Shown: positions 1 through 64,000 of the stretch, piece by piece
Numbering within the stretch: position 1 is the first letter of the stretch
Layout: each line of letters begins with the position of its first letter
NCBI RefSeq assembly: GCF_002001205.1
Contig: NZ_MUNZ01000085.1
Span: 62,001 to 126,000, forward strand
Reading direction: 5' to 3'
Source: Hydrogenophaga sp. A37
Lineage (GTDB): Bacteria; Pseudomonadota; Gammaproteobacteria; Burkholderiales; Burkholderiaceae_C
Length of the DNA: 64,000 nt
Program-made: the position numbers and the translations under genes
Notes under the pieces: model-generated
What the model was told of the DNA's origin: nothing
The model's input: only the letters and a program-made list of their open reading frames with translations
Database searches by the model: none

Positions 1-165
1 AACACCTTGCTCGGCACACATGTCTTTGTACACAGTGAAAAGCTGACCGGCCTCCTACATTGAGTTCAACCCTGCTTCCCGCCTTTCAGGCCCGCAGGGA
101 CATCGAAAGACCCCGTGGCTTTCAAAGCCTGGGTCGCCGATGGACGCAATGACCAAGGAGGCCGC
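1..165. other. Gene-free 5' segment
   Basis: No supported coding region lies before the regulator that begins at 166. A GTG at 115 is in frame with that regulator, but the Shine-Dalgarno sequence at 155-160 points to the later ATG. I see no convincing -35/-10 pair. The neighbouring upstream gene is outside the window. Confidence 0.5.
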
Positions 166-966
166 ATGACAGCCACCACTTCACGGTTCAACACGAACCA
201 ACTGCTCGCCACCCTCTCCAGCGCCGAGTGGCAGCACCTGGAGCCCGACCTGGAATGGGTCGACCTCTCGGCCGGAACCGAGCTGCATGCGAGCGGCAAG
301 GCGCTGCGCCATGTGCACTTCCCGGTCACCGCGACGGTGTCGCTCGTGTCCTCGATGGCCGACGGCGCGTCAGCCGAGGTGGCCGTGGTGGGCAGCGAAG
401 GCATGGTCGGCATCTGTGCCTTCATGGGCAGCGCCAACGCCTTGAGCGACGCGGTGGTGCAACGACCCGGCCACGCCTGGCGCATGAGCACAGCGGACGT
501 GCTGCACCACACCCGCCGATCGCCCGACTTCATGCAAAAACTGCTCGGCTACACCCAGGCCTTGTTCACGCACATGGCGCAGTGCTCGGCCTGCAACCGC
601 CACCACGCACTGGACCAGCAACTGTGCCGCTGGCTGCTGCAGCACCTGGACCGCCAGGAAGGATCCGACATGCAGATCACACAAGAGCGCATCGCCAGTC
701 TGCTGGGTGTGCGGCGTGAGGGTGTCACTGGCGGTGCGCTCAAGCTGCAGAAGGCCGGACTGATCGAATACCACCGCGGCCACATCTCCATCATCGACCG
801 CAGCGGACTGGAAACGCGCAGCTGCGAGTGCTACGGCGTGGTGCGGCAGGCCTATGACCGCCTGTCCTGTGCCCACGGCACAGCAACACCGCGCCGATCA
901 GCCGGCATGGCTCACCTGGGTCTGGTCAGCGCGGTGGTGCGTCGCCAGTCCTTGCAAGCCGCCTGA
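166..966 (+). CDS. Crp/Fnr-family transcriptional regulator
   Basis: This is a 266-residue one-component regulator. The N-terminal half resembles a cyclic-nucleotide-binding-type beta-barrel, with glycine turns around VVGSEGMVG. The C-terminal third is a winged helix with ITQERIASLLGVRREGVTGG as the recognition helix region. The FNR-type N-terminal cysteine cluster is absent; the CSACN and CEC cysteines sit in the central and C-terminal parts, so oxygen sensing through an FNR-like Fe-S cluster is not supported. I chose ATG 166 because AAGGAG lies five bases upstream; the in-frame GTG at 115 has no comparable site. The next gene on the same strand is a PRC-barrel protein 146 bases away. Proteins of this type often accompany stress genes, but the effector cannot be predicted. 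Confidence 0.85.
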   Translation: MTATTSRFNTNQLLATLSSAEWQHLEPDLEWVDLSAGTELHASGKALRHVHFPVTATVSLVSSMADGASAEVAVVGSEGMVGICAFMGSANALSDAVVQRPGHAWRMSTADVLHHTRRSPDFMQKLLGYTQALFTHMAQCSACNRHHALDQQLCRWLLQHLDRQEGSDMQITQERIASLLGVRREGVTGGALKLQKAGLIEYHRGHISIIDRSGLETRSCECYGVVRQAYDRLSCAHGTATPRRSAGMAHLGLVSAVVRRQSLQAA

Positions 967-1112
967 GATTTGCGGGAACGCGCCCACGGTGCCGAAAGAG
1001 GCCCGAAGCGCGCATCCTGCATCCCACCTGCAGGCGGCGCACGTGCCCTCCAGCCACTGCCGCACGCAGACCCGCCATCCCTCCCCGACACCCCCTATTT
1101 CAGGAGCCCCCC

Positions 1113-1559
1113 ATGAACTACGAAGAACGCGACAGCTTTGGCATCTACGCCGCCACCACCGTCCTGGACGACACCGTCCCCAACCGCAATCGCGGCCCGG
1201 GCCCCTACCTGATGGGTGCCGACACCTTGCTCGACAACGACGTGGTCAATACCAAGGACGAGGACCTGGGTGACATCAAGGAAATCATGCTCGACATGCG
1301 CACCGGCCAAGTGAGCTACGCGGTGCTGTCGTTCGGCGGCTTTCTGGGCCTGGGCGAGAAGCTGTTCGCCGTGCCATGGTCTGCGCTGAAGCTGGACACC
1401 GACAACAAACGCTTCGTGCTCGACGCGAGCAAGGACCGCCTGGAAAGCGCACCCGGCTTCGACAAGGACAACTGGCCCGACATGGCCGACGCGGCCTGGG
1501 AAAAGGGCGTGCACGACTTTTACGGCACCCAGCCATACGTCGACCCGCGCGGGACCTGA
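1113..1559 (+). CDS. PRC-barrel domain protein
   Basis: This 148-residue soluble protein has a PRC-barrel beta domain, roughly residues 33-110. The core strands are seen in GADTLLDNDVVNTKDEDLGDI, which leads into MLDMRTGQVSYAVLSFGGFLG and then FAVPWSALKL. This small fold occurs in photosynthetic reaction-centre H subunits, in RimM and in many stand-alone bacterial proteins with ill-defined roles. The C-terminal 35 residues are acidic and tryptophan-containing (DNWPDMADAAWEKGVHDFYG). There is no signal peptide or membrane segment, so it is cytoplasmic. The ATG is preceded by CAGGAG. A hairpin with a T-run follows at 1677-1702. Stand-alone PRC-barrel genes are often stress-associated; here that rests only on the neighbouring Crp-type regulator. 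Confidence 0.85.
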   Translation: MNYEERDSFGIYAATTVLDDTVPNRNRGPGPYLMGADTLLDNDVVNTKDEDLGDIKEIMLDMRTGQVSYAVLSFGGFLGLGEKLFAVPWSALKLDTDNKRFVLDASKDRLESAPGFDKDNWPDMADAAWEKGVHDFYGTQPYVDPRGT

Positions 1560-1676
1560 GCGCCGTCCGGCCGCTCCGAAGGCGCTCAGCCCCGCATTGC
1601 GCAGCACGGAGGGTAGTCCAGTGGGCACCGCCAATGCGCCGGCCGCGGGGCGGGCGCGTGTGAATCAACTTGAGGT

Positions 1677-1702
1677 CGCGCATCCTGTTGCGCGGTCTTT
1701 TT
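1677..1702 (+). terminator. Intrinsic terminator after PRC-barrel gene
   Basis: A six-base-pair GC-rich stem (CGCGCA pairing with TGCGCG) with a six-base loop is followed by TCTTTTT. It lies between the PRC-barrel gene and the convergent L,D-transpeptidase gene, so it fits termination of the plus-strand unit. Confidence 0.65.
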
Positions 1703-1710
1703 GCGGGCAG

Positions 1711-2490
1711 TCAGGGCACGCGGCCAAACACCTGTTCGAGGCTCAGGTGGTCCGGCAGCACATAGATGGCGGCGGCCTGGGCAGAGAAAACGGGCAGCAG
1801 GTGGGCGTCGAAGAAAGCGGCCGGCACGTTGATGCAGCCGTAGGAAATACGGTTGTCTTCAATGGTTTCAGAGGCCAGACGCTGTAAGCGCCTTTCAGCC
1901 GGTTGGTGCGCACGCACGCGGTGCATGGACACGGCCGCTTCGTAGTCGACCCACACCACGTCTTCGCCGGTGAGGTTGCTCCCCAGCTTGCCATTGAAGC
2001 GGCCTGCCGGCGTGGTGCGTTCTTCGGGCAGCACGTCGGCAATGGCCTTTTGGCCGATGCCGGGCACCGAGTGATCGCCCAAGGCCGAACCGATCAGCAC
2101 GGCCGTGTGGGCCTGCAGGCGTGCCGCGCTGTCGAACACATAGAGGCGCGCCGCCTGCTTGTCGACCACGACAAACGGCATGGCAGCATGGTCTTGCGTG
2201 GTGGCGCTCCAGTCTGCGATCCGTTTCACCCGGTCTGAAACCGGTGTGCCACCCAGATCGGCAGGGCGTGATAAGGCGACCGTGAACAAGGATGCGCCGG
2301 TCGCGGACGGGATCGCGTTCGCCTGCGGCGGCGAGCCGCTCGGCACCATCAGCGCCAACAAACTCAGACCTGCGATGACGCCCATGCGCAATTCGCCGAT
2401 CAGACGCGCAACACCCCATCCCGACACGGGAGGTGATGCAGCCATACCCACACAGCGAAGTGCTTTCGCGGGATAGGGGGCAAGTCGCAT
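1711..2490 (-). CDS. L,D-transpeptidase (YkuD) family protein
   Basis: This 259-residue exported protein has a YkuD catalytic domain in its C-terminal half. The family uses a cysteine in an (S/T)HGC(I/V)(R/N) motif, with a histidine upstream, to make 3-3 peptidoglycan crosslinks or attach proteins. Here the motif reads SYGCINVP (Cys about 219) and the likely partner histidine is in SMHRV (about 190), so the usual His before GC is Tyr. The domain starts at about residue 104 with FVVVDKQAARLYVFD. The N-terminus is uncertain. Met36 (nucleotide 2385) begins MGVIAGLSLLALMVPSG, a plausible signal peptide, and would be the more natural start. The gene converges on the PRC-barrel gene and stands alone. 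Activity is inferred. Confidence 0.8.
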   Translation of the reverse strand: MRLAPYPAKALRCVGMAASPPVSGWGVARLIGELRMGVIAGLSLLALMVPSGSPPQANAIPSATGASLFTVALSRPADLGGTPVSDRVKRIADWSATTQDHAAMPFVVVDKQAARLYVFDSAARLQAHTAVLIGSALGDHSVPGIGQKAIADVLPEERTTPAGRFNGKLGSNLTGEDVVWVDYEAAVSMHRVRAHQPAERRLQRLASETIEDNRISYGCINVPAAFFDAHLLPVFSAQAAAIYVLPDHLSLEQVFGRVP

Positions 2491-2583
2491 GTGAGTTCAG
2501 CGCAATCAAACGAGAAGGGAATCGGCCCAACGCCCTCCCTCACCGGTGCGAAGGGAGGATGTCAGGCCGTGTTCACGGGCGGA

Positions 2584-2814
2584 TCAGTTGCGGTCAGCGC
2601 GCACCAGGGGTTGCTCCATGGTGGATGCATCCTGGTTCATGGCGGGTGTGTTCATGCTGCCGCTCACGGACGGTGTCACCGAAGGCTGTGCCTGAACCGT
2701 GGGTTCGGTTGATGGCGTGACCGTGCCTGAAGTGGATTGGGCATAGACGAAGCCGGCAGAGCCGACCACCGCGAGTGCCGTCAACGAAGCAGTGAGAAAT
2801 TTGGACGTGAGCAT
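2584..2814 (-). CDS. Small exported Ser/Thr/Pro-rich protein
   Basis: This 76-residue protein begins with a clear signal peptide (MLTSKFLTASLTALAVVGSAGFVYAQ), with likely cleavage after VYA. The mature part, of about 50 residues, is low-complexity, rich in Ser, Thr, Pro and Gln (TSGTVTPSTEPTVQAQPSVTPSVSGS), and has no cysteine. The ATG has AAGGAA upstream, which supports it as a real gene. It lies alone between the transpeptidase-like gene on the same strand and a divergent short gene. I recognise no family. It is presumably periplasmic and unstructured; no function can be given. Confidence 0.6.
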   Translation of the reverse strand: MLTSKFLTASLTALAVVGSAGFVYAQSTSGTVTPSTEPTVQAQPSVTPSVSGSMNTPAMNQDASTMEQPLVRADRN

Positions 2815-3038
2815 GGAAGTTTCCTTTCGGCTGCAAGCAGCACAGTTCGAGTTCAGCCGGAGATTGCCGACCGACTTTCAGCATGGGCGGGAGCCGGTAC
2901 AGGGTCTGTACGCCTGCGAACCAATGGCCTGCTTGCAGATGTAAGACTTTGAGTCGGGCGTGGCCGCTTGTGTGCGCTGCCGAACCGACGAACCAACGTG
3001 TCTGCGCCAAGCTACCTCGTCACAAAGAAGGAACAGTA

Positions 3039-3269
3039 ATGGCTCAAATCGCGCACATTGTTGGCAAGGTCGAGTACCGCGGTGGCGATGGTCCAGCCGT
3101 GGAGATACGTGAAGGTCCGGTGGAGGTTTCGGTGTCCATCAACGATGCCACCTTGAGCTGGGTCGAAGAGGAAGTCCACGGCTCAGCTGCCATGCCCATC
3201 GCCGACTTCCGTCGCTATGTGAAGGAAGGGAAGATCAAGCTCGACGGACCGTTGCAGGTCGAGGCCTGA
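3039..3269 (+). CDS. Conserved-looking hypothetical protein, 76 residues
   Basis: This is a short acidic protein with the opening MAQIAHIVGKVEYRGG and the core WVEEEVHGSAAMPIADFRRYVKEGKI. It has no signal peptide, no membrane segment and no cysteine. The ATG at 3039 is preceded by AGAAGGAA, which is much better than the far upstream in-frame start at 2883, whose extra residues are arginine- and cysteine-rich and look non-coding. The fold may be a small beta-plus-helix domain, but I do not recognise the family. The next gene converges on it, with a 66-base gap and no obvious terminator. Confidence 0.6.
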   Translation: MAQIAHIVGKVEYRGGDGPAVEIREGPVEVSVSINDATLSWVEEEVHGSAAMPIADFRRYVKEGKIKLDGPLQVEA

Positions 3270-3335
3270 AGCTGAAGCGCCCGCCTCCCCACCATGCCAC
3301 CGCCCCTGGGTGACGTGATCTGCATGGCGCCGGAT

Positions 3336-5045
3336 TCAGCGGATGGGCTGCAGCAACAACAGCCAGTCGCTTTCACCGGCGGCGTTCGTGCGATCAGGTT
3401 GAACGTGCATCTGGCGACCGCGAACCTCGAACTGAACGGCGTGTTCATCGAAATTGGTGGGATCGATCCAGATCGCTTTCACCGGCTTTTTGAACGGGGC
3501 CAGATCGATGCTGAACGACTGGTCTGACACCGTGTAGGCGATGGCCATCGATTGTTCCCTGGCGATGCCCATGGCCACGGGGGCTTGACGCGACTGAAGC
3601 CACCCCAGTTTGTGCACGACGCGCCTCAGACGCGGTCGATGCTGCAACCAGCCTTCCAATCGGCCGATCTGAACCGGTTGCGGCTCGACCTCATGCCAAG
3701 GGAGCGCCTCCAGGAATTGTTTGGCCAGGCCCATTTGTCTGGCGCCGGGAAGGTGCATCGCCTGAACCCAGGGCATGTTGCCCCAGCAGGATCCTGACGG
3801 AGAAGGTCCGAACGGCTGCTCAACCGCATTGACCTGCCAGATGCCATTGGCGCCGTAGGTGTGCCCGGCCAGACCGCTGTTGAGCGCATGCGCCCAGAAG
3901 GCTTCGCGTGCGTTCCGCGCCGTCACGGTGGGGCCGATCTCCAGACCCTCGTAGCGGGCCTCCGCGCTGATCACCGGCATGGCCGGCTGCGCGCACCACC
4001 CTTGCCACGCGCGCAGGGCGTGGTGTGGCGTGGGCGACCCGTGACCTGTCTGCTGCATCTCAAAGTCGAGCAACGTGATGTCCGTGACCGAATCACGCGC
4101 GCTCGTGACGGGATGGGTGGTGATCAGGCGGCCAAAACCGTTGATGCTGCGCATGTGCGCCATCACCTGACTCCAGTCCGATGCCAGCTGGATCCGTGAA
4201 GCCGCCTTCTGGGCATGGTTCTCGAGGTACCACGGCATGGTCTGCTCACCGGCTGCGGCCCAGACCACGGGCAGCGCACCCCAGCGCGCGATCAGGTAGC
4301 GCCAGTGGCGTTGCATATTGTCCAGACCGATCATGGGCAGGTAATAACCCCATGCCCCCAGGATGCAAGGCACCAACCCTTGCTCGACCAGATGGAAGAT
4401 CCGCTGATCGGCTTCATCAAAAAAGCGGGGATTGATCCGGCTCAGGTCCTCTTCCCAGCAGAAGCCACTGGAACTCAAGCCTCTTTCGTCAAACAGCGGC
4501 ATGTCGGGATACAGACCCGCGACCAGCTGGATTACGTTGAAGCCGGTCTCCTTCCTGTTTCGCGCCAGCGCCTTGAAGTCCTCTGGCCAGGACAGGCGCC
4601 CGCACAGCCCCATCCACCAGGTGTCGCCCAGCCAGAAGAACGGCGTTCCGTCCGCGTGACAGAAATGGCGCCGATCCGCCGATACCTGTATGCCACCGTG
4701 TTTGTAGAGCGGGTTGTCGCCGCGATACGGTTCGATGTGCACTTCACCGACCTGACCATGCAAGGAGGGGTTGCCTTCGTCGCTGCACAAGGTTCGAAAT
4801 GCATGAGCGCCTGTTTCAGACGAGGCATACCGGACACACCAGGTGGCTTCACCGGCCCAGAAGGCAGGAACCACCACGGTTGTCCCACCGGGTGCCGTGA
4901 AGGCCACGTCCAGCACGACGTCTTTGAAGGGCTCCGCATAGGCGGTCGTCGACTGCAAGCGGATCTCAGTCACCTGGTGCTGGTGTGCCTTGAAAGGGGT
5001 TGTTTTCAAATCAGGCGGCTCTCGGGTTGAAGGGTGAACAGTCAC
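3336..5045 (-). CDS. DUF5060/DUF4038 glycoside hydrolase (GH140-like)
   Basis: This 569-residue protein has three parts: an N-terminal beta domain of the DUF5060 type (about 24-110), a TIM-barrel glycosidase domain of the DUF4038 type (about 118-470) and a C-terminal beta domain (about 480-565). The barrel shows PFFWLGDTWW at the first strand, VVWAAAGEQ with Glu267 as candidate acid/base, and SAEARYEG with Glu362 and Glu366 near the candidate nucleophile. Characterised DUF4038 members include apiosidases of family GH140. There is no signal peptide, so it should act in the cytoplasm on a small imported glycoside. It is the last gene of the minus-strand cluster, 36 bases after the PQQ-type dehydrogenase gene. 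The substrate is unknown; apiose is only one possibility. Confidence 0.8.
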   Translation of the reverse strand: MTVHPSTREPPDLKTTPFKAHQHQVTEIRLQSTTAYAEPFKDVVLDVAFTAPGGTTVVVPAFWAGEATWCVRYASSETGAHAFRTLCSDEGNPSLHGQVGEVHIEPYRGDNPLYKHGGIQVSADRRHFCHADGTPFFWLGDTWWMGLCGRLSWPEDFKALARNRKETGFNVIQLVAGLYPDMPLFDERGLSSSGFCWEEDLSRINPRFFDEADQRIFHLVEQGLVPCILGAWGYYLPMIGLDNMQRHWRYLIARWGALPVVWAAAGEQTMPWYLENHAQKAASRIQLASDWSQVMAHMRSINGFGRLITTHPVTSARDSVTDITLLDFEMQQTGHGSPTPHHALRAWQGWCAQPAMPVISAEARYEGLEIGPTVTARNAREAFWAHALNSGLAGHTYGANGIWQVNAVEQPFGPSPSGSCWGNMPWVQAMHLPGARQMGLAKQFLEALPWHEVEPQPVQIGRLEGWLQHRPRLRRVVHKLGWLQSRQAPVAMGIAREQSMAIAYTVSDQSFSIDLAPFKKPVKAIWIDPTNFDEHAVQFEVRGRQMHVQPDRTNAAGESDWLLLLQPIR

Positions 5046-5081
5046 ACGACTCTACCGGGGCGCCGAGGGGCAAGCTTGGGT

Positions 5082-6401
5082 TCAGGGGTTCGAGCCGGCG
5101 CCGGTGACGCGCCAGATCACGTCGCCCACGTCGTCGGCCACCAGCAATGAATGCGCATCCAGCCCGATCACCACACCCACCGGTCGACCGTACGACACCG
5201 ATTCGTCGGGCGCCAGGAAGCCCCAGAGGATGTCGCGCACAGGGCCTGCGGGTCGGCCGTCGGCGAACGGGACGAACACCACCCGGTAGCCGCTGAGCGT
5301 GCTGCGGTTCCACGAGCCATGCTGCCCGATGACCATGCCGTCGACGTCGAAACCCGGCAGCGTGCCGGCCGGCATCCAGCACAGGCCCAGCGATGCGGTG
5401 TGCCCGCCCAGCGCGTAGTCGGGGGTCAGTGCGGTCGCCACTTTCGCCGCGTCCTGCGGCACACGGTCGTCGACCGTCTGGCCCCAGTAGCAGAAAGGCC
5501 AGCCATAGAAGCCGCCCTCGGTGACCGCCGTCAGGTAATCGGGTGGTGTCTCGTCTCCCAGGCCGTCGCGCTCATTGACCACCGTCCACAGGCGCCGGGT
5601 GACCGGCTCCCAGGCCATGCCCACGGGGTTGCGCAGGCCGCTGGCAAAGACGCGGCAATGGTTCGTCTCCAAGTCCAATTCATAGATGCAGGCCCTGCCC
5701 TCCTCGACCTCCAGACCGCCTTCGGCGATGTTGGTGAGCGAACCGACACCGACATAGAGCCGCCGGCCGTCCGGGCTGGGCAGCAGGCTGCGCGTCCAGT
5801 GGCCGTCAGGTTTGAAAGTGGTCAGGCGCCGCGCCGGCGCGCTGATCGAGGTGTCGCCCTCGGCATAGGCAAAGGCCATGACACCGTCGGTGTTGCCCAC
5901 ATAAAAGGTGTCGCCCAGCAGCGCCATGCCAAAGGGTTGACGCTGGTTCTCCAGCAAAACATGCCGCTCTTCGGCCACGCCGTCCCGGTCGGCGTCGCGC
6001 AGCAGCGTGATCCGGTTGGGGCTCTCGCCAAAGGCCGCCGCACGGCGCATGGTGGCGACCATCGCATGGTCGAACAAGGTCTGGGGTTTTCCGCCAGACT
6101 GCAACGCCTCGGCAACCGTGACGTCGCCGTTGGGCAGCACCAGCATCCAGCGCGGATGCTTCAACCCGGACGCAAAGGCGTTGACCTTCAGACCGGGGGC
6201 CGCCGTCGGCAACTGGCCTGGCGCCCAGCCGCGCGCGGTGGGCATCTTCAAGGTCGGAATGCGCCCCTGCGGGCGGCCCGCCGGGATCTGCGGAGCGTCC
6301 CCCACCGCCGGGCTTTGCGCACCGCCTTGAAGACTGCGCCACTTCACGGCACCGGCCCCCACCAGGGCCACCACACGCGCCAACACATCGTAGAAACCCA
6401 T
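5082..6401 (-). CDS. PQQ-dependent sugar (sorbosone-type) dehydrogenase
   Basis: This 439-residue beta-propeller protein belongs to the soluble aldose/sorbosone dehydrogenase family. Motifs include LKHPRWMLVLPNGDVTVAEA near residue 90, the blade repeats RNPVGMAWEPVTRRLWTVVNERDGLGDETPPDYL, and the C-terminal LLVADDVGDVIWRVTG. The family oxidises aldoses or sorbosone with PQQ, usually in the periplasm. The N-terminus (MGFYDVLARVVALVGAGAV) could act as a short membrane or signal segment. I chose ATG 6401 because GAGGAA lies just upstream; the open frame extends 77 codons further but has no good site there. It is separated from the hydrolase gene by 142 bases, the largest gap in the series, so an internal promoter is possible. 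No PQQ biosynthesis gene is in view. Confidence 0.82.
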   Translation of the reverse strand: MGFYDVLARVVALVGAGAVKWRSLQGGAQSPAVGDAPQIPAGRPQGRIPTLKMPTARGWAPGQLPTAAPGLKVNAFASGLKHPRWMLVLPNGDVTVAEALQSGGKPQTLFDHAMVATMRRAAAFGESPNRITLLRDADRDGVAEERHVLLENQRQPFGMALLGDTFYVGNTDGVMAFAYAEGDTSISAPARRLTTFKPDGHWTRSLLPSPDGRRLYVGVGSLTNIAEGGLEVEEGRACIYELDLETNHCRVFASGLRNPVGMAWEPVTRRLWTVVNERDGLGDETPPDYLTAVTEGGFYGWPFCYWGQTVDDRVPQDAAKVATALTPDYALGGHTASLGLCWMPAGTLPGFDVDGMVIGQHGSWNRSTLSGYRVVFVPFADGRPAGPVRDILWGFLAPDESVSYGRPVGVVIGLDAHSLLVADDVGDVIWRVTGAGSNP

Positions 6402-6543
6402 GGCATCGTTCCTCGTCTGGACTTGAAGGGCTGGGCAAAGGCGTCCACCCCGGTCGTTGCCATTGTCGGGCTCCAGACAGCCCAGCGGCGCCACCTCACC
6501 GATCATGTCTCCGGCATGTGGCCCACCATCGCGATCATTGAGT

Positions 6544-7407
6544 TCAGGATGACGGCAGATCGACACCCGTGTCGGCCAGGAAGTCCAGCGCGATCCTGCT
6601 GAAATCCGCCGGCCGCTCCACCATGGGCGCATGCCCGCAGGGCGCCAGCACCACCGGCTTAGCGTGAGGCACCAGCCGCATCACCGTGTCGAGGTGGCTC
6701 ACGGGCAGAAACCGGTCCTGCCGGCCCCAGACCACGCAGGTGGGCGCCTGAATGCGCCGTGCCTTGGCGTGCGAGTCGTCGATGACCGATGGGCGAAAGC
6801 CGCCCAGGTGGATCAGGCCTCGCAGGGTTTTCAGGAACGCCGCCTGTGCGCCGGGTTGCCGGGCCAGCGCGACTTTCTCCCGCACCATCTCTGGCGTGAT
6901 GCACGCCGGATCGGCCACCGCCGTTCGCCACAGCCGGGCGGTGCCAAACGCGGTGGGCCTGGTGAGCAGCTCGCCCAGCACCGGCAGCGAGGCCAGCCTG
7001 AAATCGAACAGGGTCGGGTTGGCCAAGGCCGCCGGTGCCGAGAGCACCAGCGAGCGCACCCGAGCGGGCGCGACCGCAGCGCACTCCATGGCCACCCGCG
7101 CGCCCAGCGAGTTGCCCACCAGCGACGCCCGATCCAGCCCCATGGCGTCCATGAACCCCAGCGTGAACAGGGCCAAAGCCGCCACGTCGTAGCTCGCATC
7201 GGCGGGCTTGGCCGTGAGCCCACACCCCAGCAGGTCCAGCGCATACACCCGGTGCCGGGTGGCCAGGGCGTGGATGCTGTGTTCCCACTCCAGCACCGAG
7301 CAGCCGATGCCGTGGATGCACAACAGCGCGGGCCCTTCCCGGCCCACCTGCCAGTACCGGACTGTGTGGCCCTCAACGGTGGTGAACTGGTCACCGGGTC
7401 GGTTCAT
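6544..7407 (-). CDS. Alpha/beta-fold hydrolase
   Basis: This 287-residue cytoplasmic hydrolase has a complete catalytic triad: Ser100 in GNSLG, Asp231 in WGRQDRFLP and His259 in CGHAPM. The oxyanion region is LLCIHGIGC at about 28-36. The architecture matches carbon-carbon-bond (MhpC-like) hydrolases and esterases or lactonases of this superfamily. Its ATG overlaps the stop of the GMC gene by four bases (ATGA), so the two are probably translationally coupled. Within the cluster it could open a lactone or ester produced by the dehydrogenases, but this is inference from position only. An epoxide hydrolase or haloalkane dehalogenase is less likely, because the nucleophile is Ser and not Asp. Confidence 0.85.
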   Translation of the reverse strand: MNRPGDQFTTVEGHTVRYWQVGREGPALLCIHGIGCSVLEWEHSIHALATRHRVYALDLLGCGLTAKPADASYDVAALALFTLGFMDAMGLDRASLVGNSLGARVAMECAAVAPARVRSLVLSAPAALANPTLFDFRLASLPVLGELLTRPTAFGTARLWRTAVADPACITPEMVREKVALARQPGAQAAFLKTLRGLIHLGGFRPSVIDDSHAKARRIQAPTCVVWGRQDRFLPVSHLDTVMRLVPHAKPVVLAPCGHAPMVERPADFSRIALDFLADTGVDLPSS

Positions 7408-8963
7408 GCCCTTGCCTTGATCATCTGCTCGCACACGTAGTGCGCCAACGCGTACACCGTCTCCGACGGGTTGTAGCCGATAGAGGTGGGCAGCAGGCTG
7501 GCGTCGACCACGTAGAGGTTTTTCACGTCGTGCGTCTCGCCGTGGGGGTTGACCACCGTCTTCTTCGGGTCGCGCCCCATGCGGCAGGTGCCCTGTGGGT
7601 GGAACGAGGTGTACTTGTAGCGGGCGGGTTCGTTCTTCAGCCCGCCAATCACCTTGTCCACGTCTTCCACGCGGTCGATGCTGGAGATGTGGGTGGTGGG
7701 CAGGAGCAGCCGCTGAGCGCCCGAGGCGAACAGGATCTTGGCCGTGGCGATCAGCCCCTTTTTCATGGATTCGAAGTCCTGGTCGTCCACGAAGTAGCTG
7801 ATGTCTTTCTTGCCATCCTTCCAGCTCACCTGGCCCACGTTCTGGTCGTGAATGAGGCTGATCAACCGGATGGTGTTCTTGTAGCCCGACATGTAGGCCA
7901 CATACGGCTTGCCCGTGCCTGGCTCGGCCTGGAAGCTGGCTTCCACCGGTTCCTGGATGGCGTTGAGCAGGATGTAGCCGCCTTTGTCGGGCAGGGTGTT
8001 CTGGTCCATGTACAGCGAGTGGGTGGCGCCGTGGAAGTCGCGCACCTCGTGCGGAAACTCGGCGGTGACCGACATGGACGGGTGGCAGGCGAAGTTCTTG
8101 CCCACCTGCCCGCTGCTGTTGGCCAGCCCGCTTTTGAGCAGCAGCAAGGGTGTCTGGATGGGGCCGGCAGCCATCACCACCAAGGGCGCATCCACCTGGA
8201 TGTCTGCTTTCTTCAGGCCCGTGGCCGGGTCGATGATCTCGCCCTTGACACCCACCGCTTTGCCATCTTTCGACAGCACTTCGGTGACGCGGGTGTCCGA
8301 GTGGATGACGGCGCCGTGCGCCACCGCCCACGGCAGGTAGGTCACCAGCATGGACTGCTTGCGGTCGGTGGTGCAGCCGCTGAAGCAAAAGCCCGTCATG
8401 GCGCAGTCTTTGATGTTGCGCCGGGCCTTGCCCTGGGTGTAGCCCAGCTTGTCCATGCCCTGGCCGATCAGCAGCGCGCCTGGGCTGGTTTCCTGCGGCC
8501 CCACGGTCTTGATGTGCAGGTTGCGCTCCACCTTTTCAAAGATGGGCTTCATCACTGCCGGGGTGAGGTTGGTCAGGCCGAATTCCTTGGCCCACAACTT
8601 CAGGTAGTAGTCGGGCGTGCGAAAGCACAGCGCGGCGTTGACCACCGTGGAGCCGCCCACGCAGGCCCCCTGCAGCACCGAGATGTCGCCCGCCGAATTG
8701 GTCTGCCCGCCATGGTCCTGGTAGAGCGTGCCCATGGCCACGGCCAACATTTCGGGGAACTTGTCGGAGGTGATGTACGGGCCCGCCTCCAGCACCACCA
8801 CCTTCTTGCCCGCCTTGGCCAGCTCGTAAGCGGCAATGGCGCCGCCCGCCCCCGAGCCCACCACCACGGCGTCGGCCTTCAGGTGGATCTGACTGTCTTT
8901 GATATCGGCGGCCTGGGTGACCTTGAGGCCTTGCTTTTCAACTTTGATCGCGTGATTTTTCAT
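7404..8963 (-). CDS. GMC-family FAD-dependent dehydrogenase
   Basis: This 519-residue flavoprotein of the glucose-methanol-choline family oxidises an alcohol or sugar hydroxyl. An FAD-binding Rossmann motif, VVVGSGAGGAIAAYELAKAG, is at 33-52. Later come SFHPQGTCRMG and the C-terminal VVDASLLPTSIGYNPSETVYALA with the NP active-site region. Cys187, Cys193 and Cys197 (DCAMTGFCFSGC) have the C-x5-C-x3-C spacing that I associate with the 3Fe-4S cluster of multi-subunit FAD-dependent glucose dehydrogenases. The preceding gene encodes a subunit-3-type partner with a TAT signal, and GMC itself has no signal, so a hitch-hiker export of the complex is plausible. The start has GGAGACAAC directly upstream. 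No cytochrome subunit gene is nearby. Confidence 0.88.
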   Translation of the reverse strand: MKNHAIKVEKQGLKVTQAADIKDSQIHLKADAVVVGSGAGGAIAAYELAKAGKKVVVLEAGPYITSDKFPEMLAVAMGTLYQDHGGQTNSAGDISVLQGACVGGSTVVNAALCFRTPDYYLKLWAKEFGLTNLTPAVMKPIFEKVERNLHIKTVGPQETSPGALLIGQGMDKLGYTQGKARRNIKDCAMTGFCFSGCTTDRKQSMLVTYLPWAVAHGAVIHSDTRVTEVLSKDGKAVGVKGEIIDPATGLKKADIQVDAPLVVMAAGPIQTPLLLLKSGLANSSGQVGKNFACHPSMSVTAEFPHEVRDFHGATHSLYMDQNTLPDKGGYILLNAIQEPVEASFQAEPGTGKPYVAYMSGYKNTIRLISLIHDQNVGQVSWKDGKKDISYFVDDQDFESMKKGLIATAKILFASGAQRLLLPTTHISSIDRVEDVDKVIGGLKNEPARYKYTSFHPQGTCRMGRDPKKTVVNPHGETHDVKNLYVVDASLLPTSIGYNPSETVYALAHYVCEQMIKARA

Positions 8964-8984
8964 GTTGTCTCCGATGTGGGGGGC

Positions 8985-9569
8985 TCAGCGCGTGGGCAGC
9001 GGGGCGTTGCCGAGGGACTTCAGACCGTTGCGCTTCGATATCGGGCCGTCGTATTCCAGCGGCGCCCAGGACGCGGGGTTGGCCCAGTACGACAGCTGCA
9101 CCAGCTTTTTCAGGCCCGAGGCCAGCGCGCGGTGCGGCACTTCTTTGGCGTTGCCCCAGGCGTCCAGAAAGGCGGTGGCCGTGGCGTCGTCCAGCGCCGT
9201 GAAGCGCTTGCCGTGCTGCGCCACCGGGCCTTCGTTGAAGTACTGCAGCCCGCCCTTGAGGCCCGCCAGCACATGGGGCGGCATGGTGCCCAGCAGGGCC
9301 GCCTCCAGCGTGCCCAGCAGCACCTCGGGTGTCCAGGGCGCGAGCGGGCTGCCGCCCACGGGCAGCACCACCTCGGCCACGCGGCGGAAGATGGCGGCCT
9401 CGGCGGCGTTGATGCTCTTGAGCGCCGGGGCCTGGGCCTGCGCCACCGACGCGGCGCCACCGGCGGCCACGCTCACGGCGGCGCCGGCAAAGGCCATGAA
9501 GTCGCGGCGCGACAGGCGCCCGACGATCTGCAGGGCCTGGTTCAAAGGGGATGGGGTGTCCAGATGCAT
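8985..9569 (-). CDS. Gluconate 2-dehydrogenase subunit 3-like protein (TAT-exported)
   Basis: This 194-residue protein begins with a twin-arginine signal, RLSRRDFMAFAGAAVSVAAGGAASVAQA, with cleavage probably near residue 45. The mature region resembles the subunit-3 (gamma) family of gluconate and FAD-glucose dehydrogenases, with NAAEAAIFRRVAEVVLPVGGSPLAPW at about 54-79. Subunit-3 proteins are small chaperone-like partners that carry the folded flavoprotein through the TAT pathway. It lies 21 bases before the GMC gene and 28 bases after the aldehyde dehydrogenase gene, on the same strand, which fits one transcript. An in-frame later Met is possible but would remove part of the TAT region. 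The role is inferred from family and context. Confidence 0.82.
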   Translation of the reverse strand: MHLDTPSPLNQALQIVGRLSRRDFMAFAGAAVSVAAGGAASVAQAQAPALKSINAAEAAIFRRVAEVVLPVGGSPLAPWTPEVLLGTLEAALLGTMPPHVLAGLKGGLQYFNEGPVAQHGKRFTALDDATATAFLDAWGNAKEVPHRALASGLKKLVQLSYWANPASWAPLEYDGPISKRNGLKSLGNAPLPTR

Positions 9570-9597
9570 GGTGTGTGTCCTCTTGGCGTGCGTGGGG

Positions 9598-11058
9598 TCA
9601 GAAGGGGTAGACGATGGGTTGCTCCATCACGCTGACCCACTGGGTCTGGGTGAACTCGTCCAGGTTGGCCGGGCCGCCAAAGCGCCCACCGTTGCCCGAG
9701 GCGCCCATGCCACCAAAGGGCACGTGGAACTCGTTGTTCACGGTCTGGTCGTTGACGTGGATCATTCCGGTGTGCAGCCGGTTGGCCACGGCCATGGCGC
9801 GCGACACGTTGGCGCTGTGCACGGCGGCCGCCAGCCCGTAGGGCGAGGCATTGACCAGTTCGACGGCCTCGTCTTCGGTGTCGAACACCGTGATGGGGGC
9901 CACGGGGCCAAAGATCTCGTCGGCGAACGCCGGCATGTCGGCGGTCACGCCCGACAGCACCGTGGGCTGGAAGAACAGGCCTTCGTGCGTGCCGCCGGTC
10001 AGCAGCCGGGCGCCCTGGGCCACGCTGCGGTCCACGATGTCCTGCACGCGGTTGCACTGTTTGGCGTTGATGATCGGGCCCAGGTGCGCGGGGCCGGCGT
10101 GCGGGTCGCCCACGTAGAGCGCCTTCGCCCGGTGGACCAACTTGTCTGCGTAGGCTTCGGCCACCTTGCGCTGCACCAGGTGCCGCCCGGCCTGCATGCA
10201 GATCTGCCCCTGGTGCAGAAAGGCACCCCAGGCGCCGTTGGAAGCGGCGGCGTCCAGGTTGGCGTCGTCCAGCACGATGAGGGCGTTGTTGCCGCCCAGC
10301 TCCAGCGCCACCTTTTTCAGCAGCCCGCCACAGGTGGCGCCGATGCTCTTGCCCACCGCCGTCGAGCCGGTGAAAGAAATCATGGTCACGTCCGGGTGGC
10401 GCACCACCGCGTCCCCCGTTTCGGGGCCGCCCGGCAACACGTGCAGCACGCCGTCGGGCAGGCCCGCGTCGGCAAACACCTGGGCAATCAGGTGGCCGCC
10501 GGTCACCGCCGTCTGGGCGTCGGGCTTGAGCAGCACGGCATTGCCCAGTGCCAGCGCCGGTGCCACCGAGCGCATGGCCAGCAGCAGCGGGAAATTCCAC
10601 GGCGCGATCACCCCCACCGTGCCCATGGGCACACGGCGCCAGAGGTTGGTGCGCCCCGGCATGGACGATGGGAACAGCTGCCCGTTGGCCTGCATGGGCA
10701 GCGCGGCGGCCATCAGCATCTGCTCGTAGGTGGCGTGCAGTTCCCATTCGGCCTTGGGGCCGATGGAGCCGCATTCGCGGATGTTCCAGATGTTGATATC
10801 AGCGGCGCGCTCTTTCAGCAAACGCGCGGCCTCGCGCATCACCGCGGCGCGCTGGTCAAAGGGCGTGGCGGCCCAGGCGGCGCGGGCGGCCTTGGCACTG
10901 GCGGCGGCGCGGCTCACGTCGGCCGGATTGGCGATGCCGGTGCGTTCCAGGGACTGGCCGGTGGCGGGTTCCCGCACGTCCTGCACACCGCCAGCGGCGT
11001 CTGTCCATCCGTTGCTGAAAATCTTGCCTGACCAAACGGCAGGGCTGCTTGCACTCAT
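9598..11058 (-). CDS. NAD(P)-dependent aldehyde dehydrogenase (benzaldehyde dehydrogenase-like)
   Basis: This 486-residue protein has all aldehyde dehydrogenase signatures: APWNFPLLL with Asn155 region, LKPDAQTAVTGG for cofactor binding, FTGSTAVGK, Glu253 in LELGGNN and catalytic Cys287 in QGQICMQ. WRRVPMGTVGVIAPWNF and the overall pattern are nearest to the XylC-type aromatic aldehyde dehydrogenases I know, though aliphatic or semialdehyde substrates are not excluded. ATG 11058 has GGAGACAACCC upstream and begins MSASSPAVWSGKIF. It is the first gene of the minus-strand cluster, 37 bases downstream of the start point predicted by the sigma-54 promoter at 11106-11121. It probably oxidises the aldehyde made by the GMC enzyme. 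Confidence 0.88.
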   Translation of the reverse strand: MSASSPAVWSGKIFSNGWTDAAGGVQDVREPATGQSLERTGIANPADVSRAAASAKAARAAWAATPFDQRAAVMREAARLLKERAADINIWNIRECGSIGPKAEWELHATYEQMLMAAALPMQANGQLFPSSMPGRTNLWRRVPMGTVGVIAPWNFPLLLAMRSVAPALALGNAVLLKPDAQTAVTGGHLIAQVFADAGLPDGVLHVLPGGPETGDAVVRHPDVTMISFTGSTAVGKSIGATCGGLLKKVALELGGNNALIVLDDANLDAAASNGAWGAFLHQGQICMQAGRHLVQRKVAEAYADKLVHRAKALYVGDPHAGPAHLGPIINAKQCNRVQDIVDRSVAQGARLLTGGTHEGLFFQPTVLSGVTADMPAFADEIFGPVAPITVFDTEDEAVELVNASPYGLAAAVHSANVSRAMAVANRLHTGMIHVNDQTVNNEFHVPFGGMGASGNGGRFGGPANLDEFTQTQWVSVMEQPIVYPF

Positions 11059-11105
11059 GGGTTGTCTCCGTCTATGTGTTTGTGGTGGGGCACCAGCGCT
11101 GTTTC

Positions 11106-11121
11106 TGCAAGCGCTGTGCCA
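11106..11121 (-). promoter_or_regulatory. Sigma-54 (-24/-12) promoter for the oxidation cluster
   Basis: Read on the minus strand the site is TGGCACAGCGCTTGCA, an exact match to the sigma-54 consensus (TGGCAC, five bases, TTGCA). The invariant GG and GC are ten bases apart. The start point should be near 11095, giving a 37-base leader before the aldehyde dehydrogenase ATG at 11058. The divergent gene encodes a sigma-54 activator, which makes function very likely. Confidence 0.9.
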
Positions 11122-11226
11122 AAACGGCAATCCAGTGCATGCGCGCCCTCTTTCTGCGGGTTTGTCCGGGGTTTTGTGCCCCTCGGTAGCCGTCCACCGG
11201 GCCCATTCCCACGCAGCCCCGGCGGA

Positions 11227-11286
11227 GGCGTCTCACGGAGACGCCCATTTCGTCTCAACCCGGGACGATCCGTCTCAACGCCGGGA
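11227..11286. promoter_or_regulatory. Three phased CGTCTC repeats, candidate activator sites (UAS)
   Basis: The first site is a perfect inverted repeat, GGCGTCTC-ACG-GAGACGCC (11227-11245). Two partial copies follow: CGTCTCAACCCGGGACG at 11251 and CGTCTCAACGCCGGGA at 11271. CGTCTC begins at 11229, 11251 and 11271, so spacings are 22 and 20 bases, close to two helical turns. They lie about 105-165 bases upstream of the -24 element, the usual distance for sigma-54 enhancer sites. Binding by the adjacent AcoR-like protein is inference. Confidence 0.7.
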
Positions 11287-11311
11287 AAACCCGCATAAGT
11301 CGCCCCTCAAC

Positions 11312-11327
11312 ATGCACTAAAGTGCAT
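11312..11327. promoter_or_regulatory. Perfect 16-base palindrome upstream of the activator gene
   Basis: ATGCACT-AA-AGTGCAT is a perfect inverted repeat ending 22 bases before the activator ATG at 11350. It could be an operator for the activator gene or a hairpin in its leader. No ribosome binding site stronger than weak purines is visible between it and the ATG. Confidence 0.45.
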
Positions 11328-11349
11328 CATCCCCCATCCGGTGCCGCCC

Positions 11350-13296
11350 ATGAACCACCCAGCCCCCACACTGCCGAGTCCACGCATCGACTACCGGCCC
11401 GAGCGCATCTGGGAAGCCCGCCAGCACTATTTCAACGAGGGCATGCTGCCCGACGGGCTGCTGGAGCAACCCTTGCTGCGGTCGTGGGAGCGTTGCCGGC
11501 AGTCGGGCCGCGCGCCCCAGGAACATGTGGTGTTCGACCCGGTGGAGCGCAGCCACCTCAGCGCCCTGCTGGAGCGCGAACACCGCTTGCTGCAGGCCGC
11601 CCGCCCCGAACTCGATGTGCTGGCCGGGCGCGTGTCTGAGGTGGGTTACGCCGTGTTGCTGACTGACACCGTGGGCCAGGTGCTGGCGGTGGCCGGCGCG
11701 CTGGACCGCCACTGCCAGCCCATGCGCCAGGCCTTTCGCCCCGGAGTGGACGTGTCGGAAGCCGCCATCGGCACCAGCGCCATGGCCGTGGCGCTGGCCG
11801 AGCAGCGCACGGTGCGCGTGCTGGGCCCCGAGCACTACTTCGCCAACAACCAGATCTTTCATTGCTGCGCCGCGCCGGTGTTCGACCCGCGCGGGCGCCT
11901 GCTGGGCACGGTGGACGTGACCCGCGACGCGCCGCAGTTGGCAACCGGCGTGATGGGACTCACCCACCAGTGCGCCCAGCAGATCGAACACCGGCTGTTC
12001 GACGCCCTGCCCGTCTTTCTGAGGATCGAGCTGGCCGACACCCAGGGCGCCGCCCTCGCCTTCGACCGCGACGGCGTGCTGCTCGCCGCCAACGGCGCCG
12101 CCCGCCACCTGTTCGACATGCCGGTGGTCCGCGAGGGCCGCAGCTTTGAAGACCTGTTCGAAGGGCGCTTTGACACCTGGGCCTCCCGGGCCAGCCGCCA
12201 GCCCGCCGGCCGGCTCCCCCTGCAACTGCATGGCGGGGTGCGGCTGCAAGGCGTCGCCCTGCCCCTGGCCCAGCGCGCGATGGCCCGTGCAGTGGCCAGC
12301 CCGGTGGCCCCCGTCGTCAGCGCGCACCGCACCGCCAACCCCACCGAGGCCACCACCCCGCTGCCGCCCGAGCACCCCGTGGCGCTGCGCGCGCTCGAAG
12401 CGGGCCTGCCCGTGCTGGTGACCGGCGAAACCGGCGCCGGCAAAGAGGTGGCCGCGCGCGCCCTGCACCAGGCCAGCCAGCGCGCACAGGCGCCATTCCT
12501 GGCCATCAACTGCGGCGCGCTCACCCCCGAGCTGATCGCGTCGGAACTGTTCGGCCATGTGGAAGGCGCCTTCACCGGGGCCGTGCGCGGCGGCAGCATC
12601 GGCAAGTTCGAAGCGGCGCGGGGCGGCACGGTGTTCCTGGACGAAATCGGCGACATGCCCTTGCCACTGCAGGTGGCCCTGCTGCGCGTGCTGGACCGGG
12701 GCGAGGTGCTTCCCGTGGGCGCCACGCAACCCCGCGCGGTGGACGTGCGGGTGCTCTGCGCCACGCACCGCAACCTGCAGGCGCTGGTGGCCGAAGGGCG
12801 CTTTCGCGAAGACCTGTACTACCGCATCAGCGGCTTCGTGCTGGCGGTGCCCCCGCTGCGCGAACGCGACGATTTCGACGCCATCGTGGACAGCCTGTGC
12901 CACCGCATCGGCGCCGACGCGTCCCGCCTGGGCGGCCCATTGCGGGCCCAGCTGCGCCAGCGCCCCTGGCCCGGCAACGTGCGCCAGTTGCAGCACGCGC
13001 TGACGCTGGCTTTTGCGGTGGCCGAACCCCTGCGCCCCCTGGCGCTGGACGACTTTGCTCAGGCGCCGTCAGCGGCTGCAGCAACCCCGGTATCACCCTG
13101 GCCCTCGCAGCCAATCGACTCGAAGGCCGGCCTGTCGTTCCACGACGCCCAACGCAAGGCCATAGCGACCGCCTTGCAACAGACGCGGGGCAACGTCACC
13201 GCGGCGGCGGCCTTGCTGGGCATGGGGCGCGCCACGCTGTACCGCCGGCTCAAGTCGGACCCGGAGCTGGCCGCCAGCGGCGATCCGCGCGGGTAG
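11350..13296 (+). CDS. Sigma-54-dependent activator, AcoR-like
   Basis: This 648-residue regulator has an N-terminal AcoR-type region (LLRSWERC at about 40), a GAF-type sensor (about 85-215), a sigma-54 AAA+ domain (about 335-570) and a C-terminal Fis-type helix-turn-helix ([21 protein letters not shown]). Walker A is GETGAGKE near 359 and the sigma-54 contact loop GAFTGA is at 406-411. [14 protein letters not shown] is Walker B and [11 protein letters not shown] follows. There is no receiver domain, so a small molecule probably signals through the GAF domain. AcoR relatives respond to acetoin or alcohols; the effector here is unknown. Start: ATG 11350 is preferred over an in-frame GTG at 11341. 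It diverges from the cluster it probably activates. Confidence 0.92.
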
Positions 13297-13401
13297 TGCA
13301 GCTGCGGGGGTGGTTGCTGAGTGGAGGGTCGTGCCGACGTCTACCGCGCCGACGCCACCTCGTCAGCAAAAAAACTTACCCCACCCCACTGTGGGCTTCT
13401 G

Positions 13402-13410
13402 TGTGGATAA
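13402..13410 (-). promoter_or_regulatory. DnaA-box consensus match (single)
   Basis: TGTGGATAA on the plus strand is TTATCCACA on the minus strand, the strict DnaA-box consensus. Only one good copy is visible, with no AT-rich unwinding region and no dnaA or dnaN, so this is not an origin. A titration or regulatory site is possible, and chance is also possible. Confidence 0.35.
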
Positions 13411-13426
13411 GTCTGTTCACAAGCCT

Positions 13427-13446
13427 CAAGCCCGGCGCCGGGCTTG
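13427..13446. terminator. Perfect 20-base palindrome, possible bidirectional terminator
   Basis: CAAGCCCGGC is followed immediately by its reverse complement GCCGGGCTTG. In RNA it would form a strong GC-rich hairpin on either strand. The plus strand continues GGTTTGCC, so there is no proper U-tract directly after it. Its place between two convergent genes favours a termination role. Confidence 0.45.
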
Positions 13447-13730
13447 GGTTTGCCTGGAGCGCCCGTTTTTTAAGCAGTGCTCAACTTCTCGCCGAAAGCC
13501 AGCGCCGGCTGTGTTAAGGGCTGAGGTAGCCCACCCGCCTTGTCACACAGGGCCATGCCCACATCCCGTCGCGGTTCGCCACCGCGCCTGGAAATCCTTG
13601 GAAACCCCGGCATGCGCACTCACCGGTACAGGGCCATATGAGCCAGCTCGTTCAAGGCATGGCATTCAGCACGCTTCCTGGCGTGCGCCACTCGGGCGTG
13701 TGCGCAGACTTTGGCCCGCGGGACCGCGGG

Positions 13731-14957
13731 TCAAAGCACGGCGCCACTCAGCAGGCCGCGCTGGGTCAGGTTGCTGATGAAGGCGCGCAAACCAAAGCGC
13801 CAAGGCGCGGCGGTTTCGCTGTGTGTCACGCGGTTGTGCAGGCCGCCCAGCCAGGCGCTCTGGATGGTGACGATGTCACCCAGCTTGTGGGTGAAGCCAC
13901 TGCCAGGCTGATCACGGTCTTCGATGGGCGCGAACAAGGTGCCCAGAAACAGCATGAACCCATCGGGGTACTGGTGCGCCGCCAGCGTCTGCGCCACCAG
14001 GTCGGTCGGGTCGCGGCTGATGCTGGCCATGGTGTTGATGCCGCGCAGCTCATAGCCGTCCACCCCCGCCACCCGCAGGTGCACGGTTTCGCTGCGCACC
14101 TGGTCCATGCCAAAACCCGCATCGAACAGGCGGATGAAGGGGCCCAGGGCGCACGATGCGTTGTTGTCTTTGGCCTTGCCCAACAGCAACGCGCTGCGGC
14201 CTTCGATGTCGCGCAGGTTCACGTCGTTGCCCAGCGTGGCGCCCACGATGTCGCCCCGGCTGTTCACCGCCAGCACCACCTCGGGCTCAGGGTTGTTCCA
14301 GGCCGAATCGGCGCGGATGCCGATGTCCTCACCGCAGCCGACCGAAGCGAGCACGGGCGCCTTGGTGAACACCTCGGCGTCGGGGCCAATGCCCACCTCC
14401 AGGTACTGGGACCACAGGCCTTTCTCTTGCAGCAGCGCCTTCAGGGCCATGGCTTCTGGCGACCCGGGCCGGATGTCTGCCAGGTTCTTGCCGATCAGCC
14501 CGATCACCTGGCTGCGCAGCGCCTGCGCTCGGCTGGCATCGCCCCGTGCCTGCTCTTCGATCACGCGCTCGATCAGGCTGGCCGCAAAGGTGACGCCTGC
14601 GGCCTTCACCACCTGCAGGTCGCACGGGGCCAGCAGCCAAGGGGCTTCGGCTTTTCGCTGGCCTGGCAAGCTGTTCTGGACCAGCTCATCCACACTGCAC
14701 AGGCGCTGCCCAGGGGTGCGATGCACAGCATGGGCGGGCTGGGCCGTGTCGAGCAGCGTGCTCATGGTCGGGTAGCTGGCGCTCAGATCGAACACCCCCT
14801 CGGGCCGCAGCGCCACCACGGCCGGGCCGGGAATGGCGCCGTGCGCCCACACACGGCCCACCAGAGTGCCCTGCAATCCGTCGGCAGGCAAGACCCGGGC
14901 AAGCGCTTGGGCGTGGTCGTCCGCACCGGTCACCGAGGCCGCTGTCATGTTGTTCAT
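13731..14957 (-). CDS. Fumarylacetoacetate hydrolase-family enzyme (2-keto-3-deoxy-aldonate dehydratase-like)
   Basis: This 408-residue protein carries the C-terminal FAH-fold catalytic domain (about 200-390), with NNPEPEVVLAVNSRGDIVGATLGNDVNLRDIEGRSALLLGKAKDNNASCALGPF split over residues 222-275. The acidic residues of NPEPE are the usual metal ligands. Besides fumarylacetoacetase, this family includes XylX-type 2-keto-3-deoxy-pentonate dehydratases. The immediate upstream gene is an IlvD/Edd sugar-acid dehydratase, the classic partner of XylX-type enzymes, so I favour that role over aromatic catabolism. Length is close to XylX. The gene ends the dctP-dehydratase-FAH set, 55 bases after the dehydratase stop. 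No tyrosine-degradation gene is near. The substrate is inferred. Confidence 0.8.
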   Translation of the reverse strand: MNNMTAASVTGADDHAQALARVLPADGLQGTLVGRVWAHGAIPGPAVVALRPEGVFDLSASYPTMSTLLDTAQPAHAVHRTPGQRLCSVDELVQNSLPGQRKAEAPWLLAPCDLQVVKAAGVTFAASLIERVIEEQARGDASRAQALRSQVIGLIGKNLADIRPGSPEAMALKALLQEKGLWSQYLEVGIGPDAEVFTKAPVLASVGCGEDIGIRADSAWNNPEPEVVLAVNSRGDIVGATLGNDVNLRDIEGRSALLLGKAKDNNASCALGPFIRLFDAGFGMDQVRSETVHLRVAGVDGYELRGINTMASISRDPTDLVAQTLAAHQYPDGFMLFLGTLFAPIEDRDQPGSGFTHKLGDIVTIQSAWLGGLHNRVTHSETAAPWRFGLRAFISNLTQRGLLSGAVL

Positions 14958-15012
14958 ACGAGTCCTTCAAAGGTTCAAGTCGCCACCCCCGCGCAACGGT
15001 GTGCGGTGGGGT

Positions 15013-16794
15013 TCAGTGGTTGTGGCGTGGGGTTTTTTCAGAGATGCGCCGGTACGCCAGGGCAAAGTCCAGCGTCGCGCCGTCGGCCAATTGCCCCGTC
15101 TTTTCCCGGTACAGGGCTTCCCAGGGGGAGTGGCTTGGGGGAATGGGCGGCGCTGGCAGCTCGCGTCGGCGTCGCTCGATGTCTTCGGGCGCCACCAGCG
15201 CATCGCAGCGGCCGGTGTTCAGGTCGATGCGGATCGTGTCGCCGTTCATCAGCCAGCTCAGTCCCCCGCCCACCGCACTCTCCGGCGACGCGTTGAGGAT
15301 GGAGGGGCTGTCTGCCGTGCCCGACTGGCGCCCGTCGCCCAAGGTGGGCAGGGTGTTGATGCCGCGGCGGATCAGCGCGTCGGGCGGTTGCATGTTGACC
15401 ACTTCGGCAGAGCCGGGCCAGCCAATGGGTCCGGCGCCGCGCATCACCAGAAGACAGCCTTCGTCGATGTTCAGCGCCGGGTCGTTGATGCGCGCGTGGT
15501 AGTCGTCGGCCCCTTCAAACACCACGGCGCGGGCTTCGAAAACGCCCTCTTGCCCTGGGTGGCTCAGGTAGCGTGCGCGAAACGCTTCGGAGATCACCGA
15601 GGTCTTCATGATGCCGAAGTCGAACAGGTTGCCGCTGAGCACCAGAAAACCTGCCTTCTCCATCAGCGGATGGCTGAACGGGCGGATCACTTCGCGGTCG
15701 CGTGTTTCGCGGCCTTGCAAGTTGTCGCCGATGGTCTTTCCGGTCACGCTGGCACAGTCGTTGTGCAAGCGGCCCGCCTGCTGCAGCTCCCACATCAGCG
15801 CGGGCACGCCACCGGCGCGAAAGAACCGCTCTCCGAGGAATTTGCCCGCGGGCTGCATGTTCAGCAGCAACGGCAGGTCGTAGGCATGTTCGGTCCAGTC
15901 TTTGGCCTCCAGCACCACATCCGCATGGCGTGCCATGGCCATGATGTGCACCTGCGCGTTGCTGGATCCGCCGGCCACGCTGACCACCGACAGCGCGTTC
16001 AGAAAGCTCTCGCGCGTGAGGATACGTGAGGGGCGCAGGTCTTCGTAGGCCATCTCGACGATGCGGCGCCCGGTCTCGTAGGCCATCTGGCCGCGCTCGC
16101 GGTAGGGCGCGGGAATGGCGGCGCAGCCCGGCAGCGACAGGCCCAGCGCCTCGGCCACGGCGTTCATGGTGGAGGCCGTGCCCATGGTGTTGCAGTGGCC
16201 CGCCGATGGGGCGCTGCTGCAGGCGCGCTGCAAGAATTCTTCTTCGTCGATCTCGCCCGCGGCGAGCTGGCGGCGGCTGCGCCAGATCACCGTGCCGGAA
16301 CCCACCAGTTCGCCGTCGTGCCAGCCGTCGAGCATGGGCCCGCCCGACAGCACGATGGCCGGTATGTCCACCGTGGATGCGGCCATGATGCCGGCGGGCG
16401 TGGTCTTGTCGCAGCCCGTGGTCAGCACCACGGCATCGATGGGGTAGCCGTACAGGATCTCGACCAGGCCCAGGTAGGCCAGGTTGCGGTCCAGCGCCGC
16501 CGTGGGGCGGCGGCAGTTTTCAAAAATGGGATGGACCGGGAATTCCATCGGGATGCCCCCCGCGTCGCGGATGCCATCGCGCACACGGCGCGCCAGGTCC
16601 AGGTGGATGCGGTTGCAGGGCGACAGGTCGCTGCCCGTTTGCGCAATGCCGATGATGGGCCGGCCCGAGCGCAGTTCTTCGGGCGTGAGCCCGTAGTTCA
16701 TGAAGCGCTCCAGGTACAGCGCGGTCATGTCCGAGCGCGCGGGGTCGGCAAACCAGTCGCGTGAACGAAAAGGGCGACGGGGTGTCTTTTGCAT
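15013..16794 (-). CDS. IlvD/Edd-family sugar-acid dehydratase
   Basis: This 593-residue protein belongs to the Fe-S dehydratase family that contains dihydroxyacid dehydratase, 6-phosphogluconate dehydratase and the arabonate/xylonate/galactonate dehydratases. The presumed [2Fe-2S] ligands are Cys60 (LSPCN), Cys128 (TTGCDKTTP) and Cys201 (SAGHCNTMGTASTMN). The N-terminus (RSRDWFADPARSDMTALYLERFMNYGL) and length near 590 match the sugar-acid branch better than IlvD (about 560) or Edd (about 600, with different motifs). The reaction would be aldonate to 2-keto-3-deoxyaldonate. It is flanked by a TRAP binding-protein gene upstream and an FAH-family gene downstream on the same strand. Pentonate is the likely class of substrate; which one cannot be told. 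Confidence 0.87.
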   Translation of the reverse strand: MQKTPRRPFRSRDWFADPARSDMTALYLERFMNYGLTPEELRSGRPIIGIAQTGSDLSPCNRIHLDLARRVRDGIRDAGGIPMEFPVHPIFENCRRPTAALDRNLAYLGLVEILYGYPIDAVVLTTGCDKTTPAGIMAASTVDIPAIVLSGGPMLDGWHDGELVGSGTVIWRSRRQLAAGEIDEEEFLQRACSSAPSAGHCNTMGTASTMNAVAEALGLSLPGCAAIPAPYRERGQMAYETGRRIVEMAYEDLRPSRILTRESFLNALSVVSVAGGSSNAQVHIMAMARHADVVLEAKDWTEHAYDLPLLLNMQPAGKFLGERFFRAGGVPALMWELQQAGRLHNDCASVTGKTIGDNLQGRETRDREVIRPFSHPLMEKAGFLVLSGNLFDFGIMKTSVISEAFRARYLSHPGQEGVFEARAVVFEGADDYHARINDPALNIDEGCLLVMRGAGPIGWPGSAEVVNMQPPDALIRRGINTLPTLGDGRQSGTADSPSILNASPESAVGGGLSWLMNGDTIRIDLNTGRCDALVAPEDIERRRRELPAPPIPPSHSPWEALYREKTGQLADGATLDFALAYRRISEKTPRHNH

Positions 16795-16880
16795 GGGGCT
16801 ATCAGCAGCGCAAAAAGGGACGACGGGAGCTGCCTGCGCGCGGCATCGGGCCGCCGCGCGTGGCAGGGAGCGAAGGCAGT

Positions 16881-17894
16881 CTACTTGGCGGGGGTGCCGC
16901 GCGCCTTGGCCAGTTCGCCCATCAGCTCGCTGGTGGTGTCTTCGCCAAACTCGCGTCCGTACTTGGCCAACACCGGTTGCAGCTTGGCGCGCAGCTTGAC
17001 CTGCTCGGCAGCCGGCAACTCGGTGATCTGCATGCCAGCCTTCTTCAACTCGCCCAGGGCGGTTTCGCTGAAGGCGCGGATGGTCTTGCGCTCAAACAGC
17101 GTGGCTTCCCGCGCCGCTTCCTGCACGATCTTCTGCTCCTGGGGCGACATGCCGTCCCAGGCCTTCTTGGACATCAGCAACACCCAGGCGCTGTACATGT
17201 GGCGTGACAGCACCAGGTGCTTCTGCACCTCAAAGAACTTGCTGGCCAAGATGGTCGCCGGGGGGTTCTCCTGCCCGTCCACGGCGCCCTGCTCCATGGC
17301 CGTGTACAGCTCGGTGAAGGGCATGGGCGTGGCGTTGGCGCCCAGGGCGCTGAAGGTGTCCAGGAACAAAGGGCTCTGGATCACGCGCAGCTTGAGCCCC
17401 GCCAGGTCGTCGGCCTTGTTGATGGGACGGCGCGAATTGGTCACATGGCGAAAGCCGTTTTCCCAGAAGCCCAGCCCGACGAGGCCCTTGTCCGGCAGCA
17501 TGGCCAGCAGCTTCTGGCCAAAAGGGCCGTCCAGCACGGCGTCGGCTTCCGGCTCGTTGTTGAAGGTGAGCGGCAGGTTGATCGCACCAAACGGTTTGAT
17601 CAGCGACATCAGCGTGGAAGAGTCTGGAACGGTCATCTCCAGCGTCCCGCCGCGCAGGGCCGAGGTCATGCTCACGTCGTTGCCCAGCGTGCCGTTGGCA
17701 AACAGCTTGGCGGTCATCTTGCCGCCGCTCTTGGCGGCCAGCTTTTCGGCAAAGTGCCGCACGGCCTGCGCTTGCGGGTGGTCGTCACTCAGGCCGATGC
17801 CGACCTTGAACGTGTGTTCCTTGATTTGTGCAGACACCGGCGCGGCCAGGGCGGCCAGCACGGTGGCGACCACGGCGAGGGTTTTGAATTTCAT
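16881..17894 (-). CDS. TRAP transporter solute-binding protein (DctP family)
   Basis: This 337-residue periplasmic protein starts with a signal peptide (MKFKTLAVVATVLAALAAPVSAQ) and continues with the DctP fold: TFKVGIGLSDDHPQAQAVRHFAEKL at about 29-53, then KLRVIQSPLFLDTFSALGANATPMPFTELYTAMEQGAVDGQENP, which contains the carboxylate-binding arginine of the family. It captures an organic or sugar acid for a TRAP importer. ATG 17894 has GGAGACAAAG upstream; the longer open frame to 18044 would run into the divergent LysR promoter. The DctQ and DctM membrane subunits are not in the window, so it must pair with distant partners. It leads the set with the dehydratase and FAH genes. Confidence 0.9.
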   Translation of the reverse strand: MKFKTLAVVATVLAALAAPVSAQIKEHTFKVGIGLSDDHPQAQAVRHFAEKLAAKSGGKMTAKLFANGTLGNDVSMTSALRGGTLEMTVPDSSTLMSLIKPFGAINLPLTFNNEPEADAVLDGPFGQKLLAMLPDKGLVGLGFWENGFRHVTNSRRPINKADDLAGLKLRVIQSPLFLDTFSALGANATPMPFTELYTAMEQGAVDGQENPPATILASKFFEVQKHLVLSRHMYSAWVLLMSKKAWDGMSPQEQKIVQEAAREATLFERKTIRAFSETALGELKKAGMQITELPAAEQVKLRAKLQPVLAKYGREFGEDTTSELMGELAKARGTPAK

Positions 17895-18055
17895 GATCTT
17901 TGTCTCCGTTGGAATGGCTGTTTCGCGACGGGCGTACCCCGCCGTCGGCGCCCTTGCGATCCCTTGGGTGGAAGCGTCTTGACGCAGGGCGAAGATTAGG
18001 GACGGCACCGGTGCGGGTCCACTGAATCTTTTGCTACGATCCATTCCAAACGCTT
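17895..18055. promoter_or_regulatory. Divergent control region dctP-like/LysR
   Basis: These 161 bases separate two divergent genes and should carry both promoters and LysR-type sites. A GCACCGGTGC palindrome lies near 18006-18015. AAGATT (about 17992) and AATCTT (about 18026) form a distant inverted pair. No clear -35/-10 is seen. Assigning sites to the LysR protein is inference. Confidence 0.4.
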
Positions 18056-19024
18056 ATGAGTCCAGACGAATTTCCGGGTAAACCCTTGTCACTGGCACAA
18101 GCCTGTGCCCGGCTGCGGTTCCGGCATCTGCAGTTTCTGGACATCCTGGGGCGCACCCGCAACCTGCGGCTGACGGCCGAGCAGATGCACGTGACGCAGC
18201 CAGCGGCCACCAAGATCCTGATGGACATCGAAGCGATCCTGGAGGCGCGCCTGTTCGACCGCCTGCCGCGCGGCATGCGGCCCAACGAACTGGGGCTGTT
18301 CAGTTTGCGTTACGCCAGCGCCGCGCTCGACGGTCAGCGCAGGTTTGTTGATGAATTCAACGCCCTCAAGCAAGGCGGCCACGGCCACCTGACCATTGGC
18401 GCCATCACCGGCTCGGCAGCGCATCTGCTGCTGGCCTCCGTGGTGGAGATCCAGCGCCTGCGACCGCTGCTGGTGCTCAAAATACTGGAGCAGAGCAGCG
18501 ACCAGCTCATCTTGTGGCTGGCCGAGCGCAAGATCGACCTGATGATCGGGCGCTTCACCGACGAGGAGCAGCGCAGCCAGTTTCACTACGAGCGCCTGTC
18601 TGCCGAGCCCATGTGTGTGGTGGGCGGCCTGCGCCACCCTCTGCGCGGCGCAACGGACCTGGCGCTCACCGAACTGGCCCACTGGCCCTGGATTCTGTAC
18701 CCGCCCTCCACCGCCGTGCGCAAAGTGTCGGACGACCTGTTTGGCGGTGCGGGACTGGCGCTCACCGCAGGGGTGGTGGAAACGCCCTCCTTCCTGTTTG
18801 CGCTGGAGCTCATGAACGCCACCCACATGATGTCGCTGCAGCCCGCCGCCCTGGTCGAAAAGTACGTGAACAGGGGCCTGCTGGCACGCATCCCGGTGAA
18901 CTGGCCCAACCGCATGCCCGACTACGGCCTGATCTCGCGGCTGGGAGAACCGCTCACGCCATCCGCACAGGCGTTCATTTCAGTGCTGCGCGAGACGGCA
19001 AGCCTTGCACCTGACGTGGTGTGA
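18056..19024 (+). CDS. LysR-family transcriptional regulator
   Basis: This 322-residue regulator has an N-terminal winged helix-turn-helix (FRHLQFLDILGRTRNLRLTAEQMHVTQPAATKILMDIEAIL, about 22-62) and a periplasmic-binding-like effector domain with LTIGAITGSAAHLLLASVVEIQRLRPLLVLKILEQSSDQLILWLAERKIDLMIGR. The LARGRE-type DNA-binding pattern and PBP2-like core are as in GalR/GbpR-like LysR proteins that control sugar catabolism. ATG 18056 is only 161 bases from the divergent dctP start, the usual arrangement for a LysR protein and its target. The next gene on the same strand is a second regulator 193 bases away. I expect it to sense an aldonate or related acid; this is not shown by the sequence. 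Confidence 0.9.
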   Translation: MSPDEFPGKPLSLAQACARLRFRHLQFLDILGRTRNLRLTAEQMHVTQPAATKILMDIEAILEARLFDRLPRGMRPNELGLFSLRYASAALDGQRRFVDEFNALKQGGHGHLTIGAITGSAAHLLLASVVEIQRLRPLLVLKILEQSSDQLILWLAERKIDLMIGRFTDEEQRSQFHYERLSAEPMCVVGGLRHPLRGATDLALTELAHWPWILYPPSTAVRKVSDDLFGGAGLALTAGVVETPSFLFALELMNATHMMSLQPAALVEKYVNRGLLARIPVNWPNRMPDYGLISRLGEPLTPSAQAFISVLRETASLAPDVV

Positions 19025-19111
19025 CGAGAACTCCAACCGACTGACTGGTGCCTCAGGGGCTGTTGGCGTGGCCCACCCGCACCAGCCGGTCCATGCCACC
19101 CCATTGCAGAA

Positions 19112-19126
19112 ACTGGTAAGGCCAGT
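19112..19126. promoter_or_regulatory. Putative GntR operator 1 (upstream of gntR-like gene)
   Basis: ACTGG-TAAGG-CCAGT is a perfect inverted repeat, 92 bases before the GntR-type ATG. The core TGGTAAGGCCA recurs at 20058-20070 and, less exactly, at 19143 and 20092, always before genes in this regulon. Confidence 0.65.
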
Positions 19127-19142
19127 ACAGTAGAGCAGAAAT

Positions 19143-19153
19143 TGGCCTGACCA
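19143..19153. promoter_or_regulatory. Putative GntR operator 2
   Basis: TGGCCTGACCA is TGGTCAGGCCA on the minus strand, one mismatch from the core TGGTAAGGCCA. It lies 27 bases from the centre of operator 1, near two to three helical turns, so cooperative binding and autorepression are plausible. Confidence 0.5.
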
Positions 19154-19217
19154 TATTGACCACCAATCCCGGGTTTGGCCTTGGCGTCACATAAACTGCA
19201 GCCCACGCGGAGAACCC

Positions 19218-19928
19218 ATGCTGGACCAACTCAAACAAGTGGACAACCGTCGGCTGTATCAACAAATTGCCGACCAGATACGCGCCTACATTGACAAGGG
19301 CAACTACACCGCCGGCATGCGCCTGCCGCCCGAGCGGGATTTGGCCCAGCAACTGGGTGTGTCGCGCCCCTCGGTGCGCGAAGCGCTGATTGCGCTGGAG
19401 ATCGAAGGCAGCGTGGAAGTGCGCATGGGCGCTGGCGTGTATGCGTGCAACCTGGCCCAGCGCAAACCCCAGGCTCTGGCCACCATGGGCGAAAGCCCCA
19501 TCGAACTGATGCAAGCCCGCGCCGCCATCGAAGGCACGGTGGTGATGATGGCCTGCGGCAAGACCACGCCGGAAGCCCTGCAGGCGCTGCGCCAGATTCT
19601 GGACAACATGCTGGCCGCCATCGCGCAAAACCGGTCACCACTGCCGTTTGACCGCCAGTTCCACCAGACCCTGGCCGCGATGACCGGCAACGCCGTGCTG
19701 GAGCGGCTGGTGGGCGAGTTGTTTGACGAGCGCCACAGCCCGATTGCCGAACGCCTCAGCGCCCATTCCGAATCGGGTCAGACCTGGGCAGCGGCGCTGC
19801 ACGAGCACGAAGCCATTCTGCGTGCCCTGGAAAACCGCGACGTGCTGGCCGCGCAAACCGCGCTGCGCATGCACCTGCAGGCATCGGAACAGCGCTGGGT
19901 CGAAAACAACCGCCGCGAATGGTCTTGA
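19218..19928 (+). CDS. GntR-family (FadR/FCD-type) transcriptional regulator
   Basis: This 236-residue regulator has a GntR winged helix at residues 10-80 (RRLYQQIADQIRAYIDKGNYTAGMRLPPERDLAQQLGVSRPSVREALIALEIEGSVEVR), followed by an all-helical FCD-type ligand domain (ARAAIEGTVVMMACGKTTPEALQALRQILD, and later FHQTLAAMTGNAVLERLVGELFDERHSPI). FCD domains usually bind a metal and a carboxylate or sugar acid. The gene is 234 bases upstream of the ABC ATPase start and on the same strand. Palindromic sites before both suggest it represses itself and the transport operon. A clear intrinsic terminator ends it at 19969-19997. There is no competing start. Confidence 0.92.
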   Translation: MLDQLKQVDNRRLYQQIADQIRAYIDKGNYTAGMRLPPERDLAQQLGVSRPSVREALIALEIEGSVEVRMGAGVYACNLAQRKPQALATMGESPIELMQARAAIEGTVVMMACGKTTPEALQALRQILDNMLAAIAQNRSPLPFDRQFHQTLAAMTGNAVLERLVGELFDERHSPIAERLSAHSESGQTWAAALHEHEAILRALENRDVLAAQTALRMHLQASEQRWVENNRREWS

Positions 19929-19968
19929 CCCCATAAACGCCAACCAGCTCACCACGGATCGCGTGGTC

Positions 19969-19997
19969 AGGCCTGTGCATCTGCACGGGCCTTTTTT
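19969..19997 (+). terminator. Intrinsic terminator after gntR-like gene
   Basis: AGGCCTGTGC pairs with GCACGGGCCT (one G-U pair) around an ATCT loop, followed by six T residues. It separates the regulator transcript from the ABC operon. Confidence 0.85.
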
Positions 19998-20057
19998 GCG
20001 TCACTTCTACCTGCATCCCACCAAGATGCCGGGTAAATACCGATACATCCGACTGTA

Positions 20058-20070
20058 TTGGTAAGGCCAA
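20058..20070. promoter_or_regulatory. Putative GntR operator 3 (upstream of ABC operon)
   Basis: TTGG-TAAGG-CCAA is a perfect inverted repeat sharing the core TGGTAAGGCCA with operator 1. It lies about 92 bases before the preferred start of the ABC ATPase. Confidence 0.65.
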
Positions 20071-20091
20071 ATTAACCCAGTTGCGTCAGGT

Positions 20092-20104
20092 AGCCTTACC
20101 AATT
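20092..20104. promoter_or_regulatory. Putative GntR operator 4
   Basis: AGCCTTACCAATT reads AATTGGTAAGGCT on the minus strand, with the motif TTGGTAAGGC. It sits 34 bases from operator 3 in inverted orientation. The two together could form a repression loop around the ABC promoter. Confidence 0.5.
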
Positions 20105-20161
20105 GGCCATGACGCAACCTCCGTCGTTTCGGTGTCTTTGCCTGCCCTACAGGAGTTTGCA

Positions 20162-21724
20162 TTGCTGTCATCTGTGTCCGATCCCGTCCATGCCGAGGCG
20201 CCCCGCCCTGCAGCCACCGCTGCCGTGCTGTTGCGGCTGGAGGGCATCACCAAGCGCTTCCCCGGGGTGCTGGCGCTCGATGGCGTCCACCTGGAGGTGC
20301 GTCGCGGCGAAGTGCATGCGGTGTGCGGCGAGAACGGGGCCGGCAAGTCCACGCTGATGAAGGTCATCAGCGGCCAGTACCCGCCCGACGCGGGCACCCT
20401 GCACTACCGGGGCGAGGTCTGTCAGTTCCGCACCACCGCCGATTCCGAGGCGGTGGGCATTGCCATCATCCACCAGGAGCTGAACCTGGTGCCCCACCTT
20501 TCGGTGGCCGAAAACATCTTTCTGGCGCGTGAGCCACGCAAGGGCTGGCTGATCGACCGCGCTGCGCTGCGGCGCAACGCCCAGCAGTGCCTGGACCGGC
20601 TGGGCCTGGACATCTCGCCGGATGTGCTGGTCAAAACCCTGTCGGTAGCGCAGCAGCAGATGGTGGAGATTGCCAAGGCGCTGTCGCTCAACGCCCAGGT
20701 GCTGATCATGGACGAGCCGACCTCGTCGCTGACCGAGTCGGAAACGGAAAAACTGTTTGCCATCATCCACGAGCTCAAGCGCGCGGGCGTGGGCGTTGTC
20801 TACATCTCGCACCGGCTCGACGAGTTGGCGCAGATCGTGGACCGTGTGACCGTGCTGCGCGACGGCCGCTACGTGAGCACCGACCGCTTTGCCGACACCA
20901 ACGTGGAACAGATCGTGGCCAAGATGGTGGGGCGCTCGCTGGACGACGTGTTCCCCAGACGCACTTCGGTGCCCACGCCCGAGGTGCTGCTGCGTGTGCA
21001 GGGACTGACGCGCCAGGGCGTGTTCCACGACGTGAACTTCGAACTGCGGCGCGGCGAGATTCTGGGTTTCGCCGGCCTCATGGGCGCGGGGCGCACCGAG
21101 GTGGCGCGTGCGATCTTCGGGGCCGACCCGATCGACGCGGGCCAGGTGTTCCTGGGCGAACAACGCCTCGCCATCCACTCCCCGCGCGACGCGGTGCGCC
21201 ACGGCCTGGCCTACCTGTCGGAAGACCGCAAGCACGATGGCCTGGCGCTGAAGATGACGGTGGCGCAAAACATCACACTGGCCAACATGGAGGCGGTATC
21301 CAACCGCGTCGGCATGATCCGCTTCGACAAAGAGCAGGTCGCCGCGGCGCACTACATCAAAGCCCTCGACATCCGCACCCCCAGCAGCAGCCAGATCGTG
21401 CGCCTGCTCTCGGGCGGCAACCAGCAGAAGCTGGTGATCAGCAAATGGCTGTTCCGCGAATCGCGCGTGCTGTTCTTCGACGAACCCACGCGCGGCATTG
21501 ACGTGGGCGCCAAGTACGCCATTTACCAGCTGCTGGACGAGCTCGCCAGCCAGGGCATCGGCGTGGTGATGATCAGTTCGGAGCTGCCCGAAATCATGGG
21601 CATGACCGACCGCGTGGCGGTGTTCCACGAGGGGCGGCTGGTCTCTGTGCTGAACACCCGCGAAACCAGCCAGGAAGAGGTCATGCACCACGCCTCGGGC
21701 CGCAGCATCCCCGCCCCCGTCTGA
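20162..21724 (+). CDS. Sugar ABC transporter, double-ATPase subunit (RbsA/XylG/MglA type)
   Basis: This 520-residue cytoplasmic ATPase has two fused ABC domains. The first has Walker A GENGAGKST, LSVAQQQMVEIAKAL as signature and LIMDEPTSSLTESE as Walker B. The second has the degenerate GLMGAGRTE loop that is normal for this family, LLSGGNQQKLVISKWL as signature and LFFDEPTRGIDVG. It energises import of a monosaccharide with the next two genes. I chose TTG 20162 because AGGAG (20151-20155) precedes it at good spacing; a GTG at 20174 is an alternative. The open frame runs to 20081, but that start lies between the operator palindromes and would place the promoter inside the gene. The sugar is unknown. 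Confidence 0.9.
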   Translation: MLSSVSDPVHAEAPRPAATAAVLLRLEGITKRFPGVLALDGVHLEVRRGEVHAVCGENGAGKSTLMKVISGQYPPDAGTLHYRGEVCQFRTTADSEAVGIAIIHQELNLVPHLSVAENIFLAREPRKGWLIDRAALRRNAQQCLDRLGLDISPDVLVKTLSVAQQQMVEIAKALSLNAQVLIMDEPTSSLTESETEKLFAIIHELKRAGVGVVYISHRLDELAQIVDRVTVLRDGRYVSTDRFADTNVEQIVAKMVGRSLDDVFPRRTSVPTPEVLLRVQGLTRQGVFHDVNFELRRGEILGFAGLMGAGRTEVARAIFGADPIDAGQVFLGEQRLAIHSPRDAVRHGLAYLSEDRKHDGLALKMTVAQNITLANMEAVSNRVGMIRFDKEQVAAAHYIKALDIRTPSSSQIVRLLSGGNQQKLVISKWLFRESRVLFFDEPTRGIDVGAKYAIYQLLDELASQGIGVVMISSELPEIMGMTDRVAVFHEGRLVSVLNTRETSQEEVMHHASGRSIPAPV

Positions 21725-21743
21725 AACGCTACCGGACCACCCC

Positions 21744-22727
21744 ATGACCGAACGACAGAAAGACCTGCTCCAGAAATTTGCCGCGCTGGCCAGCCTGCTG
21801 GGCCTGATCGTGATTTTTTCCTTCACGAGCAGCGCCTTCTTCACGGTGGGCAACGGCATGACCGTGGCCCTGCAGGTGACCTCCATCGCTTTCCTGGGCA
21901 TTGGTGCCACCTGCGTGATCATCACCGGCGGCATCGACCTTTCGGTGGGCGCCATCCTGGCGCTGGCGGGGGTGGTGGCGGCCCTGGCCGTCAAGGCCGG
22001 TGTGCCCGTGCCGCTGGCCATGCTGGCCGGGCTGCTGGTGGGTGCCTTGTGCGGCCTGATCAACGGACTGTGCGTGACCGTGCTCAAGCTGCCGCCCTTC
22101 ATTGCCACCCTGGGCATGATGCTGGTCGCGCGGGGTGTGGCCCTGCAGATCACCGACGCCAAGGCCATTGGCGGCCTGGGTGACAGCTTTGCCGAACTGG
22201 GCAACGGCTCGCTGTGGCGCGTGGTGAACATTGGCGCCGACGGCTTTCCCGATGTGGTGTTCGTCGGCATTCCCTACCCGGTGCTGCTGATGGTGGTGCT
22301 GGCGGTGGCCGTGTCCATTTTGCTCAACCGCGCCACGCTGGGCCGGCACCTGTATGCCGTGGGCTCCAACATGGAAGCCGCCCGCCTCTCGGGCGTGAAC
22401 GTGCAACGCGTGACGCTGTTTGCCTATGTGTTTTCCGGCCTGCTGGCCGGCCTGACCGGCTGCGTGCTGATGTCGCGCCTAGTCACCGCCCAGCCCAGCG
22501 AGGGGCTGATGTACGAACTCGACGCGATTGCGGCCGCGGTGATTGGTGGCACCTCGCTCACCGGGGGCGTGGGCACGATCTCCGGCACCGTGATCGGCGC
22601 CTTTGTGATCGGCATCCTGCGCAACGGTTTGAACATGGCCGGTGTCTCGGCCTTCACGCAACAGATTCTGATTGGTCTGGTCATCCTGCTCACGGTGTGG
22701 ATCGACCAGATGCGCCACCGCAAGTGA
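21744..22727 (+). CDS. Sugar ABC transporter permease (RbsC type)
   Basis: This 327-residue inner-membrane protein has about eight to ten hydrophobic segments and the conserved EAA-like loops of the ribose/xylose permease family. Signatures include TGGIDLSVGAILALAG, LPPFIATLGMMLVARGVALQITDA, LGRHLYAVGSNMEAARLSGVNVQRVTLFAYVFSG and LDAIAAAVIGGTSLTGGVGTISGTVIGAFVIGILRNGLNM. It works as a homodimer with the double-ATPase and the binding protein. It begins 19 bases after the ATPase stop, so the two are in one operon. No unusual features are seen. Confidence 0.93.
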   Translation: MTERQKDLLQKFAALASLLGLIVIFSFTSSAFFTVGNGMTVALQVTSIAFLGIGATCVIITGGIDLSVGAILALAGVVAALAVKAGVPVPLAMLAGLLVGALCGLINGLCVTVLKLPPFIATLGMMLVARGVALQITDAKAIGGLGDSFAELGNGSLWRVVNIGADGFPDVVFVGIPYPVLLMVVLAVAVSILLNRATLGRHLYAVGSNMEAARLSGVNVQRVTLFAYVFSGLLAGLTGCVLMSRLVTAQPSEGLMYELDAIAAAVIGGTSLTGGVGTISGTVIGAFVIGILRNGLNMAGVSAFTQQILIGLVILLTVWIDQMRHRK

Positions 22728-22786
22728 TCCCTACCGGCAGGGTCTACCGGGACATTCGCACCACCCCACCCACAAAGAGGAATGAC

Positions 22787-23731
22787 ATGAAACAACTGCT
22801 GAGCACCCTGATTGCGGCCACGCTGGTGGCCGCGTCGTCCCTGGCCATGGCGGCCGACAAGGAAATCGCCGTGATCGTGAAGACGACCAACTCCGACTTC
22901 TGGCAAAACGTGAAGAAGGGCTCGAACGATGCCGCGAGCAAAGCAAAGGGCTACACCGCTACCTTCCAGGGCGCGGCTTCCGACACCGACCTGGCCGGCC
23001 AGGTGGCGCTGGTGGAAAACGCCGTGAACCGCAAGGTGGCCGGCATCGTGCTGGCGCCGTCCGACCCGGATGCGCTGATCCCCGCCATGAAAAAAGCCTG
23101 GGAAGCCAAGATCCCCGTGGTGTTGATCGACTCTGCGGCTTCCGACGCCGGCAAGGCCTACTACCAGTCCTTCCTCGCCACGGACAACAAGACCGCTGGC
23201 GAAATGTCGGCCAAGACCCTGATCGACAAGATCGGCACCACCGGCAAGATCGCCGTGATGTCCTACACCGCCGGTTCGGGTTCGGAAATCGGCCGCGTGG
23301 GCGGCTTCACCGACTACATCAAGAAGCACTCCAAGCTGCAGATCGTTGGACCGTTCTATTCCAACTCGCAGATGGGCACGGCGCTGAACCAGACGACCGA
23401 CGTGCTGGCCGCCAACCCCGACCTGAAGGGCATCTTCGGCGCCAACGAACCCACCGCCATCGGCATGGGCCGCGCGCTGACCCAGGCGGGGAAGTCAGGC
23501 AAGGTGGTGGCCATCGGCTTTGATGGCAACGCCGACCTGCAGGGCTTCGTGAAGGACGGCACCATCGAGGCCATTGCGGTGCAAAGCGCGTATGAGATGG
23601 GCAACCTGGGCGTGAAGACCGTGGTGGAATTGGTGGAAGGCAAGAAGGTCCCCCCCTTCCGCGACACCGGTGTGCTGATGGTGAACAAGAAAAACATCGA
23701 CAGCCCCGCCGCCAAGAACGTTCTCTACTGA
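22787..23731 (+). CDS. Periplasmic sugar-binding protein (RbsB type)
   Basis: This 314-residue binding protein has a signal peptide (MKQLLSTLIAATLVAASSLAMA, cleaved before ADKEIAV) and the two-lobed periplasmic-binding fold of the ribose/galactose class. Ligand-side motifs are VKTTNSDFWQNVKKGSNDAA at about 30-49, LAPSDPDALIPAMKKAWEAKIPVVLIDS, and IFGANEPTAIGMGRAL with GFDGN near the C-terminal lobe. The aromatic FW and the Asp of GFDGN usually stack on and bond a pyranose. It determines the importer's specificity, but the sugar cannot be read from sequence. A second nearby ATG (22782) is out of frame. A strong hairpin follows the stop. Confidence 0.92.
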   Translation: MKQLLSTLIAATLVAASSLAMAADKEIAVIVKTTNSDFWQNVKKGSNDAASKAKGYTATFQGAASDTDLAGQVALVENAVNRKVAGIVLAPSDPDALIPAMKKAWEAKIPVVLIDSAASDAGKAYYQSFLATDNKTAGEMSAKTLIDKIGTTGKIAVMSYTAGSGSEIGRVGGFTDYIKKHSKLQIVGPFYSNSQMGTALNQTTDVLAANPDLKGIFGANEPTAIGMGRALTQAGKSGKVVAIGFDGNADLQGFVKDGTIEAIAVQSAYEMGNLGVKTVVELVEGKKVPPFRDTGVLMVNKKNIDSPAAKNVLY

Positions 23732-23757
23732 GCCTCCCGCTCTTCTCCTGAAGCACA

Positions 23758-23780
23758 CCTCCGGCGTCACACGCCGGAGG
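23758..23780 (+). other. Strong hairpin after binding-protein gene
   Basis: CCTCCGGCGT and ACGCCGGAGG form a perfect ten-base-pair stem with a CAC loop. No U-tract follows. Such hairpins after binding-protein genes usually protect the upstream mRNA from 3' exonucleases and let this protein be made in excess. Transcription can still continue into the dehydrogenase gene at 23824. Confidence 0.6.
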
Positions 23781-23823
23781 ATGGCGTTCCCTGGCCCGAT
23801 CAATTCGAACCCAAAGGACACGT

Positions 23824-24834
23824 ATGCTGACCGTGATCTGCGAAACCCCCGGCGTGCTGCGGGCCCAGGAGCAGCCCCGCCCCACCCGCCAGGCCGACGA
23901 GGTGCTGCTGCGCGTGCGGCGTGTGGGCGTGTGCGGCACGGACCTGCACATCTTCACCGGCAACCAGCCCTACCTGGCCTACCCGCGCGTCATGGGCCAC
24001 GAAATCTCGGGCACCGTGGAAGAGGCGCCCGAGGGCAGCGGCCTGGGCACGGGCGACGAGGTGTTTGTCATGCCCTACCTCTCGTGCGGCGACTGCATCG
24101 CTTGCCGCCAAGGCAAGACCAATTGCTGCGTCAACATCCAGGTGCTGGGCGTGCACCGCGACGGCGCCTTCACCGAGTACCTCAACGTGCCCGCCCCGTT
24201 CGTGCGCAAGGCCGAGGGCGTCTCGCTGGACCAGGCGGCGATGGTGGAATTTCTGGCCATTGGCGCCCACGCCGTGCGCCGCGCCGATGTGTTGCCCGGC
24301 CAGCGCGTGTTGGTGGTGGGCACCGGGCCGATTGGCATGGCGGTGCTGCTGTTTGCCGGCCTGCGCGGCGGCCAGGTGACGGCGCTGGACACCCGGCCCG
24401 AGCGGGTGGTGTTTTGCCAGCAGCACCTGGGCGCCCACGCCGGCGTGCTGATTGGGCCGAACGACGTGGAGGAACTGCGCGCGCTGACGGACGGCGACTT
24501 CTACCATGTGGTGTTTGACGCCACCGGCAATCCGCGCGCCATGGAGCGGGGCTTCCAGTTCATCGCGCACGGTGGCAAGTACGTGTTGGTGTCGGTGGTG
24601 CGGGACAACATCACATTCTCCGACCCCGAGTTCCACAAACGCGAGGCCACGCTGCTGGGCAGCCGCAACGCCACCATGGAAGATTTTGAAACCGTGTTGA
24701 ACGCCATGCGCGCCGGCCAGGTACCCACCGCGGCCCTCAACACCCACCGCATGCCGCTGGCCGACGTACCCACGGCGTTTGCCACGCTGATGGACCCGGC
24801 ACAGGGGGTGGTCAAGGCGCTGATCGAATGCTGA
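23824..24834 (+). CDS. Zinc-dependent alcohol dehydrogenase (MDR family)
   Basis: This 336-residue medium-chain dehydrogenase has the catalytic-zinc segment CGTDLHIFTGNQPYLAYPRVMGHEISG (about 38-64), the structural-zinc cysteine cluster SCGDCIACRQGKTNCC, and the NAD-binding VLVVGTGPIGMAVLLFAGLRG. It is most like sorbitol, idonate or galactonate-type polyol dehydrogenases. It lies 92 bases after the binding protein on the same strand, past the hairpin, so it probably acts on the sugar or polyol brought in by the ABC importer. The gene ends 22 bases before the convergent MocR gene with no visible terminator. The substrate is inferred only by class. Confidence 0.88.
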   Translation: MLTVICETPGVLRAQEQPRPTRQADEVLLRVRRVGVCGTDLHIFTGNQPYLAYPRVMGHEISGTVEEAPEGSGLGTGDEVFVMPYLSCGDCIACRQGKTNCCVNIQVLGVHRDGAFTEYLNVPAPFVRKAEGVSLDQAAMVEFLAIGAHAVRRADVLPGQRVLVVGTGPIGMAVLLFAGLRGGQVTALDTRPERVVFCQQHLGAHAGVLIGPNDVEELRALTDGDFYHVVFDATGNPRAMERGFQFIAHGGKYVLVSVVRDNITFSDPEFHKREATLLGSRNATMEDFETVLNAMRAGQVPTAALNTHRMPLADVPTAFATLMDPAQGVVKALIEC

Positions 24835-24855
24835 CCTGGGCAGGGAAAGGCGTCT

Positions 24856-26316
24856 CTAGGCAAAGCGGCGCACGGCGGTGGCCAGTTGCTTCACCAGCCC
24901 CGGCATCTGTTCCACCGGCACCTGCGCATAACCCAGCAAGAAACCACGCCAGGGTTGCACGCGCTGGCCGATGGCCTGCTCGCTGAGCGCCGGGGCCACG
25001 ATACCCTGGGCCTGCAGCGTGCGGCTCATGGCGGCATCATCCGCACGCGGGTTGCGCAGGCGCAGCGCCAGGTGCATGCCGGCGGAGCCGCCGTACACAT
25101 CGGCCACGTCGCCCAGCTGCTGCTCCAGTGCGGCCACCAAGGCATCGCGGCGCTGGCGGTAGAGGCGGCGCATGCGCCGCAGGTGCAGGCTGAACTGCCC
25201 ACTGCGCATGAACTCGGCCAGCGCCAGTTGGTCGGCTGCGCGCCCACGCGGATGGGTGCGTGCCAGCATGGCGCTGAGCGGCGCCACCAGCGCTGCGGGC
25301 ACCACCATGAAGCCGATGCGCAGTGCGGGAAACATGGTCTTGCTGAAGGTACCCAGGTAGAGCACGGGCGCATCGGCTGCCAGGCCCTGCATGCAGGACA
25401 GCGGCGGCCCGTCGTGGCGGAATTCGCTGTCGTAGTCGTCTTCAACGATGAGCGCCGCCGCGCTGCGCGCCTGCGCAATGAGGGCCATGCGCCGCTCCAG
25501 GCTCAACACGCTGCCCGTGGGGTACTGGTGGGAGGGCGTGACGTAGATGAGCTTGGGCGGGTGGCGCTGCCAGTCGGCTGCGGTGGGGGCCATGCCCTCG
25601 CTGTCGACCACCACGCCCATGGGTTTGAGCTGCGCGGCCTTGAAGGCGGCCAGCGCGCCCTGGTAGCCAGGGCTCTCGATCCACACCTTGTCGCCCGCAT
25701 CGGCAAAGGCGCGGGCGCACAGGTCCAGGCTGCTTTGCGTGCCGTCGGTGATGACGACCTGGCTGGCGTCCAGCAGCGCGCCGCGCGCCACCCTCAGGTG
25801 GCTGGCAATCGCCTCGCGCAGCGCGTGTTCGCCCGTGGGCTCGGCGTAGTTGAGCTGCGCGGTGCTCAGGCCACGCCAGGCGCGGTCCAGCAGGCGGCGC
25901 CACAGCGTGACCGGAAACTCTTTGAGCGCGGGCACACCGGGGGCAAAGGCGGCCGGGGTCTCGGGTGCGTCGCGGGTGGGCACGGCCAGTGCGCGCCTGG
26001 ACAGGCCCACGCGCAGCGGCGCGGTGGTGTGCGCCAGGGGCACGGCGGCCAGCGTGGCGGCCTGTGCCACCACGGTGCCGCGCCGGTCTGGCAGCACAAA
26101 GCCTTCGGTCGCAAGCTGGTCGTAGGCGTAGAGCACGGTGTTGCGCGACACGCCCAGCTCTTGCGCCAGCGTGCGCGTGGCGGGCAGGCGCACACCACTG
26201 CCCAGCGTGCCCGCGCGGATGGCGCTGCGCAGGCATTCGTGCAGCTGGCGCTGGCGCGACCAGCGCGTGTGGGCTGACGTGGCGGTGTAGCGGGAAAACA
26301 GCAGTTGATAGTCCAC
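24856..26316 (-). CDS. MocR-type regulator (GntR helix-turn-helix plus aminotransferase domain)
   Basis: This 486-residue regulator joins a GntR winged helix (about 16-85: HECLRSAIRAGTLGSGVRLPATRTLAQELGVSRNTVLYAYDQLATEGFV) to a fold-type I aminotransferase-like domain. Lys326 in GTFSKTMFP is the expected PLP lysine, and VEDDYDSEFR contains the Asp that contacts the pyridine ring. MocR/PdxR proteins use PLP as effector and often control vitamin B6 or amino-acid genes. Here it is divergent from a pyridoxamine-oxidase-like flavoprotein gene, with a 101-base shared region, so it probably regulates that gene. The linker (about 86-125) is rich in Ala and Thr. No feature is odd. Confidence 0.92.
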   Translation of the reverse strand: MDYQLLFSRYTATSAHTRWSRQRQLHECLRSAIRAGTLGSGVRLPATRTLAQELGVSRNTVLYAYDQLATEGFVLPDRRGTVVAQAATLAAVPLAHTTAPLRVGLSRRALAVPTRDAPETPAAFAPGVPALKEFPVTLWRRLLDRAWRGLSTAQLNYAEPTGEHALREAIASHLRVARGALLDASQVVITDGTQSSLDLCARAFADAGDKVWIESPGYQGALAAFKAAQLKPMGVVVDSEGMAPTAADWQRHPPKLIYVTPSHQYPTGSVLSLERRMALIAQARSAAALIVEDDYDSEFRHDGPPLSCMQGLAADAPVLYLGTFSKTMFPALRIGFMVVPAALVAPLSAMLARTHPRGRAADQLALAEFMRSGQFSLHLRRMRRLYRQRRDALVAALEQQLGDVADVYGGSAGMHLALRLRNPRADDAAMSRTLQAQGIVAPALSEQAIGQRVQPWRGFLLGYAQVPVEQMPGLVKQLATAVRRFA

Positions 26317-26417
26317 AGCGGGCTTTGGTTAGTGGCACCAAAAAACAGTGCAAGTCTGGATCTTAATTTGGAACCACAAGCACTCTACATTGCAGCCCTT
26401 CATTCACTCGCACTGCC
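26317..26417. promoter_or_regulatory. Divergent control region MocR/PNPOx-like
   Basis: The 101 bases hold AT-rich stretches (26336-26347 and 26363-26370) and short repeats AGTGGCACC and CAGTGCAAG that could be MocR half sites. I cannot place promoters with confidence. Confidence 0.35.
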
Positions 26418-27065
26418 ATGACCGACACCACCAAGCCCACGCCCCCCAGCGACCGCACCCGCGTGCGCCGCATTGCCGAAAACGCCCATTACGACGCCCC
26501 CACGCTGCACGCCATCTTGGACGCGGCGTATGTGTGCCACGTGGCCTTTGCCGACGAGAAAGGCACGCACTGCATTCCCACCGCCTGCTGGCGCGAGGAC
26601 GACCACCTCTACATCCACGGCTCCAACGGTGGGCGCCTGATCAAGCTGCTGGCCCAGGGCACGCAGGCCTGCGTGACGGTGACCCACATCGACGGCCTGG
26701 TGCTGGCGCGCTCGGCGTTCAACCATTCGATGAACTACCGCTCGGCCATGGTCTATGGCTCGTTTGAAAAGGTGGACGACAAGCGCGCCGCGCTCGACGC
26801 CTTCATGCGCCACCTGGCCCCGGGCCGCGAGCACGAAGCCCGCCGCGGCAACGATAAGGAGTTTGCCGCCACCACGGTGATGCGCATCAGCCTGGCCGAG
26901 GCCGCTTGCAAGGTCCGCACCGGTGGCCCCAACGACGATGCCGAAGACATGGGCGTGGCTGCCTGGGCCGGTGTGTTGCCGCTGACACAGCAGCGAGGGG
27001 CACCCGTGGCCGACCCGTTGTGCACGGTGCCCGCACCGGCATATGTGCAGGGCTGGGGCGGGTGA
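26418..27065 (+). CDS. Pyridoxamine 5'-phosphate oxidase-like FMN-binding protein
   Basis: This 215-residue protein has a split-barrel flavin-binding domain of the Pyridox_ox_2 type. Motifs include AAYVCHVAFADEKGTHCIPTACWREDDHLYIHGSNGGRLIKLLAQG at about 36-80 and LARSAFNHSMNYRSAMVYGSFEKVDD at about 96-121. True PdxH proteins have a different C-terminal motif, so the exact reaction is unknown; related proteins bind FMN, F420 or haem. It is divergent from the MocR gene. Proteins of this group are frequently paired with MocR regulators. Residues 1-18 are polar and variable. No signal peptide is present. Confidence 0.82.
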   Translation: MTDTTKPTPPSDRTRVRRIAENAHYDAPTLHAILDAAYVCHVAFADEKGTHCIPTACWREDDHLYIHGSNGGRLIKLLAQGTQACVTVTHIDGLVLARSAFNHSMNYRSAMVYGSFEKVDDKRAALDAFMRHLAPGREHEARRGNDKEFAATTVMRISLAEAACKVRTGGPNDDAEDMGVAAWAGVLPLTQQRGAPVADPLCTVPAPAYVQGWGG

Positions 27066-27183
27066 GCGGCGGCACCCGCATGCCTTGGTATAAGAATGCC
27101 TTTCGATCACGTCAGGGTGAACAACACCCGGAATCTGGCAGACCGTATCGGATCAAAAATCACGGCCGTTGAAGGGGAACACA

Positions 27184-27960
27184 GTGAACACCACCGCAAG
27201 CAGCAGCAAGCACATCCGCATCGGCATCGGCGGCTGGACCTTTGAGCCGTGGCGCGACAACTTCTACCCCTCTGGCCTCGCGCACAGCAAGGAATTGCAC
27301 CACGCCAGCCGTCGGCTCAACGCCATTGAGGTCAACGGCACCTACTACAGCAGCTTCAAACCGCCCACCTTCGCCAAGTGGCACAGCGAGACGCCCGACG
27401 GCTTCATGTTTTCGCTCAAAGCCAACCGCTTTGCCACAAACCGCCGGGTGCTGGCGGATGCGGGCGATTCGATCGCCCGCTTTGTGGAGAGCGGCATTTC
27501 TGAGCTCAAGGACAAGCTCGGCCCCATCGTGTGGCAGTTCATGCCGAGCAAGCCGTTCGAACCGGGGGACTTCGAGGCCTTCCTCGCGCTGCTGCCAAAG
27601 GCGGTGGACGGCCGCCAACTGCGCCACGCCCTGGACGTGAGGCACGAGAGCTTTGCCACGCCTGCCTTCCTTGCGCTGACGCGCCGTTATGGCTGTGTGC
27701 CCGTGCACACCGATTCGCCGAAATTCCCCGCCATTGCCGATGCAGAAGCCGACTTTGCCTACCTGCGCCTGATGCGCAGCGAGGCTGATGTGCCCACCGG
27801 CTACACGCCCGAGGCCATCGCCCAGTGGGCCCATGGCGTGCGCACCTGGACCAGCGGCGAGCGTCCGCGCGACGTGTTCGTGTATTTCATCAACGGCGCC
27901 AAGGAGCGGGCACCTGCAGGCGCGGTGGCTTTGATGGCGCAGCTCGGCCTGCAGGTTTAA
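27184..27960 (+). CDS. DUF72 (YecE-like) family protein
   Basis: This 258-residue protein has a TIM-barrel-like DUF72 fold. Key motifs are IGIGGWTFEPWRDNFYPSGL near the start, LNAIEVNGTYYSSFKPPTFAKWHSETPDGFMFSLKANRF, and the C-terminal DVFVYFINGAKERAPAGAVALMAQL. Function is unproven for the family; a role in nucleic-acid or cofactor metabolism has been proposed but not settled. I chose GTG 27184, preceded by AAGGGGAA, over an in-frame TTG at 27169. It lies 118 bases after the flavoprotein gene. A hairpin terminator lies about 130 bases downstream. The call is firm for family, weak for function. Confidence 0.88.
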   Translation: MNTTASSSKHIRIGIGGWTFEPWRDNFYPSGLAHSKELHHASRRLNAIEVNGTYYSSFKPPTFAKWHSETPDGFMFSLKANRFATNRRVLADAGDSIARFVESGISELKDKLGPIVWQFMPSKPFEPGDFEAFLALLPKAVDGRQLRHALDVRHESFATPAFLALTRRYGCVPVHTDSPKFPAIADAEADFAYLRLMRSEADVPTGYTPEAIAQWAHGVRTWTSGERPRDVFVYFINGAKERAPAGAVALMAQLGLQV

Positions 27961-28086
27961 TCGCGAGGGTTTGGTACATCAGACATTGGGGAATGGGTCA
28001 CCTGCAGGGCTACCGGGTTTTTCCCTCTTGATCGCCAGCGCGATCACCACTGAATTCACACACCTGCTCAAGCTGACCCGCGCAGC

Positions 28087-28124
28087 AAAAAGCCCGAGCC
28101 GTTGTCGGCCCGGGCTTTTCTTTT
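28087..28124. terminator. Bidirectional intrinsic terminator (DUF72/lpdA)
   Basis: AGCCCGAGCC pairs with GGCCCGGGCT (one mismatch), loop GTTGTC, flanked by AAAA on the left and TTTTCTTTT on the right. It sits between convergent genes and fits plus-strand termination best; the A-run also gives a short U-tract for the minus strand. Confidence 0.8.
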
Positions 28125-28142
28125 GAGCAGCACCGAAGCTGC

Positions 28143-29978
28143 TTACTTCTTGCTAGGCGGCAAATCGGTACAAGACCCATGCGCCACTTCCGCTGCCATG
28201 CCGATGCTCTCGCCCAGCGTGGGGTGCGGGTGGATGGTCTTGCCGATGTCCACCGCGTCGGCGCCCATCTCGATGGCCAGCGCCACTTCACCGATCATGT
28301 CGCCCGCATGCGTGCCGACCATGCCGCCGCCCAGGATCTTGCCGTGACCATGGGCCTCGGGTGAATCGTCGAATAACAACTTGGTCACGCCTTCATCGCG
28401 GCCGTTCGCAATCGCGCGGCCTGAAGCCGTCCAGGGAAACAGGCCCTTCTTGACCTTGATGCCCTGGGCCTTGGCCTGGTCTTCGGTGAGGCCCACCCAA
28501 GCCACCTCGGGGTCGGTGTAGGCCACGCTGGGGATCACGCGGGCGTTGAAGGCGGCCGCGGCCAGCTCTTTGTTGCCCTGCAGTTCACCGGCAATCACCT
28601 CTGCCGCCACATGCGCCTCGTGCACCGCCTTGTGCGCCAGCATGGGCTGGCCCACGATGTCGCCGATGGCGAAGATGTGCGGCACGTTGGTGCGCATCTG
28701 AATGTCGACGTTGATGAAGCCGCGGTCGGTCACGGCCACGCCGGCCTTGTCGGCCGCGATCTTCTTGCCGTTGGGCGTGCGGCCCACGGCCTGCAGCACC
28801 AGGTCGTAGACCTGCGGCGCGGGGGCGGTGCCGCCCTCATCCGCTGCGGCGAACGTCACCTCGATGCCTTCGGGCGTGGCCTTGGCCCCCACCGTCTTGG
28901 TCTTGAGCATGATGTTGTCAAAACGCTTGGCGTTCATCTTCTGCCAGATCTTCACCAGGTCGCGGTCGGCGCCCTGCATCAGGCCGTCGAGCATTTCCAC
29001 CACGTCCAGGCGCGCGCCCAGAGTGCTGTAGACGGTGCCCATTTCCAGGCCGATGATGCCGCCGCCCAGGATCAGCATGCGCTTGGGGACTTCCTTCAAG
29101 GCCAGCGCGCCGGTGCTGTCCACCACGCGCGGATCGTCGGGCATGAAGGGCAGGCGCACCGCCTGCGAGCCGGCGGCGATGATGCACTTCTTGAACGCGA
29201 TCACCTTCTTGCTGCCGGTCTTCTCCTGGCCCGTGCCGGTGGTCTCTTCCACTTCGACGTGGTTGGGTCCGACAAAAGCACCATAGCCGCGCACGGTGGT
29301 GACCTTGCGCATCTTGGCCATCGCCGCCAGGCCACCGGTCAACTTGCCGATGACCTTTTCCTTGTGGCCACGCAGCTTGTCCACATTGACCGAGGGCGCG
29401 CCAAAGTCCACGCCCAGATCGGCCATGTGGCTGACCTCATCCATGACCGCCGCCACGTGCAGCAGCGCCTTGGACGGGATGCAACCCACGTTCAGGCACA
29501 CACCGCCCAGCTGGGCGTAGCGCTCGACGAGCACGACCTTGAGGCCAAGGTCGGCCGCGCGGAAGGCGGCCGAGTAACCGCCGGGACCGGCGCCGAGTAC
29601 GAGCACATCGCACTCGATGTCGGCGCTGCCGCCGAAGCTGGCGGCGGTGGGGGCCACCACCGGCGCGGCAGCAGGAGCCGCAGCGGGTGCGGTCGCAGCA
29701 GCGGGTACTGCAGCTGGCGCGGCAGGAGCACTGGCAGCACCCTCACCGTCCAGCACCAACACCACCGAGCCTTGCTTGACCTTGTCGCCCAGCGCAACCT
29801 TGAGCTCTTTCACCACGCCGGCGTGCGACGAAGGAATCTCCATCGAGGCCTTGTCGGACTCCACGGTGATCAGGCTTTGTTCAGCCTTAACGGTGTCGCC
29901 AGGTTTGACCAGCAGCTCGATCACGGCCACTTCGTCGAAGTCGCCAATGTCGGGAACTTGAATATCGATCAGTGCCAT
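28143..29978 (-). CDS. lpdA: Dihydrolipoamide dehydrogenase (E3) with N-terminal lipoyl domain
   Basis: This 611-residue E3 reoxidises dihydrolipoyl groups of the pyruvate dehydrogenase complex with NAD. Residues 1-78 form a lipoyl domain with Lys43 in ESDKASMEI. An Ala/Pro-rich linker follows (about 82-115). The flavoenzyme core has [23 protein letters not shown], the redox disulfide [10 protein letters not shown], the NAD motif [14 protein letters not shown] and a C-terminal dimer domain ending [15 protein letters not shown] with the active-site histidine. E3 with its own lipoyl domain is seen in several betaproteobacteria. It lies nine bases after aceF and closes the aceE-aceF-lpdA operon. 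The bidirectional terminator at 28087 follows. Confidence 0.96.
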
Positions 29979-29987
29979 CGCGATTCC

Positions 29988-31661
29988 TTAAAGAAGAACG
30001 CGACGGAAGTCGCCGAGGATCTGGCCGAGGTAGGCGTTGAAGCGCGCCGCCGCGGCGCCGTCGATCACGCGGTGGTCCCAGGTCAGCGACAGCGGCAGCA
30101 TCAGGCGCGGCTGGAAGGCCTTGCCGTCCCACACCGGTTCCATGTTGCTCTTGCAGACGCCGAGGATGGCGACTTCAGGTGCGTTGATGATGGGCGTGAA
30201 GTAACGGCCGCCGATGCCACCGAGGCTGGAGATGGTGAAGCAGGCACCGCTCATGTCGGCCGGGCCCAACTTGCCGTCGCGCGCCTTCTTGGCGAGTTCG
30301 CCCATTTCCTGGCTGATCTGCAGCACGCCCTTCTTGTCGGCGTCCTTGATGACGGGAACGACCAGGCCGTTGGGTGTGTCGGCCGCGAAGCCGATGTGAA
30401 AGTACTGCTTGTAGATCAGCGCATCACCGTCCAGCGAGCTGTTGAACTCGGGGAACTTCTTGAGCGCGGCCACGCAGGCCTTGATCAGGAACGCGAGCAT
30501 GGTCACCTTCACGCCGCTCTTCTCGTTTTCCTTGTTGGTGGAAACGCGGAAGGCTTCGAGGTCGGTGATGTCGGCGTCGTCGTGGTTGGTGACGGCCGGA
30601 ATCATGATGGCGTTGCGCAACAGGTTGGCGCCGCTGATCTTCTTGATGCGGCCCATCTCCTTGCGTTCGATGGGGCCGAACTTGGCGAAGTCCACCTTGG
30701 GCCAGGGAATCAGGCCCAACTCGGAGCCGCCACCACCGGTGGAAGCCGGGGCCTTGGCCTTTTGCGCTGCCGTCTGCACCGCGCCGGCCATGACGGACTT
30801 GGTGAAGCCCTGCACGTCGTCCAGCGTGATGCGGCCCTTGGGGCCCTTGCCCTGCACTTCGGCCAGCGGCACGCCGAGTTCACGGGCGAATTTACGCACC
30901 GAGGGCGAGGCGTGGGGCAGGCCCAGCGCGGACGTGCCGGTGGGGTTGTGGGCGGGCGCGGCTTCTACCGATGCAGTGGCAGCCGCGGGAGCGGCCACGG
31001 CAGCAGCGGCGGGCGCAGCCGCCTGAGCGGGTGCAGCGGCAACGGGTGTCGGCGCCGCAGCACCTGCGGCGCCCTCCAGGATCGCCAGCAAGTCACCAAT
31101 GTTGACCGTGTCGCCGACCTTGACTTTGAGTTCCTTCAGCACACCAGCGTGCGACGAAGGGATCTCCATCGAAGCCTTGTCGGACTCGACCGTGATCAGG
31201 CTCTGCTCGACCTTGATGGCGTCGCCGGGCTTGACGAGGACCTCAATGACGGCGACGTCCTTGAAGTCGCCGATGTCGGGCACGAAGACCTGCACCGGGC
31301 CGGCAGCAGCGGGCGCGGCCGCAGGCGCAGTTGCAACAGCCGGCGCTGCGGCGGGCGAAGCCACCGGTGCGGAGGCTGCAGCTGCCGCGGCCGCGGCCGC
31401 CGGCGCCGGAGCAGCGGCGTCGCCAGCGGCTTCCACCACCAGCACCACCGAGCCCTCTTTCACCTTGTCGCCCAGCGCCACGCGCAGTTCTTTCACCACG
31501 CCAGCGGTACTGGACGGGATTTCCATCGAGGCCTTGTCGGACTCGACCGTGATCAGCGACTGTTCGGCCTTGACCGTGTCGCCCACCTTGACCAGCAGTT
31601 CAATGACCGCCACTTCGTCGAAGTCGCCGATGTCCGGGACCTTCACTTCTACCAATGCCAT
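29988..31661 (-). CDS. aceF: Pyruvate dehydrogenase E2, dihydrolipoyl acetyltransferase
   Basis: This 557-residue E2 has two lipoyl domains (about 1-80 with Lys43, and about 119-195, each with [11 protein letters not shown]), separated by Ala-rich linkers. Next come a peripheral-subunit-binding domain ([34 protein letters not shown]) and the acetyltransferase core, ending with the active-site [15 protein letters not shown]. It transfers acetyl from lipoyl to CoA. ATG 31661 has GGAGACAG upstream; an in-frame TTG at 31673 overlaps that site and is unlikely. The E1 gene is 137 bases upstream, across a palindromic repeat, and the E3 gene nine bases downstream. The two lipoyl domains closely match the one in LpdA. 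Confidence 0.96.
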
Positions 31662-31725
31662 GTCTGTCTCCAATCAGATGTTCAATGTGCCGCTTGCGAT
31701 GCCTTCTACCGGGGAAACCGCCGGG

Positions 31726-31781
31726 CTGGCTTTGCCAGACGGCTGGTTTCGCCCCCTTGAGGGGGTAGCGCCGCAGGCGCT
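31726..31781. repeat. REP-like palindromic element between aceE and aceF
   Basis: Three adjacent inverted repeats lie here: CTGGC-TTT-GCCAG (31726-31738), CCCCC-TTGA-GGGGG (31752-31765) and AGCGCC-GCA-GGCGCT (31767-31781). The block CCCCCTTGAGGGGGTAGCGC resembles dispersed intergenic repeats that I recall from Comamonadaceae genomes. Only one copy is in this window. It may tune E1:E2 mRNA ratios. Confidence 0.6.
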
Positions 31782-31798
31782 GCAGGGGTGGGTCAGCC

Positions 31799-34501
31799 TC
31801 ATGCGTACAAGGGATTGATCTTGTCGACCTTGATGCCGTACTTCTTGATCGCCTCGGCCACCTTGGCCATCGGCAGCTTGCCCTCATCGGCCAGCGAGCG
31901 CAGGGCGGCGATCACGATGTAATGGCGGTTGATCTCGAAGTGCTCGCGCAGCTTGCTGCGGAAGTCGCTGCGGCCAAAGCCGTCGGTGCCCAGCACCTTG
32001 TACGAACGGCCCTTGGGGATGAACGGACGGATCTGCTCGGCGTAGTTCTTCATGTAGTCGGTGGAGGCAACCACCGGGCCGGCGTGTTTCTCCAGCTGTT
32101 GCGTCACGAAAGGCACACGCTGCTTGTCGGACGGGTGCAGCATGTTGAAGCGCTCGGCGTCCTGGCCGTCGCGGGTCAGCTCGTTGAAGCTCGGGCAGCT
32201 CCACACATCAGCCTGCACGCCCCAGTCGGTGGCCAGCAGCTCTTGGGCAGCGATGCTCTCGCGCAGGATGGTGCCGGAGCCCAGCAGTTGCACGCGCTGA
32301 TCGCCCTTGGCGCCCGGCTTGCACAGGTACATGCCCTTGATGATCTGCTCTTCGGTGCCGGCGGTCAGGCCCGGCATGGCGTAATTTTCGTTCAGCAGGG
32401 TCAGGTAGAAATACACGTTGTCCTGTTTCTCCACCATGCGCTTCAAGCCATGGTGCAGGATCACGCCGACTTCGTGCGCGAAGGTCGGGTCGTAGCTGAT
32501 GCAGTTCGGGATCGTGCCGGCCAGGATGTGGCTGTGGCCGTCTTCGTGCTGCAGGCCTTCACCGTTGAGCGTGGTGCGGCCCGACGTGCCGCCGAGCAGG
32601 AAGCCACGCGCCTGCATGTCGCCTGCCGCCCAGGCCAGATCGCCGATGCGCTGGAAGCCGAACATCGAGTAGTACACGTAGAACGGCACCATGATGCGGT
32701 TGCTGGTGCTGTAGCTCGTGGCCGCAGCGATCCAGCTGCTCATGCCGCCGGCTTCGTTGATGCCCTCTTGCAGGATCTGGCCGGCCTTGTCTTCCTTGTA
32801 GTACATGACCTGGTCTTTATCGACCGGGGTGTACTGCTGGCCTGCGGGGTTGTAGATGCCGATCTGGCGGAACAGGCCTTCCATGCCGAAGGTGCGGGCC
32901 TCGTCCACCAGGATGGGCACCACGCGCGGGCCCAGGGCCTGGTCGCGCAGCAACTGCGTCAGGAAGCGCACATAGGCTTGGGTCGTGGAGATTTCACGGC
33001 CTTCGGCGGTGGGCTCCATCACGCTCTTGAAGGTGTCGATCGAGGGCACGGTGAAGCTCTCGTCGGCCTTGGTGCGGCGGTGCGGCAGGTAGCCACCCAA
33101 GGCCTTGCGGCGGGCATGCAGGTACTGCATTTCCGGCGTGTCGTCGGCGGGCTTGTAGAACGGCAGCTTGGGCAGTTCGCTGTCGGGGATCGGCAGATTG
33201 AAGCGGTCGCGGAAGATCTTGATGTCCTCGTCGGTCAGCTTCTTGGTCTGGTGCACGTTGTTCTTGCCCTCGCCCGACTTGCCCATGCCAAAACCCTTGA
33301 CGGTCTTGATCAGCAGCACGGTGGGCTGGCCCTTGTGGTTCACCGCCTTGTGGTACGCGGCATAGACCTTTTGTGGGTCGTGGCCACCGCGGCGCAGGTT
33401 CCAGATGTCGTCGTCGCTCAGGTGCGCCACCATCTCCAGCGCCTTGGGGTCGCGGCCGAAGAAATGCTTGCGCACGTAGGCGCCGTCGTTGGCCTTGAAC
33501 GCCTGGTAGTCGCCGTCCAGCGTGTCCATCATGATCTTGCGCAGGGCGCCGTCTTTGTCGCGCGCCAGCAGCGGGTCCCAGTTGGAGCCCCAGAGCAGCT
33601 TGATCACGTTCCAGCCGGAGCCGCGGAACTCCCCTTCAAGCTCCTGGATGATCTTGCCGTTGCCGCGCACCGGGCCGTCCAGGCGTTGCAGGTTGCAGTT
33701 CACCACGAAGATCAGGTTGTCGAGGTTCTCGCGAGCGGCCAGGCTGATGGCGCCCAGCGACTCGACCTCGTCCATTTCGCCGTCGCCGCAAAACACCCAG
33801 ACCTTGCGGTTTTCGGTGTTGGCGATGCCGCGGGCGTGCAGGTACTTCAGGAAGCGTGCCTGGTAGATGGCCATCAGCGGGCCCAGGCCCATGGACACCG
33901 TGGGGAACTGCCAGAACTCGGGCATCAGCTTGGGGTGCGGGTAGCTGGAGAGGCCCTTGCCGTCCACTTCCTGGCGGAAGTTCAGCAGTTGCTCTTCGGT
34001 CAGGCGGCCTTCCAGATAGGCGCGGGCGTACACGCCGGGCGACACATGGCCCTGGATGTAGAGGCAGTCGCCACCGTGGTTTTCACTCTCGGCGTGCCAG
34101 AAGTGGTTGAAGCCGGCGCCGAACATATGGGCCAGCGAAGCAAAAGAACCGATGTGGCCACCGAGATCGCCACCGTCTTCTGGGTTGTGCCGGTTGGCCT
34201 TGACGACCATCGCCATGGCGTTCCAGCGCATGTAGGCGCGCAAGCGCTCTTCGATCTCGATGTTGCCCGGGCAACGGGCTTCTTCGTTGATCTCGATGCT
34301 GTTGACGTAGCCGGTGTTGGCCGAGAACGGCATGTCGATGCTGTTCTGGCGGGCCTCTTCGAGCAACTGCTCCAGCAGGAAGTGCGCGCGCTCCGGCCCC
34401 TCCCGCTCAATCACGGCGGCCAGCGCCTCCATCCATTCGCGGGTTTCCTGGGAATCGGCATCCCCTGTACCACGGCCATTGAGAGCGTCGGACGCTGACA
34501 T
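31799..34501 (-). CDS. aceE: Pyruvate dehydrogenase E1, homodimeric type
   Basis: This 900-residue thiamine-diphosphate enzyme decarboxylates pyruvate and acetylates lipoyl groups on E2. The ThDP motif is WVFCGDGEMDEVESLGAISLAARENLDNLIFVVNCN near 260-295. Other conserved stretches are GHIGSFASLAHMFGAGFNHFWHAESENHGGD and TSGRTTLNGEGLQHEDGHSHI. Length and pattern match the single-chain AceE of gammaproteobacteria and betaproteobacteria. ATG 34501 has CAGGAGACAAAC directly upstream. It is the first gene of the operon, with an AT-rich promoter region at 34570-34640. Expected regulation (pyruvate-responsive PdhR type) has no visible regulator gene nearby; a two-component system is divergent instead. 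Confidence 0.97.
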   Translation of the reverse strand: MSASDALNGRGTGDADSQETREWMEALAAVIEREGPERAHFLLEQLLEEARQNSIDMPFSANTGYVNSIEINEEARCPGNIEIEERLRAYMRWNAMAMVVKANRHNPEDGGDLGGHIGSFASLAHMFGAGFNHFWHAESENHGGDCLYIQGHVSPGVYARAYLEGRLTEEQLLNFRQEVDGKGLSSYPHPKLMPEFWQFPTVSMGLGPLMAIYQARFLKYLHARGIANTENRKVWVFCGDGEMDEVESLGAISLAARENLDNLIFVVNCNLQRLDGPVRGNGKIIQELEGEFRGSGWNVIKLLWGSNWDPLLARDKDGALRKIMMDTLDGDYQAFKANDGAYVRKHFFGRDPKALEMVAHLSDDDIWNLRRGGHDPQKVYAAYHKAVNHKGQPTVLLIKTVKGFGMGKSGEGKNNVHQTKKLTDEDIKIFRDRFNLPIPDSELPKLPFYKPADDTPEMQYLHARRKALGGYLPHRRTKADESFTVPSIDTFKSVMEPTAEGREISTTQAYVRFLTQLLRDQALGPRVVPILVDEARTFGMEGLFRQIGIYNPAGQQYTPVDKDQVMYYKEDKAGQILQEGINEAGGMSSWIAAATSYSTSNRIMVPFYVYYSMFGFQRIGDLAWAAGDMQARGFLLGGTSGRTTLNGEGLQHEDGHSHILAGTIPNCISYDPTFAHEVGVILHHGLKRMVEKQDNVYFYLTLLNENYAMPGLTAGTEEQIIKGMYLCKPGAKGDQRVQLLGSGTILRESIAAQELLATDWGVQADVWSCPSFNELTRDGQDAERFNMLHPSDKQRVPFVTQQLEKHAGPVVASTDYMKNYAEQIRPFIPKGRSYKVLGTDGFGRSDFRSKLREHFEINRHYIVIAALRSLADEGKLPMAKVAEAIKKYGIKVDKINPLYA

Positions 34502-34694
34502 GTTTGTCTCCTGTTGGTTTGAAATAAAGCTTACGGCTGCGATCCTGCAGTGTCACGGATTTTTCCACAGAATTCGTTCAATTTCAATATGTGCTTTCAC
34601 TTTTTATAATATGAAATTATAAGATATCAAATTTGTAGCACTCCCTGAGGCATTTCGACACATGCTGGAAAGGGCCCGCACGTAAACTCGACAC
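34502..34694. promoter_or_regulatory. Divergent AT-rich promoter region aceE/sensor kinase
   Basis: On the minus strand TTGATA (34630-34625) and TATAAA (34608-34603) are 16 bases apart and would drive aceE. On the plus strand TATAAT (34605-34610), with a weak TTTCAA 17 bases upstream, could drive the kinase. The overlap of the two -10 elements suggests mutual interference. These are matches by eye. Confidence 0.5.
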
Positions 34695-37184
34695 ATGAAA
34701 TCTGCCCCCGACAAACAGGTCCTCCAAGCGGGTGATCACACCCCGCTGGAATGGTGGAACCGCTGGTGGCGCAAGCTGCCGCCCTCGCGCCAAGACCGTT
34801 TTGCGACGCTGGCACCCCTGCTCTCAGTGCTGCTCTTTCTCTCGGCCATTGCCGTGGCGATCACCTACCTGCGTTATGAAGAACTGGAGCGCGAACAAGA
34901 AGCGGTCACCCGCGACGTCGAATACGCGCAACAGCGCCTGCGGTTGCGCCTGCTGGAACGCCAGGAACAGCTGATGCGACTCGCCCGCGAGGTGGACAAC
35001 AAGGAAATCAGCGCCGAGGAGTTCGAGTTCCAGGCCGAAACGCTGATCAGCCAGTTCCCCGAACTGCAGGCAATCAGCTGGGTGGACGCCCGCCGCACTG
35101 TCGCGGCCAGCTACACATCCCCCAGTGCCCCGGTGAACCTCACGCGCCTGAAGGGCGTCACCATGAGCGCGGCTGAAACAGACGGATCGTTCGAGCTGGC
35201 TCGTGATCTGCGCCAACCGATCTACTCTCGCCCGCTGGGCAGTGACGCTCGCCAGTCCTCCCTGATGTTGCAGGTGCCGCTGACTGAACAAGGTCGCTTT
35301 GCCGGTACCGTGATGGGTGAGTACTCGATTGATGGCCTCATGCGCTTTGGCATGCCACCCGAAATCATGGCCCGTTACGCCGTCGCGCTGATGGACGACA
35401 GAGGGCAGGTGCTGGCAGGCAGCCTGCAATCGCCGAGCGCCGTGCTGCGCCTTCTGCCCTGGTCGCCCCAGCCGCTGGAACACGAGGTACCGGTCTCGCC
35501 GGTGGGCAACGGTTTGCTGCTGAAAGCGCAGGGCTACCGCACCTCGCAGGACATCGTGGGCAGCGGTTTTTTCTGGGTCATCGGTGCACTCTCCGCGCTC
35601 ACGGTCTGGATGCTGCTCGGCACCTGGCGTCACACCCGCCGCCGGGTCCAGGCGCAGCAAGCCTTGGTGTCTGAAACCAACTTCCGCCGTGCCATGGAGA
35701 ACTCCATGCTCACGGGCATGCGCGCGCTGGACATGCAGGGCCGCATCACCTACGTGAACCCGGCCTTCTGCTCCATGACCGGCTGGACCGAGGCCGAGCT
35801 GATGGGCCGCACGGCGCCCTTCCCCTACTGGCCGGAAGACGACCATGACCAGTTGGCTGCGAGACTGGAAGACGAGCTCAGCGGCCGCTCCACACCCGGC
35901 GGTTTCGAGGTGCGCGTTCAGCGGCGCGACGGCAGCATCTTCGACGCCCGCATGTACGTCTCGCCACTGATCGACCCCAAGGGCCATCAGACCGGCTGGA
36001 TGACCTCGATGACCGACATCACCGAGCCCAAGCGCATCCGCGAGGAGCTGTCCGCGTCCTACGAGCGCTTCACCACCGTGCTGGAATCGCTGGACTCGGC
36101 GGTCTCGGTCGCACCCCTGGGCAGCGACGAGATGCTGTTTGCCAACAAGATGTACCGACTGTGGTTCGGTACCCGTGGGCTCGGCCACCGCCATCTGGTT
36201 GATCTCGCTGGCAACCAGCCCACACCCAGTCCCGACAACGGCGACGCAGTGGACGCCTTCGCCGGCATGCCCACCGACACGCTGACCGACGCGGGCTCGG
36301 AAAACGCTGAGGTCTTTGTCGAGGAACTCGACCGCTGGCTGGAGGTGCGCACCCGCTACCTGACCTGGGTCGACGGGCGTCTTGCACAGATGGCCATCGC
36401 CAGCGACATCACGCCCCGGCGTAACGCCGAAGTCCAGGCAGCTCTGCAGAACGAACGGGCCCAGACCGCCAGCCGGCTGATCACCATGGGCGAGATGGCG
36501 TCGAGCGTGGCGCACGAACTCAACCAGCCGCTCACCGCCATCAGCAACTACTGCAACGGCATGATCTCGCGCCTGAAGGAACAGCGCATCAGCAACGAAG
36601 ACTTGCTCGGCGCGCTCGACAAGACCGCCCGGCAGGCCCAGCGCGCGGGCCAGATCATCCAGCGCATCAAGGCCTTCGTGAAGCGCAGCGAGCCCAACCC
36701 CATGCCGTCGGACGTGTCCACCATGGTGAGCAACGCGATCGAGCTGGCCGACATCGAGCTGCGGCGCCAGCAGGTGCGTTTGTCGCCCTATGTCGCTGCG
36801 CGAATGCCCAGCCTGATGGTCGACCCGATCCTGATCGAGCAGGTGCTGATCAACCTGCTGAAGAATGCGGGCGAAGCCATCGCGCAGGCTGGACGGCCAC
36901 CGGGCGAGCGCTACATCGAGTTGCGTGTCGGGCCACGCCGCATTGACGATCAGGAAGTGGTCGAGTTCTCGGTGCGCGACTCGGGCAACGGCGTGCCTGA
37001 CGAAATGATCGAGCGCATCTACGAAGCCTTCTACAGCACCAAGAGCGAAGGCATGGGCATCGGCCTCAAGCTGTGCCGCAGCATCGTGGAGTCTCACCAC
37101 GGCAGGATGCAGGTGCAGAACATCTACAATGGCGACGAGGTGGTGGGTTGCTGCTTCAGTTTCTGGATACCGGTGCAGTCCTGA
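34695..37184 (+). CDS. PAS-containing sensor histidine kinase
   Basis: This 829-residue membrane kinase has a first transmembrane helix near 36-60, a periplasmic sensor region of about 230 residues, and a second helix near 292-312. PAS domains follow (about 330-450, TNFRRAMENSMLTGMRALDMQGRITYVNPAFCSMTGW, and a second degenerate one about 455-580). Then come HisKA with His607 in SSVAHELNQPLTAI and the ATPase domain with NLLKNAGEAI, RDSGNGVPDEM and GMGIGLKLCRSIV. The pattern is that of DctB/FixL-type kinases that sense carboxylates or redox state. It is 65 bases before the response-regulator gene and divergent from aceE, which suggests sensing a pyruvate-linked signal; this is inference. Confidence 0.92.
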   Translation: MKSAPDKQVLQAGDHTPLEWWNRWWRKLPPSRQDRFATLAPLLSVLLFLSAIAVAITYLRYEELEREQEAVTRDVEYAQQRLRLRLLERQEQLMRLAREVDNKEISAEEFEFQAETLISQFPELQAISWVDARRTVAASYTSPSAPVNLTRLKGVTMSAAETDGSFELARDLRQPIYSRPLGSDARQSSLMLQVPLTEQGRFAGTVMGEYSIDGLMRFGMPPEIMARYAVALMDDRGQVLAGSLQSPSAVLRLLPWSPQPLEHEVPVSPVGNGLLLKAQGYRTSQDIVGSGFFWVIGALSALTVWMLLGTWRHTRRRVQAQQALVSETNFRRAMENSMLTGMRALDMQGRITYVNPAFCSMTGWTEAELMGRTAPFPYWPEDDHDQLAARLEDELSGRSTPGGFEVRVQRRDGSIFDARMYVSPLIDPKGHQTGWMTSMTDITEPKRIREELSASYERFTTVLESLDSAVSVAPLGSDEMLFANKMYRLWFGTRGLGHRHLVDLAGNQPTPSPDNGDAVDAFAGMPTDTLTDAGSENAEVFVEELDRWLEVRTRYLTWVDGRLAQMAIASDITPRRNAEVQAALQNERAQTASRLITMGEMASSVAHELNQPLTAISNYCNGMISRLKEQRISNEDLLGALDKTARQAQRAGQIIQRIKAFVKRSEPNPMPSDVSTMVSNAIELADIELRRQQVRLSPYVAARMPSLMVDPILIEQVLINLLKNAGEAIAQAGRPPGERYIELRVGPRRIDDQEVVEFSVRDSGNGVPDEMIERIYEAFYSTKSEGMGIGLKLCRSIVESHHGRMQVQNIYNGDEVVGCCFSFWIPVQS

Positions 37185-37249
37185 CTGACACCCTCCCTGG
37201 AAACCACCGAACCCGCCACAGCGTCGTTGCCTGACACAGAAAGAGCGAG

Positions 37250-37876
37250 ATGAGTTTGATCCCCAAAAAAGGCACCGTCTATGTCGTCGACGACGACGAG
37301 GCCGTTCGAGACTCCCTGCAGTGGCTGCTCGAAGGCAAAGACTACCGGGTCCGGTGCTTCGAATCCGCAGAGGCCTTTCTCAGCCGCTACGACGCCCGTG
37401 AAGTGGCCTGCCTGATCGCCGACATCCGCATGGGTGGCATGACCGGCATGGAACTGCAGGAAAAACTGATCGAACGCCAATCGCCGCTGCCCATCGTCTT
37501 CATCACCGGCCACGGCGATGTGCCGATGGCGGTGGAGTCCATGAAAAAGGGGGCGCTGGACTTCATCCAGAAGCCGTTCAAGGAAGACCAGCTCGTGGTG
37601 CTCGTCGAGCGCATGCTGGAAACCGCCAAGGAAGCCTTCGCCACCCACCAGCAGGCCGCCAGCCGCGACGCCCTGCTGTCCAAACTGACCGGCCGTGAAG
37701 CCCAGGTGCTGGAGCGCATCGTCGCAGGCCGCCTGAACAAGCAGATTGCCGACGACCTCGGCATCAGCATCAAGACGGTGGAGGCGCACCGCGCCAACAT
37801 CATGGAAAAACTGGGCGCCAACACCGTGGCCGACCTGCTCAAGATCGCCCTCGGCCAGACGCCCGCCAAAGCCTGA
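37250..37876 (+). CDS. FixJ/NarL-type response regulator
   Basis: This 208-residue regulator has a receiver domain ([17 protein letters not shown], phosphoacceptor Asp58 in [12 protein letters not shown], switch residue in [10 protein letters not shown] and Lys in FIQKPF) and a LuxR-type helix-turn-helix, [43 protein letters not shown] (about 145-190). FixJ/TtrR-type proteins act as activators after phosphorylation by a PAS kinase. It is the obvious partner of the kinase immediately upstream. A hairpin follows at 37898. Targets may include its own operon or the divergent aceE promoter. Confidence 0.93.
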
Positions 37877-37897
37877 CACTGCCCCACCCCATGCCAC

Positions 37898-37926
37898 AAC
37901 GCCCGCCCTCACCGGCGGGCGTTTCC
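37898..37926 (+). terminator. Hairpin terminator after response regulator
   Basis: AACGCCCGCC pairs with GGCGGGCGTT, loop CTCACC, followed by TCCATTT, a weak U-tract. It separates the two-component genes from folD, which starts 28 bases later, so folD may rely on readthrough or its own promoter. Confidence 0.55.
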
Positions 37927-37953
37927 ATTTCAACCACTGCACAGACACTCACC

Positions 37954-38805
37954 ATGACCGCCCAACTGATCGACGGCAATGCCCTCTCCCGTCAACTGCG
38001 CGCCGACGTCGGCGCGCGCGTGACCGCGCTCAAGGCCAAAGGCATCACGCCAGGCCTGGCGGTGGTTCTGGTGGGCGACAACCAGGCATCGCAGGTCTAT
38101 GTGCGCAACAAGGTCAAGGCCTGCGAAGACACCGGCATGCACTCGGTGCTGGAGACCTGGCCAGCCACCATGAGCGAGGCCGAGTTGCTGGCACGGGTGG
38201 ACGCGTTGAACCACGACACCAGCATCCACGGCATCTTGGTGCAGCTGCCCCTGCCGGCGCACATCGATGCGCAAAAAGTGATCGAGGCGATCTCACCGGC
38301 CAAGGATGTCGACGGCTTTCACATCGCCAGCGCTGGCGCACTCATGACCGGCCTGCCCGGCTTCTGGCCCTGCACACCCTATGGCTGCATGAAGATGCTG
38401 GAGAGCATCGGCTACGAGCTCAAAGGCAAACACGCGGTGGTGATCGGTCGCAGCAACATCGTGGGCAAACCCATGGCGCTGATGCTGCTGCAGCAGAACG
38501 CCACCGTGACCATCTGCCACAGCGGGACCAAGGACCTGAAAGCCATGACGCTGCAGGCCGACGTGATCGTCGCCGCCGTGGGCAAGCGCAACGTGCTCAC
38601 GGCCGACATGGTCAAGCCCGGCGCGGTGGTGCTCGACGTGGGCATGAACCGCAATGAGGAAGGCAAGCTCTGCGGCGACGTGGACTTTGCCGGCGTGAAA
38701 GAGGTGGCGAGTTACATCACGCCGGTACCCGGCGGCGTCGGCCCCATGACCATCACCATGCTGATGGTGAACACGCTGGAATCGGCCGAGCGTCTGGTCG
38801 GCTGA
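37954..38805 (+). CDS. folD: Methylenetetrahydrofolate dehydrogenase/cyclohydrolase
   Basis: This 283-residue bifunctional enzyme interconverts 5,10-methylene- and 10-formyl-tetrahydrofolate with NADP. Motifs: [18 protein letters not shown] with the catalytic Lys region, the invariant [46 protein letters not shown] and the C-terminal [15 protein letters not shown]. The length is standard. I chose ATG 37954 ([12 protein letters not shown]); the open frame to 37891 adds an unlikely Pro/Thr-rich extension across the hairpin. It is transcribed in the same direction as the two-component pair but has an unrelated role. No oddity. Confidence 0.97.
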
Positions 38806-38842
38806 CACGACAGCCCGGAGCACCTGCGTACAGGCTCCCGCG

Positions 38843-40294
38843 TCAGAGCCCTTTGAGCCGCTCGCAGGGTTGGGGATAGAAACCGAGCAGCGGCGCCGGG
38901 CTGGCCGAGGCAGACATCGGCCCCAGCCCCCACTTTTCCATGAAGTCCCAGTGCTTTTGCTGTCCCATCCAGCCCGCCTGGTAGGCGCGCGCGGGGTCCA
39001 ACCGCAGGAGTTGCGCATCGGCCAGTGGCACGTTATGACCATTGGCAAGGTACTGCTCCAGCCAGCACAGCTTGACCGAAGCAAAGTAGCGCCCATGCTG
39101 ATACGCCCGACGCGTTTCTGGCACGGCGCGGACCACGAAAATCAGCAACAACACCAGCATCAGCGGCGCGGCACGCTCCCGGTGACGGAACAGCAGCAGG
39201 TGGAGCGCGGCCACGGCCGGAAGCACCAACGCGGTGTACCGGGACGCCGTCGCCGCTTCCACACCCAGCTGCACCCGCCCGTAGGCGGTGAGCAGCGCAA
39301 ACACCAGGCTGCATCCCAGCAGGATCACGCACACCTGCCAGAGGCGCTCCGAAGCCTCATGCCCTGACGGTCCGGACCGAGCGGACAGTGGCCTCAAACC
39401 GACCACAAACGCTCCCAGCATCGCCAACAGAAACACCGCGCCCACCGGGTAAATAAACCAACCCGAAGCGCGCTGGACCATCAGCACAAAGTAGCTCAAC
39501 ATGGCCGCCATGAACGGCAGGTAGTCCAGCGGGTTGGGACGCATGGACTGGAAGCCCTCGGCGGACACCACGAACCGGTAGTCCACCAAAAAGGCCGCCA
39601 CCGTGAGAAAGCAGGTGGCCAAGAGCACCAGCGCGTGCCGTCGCCGCGCAGCAGCTCCGCGCCAGGCCTCCAACAGCAACACCAGCGCCAGCGCCGGCAG
39701 CGCCGTCAGACCGAAACCCGTGAAGCCCAGCGCGACCACAAGCGCGGCCACCACCGCCGTGCGGGCCCATCCCGGCGTCCAAAGCCAGACGTTGACCAGC
39801 AGCATCAGCAGGCACAGCGGAAAGATGCTGTGCGAGGCGTTGGGTGCCACCCACAGGGTCTCAAAACCGCTGACGCCCCAAAACGCCAACAGCAACAGCG
39901 CATCCCAAATCGACCACGAACCTGGCAGCAGTTGCCGGCGCAGACGCAAGGCCAACGCACCCGACGCCAGCTGCACGCAAGCGATCCAGAAGCTGTCCAG
40001 GCGCACGTTCCAGTCGCTGAGGTGGTAGGCCGGCAAAACCATCGCAAAACTCAGTCCCTGACGGTGCGGTCCGTGCTGCCAGACAAACGCCACCGGCACA
40101 TCACTCCACTGGAAGCCGTTGTACAAGCGTGTGAGCAACGCCCATTGGTCGGAGAACGGCACATTGACAGAGAGCAGCCAGGTCATGCCCAGGAGGCGCG
40201 CGGCGAGCAACACGCCGAGCATCACCAATACCGACGTGATCGCGCGGGGTGGCAACCCATCCACCCACGCAGACAGTCGCCGAGGCAGGCTCAC
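38843..40294 (-). CDS. Polytopic inner-membrane protein of unknown function
   Basis: This 483-residue protein has about eleven hydrophobic segments (for example ITSVLVMLGVLLAARLLGMTW at 18-38 and ALLLLAFWGVSGFETLWVAP). The periplasmic loop after the first segment contains FSDQWALLTRLYNG and HGPHRQGL, reminiscent of GT-C-type glycosyltransferases, but no definite catalytic motif was recognised. The C-terminal 90 residues are soluble (RRAYQHGRYFASVKLCWLEQYLANGHNVPLADAQLLRLDPARAY). It stands before a DUF4149 gene on the same strand with a gap of 34 bases. It could be a polysaccharide- or lipid-linked glycosyltransferase. Function is unknown. Confidence 0.75.
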   Translation of the reverse strand: MSLPRRLSAWVDGLPPRAITSVLVMLGVLLAARLLGMTWLLSVNVPFSDQWALLTRLYNGFQWSDVPVAFVWQHGPHRQGLSFAMVLPAYHLSDWNVRLDSFWIACVQLASGALALRLRRQLLPGSWSIWDALLLLAFWGVSGFETLWVAPNASHSIFPLCLLMLLVNVWLWTPGWARTAVVAALVVALGFTGFGLTALPALALVLLLEAWRGAAARRRHALVLLATCFLTVAAFLVDYRFVVSAEGFQSMRPNPLDYLPFMAAMLSYFVLMVQRASGWFIYPVGAVFLLAMLGAFVVGLRPLSARSGPSGHEASERLWQVCVILLGCSLVFALLTAYGRVQLGVEAATASRYTALVLPAVAALHLLLFRHRERAAPLMLVLLLIFVVRAVPETRRAYQHGRYFASVKLCWLEQYLANGHNVPLADAQLLRLDPARAYQAGWMGQQKHWDFMEKWGLGPMSASASPAPLLGFYPQPCERLKGL

Positions 40295-40328
40295 GGGGCA
40301 CCTTTGTCCAGCGGGCGGGCCGGCGAGC

Positions 40329-40802
40329 TCATGGCCTTGTCGGCACCCTCACCCGACCGGCGAACCGCCACAACACGGCCCCGGTGCACAGCCATTGGCC
40401 CAGCACCATGACGGACCCTAGGCTGTGCCAGAGCCGCAGATTCCCCCCTGTGGCTCTGGCACTCACGATTTTCGGTGCCACGCCGAGCTCCTGAATCAGG
40501 GCCAGCAACATGGCCACGAGCACCAGCCCCAGAGTGATCAACACCGCTTTCAGAGCCGCCAGCGAATCAGGCGACGCCTGCACGCTCAAGACCGCCCGCT
40601 GCCGGCGCAGGATCAGCATCAGCACCACCCCAAGAAACAGGCCCGCCCAGCACTGCAGGGAAAACAGCTTGGCGGCCACCGGCCCGGCCACCGCAGGGTT
40701 GCCCAGGCTCACGAACAGCGTGGGCACAGCCAGAAAACTCAATGCGCTGATGCCACCCCACCACAGGGCGGCCACCGTCACCGCCAGGCGCTGCAGGGGC
40801 AT
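40329..40802 (-). CDS. DUF4149-family membrane protein
   Basis: This 157-residue protein has four predicted transmembrane helices: LAVTVAALWWGGISALSFLAVPTLFV at 6-31, a second around LQCWAGLFLGVVLMLIL, a third around LKAVLITLGLVLVAMLLALIQELGV and a fourth at LGSVMVLGQWLCTGAVLWRFA. The family is widespread in betaproteobacteria and gammaproteobacteria and lacks a known function. The gene stands five bases after the greA stop on the same strand and upstream of the polytopic membrane protein, so it may be cotranscribed with greA. No charged catalytic motif is seen. Confidence 0.82.
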   Translation of the reverse strand: MPLQRLAVTVAALWWGGISALSFLAVPTLFVSLGNPAVAGPVAAKLFSLQCWAGLFLGVVLMLILRRQRAVLSVQASPDSLAALKAVLITLGLVLVAMLLALIQELGVAPKIVSARATGGNLRLWHSLGSVMVLGQWLCTGAVLWRFAGRVRVPTRP

Positions 40803-40807
40803 GGGTT

Positions 40808-41284
40808 TCAGACGTAGCGGACCGCGACGATTTCGAAGCGGCGCGTGCCACCGGGCGTTTGCACCACGGCCACGTCGCCCTCTTCCTTGCTGATCAGCGC
40901 CCGCGCGATGGGGCTGCTGATGTTCACCAAGCCGAGCTTCAGATCGGCCTCGTCTTCACCGACGATCTGGTAAGTCACCTGGGTACCCGTGTCTTCATCG
41001 GCCAGTTCCACCGTCGCTCCAAACACCACCCGGCCAGCGGCGTCGAGGGTCGAGGGGTCGATGATCTGAGCCATCGACATCTTGCTATCAATTTCGGCAA
41101 TGCGGCCTTCGATGAAACCCTGCCGTTCTTTGGCGGCATCGTAGTCGGCGTTTTCGCTCAAGTCACCCTGTGCACGGGCTTCGGCAATCGCCTGGATCAC
41201 AGCCGGTCGCTCCACGGTCTTGAGCTTGTGCAACTCGGCCTTGAGCAGTTCGGCTCCGCGTTTGGTGATGGGAAAGGTGGACAT
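40808..41284 (-). CDS. greA: Transcription elongation factor GreA
   Basis: This 158-residue factor rescues backtracked RNA polymerase by stimulating transcript cleavage. The N-terminal coiled coil contains ARAQGDLSENADYDAAKERQ, with the acidic tip Asp-Leu-Ser-Glu-Asn. The C-terminal globular domain has VVFGATVELADEDTGTQVTYQIVGEDEAD and ISSPIARALISKEEGD. ATG 41284 (MSTFPITKRGAELL) has GGAG upstream; the longer open frame to 41431 includes the terminator-like leader and is not coding. carB is the usual upstream neighbour of greA in this group; here an esterase and an AraC gene lie between. Length is standard. Confidence 0.97.
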   Translation of the reverse strand: MSTFPITKRGAELLKAELHKLKTVERPAVIQAIAEARAQGDLSENADYDAAKERQGFIEGRIAEIDSKMSMAQIIDPSTLDAAGRVVFGATVELADEDTGTQVTYQIVGEDEADLKLGLVNISSPIARALISKEEGDVAVVQTPGGTRRFEIVAVRYV

Positions 41285-41347
41285 CGGGATCTCCAGATCA
41301 GGGACGGGCCCTGGATCCGGACCCGTTGGGCAGCGCTGGCCACCCGG

Positions 41348-41382
41348 AAAAAGGCAAACCGCCGAACGTTTCCGGTCGGCGG
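41348..41382 (-). terminator. Terminator-like hairpin in the greA leader
   Basis: CCGCCGA pairs with TCGGCGG around a ten-base loop. On the minus strand it is followed by TTTGCCTTTTT. It lies between the hydrolase stop (41475) and the greA ATG (41284). A CATAAT -10-like element at 41402-41397 would start transcription just before it, so it could terminate upstream transcripts or attenuate greA. Confidence 0.65.
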
Positions 41383-41474
41383 CCTCAATGACCGAAATTA
41401 TGCCCTGAATCACCCGTCCGGATTCAAGCACCGAACCTCCGCGCGCTCAATCGACCGCGCGTGGAGGCCCCCGG

Positions 41475-42203
41475 TCAATCCCGCCCGGCTCGCTCGATGG
41501 CGTCGGCCAACCGGGCCGGATCGGTGAAACACAGCTCGTGGCTGCCCTGACACTCCACCAGTCGGAACAGGCCCAGCCGCTCCGACAGGCGCGGGTGCCA
41601 AGGCAGGCTGTGCGGCAAGGCCGTGTCCTGCTGGCAATTGATGTAACTCTTGCCCATCGGCAGGGCCGCCAGCGGCGTCGTCAGCCGCGCCTTGTCGGTG
41701 AAGGTCTTGTTCGGGTGCGGGTTGAGCAGGCCAAACGCCCGCTCGGCCAGTGCGGCATCGGCGTCGTTGATGAAGGCCTCGCGCCAGATCGGATACGGCA
41801 GCATCACGGCGCCTTTGTTCGCAGCGGCAATGCCGTCGAACAGTTGCACATAGTGCGGCGGCACCAGGTCGTTGAGGCTCTCCCCGTCCAGCGGCACGAA
41901 AGCGTTCCAGTACACCAGGCGGCGGATGCGGTGACCGACCTGGTCGGCCGCGTGGCTGATCACCATGCCGCCGTAGCTGTGGCCCATGAGGCGCACCTCC
42001 TTGAGGTCGTGCTCGTTGAGGAAGTCGATCAACGATTGCGCCGCCTCGGCCAGTCCGGTGGTGGCGCGGTCATCGCCCGGGCGGTTACCAACCAGTGTCG
42101 GGCAATGCACGACGTGACCCCTCGCACGCAGGTGCTGCGCGACAGGCTCCATGAGTTCGCCCGTGTGCCAGGCGCCGTGAACAAGAACATAGGTATCGGA
42201 CAT
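41475..42203 (-). CDS. Alpha/beta hydrolase, EstC/SABP2-like esterase
   Basis: This 242-residue hydrolase opens with YVLVHGAWHTGELMEPVAQHLRARGHVVHCPTL, typical of the plant-methylesterase-like bacterial group. Ser76 lies in GHSYGGM. A His near the C-terminus (CQGSHELCF) completes the triad; the Asp is less certain. The group hydrolyses small carboxylic esters. The start has GGAGACACGC upstream. The AraC-family gene on the same strand is 122 bases upstream, and a short hairpin (42230-42245) lies in this gap. An AraC-controlled esterase is plausible, but no substrate can be assigned. Confidence 0.82.
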   Translation of the reverse strand: MSDTYVLVHGAWHTGELMEPVAQHLRARGHVVHCPTLVGNRPGDDRATTGLAEAAQSLIDFLNEHDLKEVRLMGHSYGGMVISHAADQVGHRIRRLVYWNAFVPLDGESLNDLVPPHYVQLFDGIAAANKGAVMLPYPIWREAFINDADAALAERAFGLLNPHPNKTFTDKARLTTPLAALPMGKSYINCQQDTALPHSLPWHPRLSERLGLFRLVECQGSHELCFTDPARLADAIERAGRD

Positions 42204-42229
42204 GCGTGTCTCCAGAAAGTGGGCGTTGT

Positions 42230-42245
42230 GCAGGGGTTTCCCTGC
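42230..42245. other. Short hairpin upstream of the esterase gene
   Basis: GCAGGG-GTTT-CCCTGC forms a perfect six-base-pair stem 27 bases upstream of the esterase start. It has no U-tract. It may be a regulatory site or a leader structure. Confidence 0.35.
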
Positions 42246-42324
42246 TGAGCGCCAATCTACCGATCTGGGAAGCGCCCCAATGGCCGGATTGCGCCAGCCG
42301 TCTGGCCGCCATGCGCCAGGGGAC

Positions 42325-43308
42325 TCAGCCGCCCGGGTGCTGCTGGCGCCACCGCAGCGGCGTCACGCCTGCATCGCGCTGGAAGTCGCGTCCGAAATGG
42401 GACGCGTCGGTGTAACCACAGCGGCGGCCCACCTCCGCCACGGACAAACCGGCGAGTCGACGCTGTGACAGCAACAGCCGGGCATGGCCCAGCCGCAGCT
42501 GGCGCCAGCGCCCCGCCACGGTGTCACCCACCCGGGCAAACGCGCGGTGCAGGCTGCGCGGCGACACCCCCAGGTGCTGCGCCAGATCGGCCGCCCGCCA
42601 CCCGGACTGATCCAGCCGTTCACGCATCCAGGCCACCGCGCGGGCATGCAGGTCGTGTATGGTGGTGGCGCAGGTCGGCCCGGGCGGCGGCTCCAGCGCT
42701 GCAGCCAGCAAGGCGCCGAACTGGTCTTCCACCCAGGTCGGCGCCATGTGTGCGGCCAGCGCGGGATCGCGTCCGAGCTGCAGACACAGCGCCGACAGCA
42801 CCGCTCCCCAGCCCTGTTCGCGGTGGATGGCGCGCGCGGTCGGCACCTCCACCGCCGTCAGCCACTCGCCGACCCAGGCACGCGGCATCTGCACCGACAG
42901 GCAGCCCACCGAATGCGGAAAATGAAGTTCGTAAGGCTGTGAAGCATCCACCAGCACCGCGTCGCCGGGCCGAAGGTTCAGGAAATGTCCGCCCTGTTTC
43001 ACATGCCAGGGGTGGTCCAGCTGGGCGATCAGGTAGAAGGGAAACGCTTGGCTGCGCGCGATGCTGGTCGGCGTGCGGTACACGTCCTGCGTCGATGCCT
43101 GCACCCGGTTGACCGCCAGCCGGTCGAGCGGCAGGTGCGTCAGGCGGCCATCGAAGCAATCGGCCGCGCGCGAGCTGCAATCCATCTCCAGAAAGGCTTC
43201 GCAGATCGCGCCCACCCAATAGTCCAGGCGCTCGATGGGACGCGCCTGCGCGGTGGTCCATTCGCGCAGGCCATGGGCGGCGGCTGGGGCAGAAAGCACA
43301 ACGGGCAT
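42325..43308 (-). CDS. AraC-family transcriptional regulator
   Basis: This 327-residue regulator has an N-terminal cupin-like domain of the AraC_binding_2 type (YLIAQLDHPWHVKQGGHFLNLRPGDAVLVDASQPYELHFP) and two C-terminal helix-turn-helices (RAADLAQHLGVSPRSLHRAFARVGDTVAGRWRQLRLGHARLLL and SVAEVGRRCGYTDASHFGRDFQRDAGVTPLRWRQ). Proteins of this type usually activate an adjacent catabolic or esterase gene after binding an aromatic or fatty acid. Here the downstream gene encodes an esterase. It starts 113 bases after the carB stop on the same strand. The start chosen gives MPVVLSAPAAAHGLREW; it has no clean ribosome site. Confidence 0.88.
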   Translation of the reverse strand: MPVVLSAPAAAHGLREWTTAQARPIERLDYWVGAICEAFLEMDCSSRAADCFDGRLTHLPLDRLAVNRVQASTQDVYRTPTSIARSQAFPFYLIAQLDHPWHVKQGGHFLNLRPGDAVLVDASQPYELHFPHSVGCLSVQMPRAWVGEWLTAVEVPTARAIHREQGWGAVLSALCLQLGRDPALAAHMAPTWVEDQFGALLAAALEPPPGPTCATTIHDLHARAVAWMRERLDQSGWRAADLAQHLGVSPRSLHRAFARVGDTVAGRWRQLRLGHARLLLSQRRLAGLSVAEVGRRCGYTDASHFGRDFQRDAGVTPLRWRQQHPGG

Positions 43309-43376
43309 GGCCGCAATCTAGCGTCCATGCCCGTCGGGTTCAAGAGGGAAAGCCCCGGTCAACACCGGTCAGCCCC

Positions 43377-43407
43377 GATCCGGCGCCGGGTCGCCCCGAG
43401 CCGGATC
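43377..43407 (-). other. Inverted repeat between carB and AraC gene
   Basis: GATCCGGC and GCCGGATC form an eight-base-pair stem around a 15-base loop, 14 bases after the carB stop. No U-tract follows. It may slow or end transcription from carB. Confidence 0.4.
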
Positions 43408-43421
43408 AGCCTCTCGAATGA

Positions 43422-46703
<3,282 letters not shown>

Positions 46704-46735
46704 GGTTCGCTTGTATGTCTTGTAGCGCAGGCCGC

Positions 46736-47098
46736 TCAGGCTTGGCGCTGGGTGTCCAGTTTGTTCAGCAGCGCCTGGATGCGCTCGGCGGGCACGTTTT
46801 TCTGCATCAGTTGCAGCAGGCCGTCGCCCTCGATGATGGGACGCAGCACCTCGACCTCGGCCGGGTAAAACAGCGCATCCCAGGCGGCCAACTCGGTGTT
46901 GAAGGTCTCGTCGTCCCAGGTCTTGCCTTTGGCCAGCAGGGTCACGAGCGGCGAGGCCTTGTTTTCGACGAAGGCCTTTCGGTAGGGCTTTTGTGCCCAG
47001 CGCTGGGCAAACCACTCCTTGTGCGGCGAGGCCAGACCCAGCATGCGCTTGGCGATGGCTTTTTCGATCGCGAAAACCGGGAAACTGAAGAGCTTCAT
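46736..47098 (-). CDS. Small uncharacterised protein encoded between carA and carB
   Basis: This 120-residue protein has the opening [55 protein letters not shown] and a C-terminal helical segment, [25 protein letters not shown]. It has no signal peptide, no membrane segment and no cysteine, and looks helical and basic at the N-terminus. It lies 22 bases after carA and 32 bases before carB, so it must be cotranscribed with both. I do not recognise a family. The spacing and the intact frame make it a real gene. A role connected with carbamoyl-phosphate synthase is only suggested by position. Confidence 0.72.
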
Positions 47099-47120
47099 GG
47101 ATGGTCCTTGGGGCGCGGGG

Positions 47121-48275
47121 TCAGGCCTTCGCCTGCATCAGACCGATGAACCGGTCAAACAGATAACCGATGTCGTGCGGGCCGGGCGAGGCTTCCGGGT
47201 GTCCCTGGAAGCAGAACGCTGGCTTGTCGGTGCGGGCCAGACCCTGCAGCGTGCCGTCGAACAGGCTCACATGCGTGGCCCGCAGGTTGTCCGGCAGGTG
47301 CTTCTCGTCCACCGCAAAACCGTGGTTCTGGCTGGTGATGCTCACGCGGCCGTTGTCGAGGTCTTTCACCGGGTGGTTGGCGCCGTGGTGGCCAAACTTC
47401 ATCTTGAAGGTCTTGGCGCCACTGGCCAGCGCCATGATCTGATGGCCCAGGCAGATGCCGAAGGTGGGCACGCCGCTGTCGATGATCTCGCGTGCGGCGG
47501 CGATGGCGTAGTCGCAAGGCTCCGGGTCGCCAGGGCCGTTGGACAGGAACACGCCGCTGGGCTTGAGCTTGAACACGTCAGCCGCGGGCGTCTGGGCCGG
47601 AACGACCGTGATCTTGCAGCCGCGCTGAGCCAGCATGCGCAGGATGTTCTTCTTGACGCCGAAGTCGTAGGCCACGACATGAAACTTCGGTGCGATCTGC
47701 TCGCCGTAGCCGAAGCCAAGTTGCCACTCGGTCTGGCTCCAGTCGTAAGGCGAATCGGCCGACACGACCTTGGCCAGATCCTGCCCCGCCATGTTGGGCG
47801 CGGCCTTCGCTGCGGCGATGGCCTGCGCGCGGTGCGCGTCAGTGAGTGCTTCGCCTGCTGGCAGCGCAACAATGCAACCGTTCTGGGCACCGTGGGTGCG
47901 CAGGCGGCGCGTCAGGGCGCGCGTGTCCAGGTCGGCGATGGCCACCGTGCCCTCGGATTGCAGGTAGTCGGTAAGCGTCTTTTCGCTGCGGAAGTTGGAC
48001 GCGAGCAAGGGCAGGTCTTTGATGATCAGGCCGGCTGCATGGATGCGGTTGGCCTCCACGTCTTCACCATTCACACCGGTGTTGCCGATGTGCGGGTAGG
48101 TGAGCGTGACGATTTGCTGGCAGTAGCTCGGATCGGTGAGGATTTCCTGGTAACCGGTCATGGCGGTGTTGAACACCACTTCACCGGTCGTCTGACCGGT
48201 GGCACCGATGGAAATCCCTGTAAAGACCGTGCCGTCGGCGAGCGCGAGAAGGGCTTTCGGATGGACGGGAAGCAC
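47121..48275 (-). CDS. carA: Carbamoyl-phosphate synthase small subunit
   Basis: This 384-residue glutaminase feeds ammonia to CarB. The N-terminal domain begins [45 protein letters not shown]. The class I amidotransferase domain has the nucleophilic Cys in [13 protein letters not shown], with [14 protein letters not shown], and a C-terminal His-Pro-Glu triad part in [16 protein letters not shown] prefer GTG 48275 (TGGAGA upstream, spacing about seven) over the longer open frame to 48365; the resulting length matches the family. TATAAT at 48459-48454 gives a leader of about 170 bases. The small uncharacterised gene and carB follow. Confidence 0.96.
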
Positions 48276-48453
48276 GGTTTTCTCCAGAGAGTTTTCGAAA
48301 CGCACCCGCCTGTCGCCACGAGGTGCCGCCGAGGCCGTTTCGCGCCCGCACCCAAAGCGTCGCAAGGGATCGCGACGGGGGTTGTATGCGGGGAATCTGG
48401 GCTGGCAGCCGGGGCTGACGCAGAGCTTGCGTCGGATGCGGGTAAACCTTGAG

Positions 48454-48459
48454 ATTATA
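48454..48459 (-). promoter_or_regulatory. -10 element upstream of carA
   Basis: On the minus strand the sequence is a perfect TATAAT. No good -35 is visible 17 bases upstream, so the promoter may depend on an activator or be weak. It predicts a leader of roughly 170 bases before the carA GTG, containing a CGTCGC/GCGACG hairpin. Confidence 0.5.
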
Positions 48460-48503
48460 GCCGCTGGACGTTTGCGCCTCGGCCACCACGCCCCAGAAGC
48501 GCA

Positions 48504-48526
48504 CCTGTTCGGGGCGCCCCAACAGG
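48504..48526 (-). other. Near-perfect palindrome between trmH-like gene and carA
   Basis: CCTGTT-C-GGGGCGCCCC-AACAGG is almost perfectly self-complementary and lies 14 bases after the methyltransferase stop. It has no U-tract, but it probably marks the 3' end of the long upstream supraoperon. Confidence 0.45.
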
Positions 48527-48539
48527 CGGAAACTCGGGT

Positions 48540-49307
48540 TCAGCGCGATGCCGCGCTGGTGTGCAGACAGATCGCGGCGGCCGCTGCGACGTTCAGCGAC
48601 TCCTCGCCTCCAGGCTGGATGATGCGCACCGATTGGGTCGCAAGGGCTTCGATCGCCGGGCTCACGCCCTGCCCTTCGTGGCCCAGAACCCAGGCGCAGG
48701 GCCAGGGCAACCGGGCCTGATGCAGCAGATCACCTTGATGAGAACTGGTCACCAGCAGCGGCATGGCTAGGTCACCCAGATCGTCAGCCGCGATACCCTC
48801 CACCAAGTGAAGCGCAAAGTGCGCCCCCATGCCCGCGCGCAACACCTTGGGCGACCACAGCGCTGCCGTGCCCTTGAGCGCCAGCACCTGTGCAAAACCC
48901 ATGGCGGCGGCGCTGCGCAGGATGGAGCCAACGTTGCCCGCGTCTTGCAGGCGGTCGAGCACCACTGCCGCGCAGCCCGCCTGAAGGCCTGTCGCCTCAG
49001 GCAGGTCACAGACAAAGCCGACACCCGCGGGGGATTCGAGGCCGCTGATCCCTGCCATCAGCGCGTCTGGCACGGTAACGATGTGATCGGCCGCGTCGCG
49101 CAGGTCGTGGGGCGCCTGGGGCCAGAAGCTCTCAGTGAAAACCGCCGTCGCAGGCCGCCGTCCGCGTGCGAGCAAGGCCCGGCAGAGGTGATCGCCCTCC
49201 AGCCACACCTGCCCCTGTTTGCGGTAGGCGGTGCTGTCCTGCGCGAGCAGGCGCAAGCGTTTGAGCAAAGGGTTGTCGCGCGAGGTGATGACAATGGGTG
49301 AATTCAT
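48540..49307 (-). CDS. TrmH/SpoU-family RNA 2'-O-methyltransferase
   Basis: This 255-residue protein has the trefoil-knot SPOUT domain of RNA ribose methyltransferases. Motif 1 is [24 protein letters not shown] (about 134-157), motif 2 is [17 protein letters not shown], and motif 3 is [22 protein letters not shown]. Residues 1-100 form an L30e-like RNA-binding domain ([31 protein letters not shown]). S-adenosylmethionine is the methyl donor; the RNA target (rRNA or tRNA) cannot be assigned. Its ATG overlaps the rnhB stop by four bases, so it is translationally coupled to rnhB. It ends the supraoperon. RlmB or TsnR-like function is possible. Confidence 0.88.
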
Positions 49308-49945
49308 GGAGGTGCTTTGTCCGAAGCGACGGCGAGCACCCGCGCCACGGGCGCGAAGCTGCGGCGGTGCTCGGCGATCGCTCCGTGCGCTTGCAGCGCC
49401 TGCAGGTGCGCGGCCGTGCCATAACCTTTGTGGCGGTCAAATCCGTACACGGGGTGCAACTGGTGTAACTCGTCCAGCAGGCGGTCCCTCGTGACCTTGG
49501 CGAGGATGGACGCCGCCGAGATGGCGGGCACCAGCGAATCGCCCGAGACGATGGCCTCGGCCAGCACGTCCAGCGTCGGCAGGCGGTTGCCATCGACCAG
49601 CACTTTGGCCGGCCTCAGGCGCAAGCCATTCACAGCGCGCTGCATGGCCAGCATCGTGGCCTGCAATATGTTGAGCTGATCGATCTCTTCCACCGAGGCC
49701 AGGGCCACGCTGCAGCACAGCGCCTTGGCACGGATTTCGTCGTACAGCTGCTCACGCCGCCGGGCGGTCAACTGCTTGGAGTCGGCCAGCCCTTTGATCG
49801 GTGCCTTGTCATTGAGGATCACGGCCGCAGCGACCACCGGACCGGCCAGCGGACCGCGCCCAGCCTCGTCCACACCCGCGACCAAACCCGGCACGTCCCA
49901 GATCAGGGACGCCTGCTCAGCCTTGAAGAACTTTTTCAATCGCAT
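49304..49945 (-). CDS. rnhB: Ribonuclease HII
   Basis: This 213-residue enzyme removes RNA from RNA-DNA hybrids, including single ribonucleotides. The signature is [24 protein letters not shown] near 20-43, with the catalytic Asp-Glu pair. [21 protein letters not shown] follows, and later VDGNRLP and [12 protein letters not shown] supply further acidic residues. ATG 49945 overlaps the lpxB 3' end by 29 bases; this is common for the lpxB-rnhB junction and gives [20 protein letters not shown]. The long upstream frame is not coding. It is coupled to the downstream methyltransferase. Confidence 0.96.
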
Positions 49946-51059
49946 CGGCGGCCAATTGTGCGGTGTCGCGGCGCAAGCTCTGGTGCAGTTCGGTGAAGCG
50001 CGCTTGCAATGCAGCGGTTTTGGCTGGCGCGTCCAGCCATTCGAGTGTGGCCTGGGCCAGGGCCGGAGGCATGGCGGCATCTTGCAACAGCTCGGGCACC
50101 ACAAAGTCGCGGCACAGGATGTTGGGCAGGCCCACCCAGGGCTGCAGCTGCTTGCGCCGCATGATGCGCCAGGACAACCCGTTCATGTTGTACGCGATCA
50201 CCATCGGACGTTTGAACAGTGCCGCCTCCAGCGTGGCCGTCCCGCTCGCGATCAGCGTCACGTCGCAGGCCGCCAGCGCGTCGTGCGATCGACCGTCCAG
50301 CACCATCACGTCGTCCAGACCGCTGGCCGCTGCGATGGCCACGATGCTGTCTTTGAGCGCGGGCACGGCAGGCACCACGAATTTCAAGCCTGACCTTTGA
50401 CGCCGCATCAGCACCGCTGCATCAAAGAAGCGCCCAGCGTTGTACTGCACTTCCGAACGGCGACTGCCGGGCAGGATCGCCACGACGGTCTCGTCATCAC
50501 GCAACCCCAGCCGTCGCCGTGCCGCCGACCGGTCCGGCTCCAGAGGAATCACATTGGCCAGCGGGTGCCCCACATAGGTGGCGGCGATGCCATGCCGGGC
50601 AAGCAACTCAGGCTCGAACGGAAAGAGGCACAACACGTGGTCGGCACTGTTGCGCAGCTTCAAAACCTTCTTGGGCCGCCATGCCCAGAACGACGGACAG
50701 ACAAAGTGAACGGTCCGAATGCCGTCGGCCTTCAACGCGGCCTCCAGGTCGAAATTGAAATCGGGCGCATCGACACCGATGAAGATGTCGGGCCGATCGG
50801 TCGTCAGGAGACGCTGCCTGAGTTGGTTGCGAATGCCGAGGATTTCCAGAAACTTCGGCAACACCTCGATGTACCCACGCACGGCCAGTTTGTCACTGGG
50901 CCACCAGGCATCGAAGCCTTGATGGGTCATGCTGGCGCCACCTATGCCCATGGCGGTGAGGCCGGGCCAACGCTCACGCAGGCCCTGGAGCAACAGCCCC
51001 GCGAGCAAGTCACCAGAAGCCTCACCGGCCACCATCGCAAAGCGGCGTTGCGCTTCCAT
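49917..51059 (-). CDS. lpxB: Lipid-A-disaccharide synthase
   Basis: This 380-residue glycosyltransferase joins UDP-2,3-diacylglucosamine and lipid X to form the lipid A disaccharide. Motifs are [33 protein letters not shown] at the N-terminus, [32 protein letters not shown] and [17 protein letters not shown]. The nucleotide-binding C-terminal half has [26 protein letters not shown]. It lies 19 bases after lpxA. Its 3' end overlaps rnhB. It acts as a peripheral inner-membrane enzyme. No unusual feature is seen. Confidence 0.97.
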
Positions 51060-51078
51060 GAATCGAACGGCGGAGCCG

Positions 51079-51867
51079 TTAACGGGCGATGCCGCGGGTC
51101 GCGGACGCGAGGAAGCGGTTCATCATCTCGACATCAGCGGAGGCTTCGGGGGTGTCCTGGGCCAGGGCTTCAATGCCGCTGCGCGCCTGCACCAAAGTGA
51201 GCCCCTGGCGGTACAGCAGCTTGTGCATCTGCTTCACCGCCGCCACACGCTCCGGCGTGAAGCCGCGACGCCGCAAACCCACCACATTGAAGCCGCGCAC
51301 GGCCAAGGGATTGCCATCCACCAGCATGAAGGGCGGCACGTCTTGCGACACCGCGCTGGCAAAACCGACCATCGCGTGCGCACCGACCGACACGAACTGA
51401 TGGATCCCGGTCAGGCCACCGACCGTCACCCAATCGGCGAGATGCACGTGACCCGCGAGCGTGGTGTTGTTCGCCAGCGTGGTGTGGTTGTCAACGATGC
51501 AATCATGGGCAATGTGCGTGTACGCCATGATCCAGTTGTCGCTGCCCACCCGAGTGACCCCGCCCGCACCCGGTACACCCAGGTTGAAGGTGCAGAACTC
51601 GCGAATGGTGTTGCGGTCCCCAATGATCAGCTCGGTGGGCTCACCCGCGTACTTCTTGTCTTGCGGTATTGCACCGATCGAGTTGAACTGGAAAATCCGG
51701 TTGTCCCGGCCGATGGTGGTGCGGCCATCAACCACACAATGGGCGCCGATGGTGGTGCCGGCACCCACCTTCACGTGAGGGCCGATCAGGGTGTATGCCC
51801 CGACAGACACCGAACTGTCGAGTTCGGCTTGCCGGTCCACCAGAGCGGTGGCGTGAATCTGCGTCAC
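51079..51867 (-). CDS. lpxA: UDP-N-acetylglucosamine acyltransferase
   Basis: This 262-residue trimeric enzyme adds the first 3-hydroxyacyl chain in lipid A synthesis. It has left-handed parallel beta-helix hexapeptide repeats (for example [35 protein letters not shown]) and the catalytic His region [30 protein letters not shown] chose GTG 51867, because GGGAGC lies upstream at proper spacing and the length then equals the usual 262 residues. The open frame to 51894 would begin at a rare codon and overlap fabZ. It lies between fabZ and lpxB in the standard order. Confidence 0.96.
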
Positions 51868-51886
51868 AGTGTGCTCCCGACGTCGA

Positions 51887-52327
51887 TCAGGCAATGGTGC
51901 GCATGGTGCACATCAGCTCTGCCTCGCACACCAGCTCACCCGCCACGCGGATCACGCCTTTGAATTTGTAGATGCCCGCGCGCACGCGGTCGAGGTCCAC
52001 GTCCATGATCAGTTGGTCACCTGGCTCCACGGGACGCTTGAAGCGAGCGCCGTCGATGCCGGCGAAGTAATACACCGTCTTGTCGTCCATGGTCACGCCT
52101 GCGGTGTCAAACGCCAACAGTGCTGCAGCTTGGGCCATAGCTTCAAGCATCAGCACACCGGGCATCACGGGCCGATTGGGGAAGTGCCCTCCAAAAAACG
52201 GCTCGTTGATCGTGACATTCTTCAGCGCCTTGATGCGCTTGCCTTTTTCAAGCTCCAGCACACGGTCCACGAGCAGAAAGGGGTAGCGGTGCGGCAGCTG
52301 CTTGCGAATCTCGTGAATGTCCATCAT
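51887..52327 (-). CDS. fabZ: 3-hydroxyacyl-ACP dehydratase
   Basis: This 146-residue hot-dog-fold enzyme dehydrates 3-hydroxyacyl-ACP in fatty-acid synthesis. The catalytic His is in [28 protein letters not shown], which also contains the catalytic Glu. The N-terminus is [26 protein letters not shown]. The start ATG (52327) overlaps the lpxD stop by four bases; a second ATG follows directly. Its place between lpxD and lpxA links fatty-acid supply to lipid A synthesis, as in other proteobacteria. Confidence 0.97.
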
Positions 52328-53376
52328 GGTGGTCTGGTGTCTTTGGAGGCGTTGTCGAGGCTCTGTTCGACGGCCCGTAGCCGTTCGCGCAGGCGGTTGA
52401 GTTGTTTGAGGGAGGCAGCATTCTTTTCCCAGGACGCATTGTCGTCGATGGGAAACATGCCGGTGTAGTGCCCCGGCTTGCTGATGGAGCGGGTGACCAC
52501 CGTCGCCGCCGAGATGTTCACCCCGTCGGCCAGGGTCAGGTGACCCAACACAATGGCACCACCACCGATCGTGCAGTGCGAACCGATCACCGCGGTGCCG
52601 GCCACCCCTACACAGCCCGCCATGGCCGTGTGGTCGCCCACACGCACGTTGTGGCCAATCTGGATCAGGTTGTCCAGCTTCACACCGTTGCCGATCACCG
52701 TGTCGTCCAGCGCACCGCGATCAATGCAGGTGTTGGCACCGATCTCCACATCGTCACCAATGCGCACCGCACCGAGCTGCTCGATCTTGACCCACTCGCC
52801 ACGGTGCGGGGCAAATCCAAAGCCATCCGCACCAAGGACCACGCCGGGATGAAGAATGCAGCGCTGCCCCACGGTGCAGCGTTCGCCCACCGTGACACGC
52901 GCGTAGAGCAACGACCCCGCCCCCACGCGGCTGTTCGCGCTCAACACCACTTGCGGACCGATGTGCGCGCCAGCACCGATGTGCACGCCCTCGCCGACCA
53001 CCGCAAAGGCTGCGATGGAAACGTCCGGTCCAATCACGGCTGTCGGGTGGATGCTGGCCAGTGGGTCGATGACCGCGGGTTCGGTCGTCCGGTGCTGCTC
53101 ACGCCACCATTGGGTGAGTCGGGCAAAGTAAAGATAGGGATCTTCACTGACGATGCACGCGCCTCTCAATACAGCGGCCTCCTGCAACGCAGGTGGGACG
53201 ATCAAAGCGCCCGCCAGGGTGGTCGTTACCTGACTCGCGTACTTCGCTTGGGCAACGAACGACAGATCGGAAGGCGCTGCCGTTGCCAAGGGCGCCAGGC
53301 GATCAATGTGGAGCTGAGAATCACCCAGCAATTGACCACCGAGGGCCTCGACGATGGCGCCGAGCGTCCGAGACAC
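52324..53376 (-). CDS. lpxD: UDP-3-O-acylglucosamine N-acyltransferase
   Basis: This 350-residue enzyme adds the N-linked acyl chain in lipid A synthesis. An N-terminal uridine-binding domain (about 1-100) is followed by hexapeptide repeats, for example [57 protein letters not shown], split here as a motif region at about 130-190. The catalytic His lies in [22 protein letters not shown] near 240. The C-terminal helix has [21 protein letters not shown]. The gene is 17 bases after skp and overlaps fabZ. Length is slightly above the E. coli protein, due to the C-terminal helix. Confidence 0.96.
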
Positions 53377-53393
53377 GTTCTGGACCGCGCGCC

Positions 53394-53915
53394 TTACTTG
53401 GCGCTGTTCAAGCCACTGAGCACCTTGTCGGTGATGTCGTGCTTGGGATTGATGTAGACCGCTTCCTGGAGGATCAGGTCGTATTTTTCGGCCTCTGCCA
53501 CCTGCTTGATGACTCGATTCGCTTTCTCGAGAACCTGCTGAAGCTCCTCATTCTTGCGCAAGGTCACGTCTTCCTGGAACTCCCGCTGCTTGCGCTGAAA
53601 GTCGCGATCCTGATCAACCAGCTGACGCTGGCGAGCGATGCGTTGAGCCTCTGGCAGCGTGGGCGCCTCACGCTCCAGCTTTTCCGACGCTGCCTTGAGT
53701 TGGCCGCCCACGGTCTGCAGGTCTTTTTCTCGGCGCGAGAACTCCTGCTCCAACTTGGCCTGGGATGCCTTGGCGAGATTGGCTTCGCGAAGCACTCGCT
53801 CGGTGTTCACAAAGCCGATCTTGAAATCCTGTGCCGCAGCTGGGAAAGCCATGCAAGCACCGGCCAGCAAAACGGCGAAAAGGCGGGCGAAATGGCGCTG
53901 AGAGGTCTTCATCAA
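53394..53915 (-). CDS. skp: OmpH/Skp periplasmic chaperone
   Basis: This 173-residue periplasmic protein binds unfolded outer-membrane proteins. It has a signal peptide ([19 protein letters not shown], cleaved before DFKIGFVN), then a small beta body and long coiled-coil arms ([31 protein letters not shown] and [28 protein letters not shown]). The order bamA-skp-lpxD is standard. Its ATG overlaps the bamA stop (53912-53915), so the two are coupled. The C-terminal strand, [20 protein letters not shown], is typical. Confidence 0.94.
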
Positions 53916-56212
53916 AAAGAGGTTCCGATCTGAAACTGGAATTTCTGGATTCTATCGCCCGAGAACTTGCGCACCGGGTTCGCCAGTGCGAAGCGAAGCG
54001 GACCCACAGGGGAAATCCAACTCAAGCCGATGCCGACCGAGGATCTCATTTGACTGAGATCCACGCTCTCCTTCTCGCCATACACGTTGCCAGCGTCGAC
54101 AAAGGCAAACCAGCGCAGGGTACGGTCATTGCCAGCCCCGGGGAATGGAGCGATGAACTCGGCGTTCAGCACCACGTTTCGTGCGCCACCAACGTTGACG
54201 GTTTCGCCGGTCGTGGAACCCATGACGGCAGAAGTGGGGCCCAGCGTGCCTTGCTCAAATCCGCGAACAGACCCGAGACCACCCCCGTAGAAGTTCCGCA
54301 GCACCGGGTACGGCTTTCCACCCAGGCCCTTGCCGACACCCAACTCGGTGTTGAAGGCGAGCGTGTACTGACGGGACAGCGCCACATATTGCTGAAACTG
54401 GTACGTCAGCTTGGCGTAGCGCCTGTCGCCACCCAATCCAAATTCGGTGTTGAAACGCTGAAGGCGGCCGGAGGTAGGCACCAGCGCGCTGTCGCGGTTG
54501 TCACGCGCCCAGCCGATCGTGGCGGGCAGGTAGGTGCCACTCTGGTCCCGATAGGCCTCGGGTAGCTGATCACCCTCTTTCACCTTCACGCGCTCTGCAC
54601 CGACGCCAAAGTACACCGTGTCGGTCTCGGTAAACGGAACGCCAAAGCGCACACCGACACCCGGCGTGGCGATTTCGTAGTCACCCCCCTGCGCGTCATA
54701 GGGTCGTGTGGTTTTGTAGTAGATGTCAAAGGTGCGGGAAACACCGTCTTCTGTGAAGTACGGATTGGTTGTGCTCAGGACAAACTGACGGTTGTATTTG
54801 CTGGTATTCAGATCCAGCCCCAGGTAATTGCCGCTGCCAAACACGTTCTCCTGTTTGATGCTGGCAATCAGCGACAACTTGTCGGCTTGCGAGTAACCCG
54901 CACCAATTGACAAGTTGCCGGTAGGCTTTTCGGCCACGGTGACCGTCAGGTCCACCTGATCGTTGGAACCGGGCACGGGCTCGGTTTCGATGCCAACTTC
55001 AGTGAAAAACCCCAGACGGTCGATGCGATCGCGCGACAAGCGAATGCGATCACTGTCGTACCAAGCGGACTCAAGCTGCCGGAACTCACGCCGAATGATC
55101 TCGTCACGGGTCCGGTTGTTGCCTTCAACATTGATGCGGCGCACATAAACACGGCGTGCCGGCTGTGCACGCAACACGAAGGCCACGCGGTTGTTGACCC
55201 GGTCGATCACCGGACTGGCCTCAACCTGAGCGAAGGCATAACCAAAGGCACCAAAGTAGTCGGTGAACGCCTTGACCGTGCGCGTCACGTCCTCGGCGTT
55301 GTAAGCCTCGCCCGCCCGCACACTCACCAGCGACTTGAACTCTTGCTCTTTGCCCAAGTATTCGCCTTCCAGCGCCACCGACGAGACCACGAAACGGTTG
55401 CCTTCGGTGATGTTGACGGTCACCGACATGTCGCGTTTGTCGGGGGAGATCGCCACCTGGGTTGAATCGATGCGGAACTCCAAGTAGCCACGTGCCAGGT
55501 AGTAGGAGCGCAGGGTTTCCTGATCCGCATTGAGCTTCGCCCGCGAGTAGCGATCGGCCTTGGTGTACCAACTCATCCAGCCACCGGTGTCCAGGTCGAA
55601 AAGATCGCGCAGGGTGGACTCCGAGAAGGCCTTGTTGCCAACGATGCGGATGTCCTTGATCTTGGCCACTTCGCCTTCGACCACATTGAAGTTCAAGTTG
55701 ACGCGATTGCGCTCGCCTGGTGTGACCGTGGTCACCACCTGAGCAGAGTACATGCTTCGATTGATGTACTGCCGCTTGAGCTCCTGCTCCGCGCGGTCGG
55801 CCAGCGCCTTGTCAAAAGGTCGCCCCTCCGCCAGACCCACTTCCCGCAAGGACTTCTTCAGTATCTCGGCGTCGAACTCTTTGATCCCGGAAAAACTCAC
55901 ATCGGCCACCGTGGGCCGCTCTTCCACGATCACGACGAGCACATCGCCATTGATCTGCAGGCGCACGTCGGTGAACAGACCCAAGCCAAACAGCGACCGA
56001 ATCGCCGTCGAACCCTTGTCATCGCTGTATTGATCGCCGATGCGAAACGGCAACGATGCGAACACCGTTCCGGGCTCCACTCGTTGCAGCCCTTCGACAC
56101 GAATGTCTTTCAATGTGAATGGATCCACAGCCCAGGCAGGCAGCGCTGCAAACAGGGAAGAGGCGACGGTCAACAGCGTCAGGCCACGCAGTCTGTGTTG
56201 GTTTATTTTCAT
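53912..56212 (-). CDS. bamA: Outer-membrane protein assembly factor BamA
   Basis: This 766-residue protein inserts beta-barrel proteins into the outer membrane. A signal peptide (MKINQHRLRGLTLLTVASSLFAALPAWA) is followed by five POTRA domains (the first begins FTLKDIRVEGLQRVEPGTVFASLPF). A C-terminal 16-strand barrel follows with YGGGLGSVRGFEQGTLGP, which contains the conserved VRGF/Y motif of loop 6. The last residue is Phe ([10 protein letters not shown]), the outer-membrane signature. ATG 56212 starts the signal peptide; the open frame to 56347 would add 45 residues from the rseP intergenic region. It follows rseP by 13 bases. Confidence 0.97.
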   Translation of the reverse strand: MKINQHRLRGLTLLTVASSLFAALPAWAVDPFTLKDIRVEGLQRVEPGTVFASLPFRIGDQYSDDKGSTAIRSLFGLGLFTDVRLQINGDVLVVIVEERPTVADVSFSGIKEFDAEILKKSLREVGLAEGRPFDKALADRAEQELKRQYINRSMYSAQVVTTVTPGERNRVNLNFNVVEGEVAKIKDIRIVGNKAFSESTLRDLFDLDTGGWMSWYTKADRYSRAKLNADQETLRSYYLARGYLEFRIDSTQVAISPDKRDMSVTVNITEGNRFVVSSVALEGEYLGKEQEFKSLVSVRAGEAYNAEDVTRTVKAFTDYFGAFGYAFAQVEASPVIDRVNNRVAFVLRAQPARRVYVRRINVEGNNRTRDEIIRREFRQLESAWYDSDRIRLSRDRIDRLGFFTEVGIETEPVPGSNDQVDLTVTVAEKPTGNLSIGAGYSQADKLSLIASIKQENVFGSGNYLGLDLNTSKYNRQFVLSTTNPYFTEDGVSRTFDIYYKTTRPYDAQGGDYEIATPGVGVRFGVPFTETDTVYFGVGAERVKVKEGDQLPEAYRDQSGTYLPATIGWARDNRDSALVPTSGRLQRFNTEFGLGGDRRYAKLTYQFQQYVALSRQYTLAFNTELGVGKGLGGKPYPVLRNFYGGGLGSVRGFEQGTLGPTSAVMGSTTGETVNVGGARNVVLNAEFIAPFPGAGNDRTLRWFAFVDAGNVYGEKESVDLSQMRSSVGIGLSWISPVGPLRFALANPVRKFSGDRIQKFQFQIGTSF

Positions 56213-56225
56213 GAAGAGAGAGGGT

Positions 56226-57590
56226 TCAGCCCACCAAGCGGGTGATATCGTTGAACAGGGCGACAGACATGAGTGCCAACAGCACCGCAACACCCCCGCG
56301 CTGCAGCCGTTCCAGCCAGACGTCAGAGACGCTTCGACCGGTGACACCCTCCCAAAGATAATACATCAGGTGTCCCCCATCGAGCACCGGCAGCGGCAGC
56401 AAGTTCAGCACACCGAGACTCACACTGATCAGTGCCAGAAACACCAGGTAAGACGTCAAACCGATGCTGGCCGACTTGCCTGCGTAGTCCGCGATGGTGA
56501 GGGGCCCGCTCAGGTTTTTGAGCGAGGCTTCACCGATGAGCATGCGACCCATCATCTTGAGAGTCAGCCAAGACACTTCCCAGGTACGGACCACACCCAA
56601 CCAGAGGCCATCCACCACACCATGGCGTACGGTGGTCATCGCCGGAGCAGCCCCCACATAGGCCCCAATGCGGCCGATCCAGACGCCCTCCACCTGTTCC
56701 GGACGCGGCTGCACACTGAGGTGCAAGGTCTGACCTGCACGCGAGACTTTCCATTGTTGTGTCGATGTGTTTCCTTCCGCCCCCACAGACTGACGGATCA
56801 GCATGCGCAGTGACTGTCCGTCGGACACGGGCCGAGCGTTGACCTGCGACACACGGTCGCCGGCCTTCAAACCCGCGGCTTCGGCCGCGCCACCCGGCAT
56901 GACTTCGCCCATCACGGGCTCGGTCCAGGGCGCGGTGATGCCGATGCGCTGAAACAAGTTGGCGTCGGCCTCGCGCACCTGCAGATCGCTCAATGGAAGG
57001 GTCACCATGCGGGTGGGAGCACCCTCTTCGCGCGCCACCCAAAGCCTCATGTCCGCGCCAGACAACGCTGCCTGCGTCACGCGCCAGCGCAAATCTTCAA
57101 AAGACCGCACCGGGGACGACCCGTCATCACCAGACGCGGTCTCGGCCACCCACTCGCCGCCCACCAAGCCTGCCTTCTCGGCCAGCGTGCCCGCCACGGG
57201 ACCCGCCAGTACAGGCTTTGGCTCCTCGACGCCCATCCAGTTCACTACCGCGTACAACACCACCGCCAACAACAGGTTGGCCAACGGTCCAGCCGCCACG
57301 ATCGCGGCGCGAGATCGCAAAGGCTGGGTGTTAAATGCCAGATGTCTTTCAGCTGCATCCACTGGCGCTTCGCGTTCGTCCAACATGCGCACGTAACCCC
57401 CCAAGGGCAGCATGCAAAGCACAAATTCCGTTGGGCTACCCGGTCGTTGCCAGCGAATCAATGGCTTGCCGAACCCGACCGAATAGCGCAGCACCTTGAC
57501 GCCACAAGCCACTGCCACTCTGTAGTGACCGTACTCGTGTACAGCGATCAACAGGCCCAGGGCCACCACAAAGGCAATCAGGGTCATCAT
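56226..57590 (-). CDS. rseP: RseP/RIP metalloprotease
   Basis: This 454-residue inner-membrane zinc protease cuts anti-sigma factors and leftover signal peptides. The zinc site HEYGH is at about 18-22, and the second motif is NLLPLPVLDGGHLMYYL. Two PDZ-like periplasmic domains lie between (for example MPGGAAEAAGLKAGDRVSQVN, and an earlier degenerate one). There are four membrane segments, with the C-terminal one at GGVAVLLALMSVALFNDI. The start is uncertain: tandem ATGs at 57590 and 57587 begin MMTLIAFVVALGLLIAVHE but have no clear ribosome site. A GTG at 57620 would add ten residues. It is followed by bamA. Confidence 0.94.
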   Translation of the reverse strand: MMTLIAFVVALGLLIAVHEYGHYRVAVACGVKVLRYSVGFGKPLIRWQRPGSPTEFVLCMLPLGGYVRMLDEREAPVDAAERHLAFNTQPLRSRAAIVAAGPLANLLLAVVLYAVVNWMGVEEPKPVLAGPVAGTLAEKAGLVGGEWVAETASGDDGSSPVRSFEDLRWRVTQAALSGADMRLWVAREEGAPTRMVTLPLSDLQVREADANLFQRIGITAPWTEPVMGEVMPGGAAEAAGLKAGDRVSQVNARPVSDGQSLRMLIRQSVGAEGNTSTQQWKVSRAGQTLHLSVQPRPEQVEGVWIGRIGAYVGAAPAMTTVRHGVVDGLWLGVVRTWEVSWLTLKMMGRMLIGEASLKNLSGPLTIADYAGKSASIGLTSYLVFLALISVSLGVLNLLPLPVLDGGHLMYYLWEGVTGRSVSDVWLERLQRGGVAVLLALMSVALFNDITRLVG

Positions 57591-57657
57591 CTTGAAACTT
57601 TCGAAAGGCCGGGACCGCACCTCGCGGGAAAATCACCGCACAAGGGTCACCAACGGC

Positions 57658-58845
57658 TCATTTGGCGAAACGTGCCACACAGGACGCTGCCAGCGCCCTG
57701 GCCTCTGCATCGATGGCCAGCAACGCCTCCAAGTCGTCGGACTTGGAGGGACTCAGTGCACCTAAAGTTGCATGGTTGACCGCGTGAATCTGATCGAACC
57801 TCAACCGGTGTGTCAGAAATGCCTCCACGGCCACCTCGTTGGCCGCATTGAGCACGGCGGTGGTTCCCGCCGGAGCCGCCAACGCTTCCCATGCCAGACG
57901 CAATCCGGGGAAGCGTTGCTCGTCGGGGACCTCAAAGGTCAATGCGCCCAGGGTCGAAAAATCGAGTGCAGCAGCACCCGACACCATTCGCTCGGGCCAA
58001 GAGAGACCGTAAGCGATGGGCACGCGCATGTCAGGCGTCCCCAGTTGTGCCACCACAGATCGGTCGTGGTATTGCACCATGGAGTGAATCAGGCTCTGAG
58101 GATGGATCACCACCTCGATTTGGGAGGGATCCAACCCGAACAGGTAGCGCGCCTCAATGACCTCCAGCGCCTTGTTCATCATCGTGGCCGAGTCCACCGA
58201 TATCTTTCGCCCCATGACCCAGTTGGGGTGGGCGCAAGCCTGCTCTGGCGTGATCTCGGCGAGCGTGGCCGGGTCGCGCTGGCGGAATGGACCGCCCGAT
58301 GCGGTCAACACAATCTTGTCGACACGGCGCACCCAGCTCGACGCTTCTTCTGGCAACGACTGGAAGATGGCCGAGTGCTCACTGTCGATGGGTAGCAGCG
58401 TACCGCCGCCTTCGCGCACCGCGCCCATGAACATCTCGCCACCGACCACCAATGCCTCTTTGTTGGCGAGCAACAGCTTCTTGCCAGCTCGTGCAGCGGC
58501 CAGACTCGGCGCCAGGCCCGCCGCACCCACGATGGCGGCCATGACCGCATCGACCTCAGGATCGGTACTCACCTCGCACAGGGCCTGTGCACCAGACAAC
58601 ACCTGCACAGAAAGCCCCAAATCTTTCACCCGCCCCGCCAGCTGTTGGGCATGGATCGGGCTGGACATCACGGCGAAGCGGGGGGCGTACTCCTGGCACT
58701 GGGACAGCAGCAGGTCGACCTGGGTCGCGGCCGTGAGTGCGAACACCTTGAAACGGTCCGGATGGCGAGACAGCACATCGAGGGTGCTCGTGCCGATCGA
58801 ACCGGTAGAACCCAGGATGGTGACGTTTTGGCAAGACAAACTCAT
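57658..58845 (-). CDS. dxr: 1-deoxy-D-xylulose 5-phosphate reductoisomerase
   Basis: This 395-residue enzyme makes methylerythritol phosphate in the non-mevalonate isoprenoid pathway with NADPH and a divalent metal. It has the nucleotide motif VTILGSTGSIGTSTLDVLSRHPDRF at the N-terminus, LLANKEALVVGGEMF near 125, the metal site PIDSEHSAIFQSL, and LTASGGPFRQRD for substrate binding. PNWVMGRKISVDSATMMNKALEVIEA follows. ATG 58845 overlaps the cdsA stop by four bases. Here dxr follows cdsA, unlike E. coli where it precedes uppS. It feeds undecaprenyl synthesis by UppS in the same cluster. Confidence 0.97.
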   Translation of the reverse strand: MSLSCQNVTILGSTGSIGTSTLDVLSRHPDRFKVFALTAATQVDLLLSQCQEYAPRFAVMSSPIHAQQLAGRVKDLGLSVQVLSGAQALCEVSTDPEVDAVMAAIVGAAGLAPSLAAARAGKKLLLANKEALVVGGEMFMGAVREGGGTLLPIDSEHSAIFQSLPEEASSWVRRVDKIVLTASGGPFRQRDPATLAEITPEQACAHPNWVMGRKISVDSATMMNKALEVIEARYLFGLDPSQIEVVIHPQSLIHSMVQYHDRSVVAQLGTPDMRVPIAYGLSWPERMVSGAAALDFSTLGALTFEVPDEQRFPGLRLAWEALAAPAGTTAVLNAANEVAVEAFLTHRLRFDQIHAVNHATLGALSPSKSDDLEALLAIDAEARALAASCVARFAK

Positions 58846-59684
58846 GGCTTCAAGGTACTCGCGATCAACATGGCCACCGGCAACACCGGCAGCAAGGCAT
58901 CCACCCGGTCCAACACCCCTCCGTGACCAGGCAGCAGCTGACTGGAGTCTTTCATGCCGGCACCACGTTTGACCAGCGACTCCAACAAATCCCCCACCAC
59001 GCTGATACCCGCCAGAAAAACAAAGCCACCAACCGCCCACACAGGGCCTGCTGCCCAGAGCTGGCTGAACAGACTGGGGGTGGCCGAAGGAAACTGTTGG
59101 TCAAGCCAAATCCAAAACCAACCCAACAGGCACACGCCCAGTACGCCGCTGAACACGCCTTCCCAGCTTTTGCCCGGGCTCAGAGTGGGAGCGAGTTTGC
59201 GCCGGCCAAAAGCCCTTCCACCGGCGTAGGCGGCAATGTCTGCGCCCCACACCAGTGTCAACACCGACAGCAGAAATCCCAGGCCCACGATGCGGGCCTG
59301 CACCAGTGCCAGCCAAGCACACGCGAGCAGCGCAAACCCACCGACCAAACGCAATAACACAGGCCACGCTACCCATCCCGCCACACCCCGTCGCAACATC
59401 ACGGCAGACAGCAACAGCCAGCCCACCGAGGCGGCCCACCAGATACTTGCCCACGAACGTTCCAGGCCGCCCCCCCACCAGAAAATGCCGACCGCCAAAC
59501 CCAATGCGCAACCCAACACCCTGGAGCTCCATTCGCTGCATCCATTGAGCCGGGCCCACTCCCAGGCGGCCGCGCCCACCATCAGCACAGCCAGCACGGC
59601 GAAGGGTTCGATCGATGGATAAAACATGGCCGGAAGCAACACCGCCAACATCAACAGGGCCGTGATGATCCGCTGCTTAAGCAT
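58842..59684 (-). CDS. cdsA: Phosphatidate cytidylyltransferase
   Basis: This 280-residue integral-membrane enzyme makes CDP-diacylglycerol for phospholipid synthesis. The first helix begins MLKQRIITALLMLAVLLPAMFY and about seven to eight follow. The family signature is LVKRGAGMKDSSQLLPGHGGVLDRVDALL near the C-terminus, and KLAPTLSPGKSWEGVFSG is typical. ATG 59684 overlaps the uppS stop by eight bases; the GTG at 59696 is possible but adds only MRHP. Position between uppS and dxr is the normal Burkholderiales order. Confidence 0.95.
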   Translation of the reverse strand: MLKQRIITALLMLAVLLPAMFYPSIEPFAVLAVLMVGAAAWEWARLNGCSEWSSRVLGCALGLAVGIFWWGGGLERSWASIWWAASVGWLLLSAVMLRRGVAGWVAWPVLLRLVGGFALLACAWLALVQARIVGLGFLLSVLTLVWGADIAAYAGGRAFGRRKLAPTLSPGKSWEGVFSGVLGVCLLGWFWIWLDQQFPSATPSLFSQLWAAGPVWAVGGFVFLAGISVVGDLLESLVKRGAGMKDSSQLLPGHGGVLDRVDALLPVLPVAMLIASTLKP

Positions 59685-60423
59685 GGGGTGACGCACCAGA
59701 CTGCGTCATCGTCAATTGATCGGAGGTTTGACCAAAACGCCGCTCGCGCCCGGCGAAATCGGCAAACGCCCGGTCCAATTCGGCCGCATCAAAATCGGGC
59801 CAGAGACAGGGTGTAAAAAACAGCTCGGTGTAAGCGCACTGCCACAACAGAAAGTTGCTAATGCGCATCTCACCACCCGTGCGGATCAGCAAATCGGGAT
59901 CTCCTACGTGGGCCAGCGCCGTGGTCTCGCACAGCCCCTCTTCGGTGATCTCCCGGCCCTGCGCGACCAGCTGTCGCGCTGCCTGCGCAATGTCCCAGCG
60001 GCCACCGTAGTTGAAACAGACGTTAAGCACCATTTTCTGGTTGTGGACCGTCGTTTGCTCCGCTTTCTGCAACCCCTGCAAAACGCGTGATGACAGGCCA
60101 TGCGAATCACCCGGAAAGTGCAATCGAACGCCGTTTTTGCTCAGCTTGGGCACTTCCCTGGACAACGCCATCACGAGCAGATTCATCAGGCCCGACACCT
60201 CGTCTTCAGGGCGACTCCAGTTTTCCGACGAGAAGGCGAACACAGTCAGCACCTGAACATCCCGCTCCAGGCAAGCCCGCACGGTACGTCTCAATGCATC
60301 CACACCCTGTTTGTGACCAGCCACGCGGGGCAGATGGCGCTTTTTCGCCCAGCGCCCATTGCCATCCATCACGATGGCCACGTGGCGGGGAACGCAGGAA
60401 ACGGGGGATGGGAGATTGGCCAT
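59677..60423 (-). CDS. uppS: Undecaprenyl diphosphate synthase
   Basis: This 248-residue cis-prenyltransferase makes the C55 carrier for peptidoglycan and lipopolysaccharide. The signature is HVAIVMDGNGRWAKKRHLPRVAGHKQGVDALRR (about 14-46), with the catalytic Asp. VLTVFAFSSENWSRPEDEV, VCFNYGGRWDI and DLLIRTGGEMRISNFLLWQCAYTELFF complete it. I prefer ATG 60423 (MANLPSPVS); a TTG at 60465 adds 14 residues. No strong ribosome site precedes either. It lies 54 bases after frr. Confidence 0.95.
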   Translation of the reverse strand: MANLPSPVSCVPRHVAIVMDGNGRWAKKRHLPRVAGHKQGVDALRRTVRACLERDVQVLTVFAFSSENWSRPEDEVSGLMNLLVMALSREVPKLSKNGVRLHFPGDSHGLSSRVLQGLQKAEQTTVHNQKMVLNVCFNYGGRWDIAQAARQLVAQGREITEEGLCETTALAHVGDPDLLIRTGGEMRISNFLLWQCAYTELFFTPCLWPDFDAAELDRAFADFAGRERRFGQTSDQLTMTQSGASPHA

Positions 60424-60477
60424 CAATGCAGGCGGGTGGTGCAGTTCATGGAGCAAACGATGCAAGTTGGCCTCGCA

Positions 60478-61038
60478 TCACACAGCCATGATGTCTTGCT
60501 CTTTACCTGCTACCAGTCGATCCACTTCACCAATGATTCGATCGGTGAGTTTCTGAATCTCTTCAACCGAGCGGCGCTCGTCGTCCTCCGAAGCCAGCTT
60601 GTCTTTCACCAGTCTCTTGACGTGTTCATTGGCGTCGCGACGCAGATTTCGAATGGCGATCTTGGCGGCTTCGCCTTCGCCCCGAACGACCTTGGTCAGT
60701 TCCTTGCGGCGCTCCTCGGTCATGGGCGGCATGGGCACACGGATGAGATCGCCCTGGCTGGCCGGATTCAGCCCCAGATCGGACTCACGAATGGCCTTTT
60801 CGATTTTGGCACCCATGCCCTTTTCCCATGGCGCCACACCGATCGTGCGTGCGTCCAGCAGCGTCAGATTGGCCACCTGCGACAACGGAACCATGGAACC
60901 GTAGTAGTCCACGTGAACCGTGTCCAACAGTTGGGGGTTGGGGCGACCCGTGCGAACTTTGGTCAGATTGTTCTTGAACGACTCCACCGACTGCTGCATT
61001 TTGTGTTCGGCGGTGTTTCGGATCTCAGCGGTGTTCAT
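60478..61038 (-). CDS. frr: Ribosome recycling factor
   Basis: This 186-residue factor splits post-termination ribosomes with EF-G. The three-helix coiled coil contains [89 protein letters not shown] and a C-terminal [28 protein letters not shown]. The lengths and helices match the family. It follows pyrH by 41 bases in the usual order. ATG 61038 is clear, with GAGGAGC just upstream (the leader contains TGAGGAGCATTC). Confidence 0.98.
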
Positions 61039-61079
61039 GAATGCTCCTCAATGCGGCTGTGATTGGTGACTGGGCGCCG

Positions 61080-61790
61080 TCAGACGTGGACGAGGGTGCC
61101 CTCGTCGCCACCCAGCACCACGTTGCGCAACGCGCCGGGTTTGAAGATTGAAAATACCTTGACGGGCAGCTTCTGGTCGCGGCACAGCGCAAACGCAGTG
61201 GCGTCCATCACCTGAAGATTCTTGGCCATGGCCTCGTCGAAAGTCAGTGTGGCGTAGCGGGTGGCCTTGGGATCCTTGTTCGGGTCGGCGCTGTACACAC
61301 CGTCTACCTTGGTGGCTTTGAGCACGATTTCAGCGCCGATCTCGGCGCCACGCAGTGCGGCAGCGGTGTCTGTCGTGAAAAACGGGTTGCCCGTGCCAGC
61401 GGCGAAGACCACAACCTTGCCCTCTTCCAGGTACTGCAAGGCCTTGGGGCGTACATAGGGCTCAACCACCTGTTCAATAGCAATGGCCGACATCACACGT
61501 GCCACCAGACCCGCCTTGTCCATGGCGTCAGCCAGGGCCAAGGCGTTCATGACCGTGGCCAACATGCCCATGTAATCTGCGGTCGCGCGATCCATGCCCA
61601 CCGACCCGCCAGCGACACCACGAAAGATGTTTCCGCCGCCAATCACGATCGCCACTTGCACCCCCAGGCGGGTGACTTCGGCTATTTCCTCCACCATGCG
61701 CGCGATGGTGGCTCGATTGATGCCGAAGGCGTCGTCGCCCATGAGGGCCTCACCGGACAGTTTCAGCAGAATGCGCTTGTAGGCTGGCAT
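61080..61790 (-). CDS. pyrH: Uridylate kinase
   Basis: This 236-residue kinase phosphorylates UMP to UDP in pyrimidine synthesis. It has [20 protein letters not shown] at the start, [40 protein letters not shown] and [46 protein letters not shown]. The start is at one of two in-frame ATGs. The second, at 61790, is better, because GGGAA then stands about six bases upstream; the first, at 61796, is too close to that site. It lies between tsf and frr, past a perfect hairpin at 61908-61931. Confidence 0.97.
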
Positions 61791-61907
61791 GGACATTTCC
61801 CTAATTTCAACTCAATCTGGAGACCCGATCGGCAAGTGTACCGAGGAGCGGCGGACGATCCCGCTCGCAAAGTACCTACCATCGGCAAAAGCCAGGTTTC
61901 ACATGCG

Positions 61908-61931
61908 ACAACGGGCCTTGCGGCCCGTTGT
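61908..61931 (-). other. Perfect hairpin between tsf and pyrH
   Basis: ACAACGGGCC and GGCCCGTTGT form a ten-base-pair stem with a four-base loop. It lies 34 bases after the tsf stop on the minus strand. No U-tract follows, so it is more likely an mRNA processing or stabilising structure, or a Rho-aided end, than a simple terminator. Confidence 0.5.
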
Positions 61932-61964
61932 CTGGATCGGCAAATGACCGCCAATCGGATGCCT

Positions 61965-62888
61965 TTAGGCCCCCTTGGCCGCAGCGACTTGCGCGGCCAC
62001 TTCAGCAGCGAAGTCGTCAACCTTCTTCTCGATACCCTCGCCCACCACGTACATGGTGAATGACTTGACGTTCGTGTTCGCGACCTTGAGCATGGCGCCC
62101 ACCGTCTGCTTGCCGTCGGCGGCCTTCACAAAGACCTGATCAAACAATGACACCTCCTTGAGGAATTTCTGCACGGCGCCGTCGATGCGCTTGGCGACGA
62201 TCTCCGCGCTTTGAGCAGGTTTTCCAGCCGCCACGAGCTCTTTGTTGGCTTCGTCTGCCTTTGCCGTGGCCACAGAACGCTCCCGCTCGATGAACTCGGC
62301 AGGCACATCGGCGCTGGTCAGCGCCACCGGCTTCATGGCTGCCACATGCATGGCCACGTCCTTCGAGGCCACGGCATCGCCATCGAACTCCACGATCACA
62401 CCGATGCGCGTGCCGTGCAAATAGCTCACCAACGAAGCACCACCGCTGTAGCGCTTAAAGCGGCGAAAACTCATGTTCTCACCGATCTTGCCAATCAAGC
62501 CCTTGCGGACGTCTTCCAGCGTGGGGCCAAAGTTGTCTTGGCTGTAGGAAAGGCCACCCAGCGCCTCCACGTCGACAGGGTTGTGCTCGGCCACCAGCTT
62601 GGCAGCGGCATTGGCCAGCGCCAGGAAACTATCGTTCTTGGTCACGAAGTCGGTTTCACAGTTGACTTCAATCAGCGCACCCGTGTCGCCATTGAGGTAG
62701 CTGGCGACCACGCCTTCGGCAGTCACACGGCTGGCGGCCTTTCCAGCCTTGGTGCCCAGCTTGACGCGCAGCAACTCCTCGGCCTTGGCCATGTCGCCAT
62801 CGGCTTCGGTCAGCGCCTTTTTGCACTCCATCATGGGCGCGTCGGTCTTTGCGCGCAGTTCACCAACCATGCTTGCGGTAATTGCCAT
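61965..62888 (-). CDS. tsf: Elongation factor Ts
   Basis: This 307-residue factor exchanges GDP for GTP on EF-Tu. The N-terminal domain is [44 protein letters not shown]; the essential [12 protein letters not shown] is the EF-Tu contact. [14 protein letters not shown] is the conserved subdomain motif, and the C-terminus is helical. ATG 62888 (MAITAS) is the start, with GGAGAAC upstream; the open frame to 62930 is not supported. It is separated from rpsB by a terminator-like attenuator at 62960-62983. Confidence 0.97.
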
Positions 62889-62959
62889 TTCAGTTCTCCA
62901 TTGGCCACATCGAACCCACAACGGGGACACGGACTCATCGATTGATCGGTTTCGCTTGT

Positions 62960-62983
62960 AAAAAAGGGGCTACTCGAGCCCCT
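62960..62983 (-). terminator. Attenuator-like terminator between rpsB and tsf
   Basis: On the minus strand AGGGGCT pairs with AGCCCCT around a CGAGT loop, followed by TTTTT. It lies 22 bases after the rpsB stop and 71 before tsf. A partial terminator here, as in other bacteria, would give more S2 than EF-Ts transcript, or would be matched by a tsf promoter. Confidence 0.8.
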
Positions 62984-63004
62984 CCTTTCGCTCAGCGGTG
63001 AGGC

Positions 63005-63760
63005 TCAGGCGGCGGCGCCTTCTTTCACTTCAACAAACTCATCGCCACCTTCGGCAGTCACAGCCTTGACGACGTCGTTCACGGCACTGGAACGGCCTTC
63101 GAGGATCGCGTCAGCGATGCCGCGGGCGTACAGCGCCACAGCCCGGGCCGAATCATCATTCCCGGGAATCACATAGTCGATGCCGATGGGTGAATGGTTG
63201 GTATCGACCACACCGACCAACGGAATGCCCAGCTTCTGAGCTTCAAGAATGGCGATCTTGTGGAAACCCACATCGATCACAAAGATGGCATCAGGCAGTG
63301 CAGCCATGTCCTGAATGCCGCCGATGTCCTTTTCCAGCTTCTCCATCTCACGAGCAAACATCAGCTGCTCTTTTTTGGTCATGCTGTCCAAGCCAGCCTC
63401 TTTTTGAGCCTGCATGTCCTTCAGACGCTTGATCGAGGTCTTGACCGTCTTGAAGTTGGTCAGCATGCCGCCGAGCCACCGCTGGTCGACGAACGGCACG
63501 CCAGCGCGGCGAGCCTCCTGAGCAACGATGTCGCGCGACTGGCGCTTGGTACCCACCATCAGAATGGTGCCGCGATTGGCGGACAGCTGCTTCACGAACT
63601 TGGCAGCCTCTTCAAAGAGGGGCAGCGTCTTTTCGAGGTTGACGATGTGGATTTTGTTGCGGTGGCCAAAGATGTACGGAGCCATCTTTGGGTTCCAGAA
63701 GCGGGTTTGGTGACCAAAGTGGACACCAGCTTCCAGCATTTCGCGCATGGAGATAGACAT
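63005..63760 (-). CDS. rpsB: 30S ribosomal protein S2
   Basis: This 251-residue protein assembles late into the small subunit. It begins [55 protein letters not shown], a near-universal S2 start, with the coiled-coil [41 protein letters not shown] inserted. [58 protein letters not shown] is split over residues 158-215. The gene is the first of the supraoperon. A -10 at 63932-63927 gives a leader of about 160 bases, long enough for autoregulation by S2. Confidence 0.98.
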
Positions 63761-64000
63761 GAGAAAGTTCCAGAGGTTGAGACTAAAATCCAGCCCCGAT
63801 CGCTTGCAAGTTGAGTCCCCATTCGGGCCTCACTCGACAAAACAACACCTGGTTGGGCTGGTTTGAGATTAACTTTGCAGAGAGTTCTGGAAATGCATTC
63901 CTGATCCACATCTGCAAAGCCGTTCGATTATAGCAGCGCAAGACCACATCCAAGCCGCAGCACCTCAAAGACTCGTCAGCGAGCCGCTCTTCTCTTTTTG
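63761..64000 (-). promoter_or_regulatory. rpsB promoter and leader region
   Basis: A perfect TATAAT lies on the minus strand at 63932-63927, with TTGGAT (63953-63948) fifteen bases upstream as a possible -35. The start would be near 63920, leaving a leader of about 160 bases. The leader is a place to expect an S2-binding RNA structure, but I cannot fold it reliably by eye. No other gene is evident to the window end. Confidence 0.6.

Follow-up and report, generated by a model that had tools for sequence, protein, structure and literature searches.

In Hydrogenophaga sp. A37, an exact sigma-54 promoter element, a cluster of CGTCTC-type candidate activator sites, and two predicted BoxR-type operators share the 291-bp region between a catabolic operon and a divergently transcribed gene for a sigma-54-dependent activator. 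The operon probably acts on an aromatic alcohol or aldehyde and feeds the box pathway, being fired by sigma-54 and the activator and gated by BoxR, as judged from sequence. Coordinates (Table 1) refer to the window, the whole 64,000-nucleotide stretch of DNA that was analyzed.

TABLE 1 Features of the operon, the intergenic region, and the activator gene
Feature	Position	Strand	Remarks
Apiosidase-like protein, possible extra operon gene	3336..5045	-	PF13204
Glucose/sorbosone dehydrogenase-like protein, possible extra operon gene	5082..6401	-	PF07995 on longer ORF 5082-6632
Alpha/beta hydrolase	6544..7407	-	PF00561; ATG overlaps GMC stop codon (ATGA)
GMC flavoprotein dehydrogenase-type large subunit	7404..8963	-	PF00732, PF05199
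Small subunit resembling gluconate 2-dehydrogenase subunit 3	8985..9569	-	PF13618, E 3.9e-4, 21.2 bits, below cut-off 23.4
Aldehyde dehydrogenase, first operon gene	9598..11058	-	PF00171
-24/-12 element TGGCACAGCGCTTGCA	11106-11121	-	TGGCAC-N5-TTGCW, exact; predicted start near 11095
O1, weaker predicted BoxR-type operator CGGCAATCCAGTGCAT	11125..11140		11/16; 3 bp upstream of -24 element
Candidate activator site A, CGTCTC-ACG-GAGACG	11229..11243		Perfect dyad, 3-bp spacer
Candidate activator site B, CGTCTC-AACCC-GGGACG	11251..11267		5-bp spacer, one mismatch
Candidate activator half-site C, CGTCTC	11271..11276	+	6/6 invariant in 4 Hydrogenophaga
O2, predicted BoxR/BzdR-type operator ATGCACTAAAGTGCAT	11312..11327		15/16 to consensus ATGCACTATAGTGCAT; 22 bp before activator ATG
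Sigma-54-dependent activator, GAF - AAA+ - Fis HTH, 648 aa	11350..13296	+	PF01590, PF00158, PF02954

A conserved sigma-54 promoter element

The exact sigma-54 consensus that had been predicted on the minus strand at 11121 to 11106 is present, and a pattern scan shows that TGGCACAGCGCTTGCA is the sole exact match to TGGCAC-N5-TTGCW in the window. Exact matches number 20 in the genome, as opposed to 4 for a reversed control pattern, and two PF04552 matches above the cut-off (profile search) identify rpoN. Upstream footprinting by sequence comparison covered 14 loci, including the window; it omitted L040, L052, and L127/L033, which have at most 27 bp of upstream sequence, and, L049 and L052 apart, the other relatives from L044 on (<40% identity). 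A -24/-12 element scoring at least 8 of 10 occurs in 11 of the 12 loci with a divergent promoter region, a recognizable element not being found in L124. The -24 region of L031 lies outside the available sequence because that sequence begins 223 bp upstream of the activator gene.

The divergent activator

The activator gene, whose start codon is most likely the ATG at 11350, encodes an AAA+ sigma-54 interaction domain (PF00158, E = 1.5e-61) with the intact GAFTGA loop originally reported for it (from residue 406), as well as a C-terminal Fis-type HTH (PF02954, E = 1.5e-12) and an N-terminal GAF domain (PF01590, 25.5 bits versus a cut-off of 22.4). Residues 39 to 223 match the DhaR structure 4lrx (E = 1.2e-8). 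GAFTGA or GAFTGS occurs in 19 of 20 aligned activator proteins, and L031 has GAYTGA. The description of the protein as AcoR-like holds for its domain architecture but not for family membership: none of the best 25 of 26 NCBIfam matches, most of which span the AAA+/HTH part only, is above its cut-off (DhaR, 249.9 bits versus 551; PrpR, 263.3 versus 499.2), and these 25 include no AcoR model. Given these scores, we claim likeness to AcoR and DhaR rather than membership. The resemblance to activators of this type extends to the domain order, the GAFTGA loop, and a divergent catabolic operon with a -24/-12 promoter; the system differs from them in the activator's own putative site, CGTCTC-N5-GAGACG, and in the BoxR-type operators within the same promoter region. 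No sigma-70 promoter for the activator gene was found by a simple scan.

Candidate activator sites

As predicted, plus-strand copies of CGTCTC begin at 11229, 11251, and 11271, the first forming a perfect inverted repeat (with a spacer of 3 bp) through a fourth copy on the minus strand at 11238-11243. The window contains 17 copies of CGTCTC versus 35 expected by shuffling, and 4 of the 17 are packed within 48 bp. Successive sites are offset by 22 and 20 bp from start to start, about two helical turns, and the CGTCTC-type dyads lie 108 to 155 bp upstream of the -24 box. Site A recurs with the same spacer length, as an exact dyad in L128 and L122 and with one mismatch in L121, which carries the perfect form of site B; site B is invariant at 15 of 17 positions across four Hydrogenophaga. 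Conservation of site A within the genus (12/15) is no better than that of some plain stretches, such as 11277-11311 (27/35). Site A is the one exact CGTCTC-N3..5-GAGACG in the genome, but its uniqueness alone proves nothing because the reversed control pattern also occurs once.

A motif search beside orthologous activators, which the original prediction had called for, shows that CGTCTC-type sites are conserved in related genera. When nine intergenic regions from outside Hydrogenophaga are counted, GAGAC/GTCTC ranks first in enrichment among 490 5-mers (31 occurrences versus 2.94 expected, P = 2e-21) and is present in 8 of the 9 loci; start-codon ends were trimmed for this test, the untrimmed count being inflated by a GGAGAC ribosome-binding site. 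At L039, whose activator is 76% identical, neither GTCTC nor a divergent aldehyde dehydrogenase was found; this locus was omitted from the 5-mer test and, for lack of the dehydrogenase, from the -24 comparison. Across the loci compared, the usual dyad is CGTCTC-N5-GAGACG, and the 3-bp spacer of site A appears as a genus variant. No CGTCTC dyad was found at L049, where the dyad is GATCCC-N5-GGGATC; differences in the recognition helix were rejected as the cause, the helices being nearly identical. A genome-wide CGTCTC-N5-GAGACG regulon was likewise rejected because there is no excess over the control (146 places at ≤2 mismatches versus 283). Site A overlaps a terminator-like prediction (11227-11245), a reading that was dismissed because the scan showed no excess (5 found versus 6.4 expected by shuffles) and because both arms fit the motif of the activator sites.

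Predicted BoxR-type operators

BoxR and BzdR are benzoyl-CoA-responsive repressors that combine an XRE domain with a shikimate-kinase-like domain. Their published operator consensus is the TGCA-N6-TGCA palindrome ATGCACTATAGTGCAT (PMC6449761). Allowing up to 2 mismatches, the 5.55-Mb genome contains three matches to this consensus and none to the reversed control; O2 is the best of the three, another falls within the boxR/boxD divergon, and the third precedes the gene for a Peripla_BP_6 ABC-transporter binding protein. Of the 14 footprinted loci, the window among them, 8 carry a site of the O2 type (at least 13/16) ahead of the activator gene, and sites of the O1 type occur beside the -24 box in 7 of the 11 loci with a -24/-12 element. 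Both are present in the same 7 of these 11 loci and both are absent in the other 4, and they co-occur although the position of O2 relative to the activator sites varies. Because the four Hydrogenophaga are closely related, this pattern rests on about four independent lineages. O1 has a shuffle P of 0.0007 at its place in the window and scores 10-11/16 in six of the seven loci and 13/16 in L041. In 264,527 bases from 16 sources, several of them picked because they contain such sites, ATGCACTATAGTGCAT at ≥13/16 occurs 11 times: 8 sites lie upstream of the activator (7 O2 and 1 O1), 2 in the boxR/boxD divergon, and 1 at an orphan boxB, with none elsewhere in these sources. An NtrC site was rejected for ATGCACTAAAGTGCAT, which fits the BoxR consensus at 15 of 16 positions; NtrC dyads have a longer spacer.

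The genome encodes BoxR (PRK08154, 435.6 bits versus a cut-off of 204; PF01202 and PF01381) and the whole box cluster, on a different contig from O1 and O2. BoxR is present in all 8 genomes with O2, and the 2 genomes in the footprinting set that yielded no BoxR match lack O2; since L125, L042, L043, and L039 have BoxR without O2, the operator occurs in 8 of 12 BoxR-bearing genomes versus 0 of 2 others. The arrangement resembles the BoxR/BzdR regulon in its palindrome, in a possible second, weaker site, and in the presence of BoxR and the box cluster in the same genome. In the accessible part of a 32-species study (PMC6449761), BoxR-regulated genes sit in boxR/box divergent clusters; the site described here, by contrast, occupies a different contig and is associated with a sigma-54 promoter and the gene for its activator. 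The view of the region as a complete inducible switch thus needs amendment: promoter, sites, and activator are conserved in related genera, and rpoN is present twice, but the region also contains a strong and a weak predicted BoxR-type operator, and the general dyad has an N5 spacer.

Composition of the operon

The predicted six-gene cluster stands for its first four genes, which are conserved, the alpha/beta hydrolase with 86-93% identity in three Hydrogenophaga loci. Hydrogenophaga taeniospiralis is a relative that shares this operon, and its activator is 95% identical. The last two genes of the cluster, encoding the glucose/sorbosone dehydrogenase-like and apiosidase-like proteins, are unmatched across the 17 loci searched, those three included. 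A single six-gene transcript may nonetheless exist in Hydrogenophaga sp. A37, since no terminator is predicted in the 142-bp gap before the last two genes. By sequence reading, the glucose/sorbosone dehydrogenase-like gene starts near 6401, and the small subunit has, by eye, a twin-arginine-like start. The PDB matches of the aldehyde dehydrogenase are headed by 4-hydroxybenzaldehyde and benzaldehyde dehydrogenases; all of its best 25 of 42 NCBIfam matches are below cut-off. Plasmid carriage was rejected, as a search of the plasmid collection gave no match at the DNA level and six records with proteins 33-36% identical.

Proposed regulation and alternatives

From these data we infer what binds where, which kinds of ligand and substrate are involved, and in which direction control would run. 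The aldehyde dehydrogenase, small subunit, GMC dehydrogenase, and alpha/beta hydrolase would oxidize an aromatic alcohol or aldehyde, the most likely substrate and possibly set free by ester cleavage; the resulting aromatic acid would enter the benzoyl-CoA box pathway. Sigma-54 RNA polymerase would read the operon promoter, with the divergent activator acting from the CGTCTC-type dyads. When benzoyl-CoA is lacking, BoxR would repress the activator gene (at O2) and perhaps the sigma-54 promoter too (at O1); once benzoyl-CoA is formed, BoxR would be released, whereupon the activator, given its own ligand, would fire the operon. A stricter version, plausible though on balance slightly doubtful, is a benzoyl-CoA AND gate, in which BoxR at O1 blocks sigma-54 polymerase at the -24 box and at O2 blocks the activator gene; the upper aromatic pathway would then fire only with both its ligand and benzoyl-CoA from the lower pathway, and a sigma-54 activator encoded away from the box cluster would come under BoxR control.

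It is rather improbable that the TGCA palindromes are unrelated to BoxR and that the region is an ordinary single-input sigma-54 switch. Promoter, upstream sites, and activator would be enough for one, and L123, L125, and L042 have these without O1 and O2; against this stand the first rank of O2 among genomic matches to a consensus that was published independently, the lack of other strong matches in the bases scanned, and the co-occurrence of O1 and O2 despite the shifting position of O2. Some genomes have multiple BoxR-like genes (two in G849 and three in G850), so a BoxR paralogue or another XRE protein with BoxR-like specificity could read the palindromes instead, but this is very unlikely for Hydrogenophaga sp. 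A37, where a single gene is BoxR-like at E ≤ 1e-40 and has the same motif in its own promoter region.

Control by BoxR itself is thus our preferred reading of O1 and O2, and the activator is our preferred reader of the CGTCTC sites. In Hydrogenophaga, the activator gene is nearer to these sites than the -24 box is, and in L041 and L031 dyads begin some 59-85 bp ahead of the activator's start codon, as might be expected of operators of another protein (e.g., one controlling the activator gene) with the activator binding elsewhere. We consider that highly improbable, as the sites track the activator across genera and their 17-bp two-armed form suits a Fis-type dimer. A non-benzylic substrate, with the BoxR link reflecting shared aromatic growth conditions only, is unlikely: the GMC and PF00171 families are broad and the aldehyde dehydrogenase falls short of the NCBIfam cut-offs noted above, but its nearest solved relatives are benzaldehyde-type enzymes, and BoxR operators suit a product turned into benzoyl-CoA.

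The literature searched, which leaves most subscription journals outside, yielded no title recognized as dealing with the activator, the Hydrogenophaga operon, or BoxR at a sigma-54 promoter; related work includes PMC6678401, PMC4424350, PMC10803450, and PMC8784404. The analysis assigns a candidate binding motif, CGTCTC-N5-GAGACG, to an apparently unstudied activator, links it to a conserved operon, and points to the probable metabolic fate of the operon's product. If our reading is correct, the BoxR regulon is not confined to the box cluster but takes in a sigma-54 promoter together with its activator gene, an upper aromatic pathway is coupled to a metabolite consumed by the lower pathway, and the arrangement could be used as a two-input biosensor.

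The areABC/areR system of Acinetobacter ADP1 comprises an esterase and benzyl alcohol and benzaldehyde dehydrogenases under a sigma-54 activator. The present operon is similar in pairing a hydrolase with alcohol and aldehyde dehydrogenases under such an activator and differs in its GMC/small-subunit enzyme, the box pathway, and the BoxR-type operators. The operon of L126 additionally includes a Phenol_MetA_deg gene, and L124 has a similar gene by sequence reading.

A BoxR-type candidate operator beside a sigma-54 activator gene

The 291-bp gap between an aldehyde dehydrogenase (ALDH) gene, the first of its operon, and a divergent sigma-54 activator gene contains a sigma-54 promoter element, predicted activator sites of the CGTCTC type (A, B, and half-site C), and two candidate operators of the BoxR/BzdR type, a strong one (O2) and a weaker one (O1). 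Among named organisms, Hydrogenophaga taeniospiralis CCUG 15921 has the activator closest to this one (95% identity), which places the region in a Hydrogenophaga genome.

Features of the divergent promoter region and its flanking genes
Feature	Position	Strand	Remark
ALDH gene	9598-11058	minus	
-24/-12 element TGGCACAGCGCTTGCA	11106-11121	minus	sole exact match in window
O1	11125-11140		weaker candidate operator
Site A	11229-11243		CGTCTC at 11229, inverted copy at 11238
Site B	11251-11267		CGTCTC at 11251
Half-site C	11271-11276		CGTCTC at 11271
O2, BoxR/BzdR-type candidate operator	11312-11327		15/16 to published motif
Activator gene	11350-13296	plus	

BoxR and BzdR are benzoyl-CoA-responsive repressors of benzoate genes (PMC4424350); their motif is given as ATGCACTATAGTGCAT (PMC6449761), and operators of the form TGCA-N6-TGCA have been described (PMC6678401). 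Allowing two mismatches, the BoxR motif occurs at three sites in the 5.55-Mb genome, versus none for the reversed control: O2, the boxD-boxR interval of a complete box cluster (bclA, boxD, boxR, boxC, boxB, and boxA), and the DNA ahead of a Peripla_BP_6 ABC binding protein gene. This last site would be in keeping with known BoxR regulons, which include putative benzoate ABC transporters (PMC6449761); it lies about 150 bp before the gene (L186 1501-1516, G000:C147:9770-9785), and a second TGCA-like copy was seen by reading just after it. The conserved sequence GCACTAAAGTGCATC, with at most one mismatch, is found at two places in the genome, the window site and upstream of an orphan boxB whose identity as BoxB was confirmed. 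That paralogue scores 65% to canonical boxB, its site (L161 1500-1514, G000:C150:9069-9083) lies about 22 bp before the ATG, and the genomes of six relatives hold this class with similar sites.

Our comparison covered the region upstream of the activator in 14 loci, including the window, that carry this activator or a relative 41 to 95% identical to it. Matches to the BoxR motif of at least 13/16 precede the activator in 8 of the 14, window included, and BoxR is present in all eight genomes concerned. Genomes G344 and G092 have no BoxR match at E 1e-40 and no O2, and four loci (L125, L042, L043, and L039) are without O2 although their genomes have BoxR. Across 264,527 bases from 16 sources, the motif reaches 13/16 at 11 places, of which 8 precede the activator, 2 are in the boxR/boxD divergon, and 1 is at the orphan boxB. 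Another three places score 12/16: one more next to the orphan boxB, one in the boxR-boxC interval, and one in another part of L123. The regions upstream of boxR served as a positive control, and 14 of 16 have a match of at least 13/16. Among 21 boxB loci, the seven with a similar site, whose scores against the related pattern TGCACTAAANTGCATC are 13 to 15 of 16, are all those of the orphan class; the other 14 score at most 12. In Hydrogenophaga, O2 is flanked by the activator sites on one side and the activator gene on the other; in L041, L126, and L031 it is on the far side, ahead of the CGTCTC-type sites, indicating that it was kept through rearrangement. In 7 of 11 loci, O1 (10 to 13 of 16) starts 3 to 4 bp upstream of the -24 element (shuffle P from <0.001 to 0.018); these are exactly the seven of the 11 that have O2, and the remaining four have neither.

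Every component class of this system is already known. A 32-species study placed BoxR-regulated genes in boxR/box divergent clusters (PMC6449761). The literature searched, which covered few subscription journals, yielded no report of a BoxR-type operator at a sigma-54 activator gene.

Promoter and activator sites

The original prediction of an exact sigma-54 consensus on the minus strand was borne out, as was that of a divergent sigma-54 AAA+ activator, which has GAF, AAA+, and Fis domains and the GAFTGA sequence. The whole genome holds 20 exact -24/-12 matches, versus 4 for the reversed pattern, and two rpoN genes (L119 and L120). Of the 12 loci with a divergent promoter region, 11 have an element that scores 8/10 or better and faces the divergent gene; it is exact in 7 of those 11, and none was found in L124. 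A 16-base element identical to the window's stands upstream of an ORF named by reading as cation/proton antiporter-like (L149 1501-1516, G000:C122:48822-48837).

In an unbiased k-mer test of nine non-Hydrogenophaga loci, with ends beside start codons trimmed, GAGAC/GTCTC ranked first of 490 5-mers (31 seen versus 2.94 expected, P = 2e-21) and occurred in 8 of the 9. Exact GTCTC-N5-GAGAC dyads number 7 copies in 6 of the 14 loci (two in L031), with one mismatch in L041; the N3 dyad is exact only in three Hydrogenophaga loci (the window, L128, and L122), with one mismatch in L121. L126 has copies in other arrangements, and no GTCTC/GAGAC-type dyad was found in L049, L043, or L039, L043 having a CGTCGC-type dyad instead. 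Because of this enrichment and these dyad counts, the CGTCTC sites of the original prediction are real rather than due to chance; its perfect inverted repeat at the first site is indeed perfect, but that N3 form is, by sequence comparison, a genus variant of the commoner CGTCTC-N5-GAGACG. The Ramlibacter relative L049 has at 5940-5956 a GATCCC-N5-GGGATC of the same 17-bp form and no CGTCTC dyads, and the recognition helix of its activator is nearly identical despite the different dyad.

Among four Hydrogenophaga, invariant positions number 15/16 in TGGCACAGCGCTTGCA, 15/16 in O1, 14/16 in O2, 12/15 in site A, 15/17 in site B, and 6/6 in C. For comparison, the stretch from O1 to the activator sites has 58/88 and that from C to O2 has 27/35.

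The operon and its proposed control

Of the predicted six-gene cluster, four genes are conserved in three other Hydrogenophaga. They encode ALDH, a small subunit similar to subunit 3 of gluconate 2-dehydrogenase (its match falls just short of the cut-off), a GMC flavoprotein, and an alpha/beta hydrolase; the ATG of the hydrolase gene overlaps the stop codon of the GMC gene. The last two, glucose/sorbosone dehydrogenase-like and apiosidase-like, had no match at those three loci, though no terminator was predicted ahead of them; they come after the operon in the same orientation (3336-6401) and were not found with it in relatives. The nearest solved relatives of the ALDH are 4-hydroxybenzaldehyde and benzaldehyde dehydrogenases. 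The L126 operon includes a Phenol_MetA_deg outer-membrane protein gene, and a similar protein was found by reading in L124.

We observed the regulatory elements and their conservation, and we infer binding, ligand, substrate, and direction of control. The product of the operon would most likely be an aromatic acid that is then converted to benzoyl-CoA; the activator, with its ligand, would drive the operon through sigma-54; and BoxR would add benzoyl-CoA control via O2 and perhaps O1. O1 is weak, and its part at the -24 box is the most uncertain point of this scheme.

L039 (5830-6000), whose activator is 76% identical, lacks the divergent aldehyde dehydrogenase and GTCTC; a degenerate O2 (11/16) remains.
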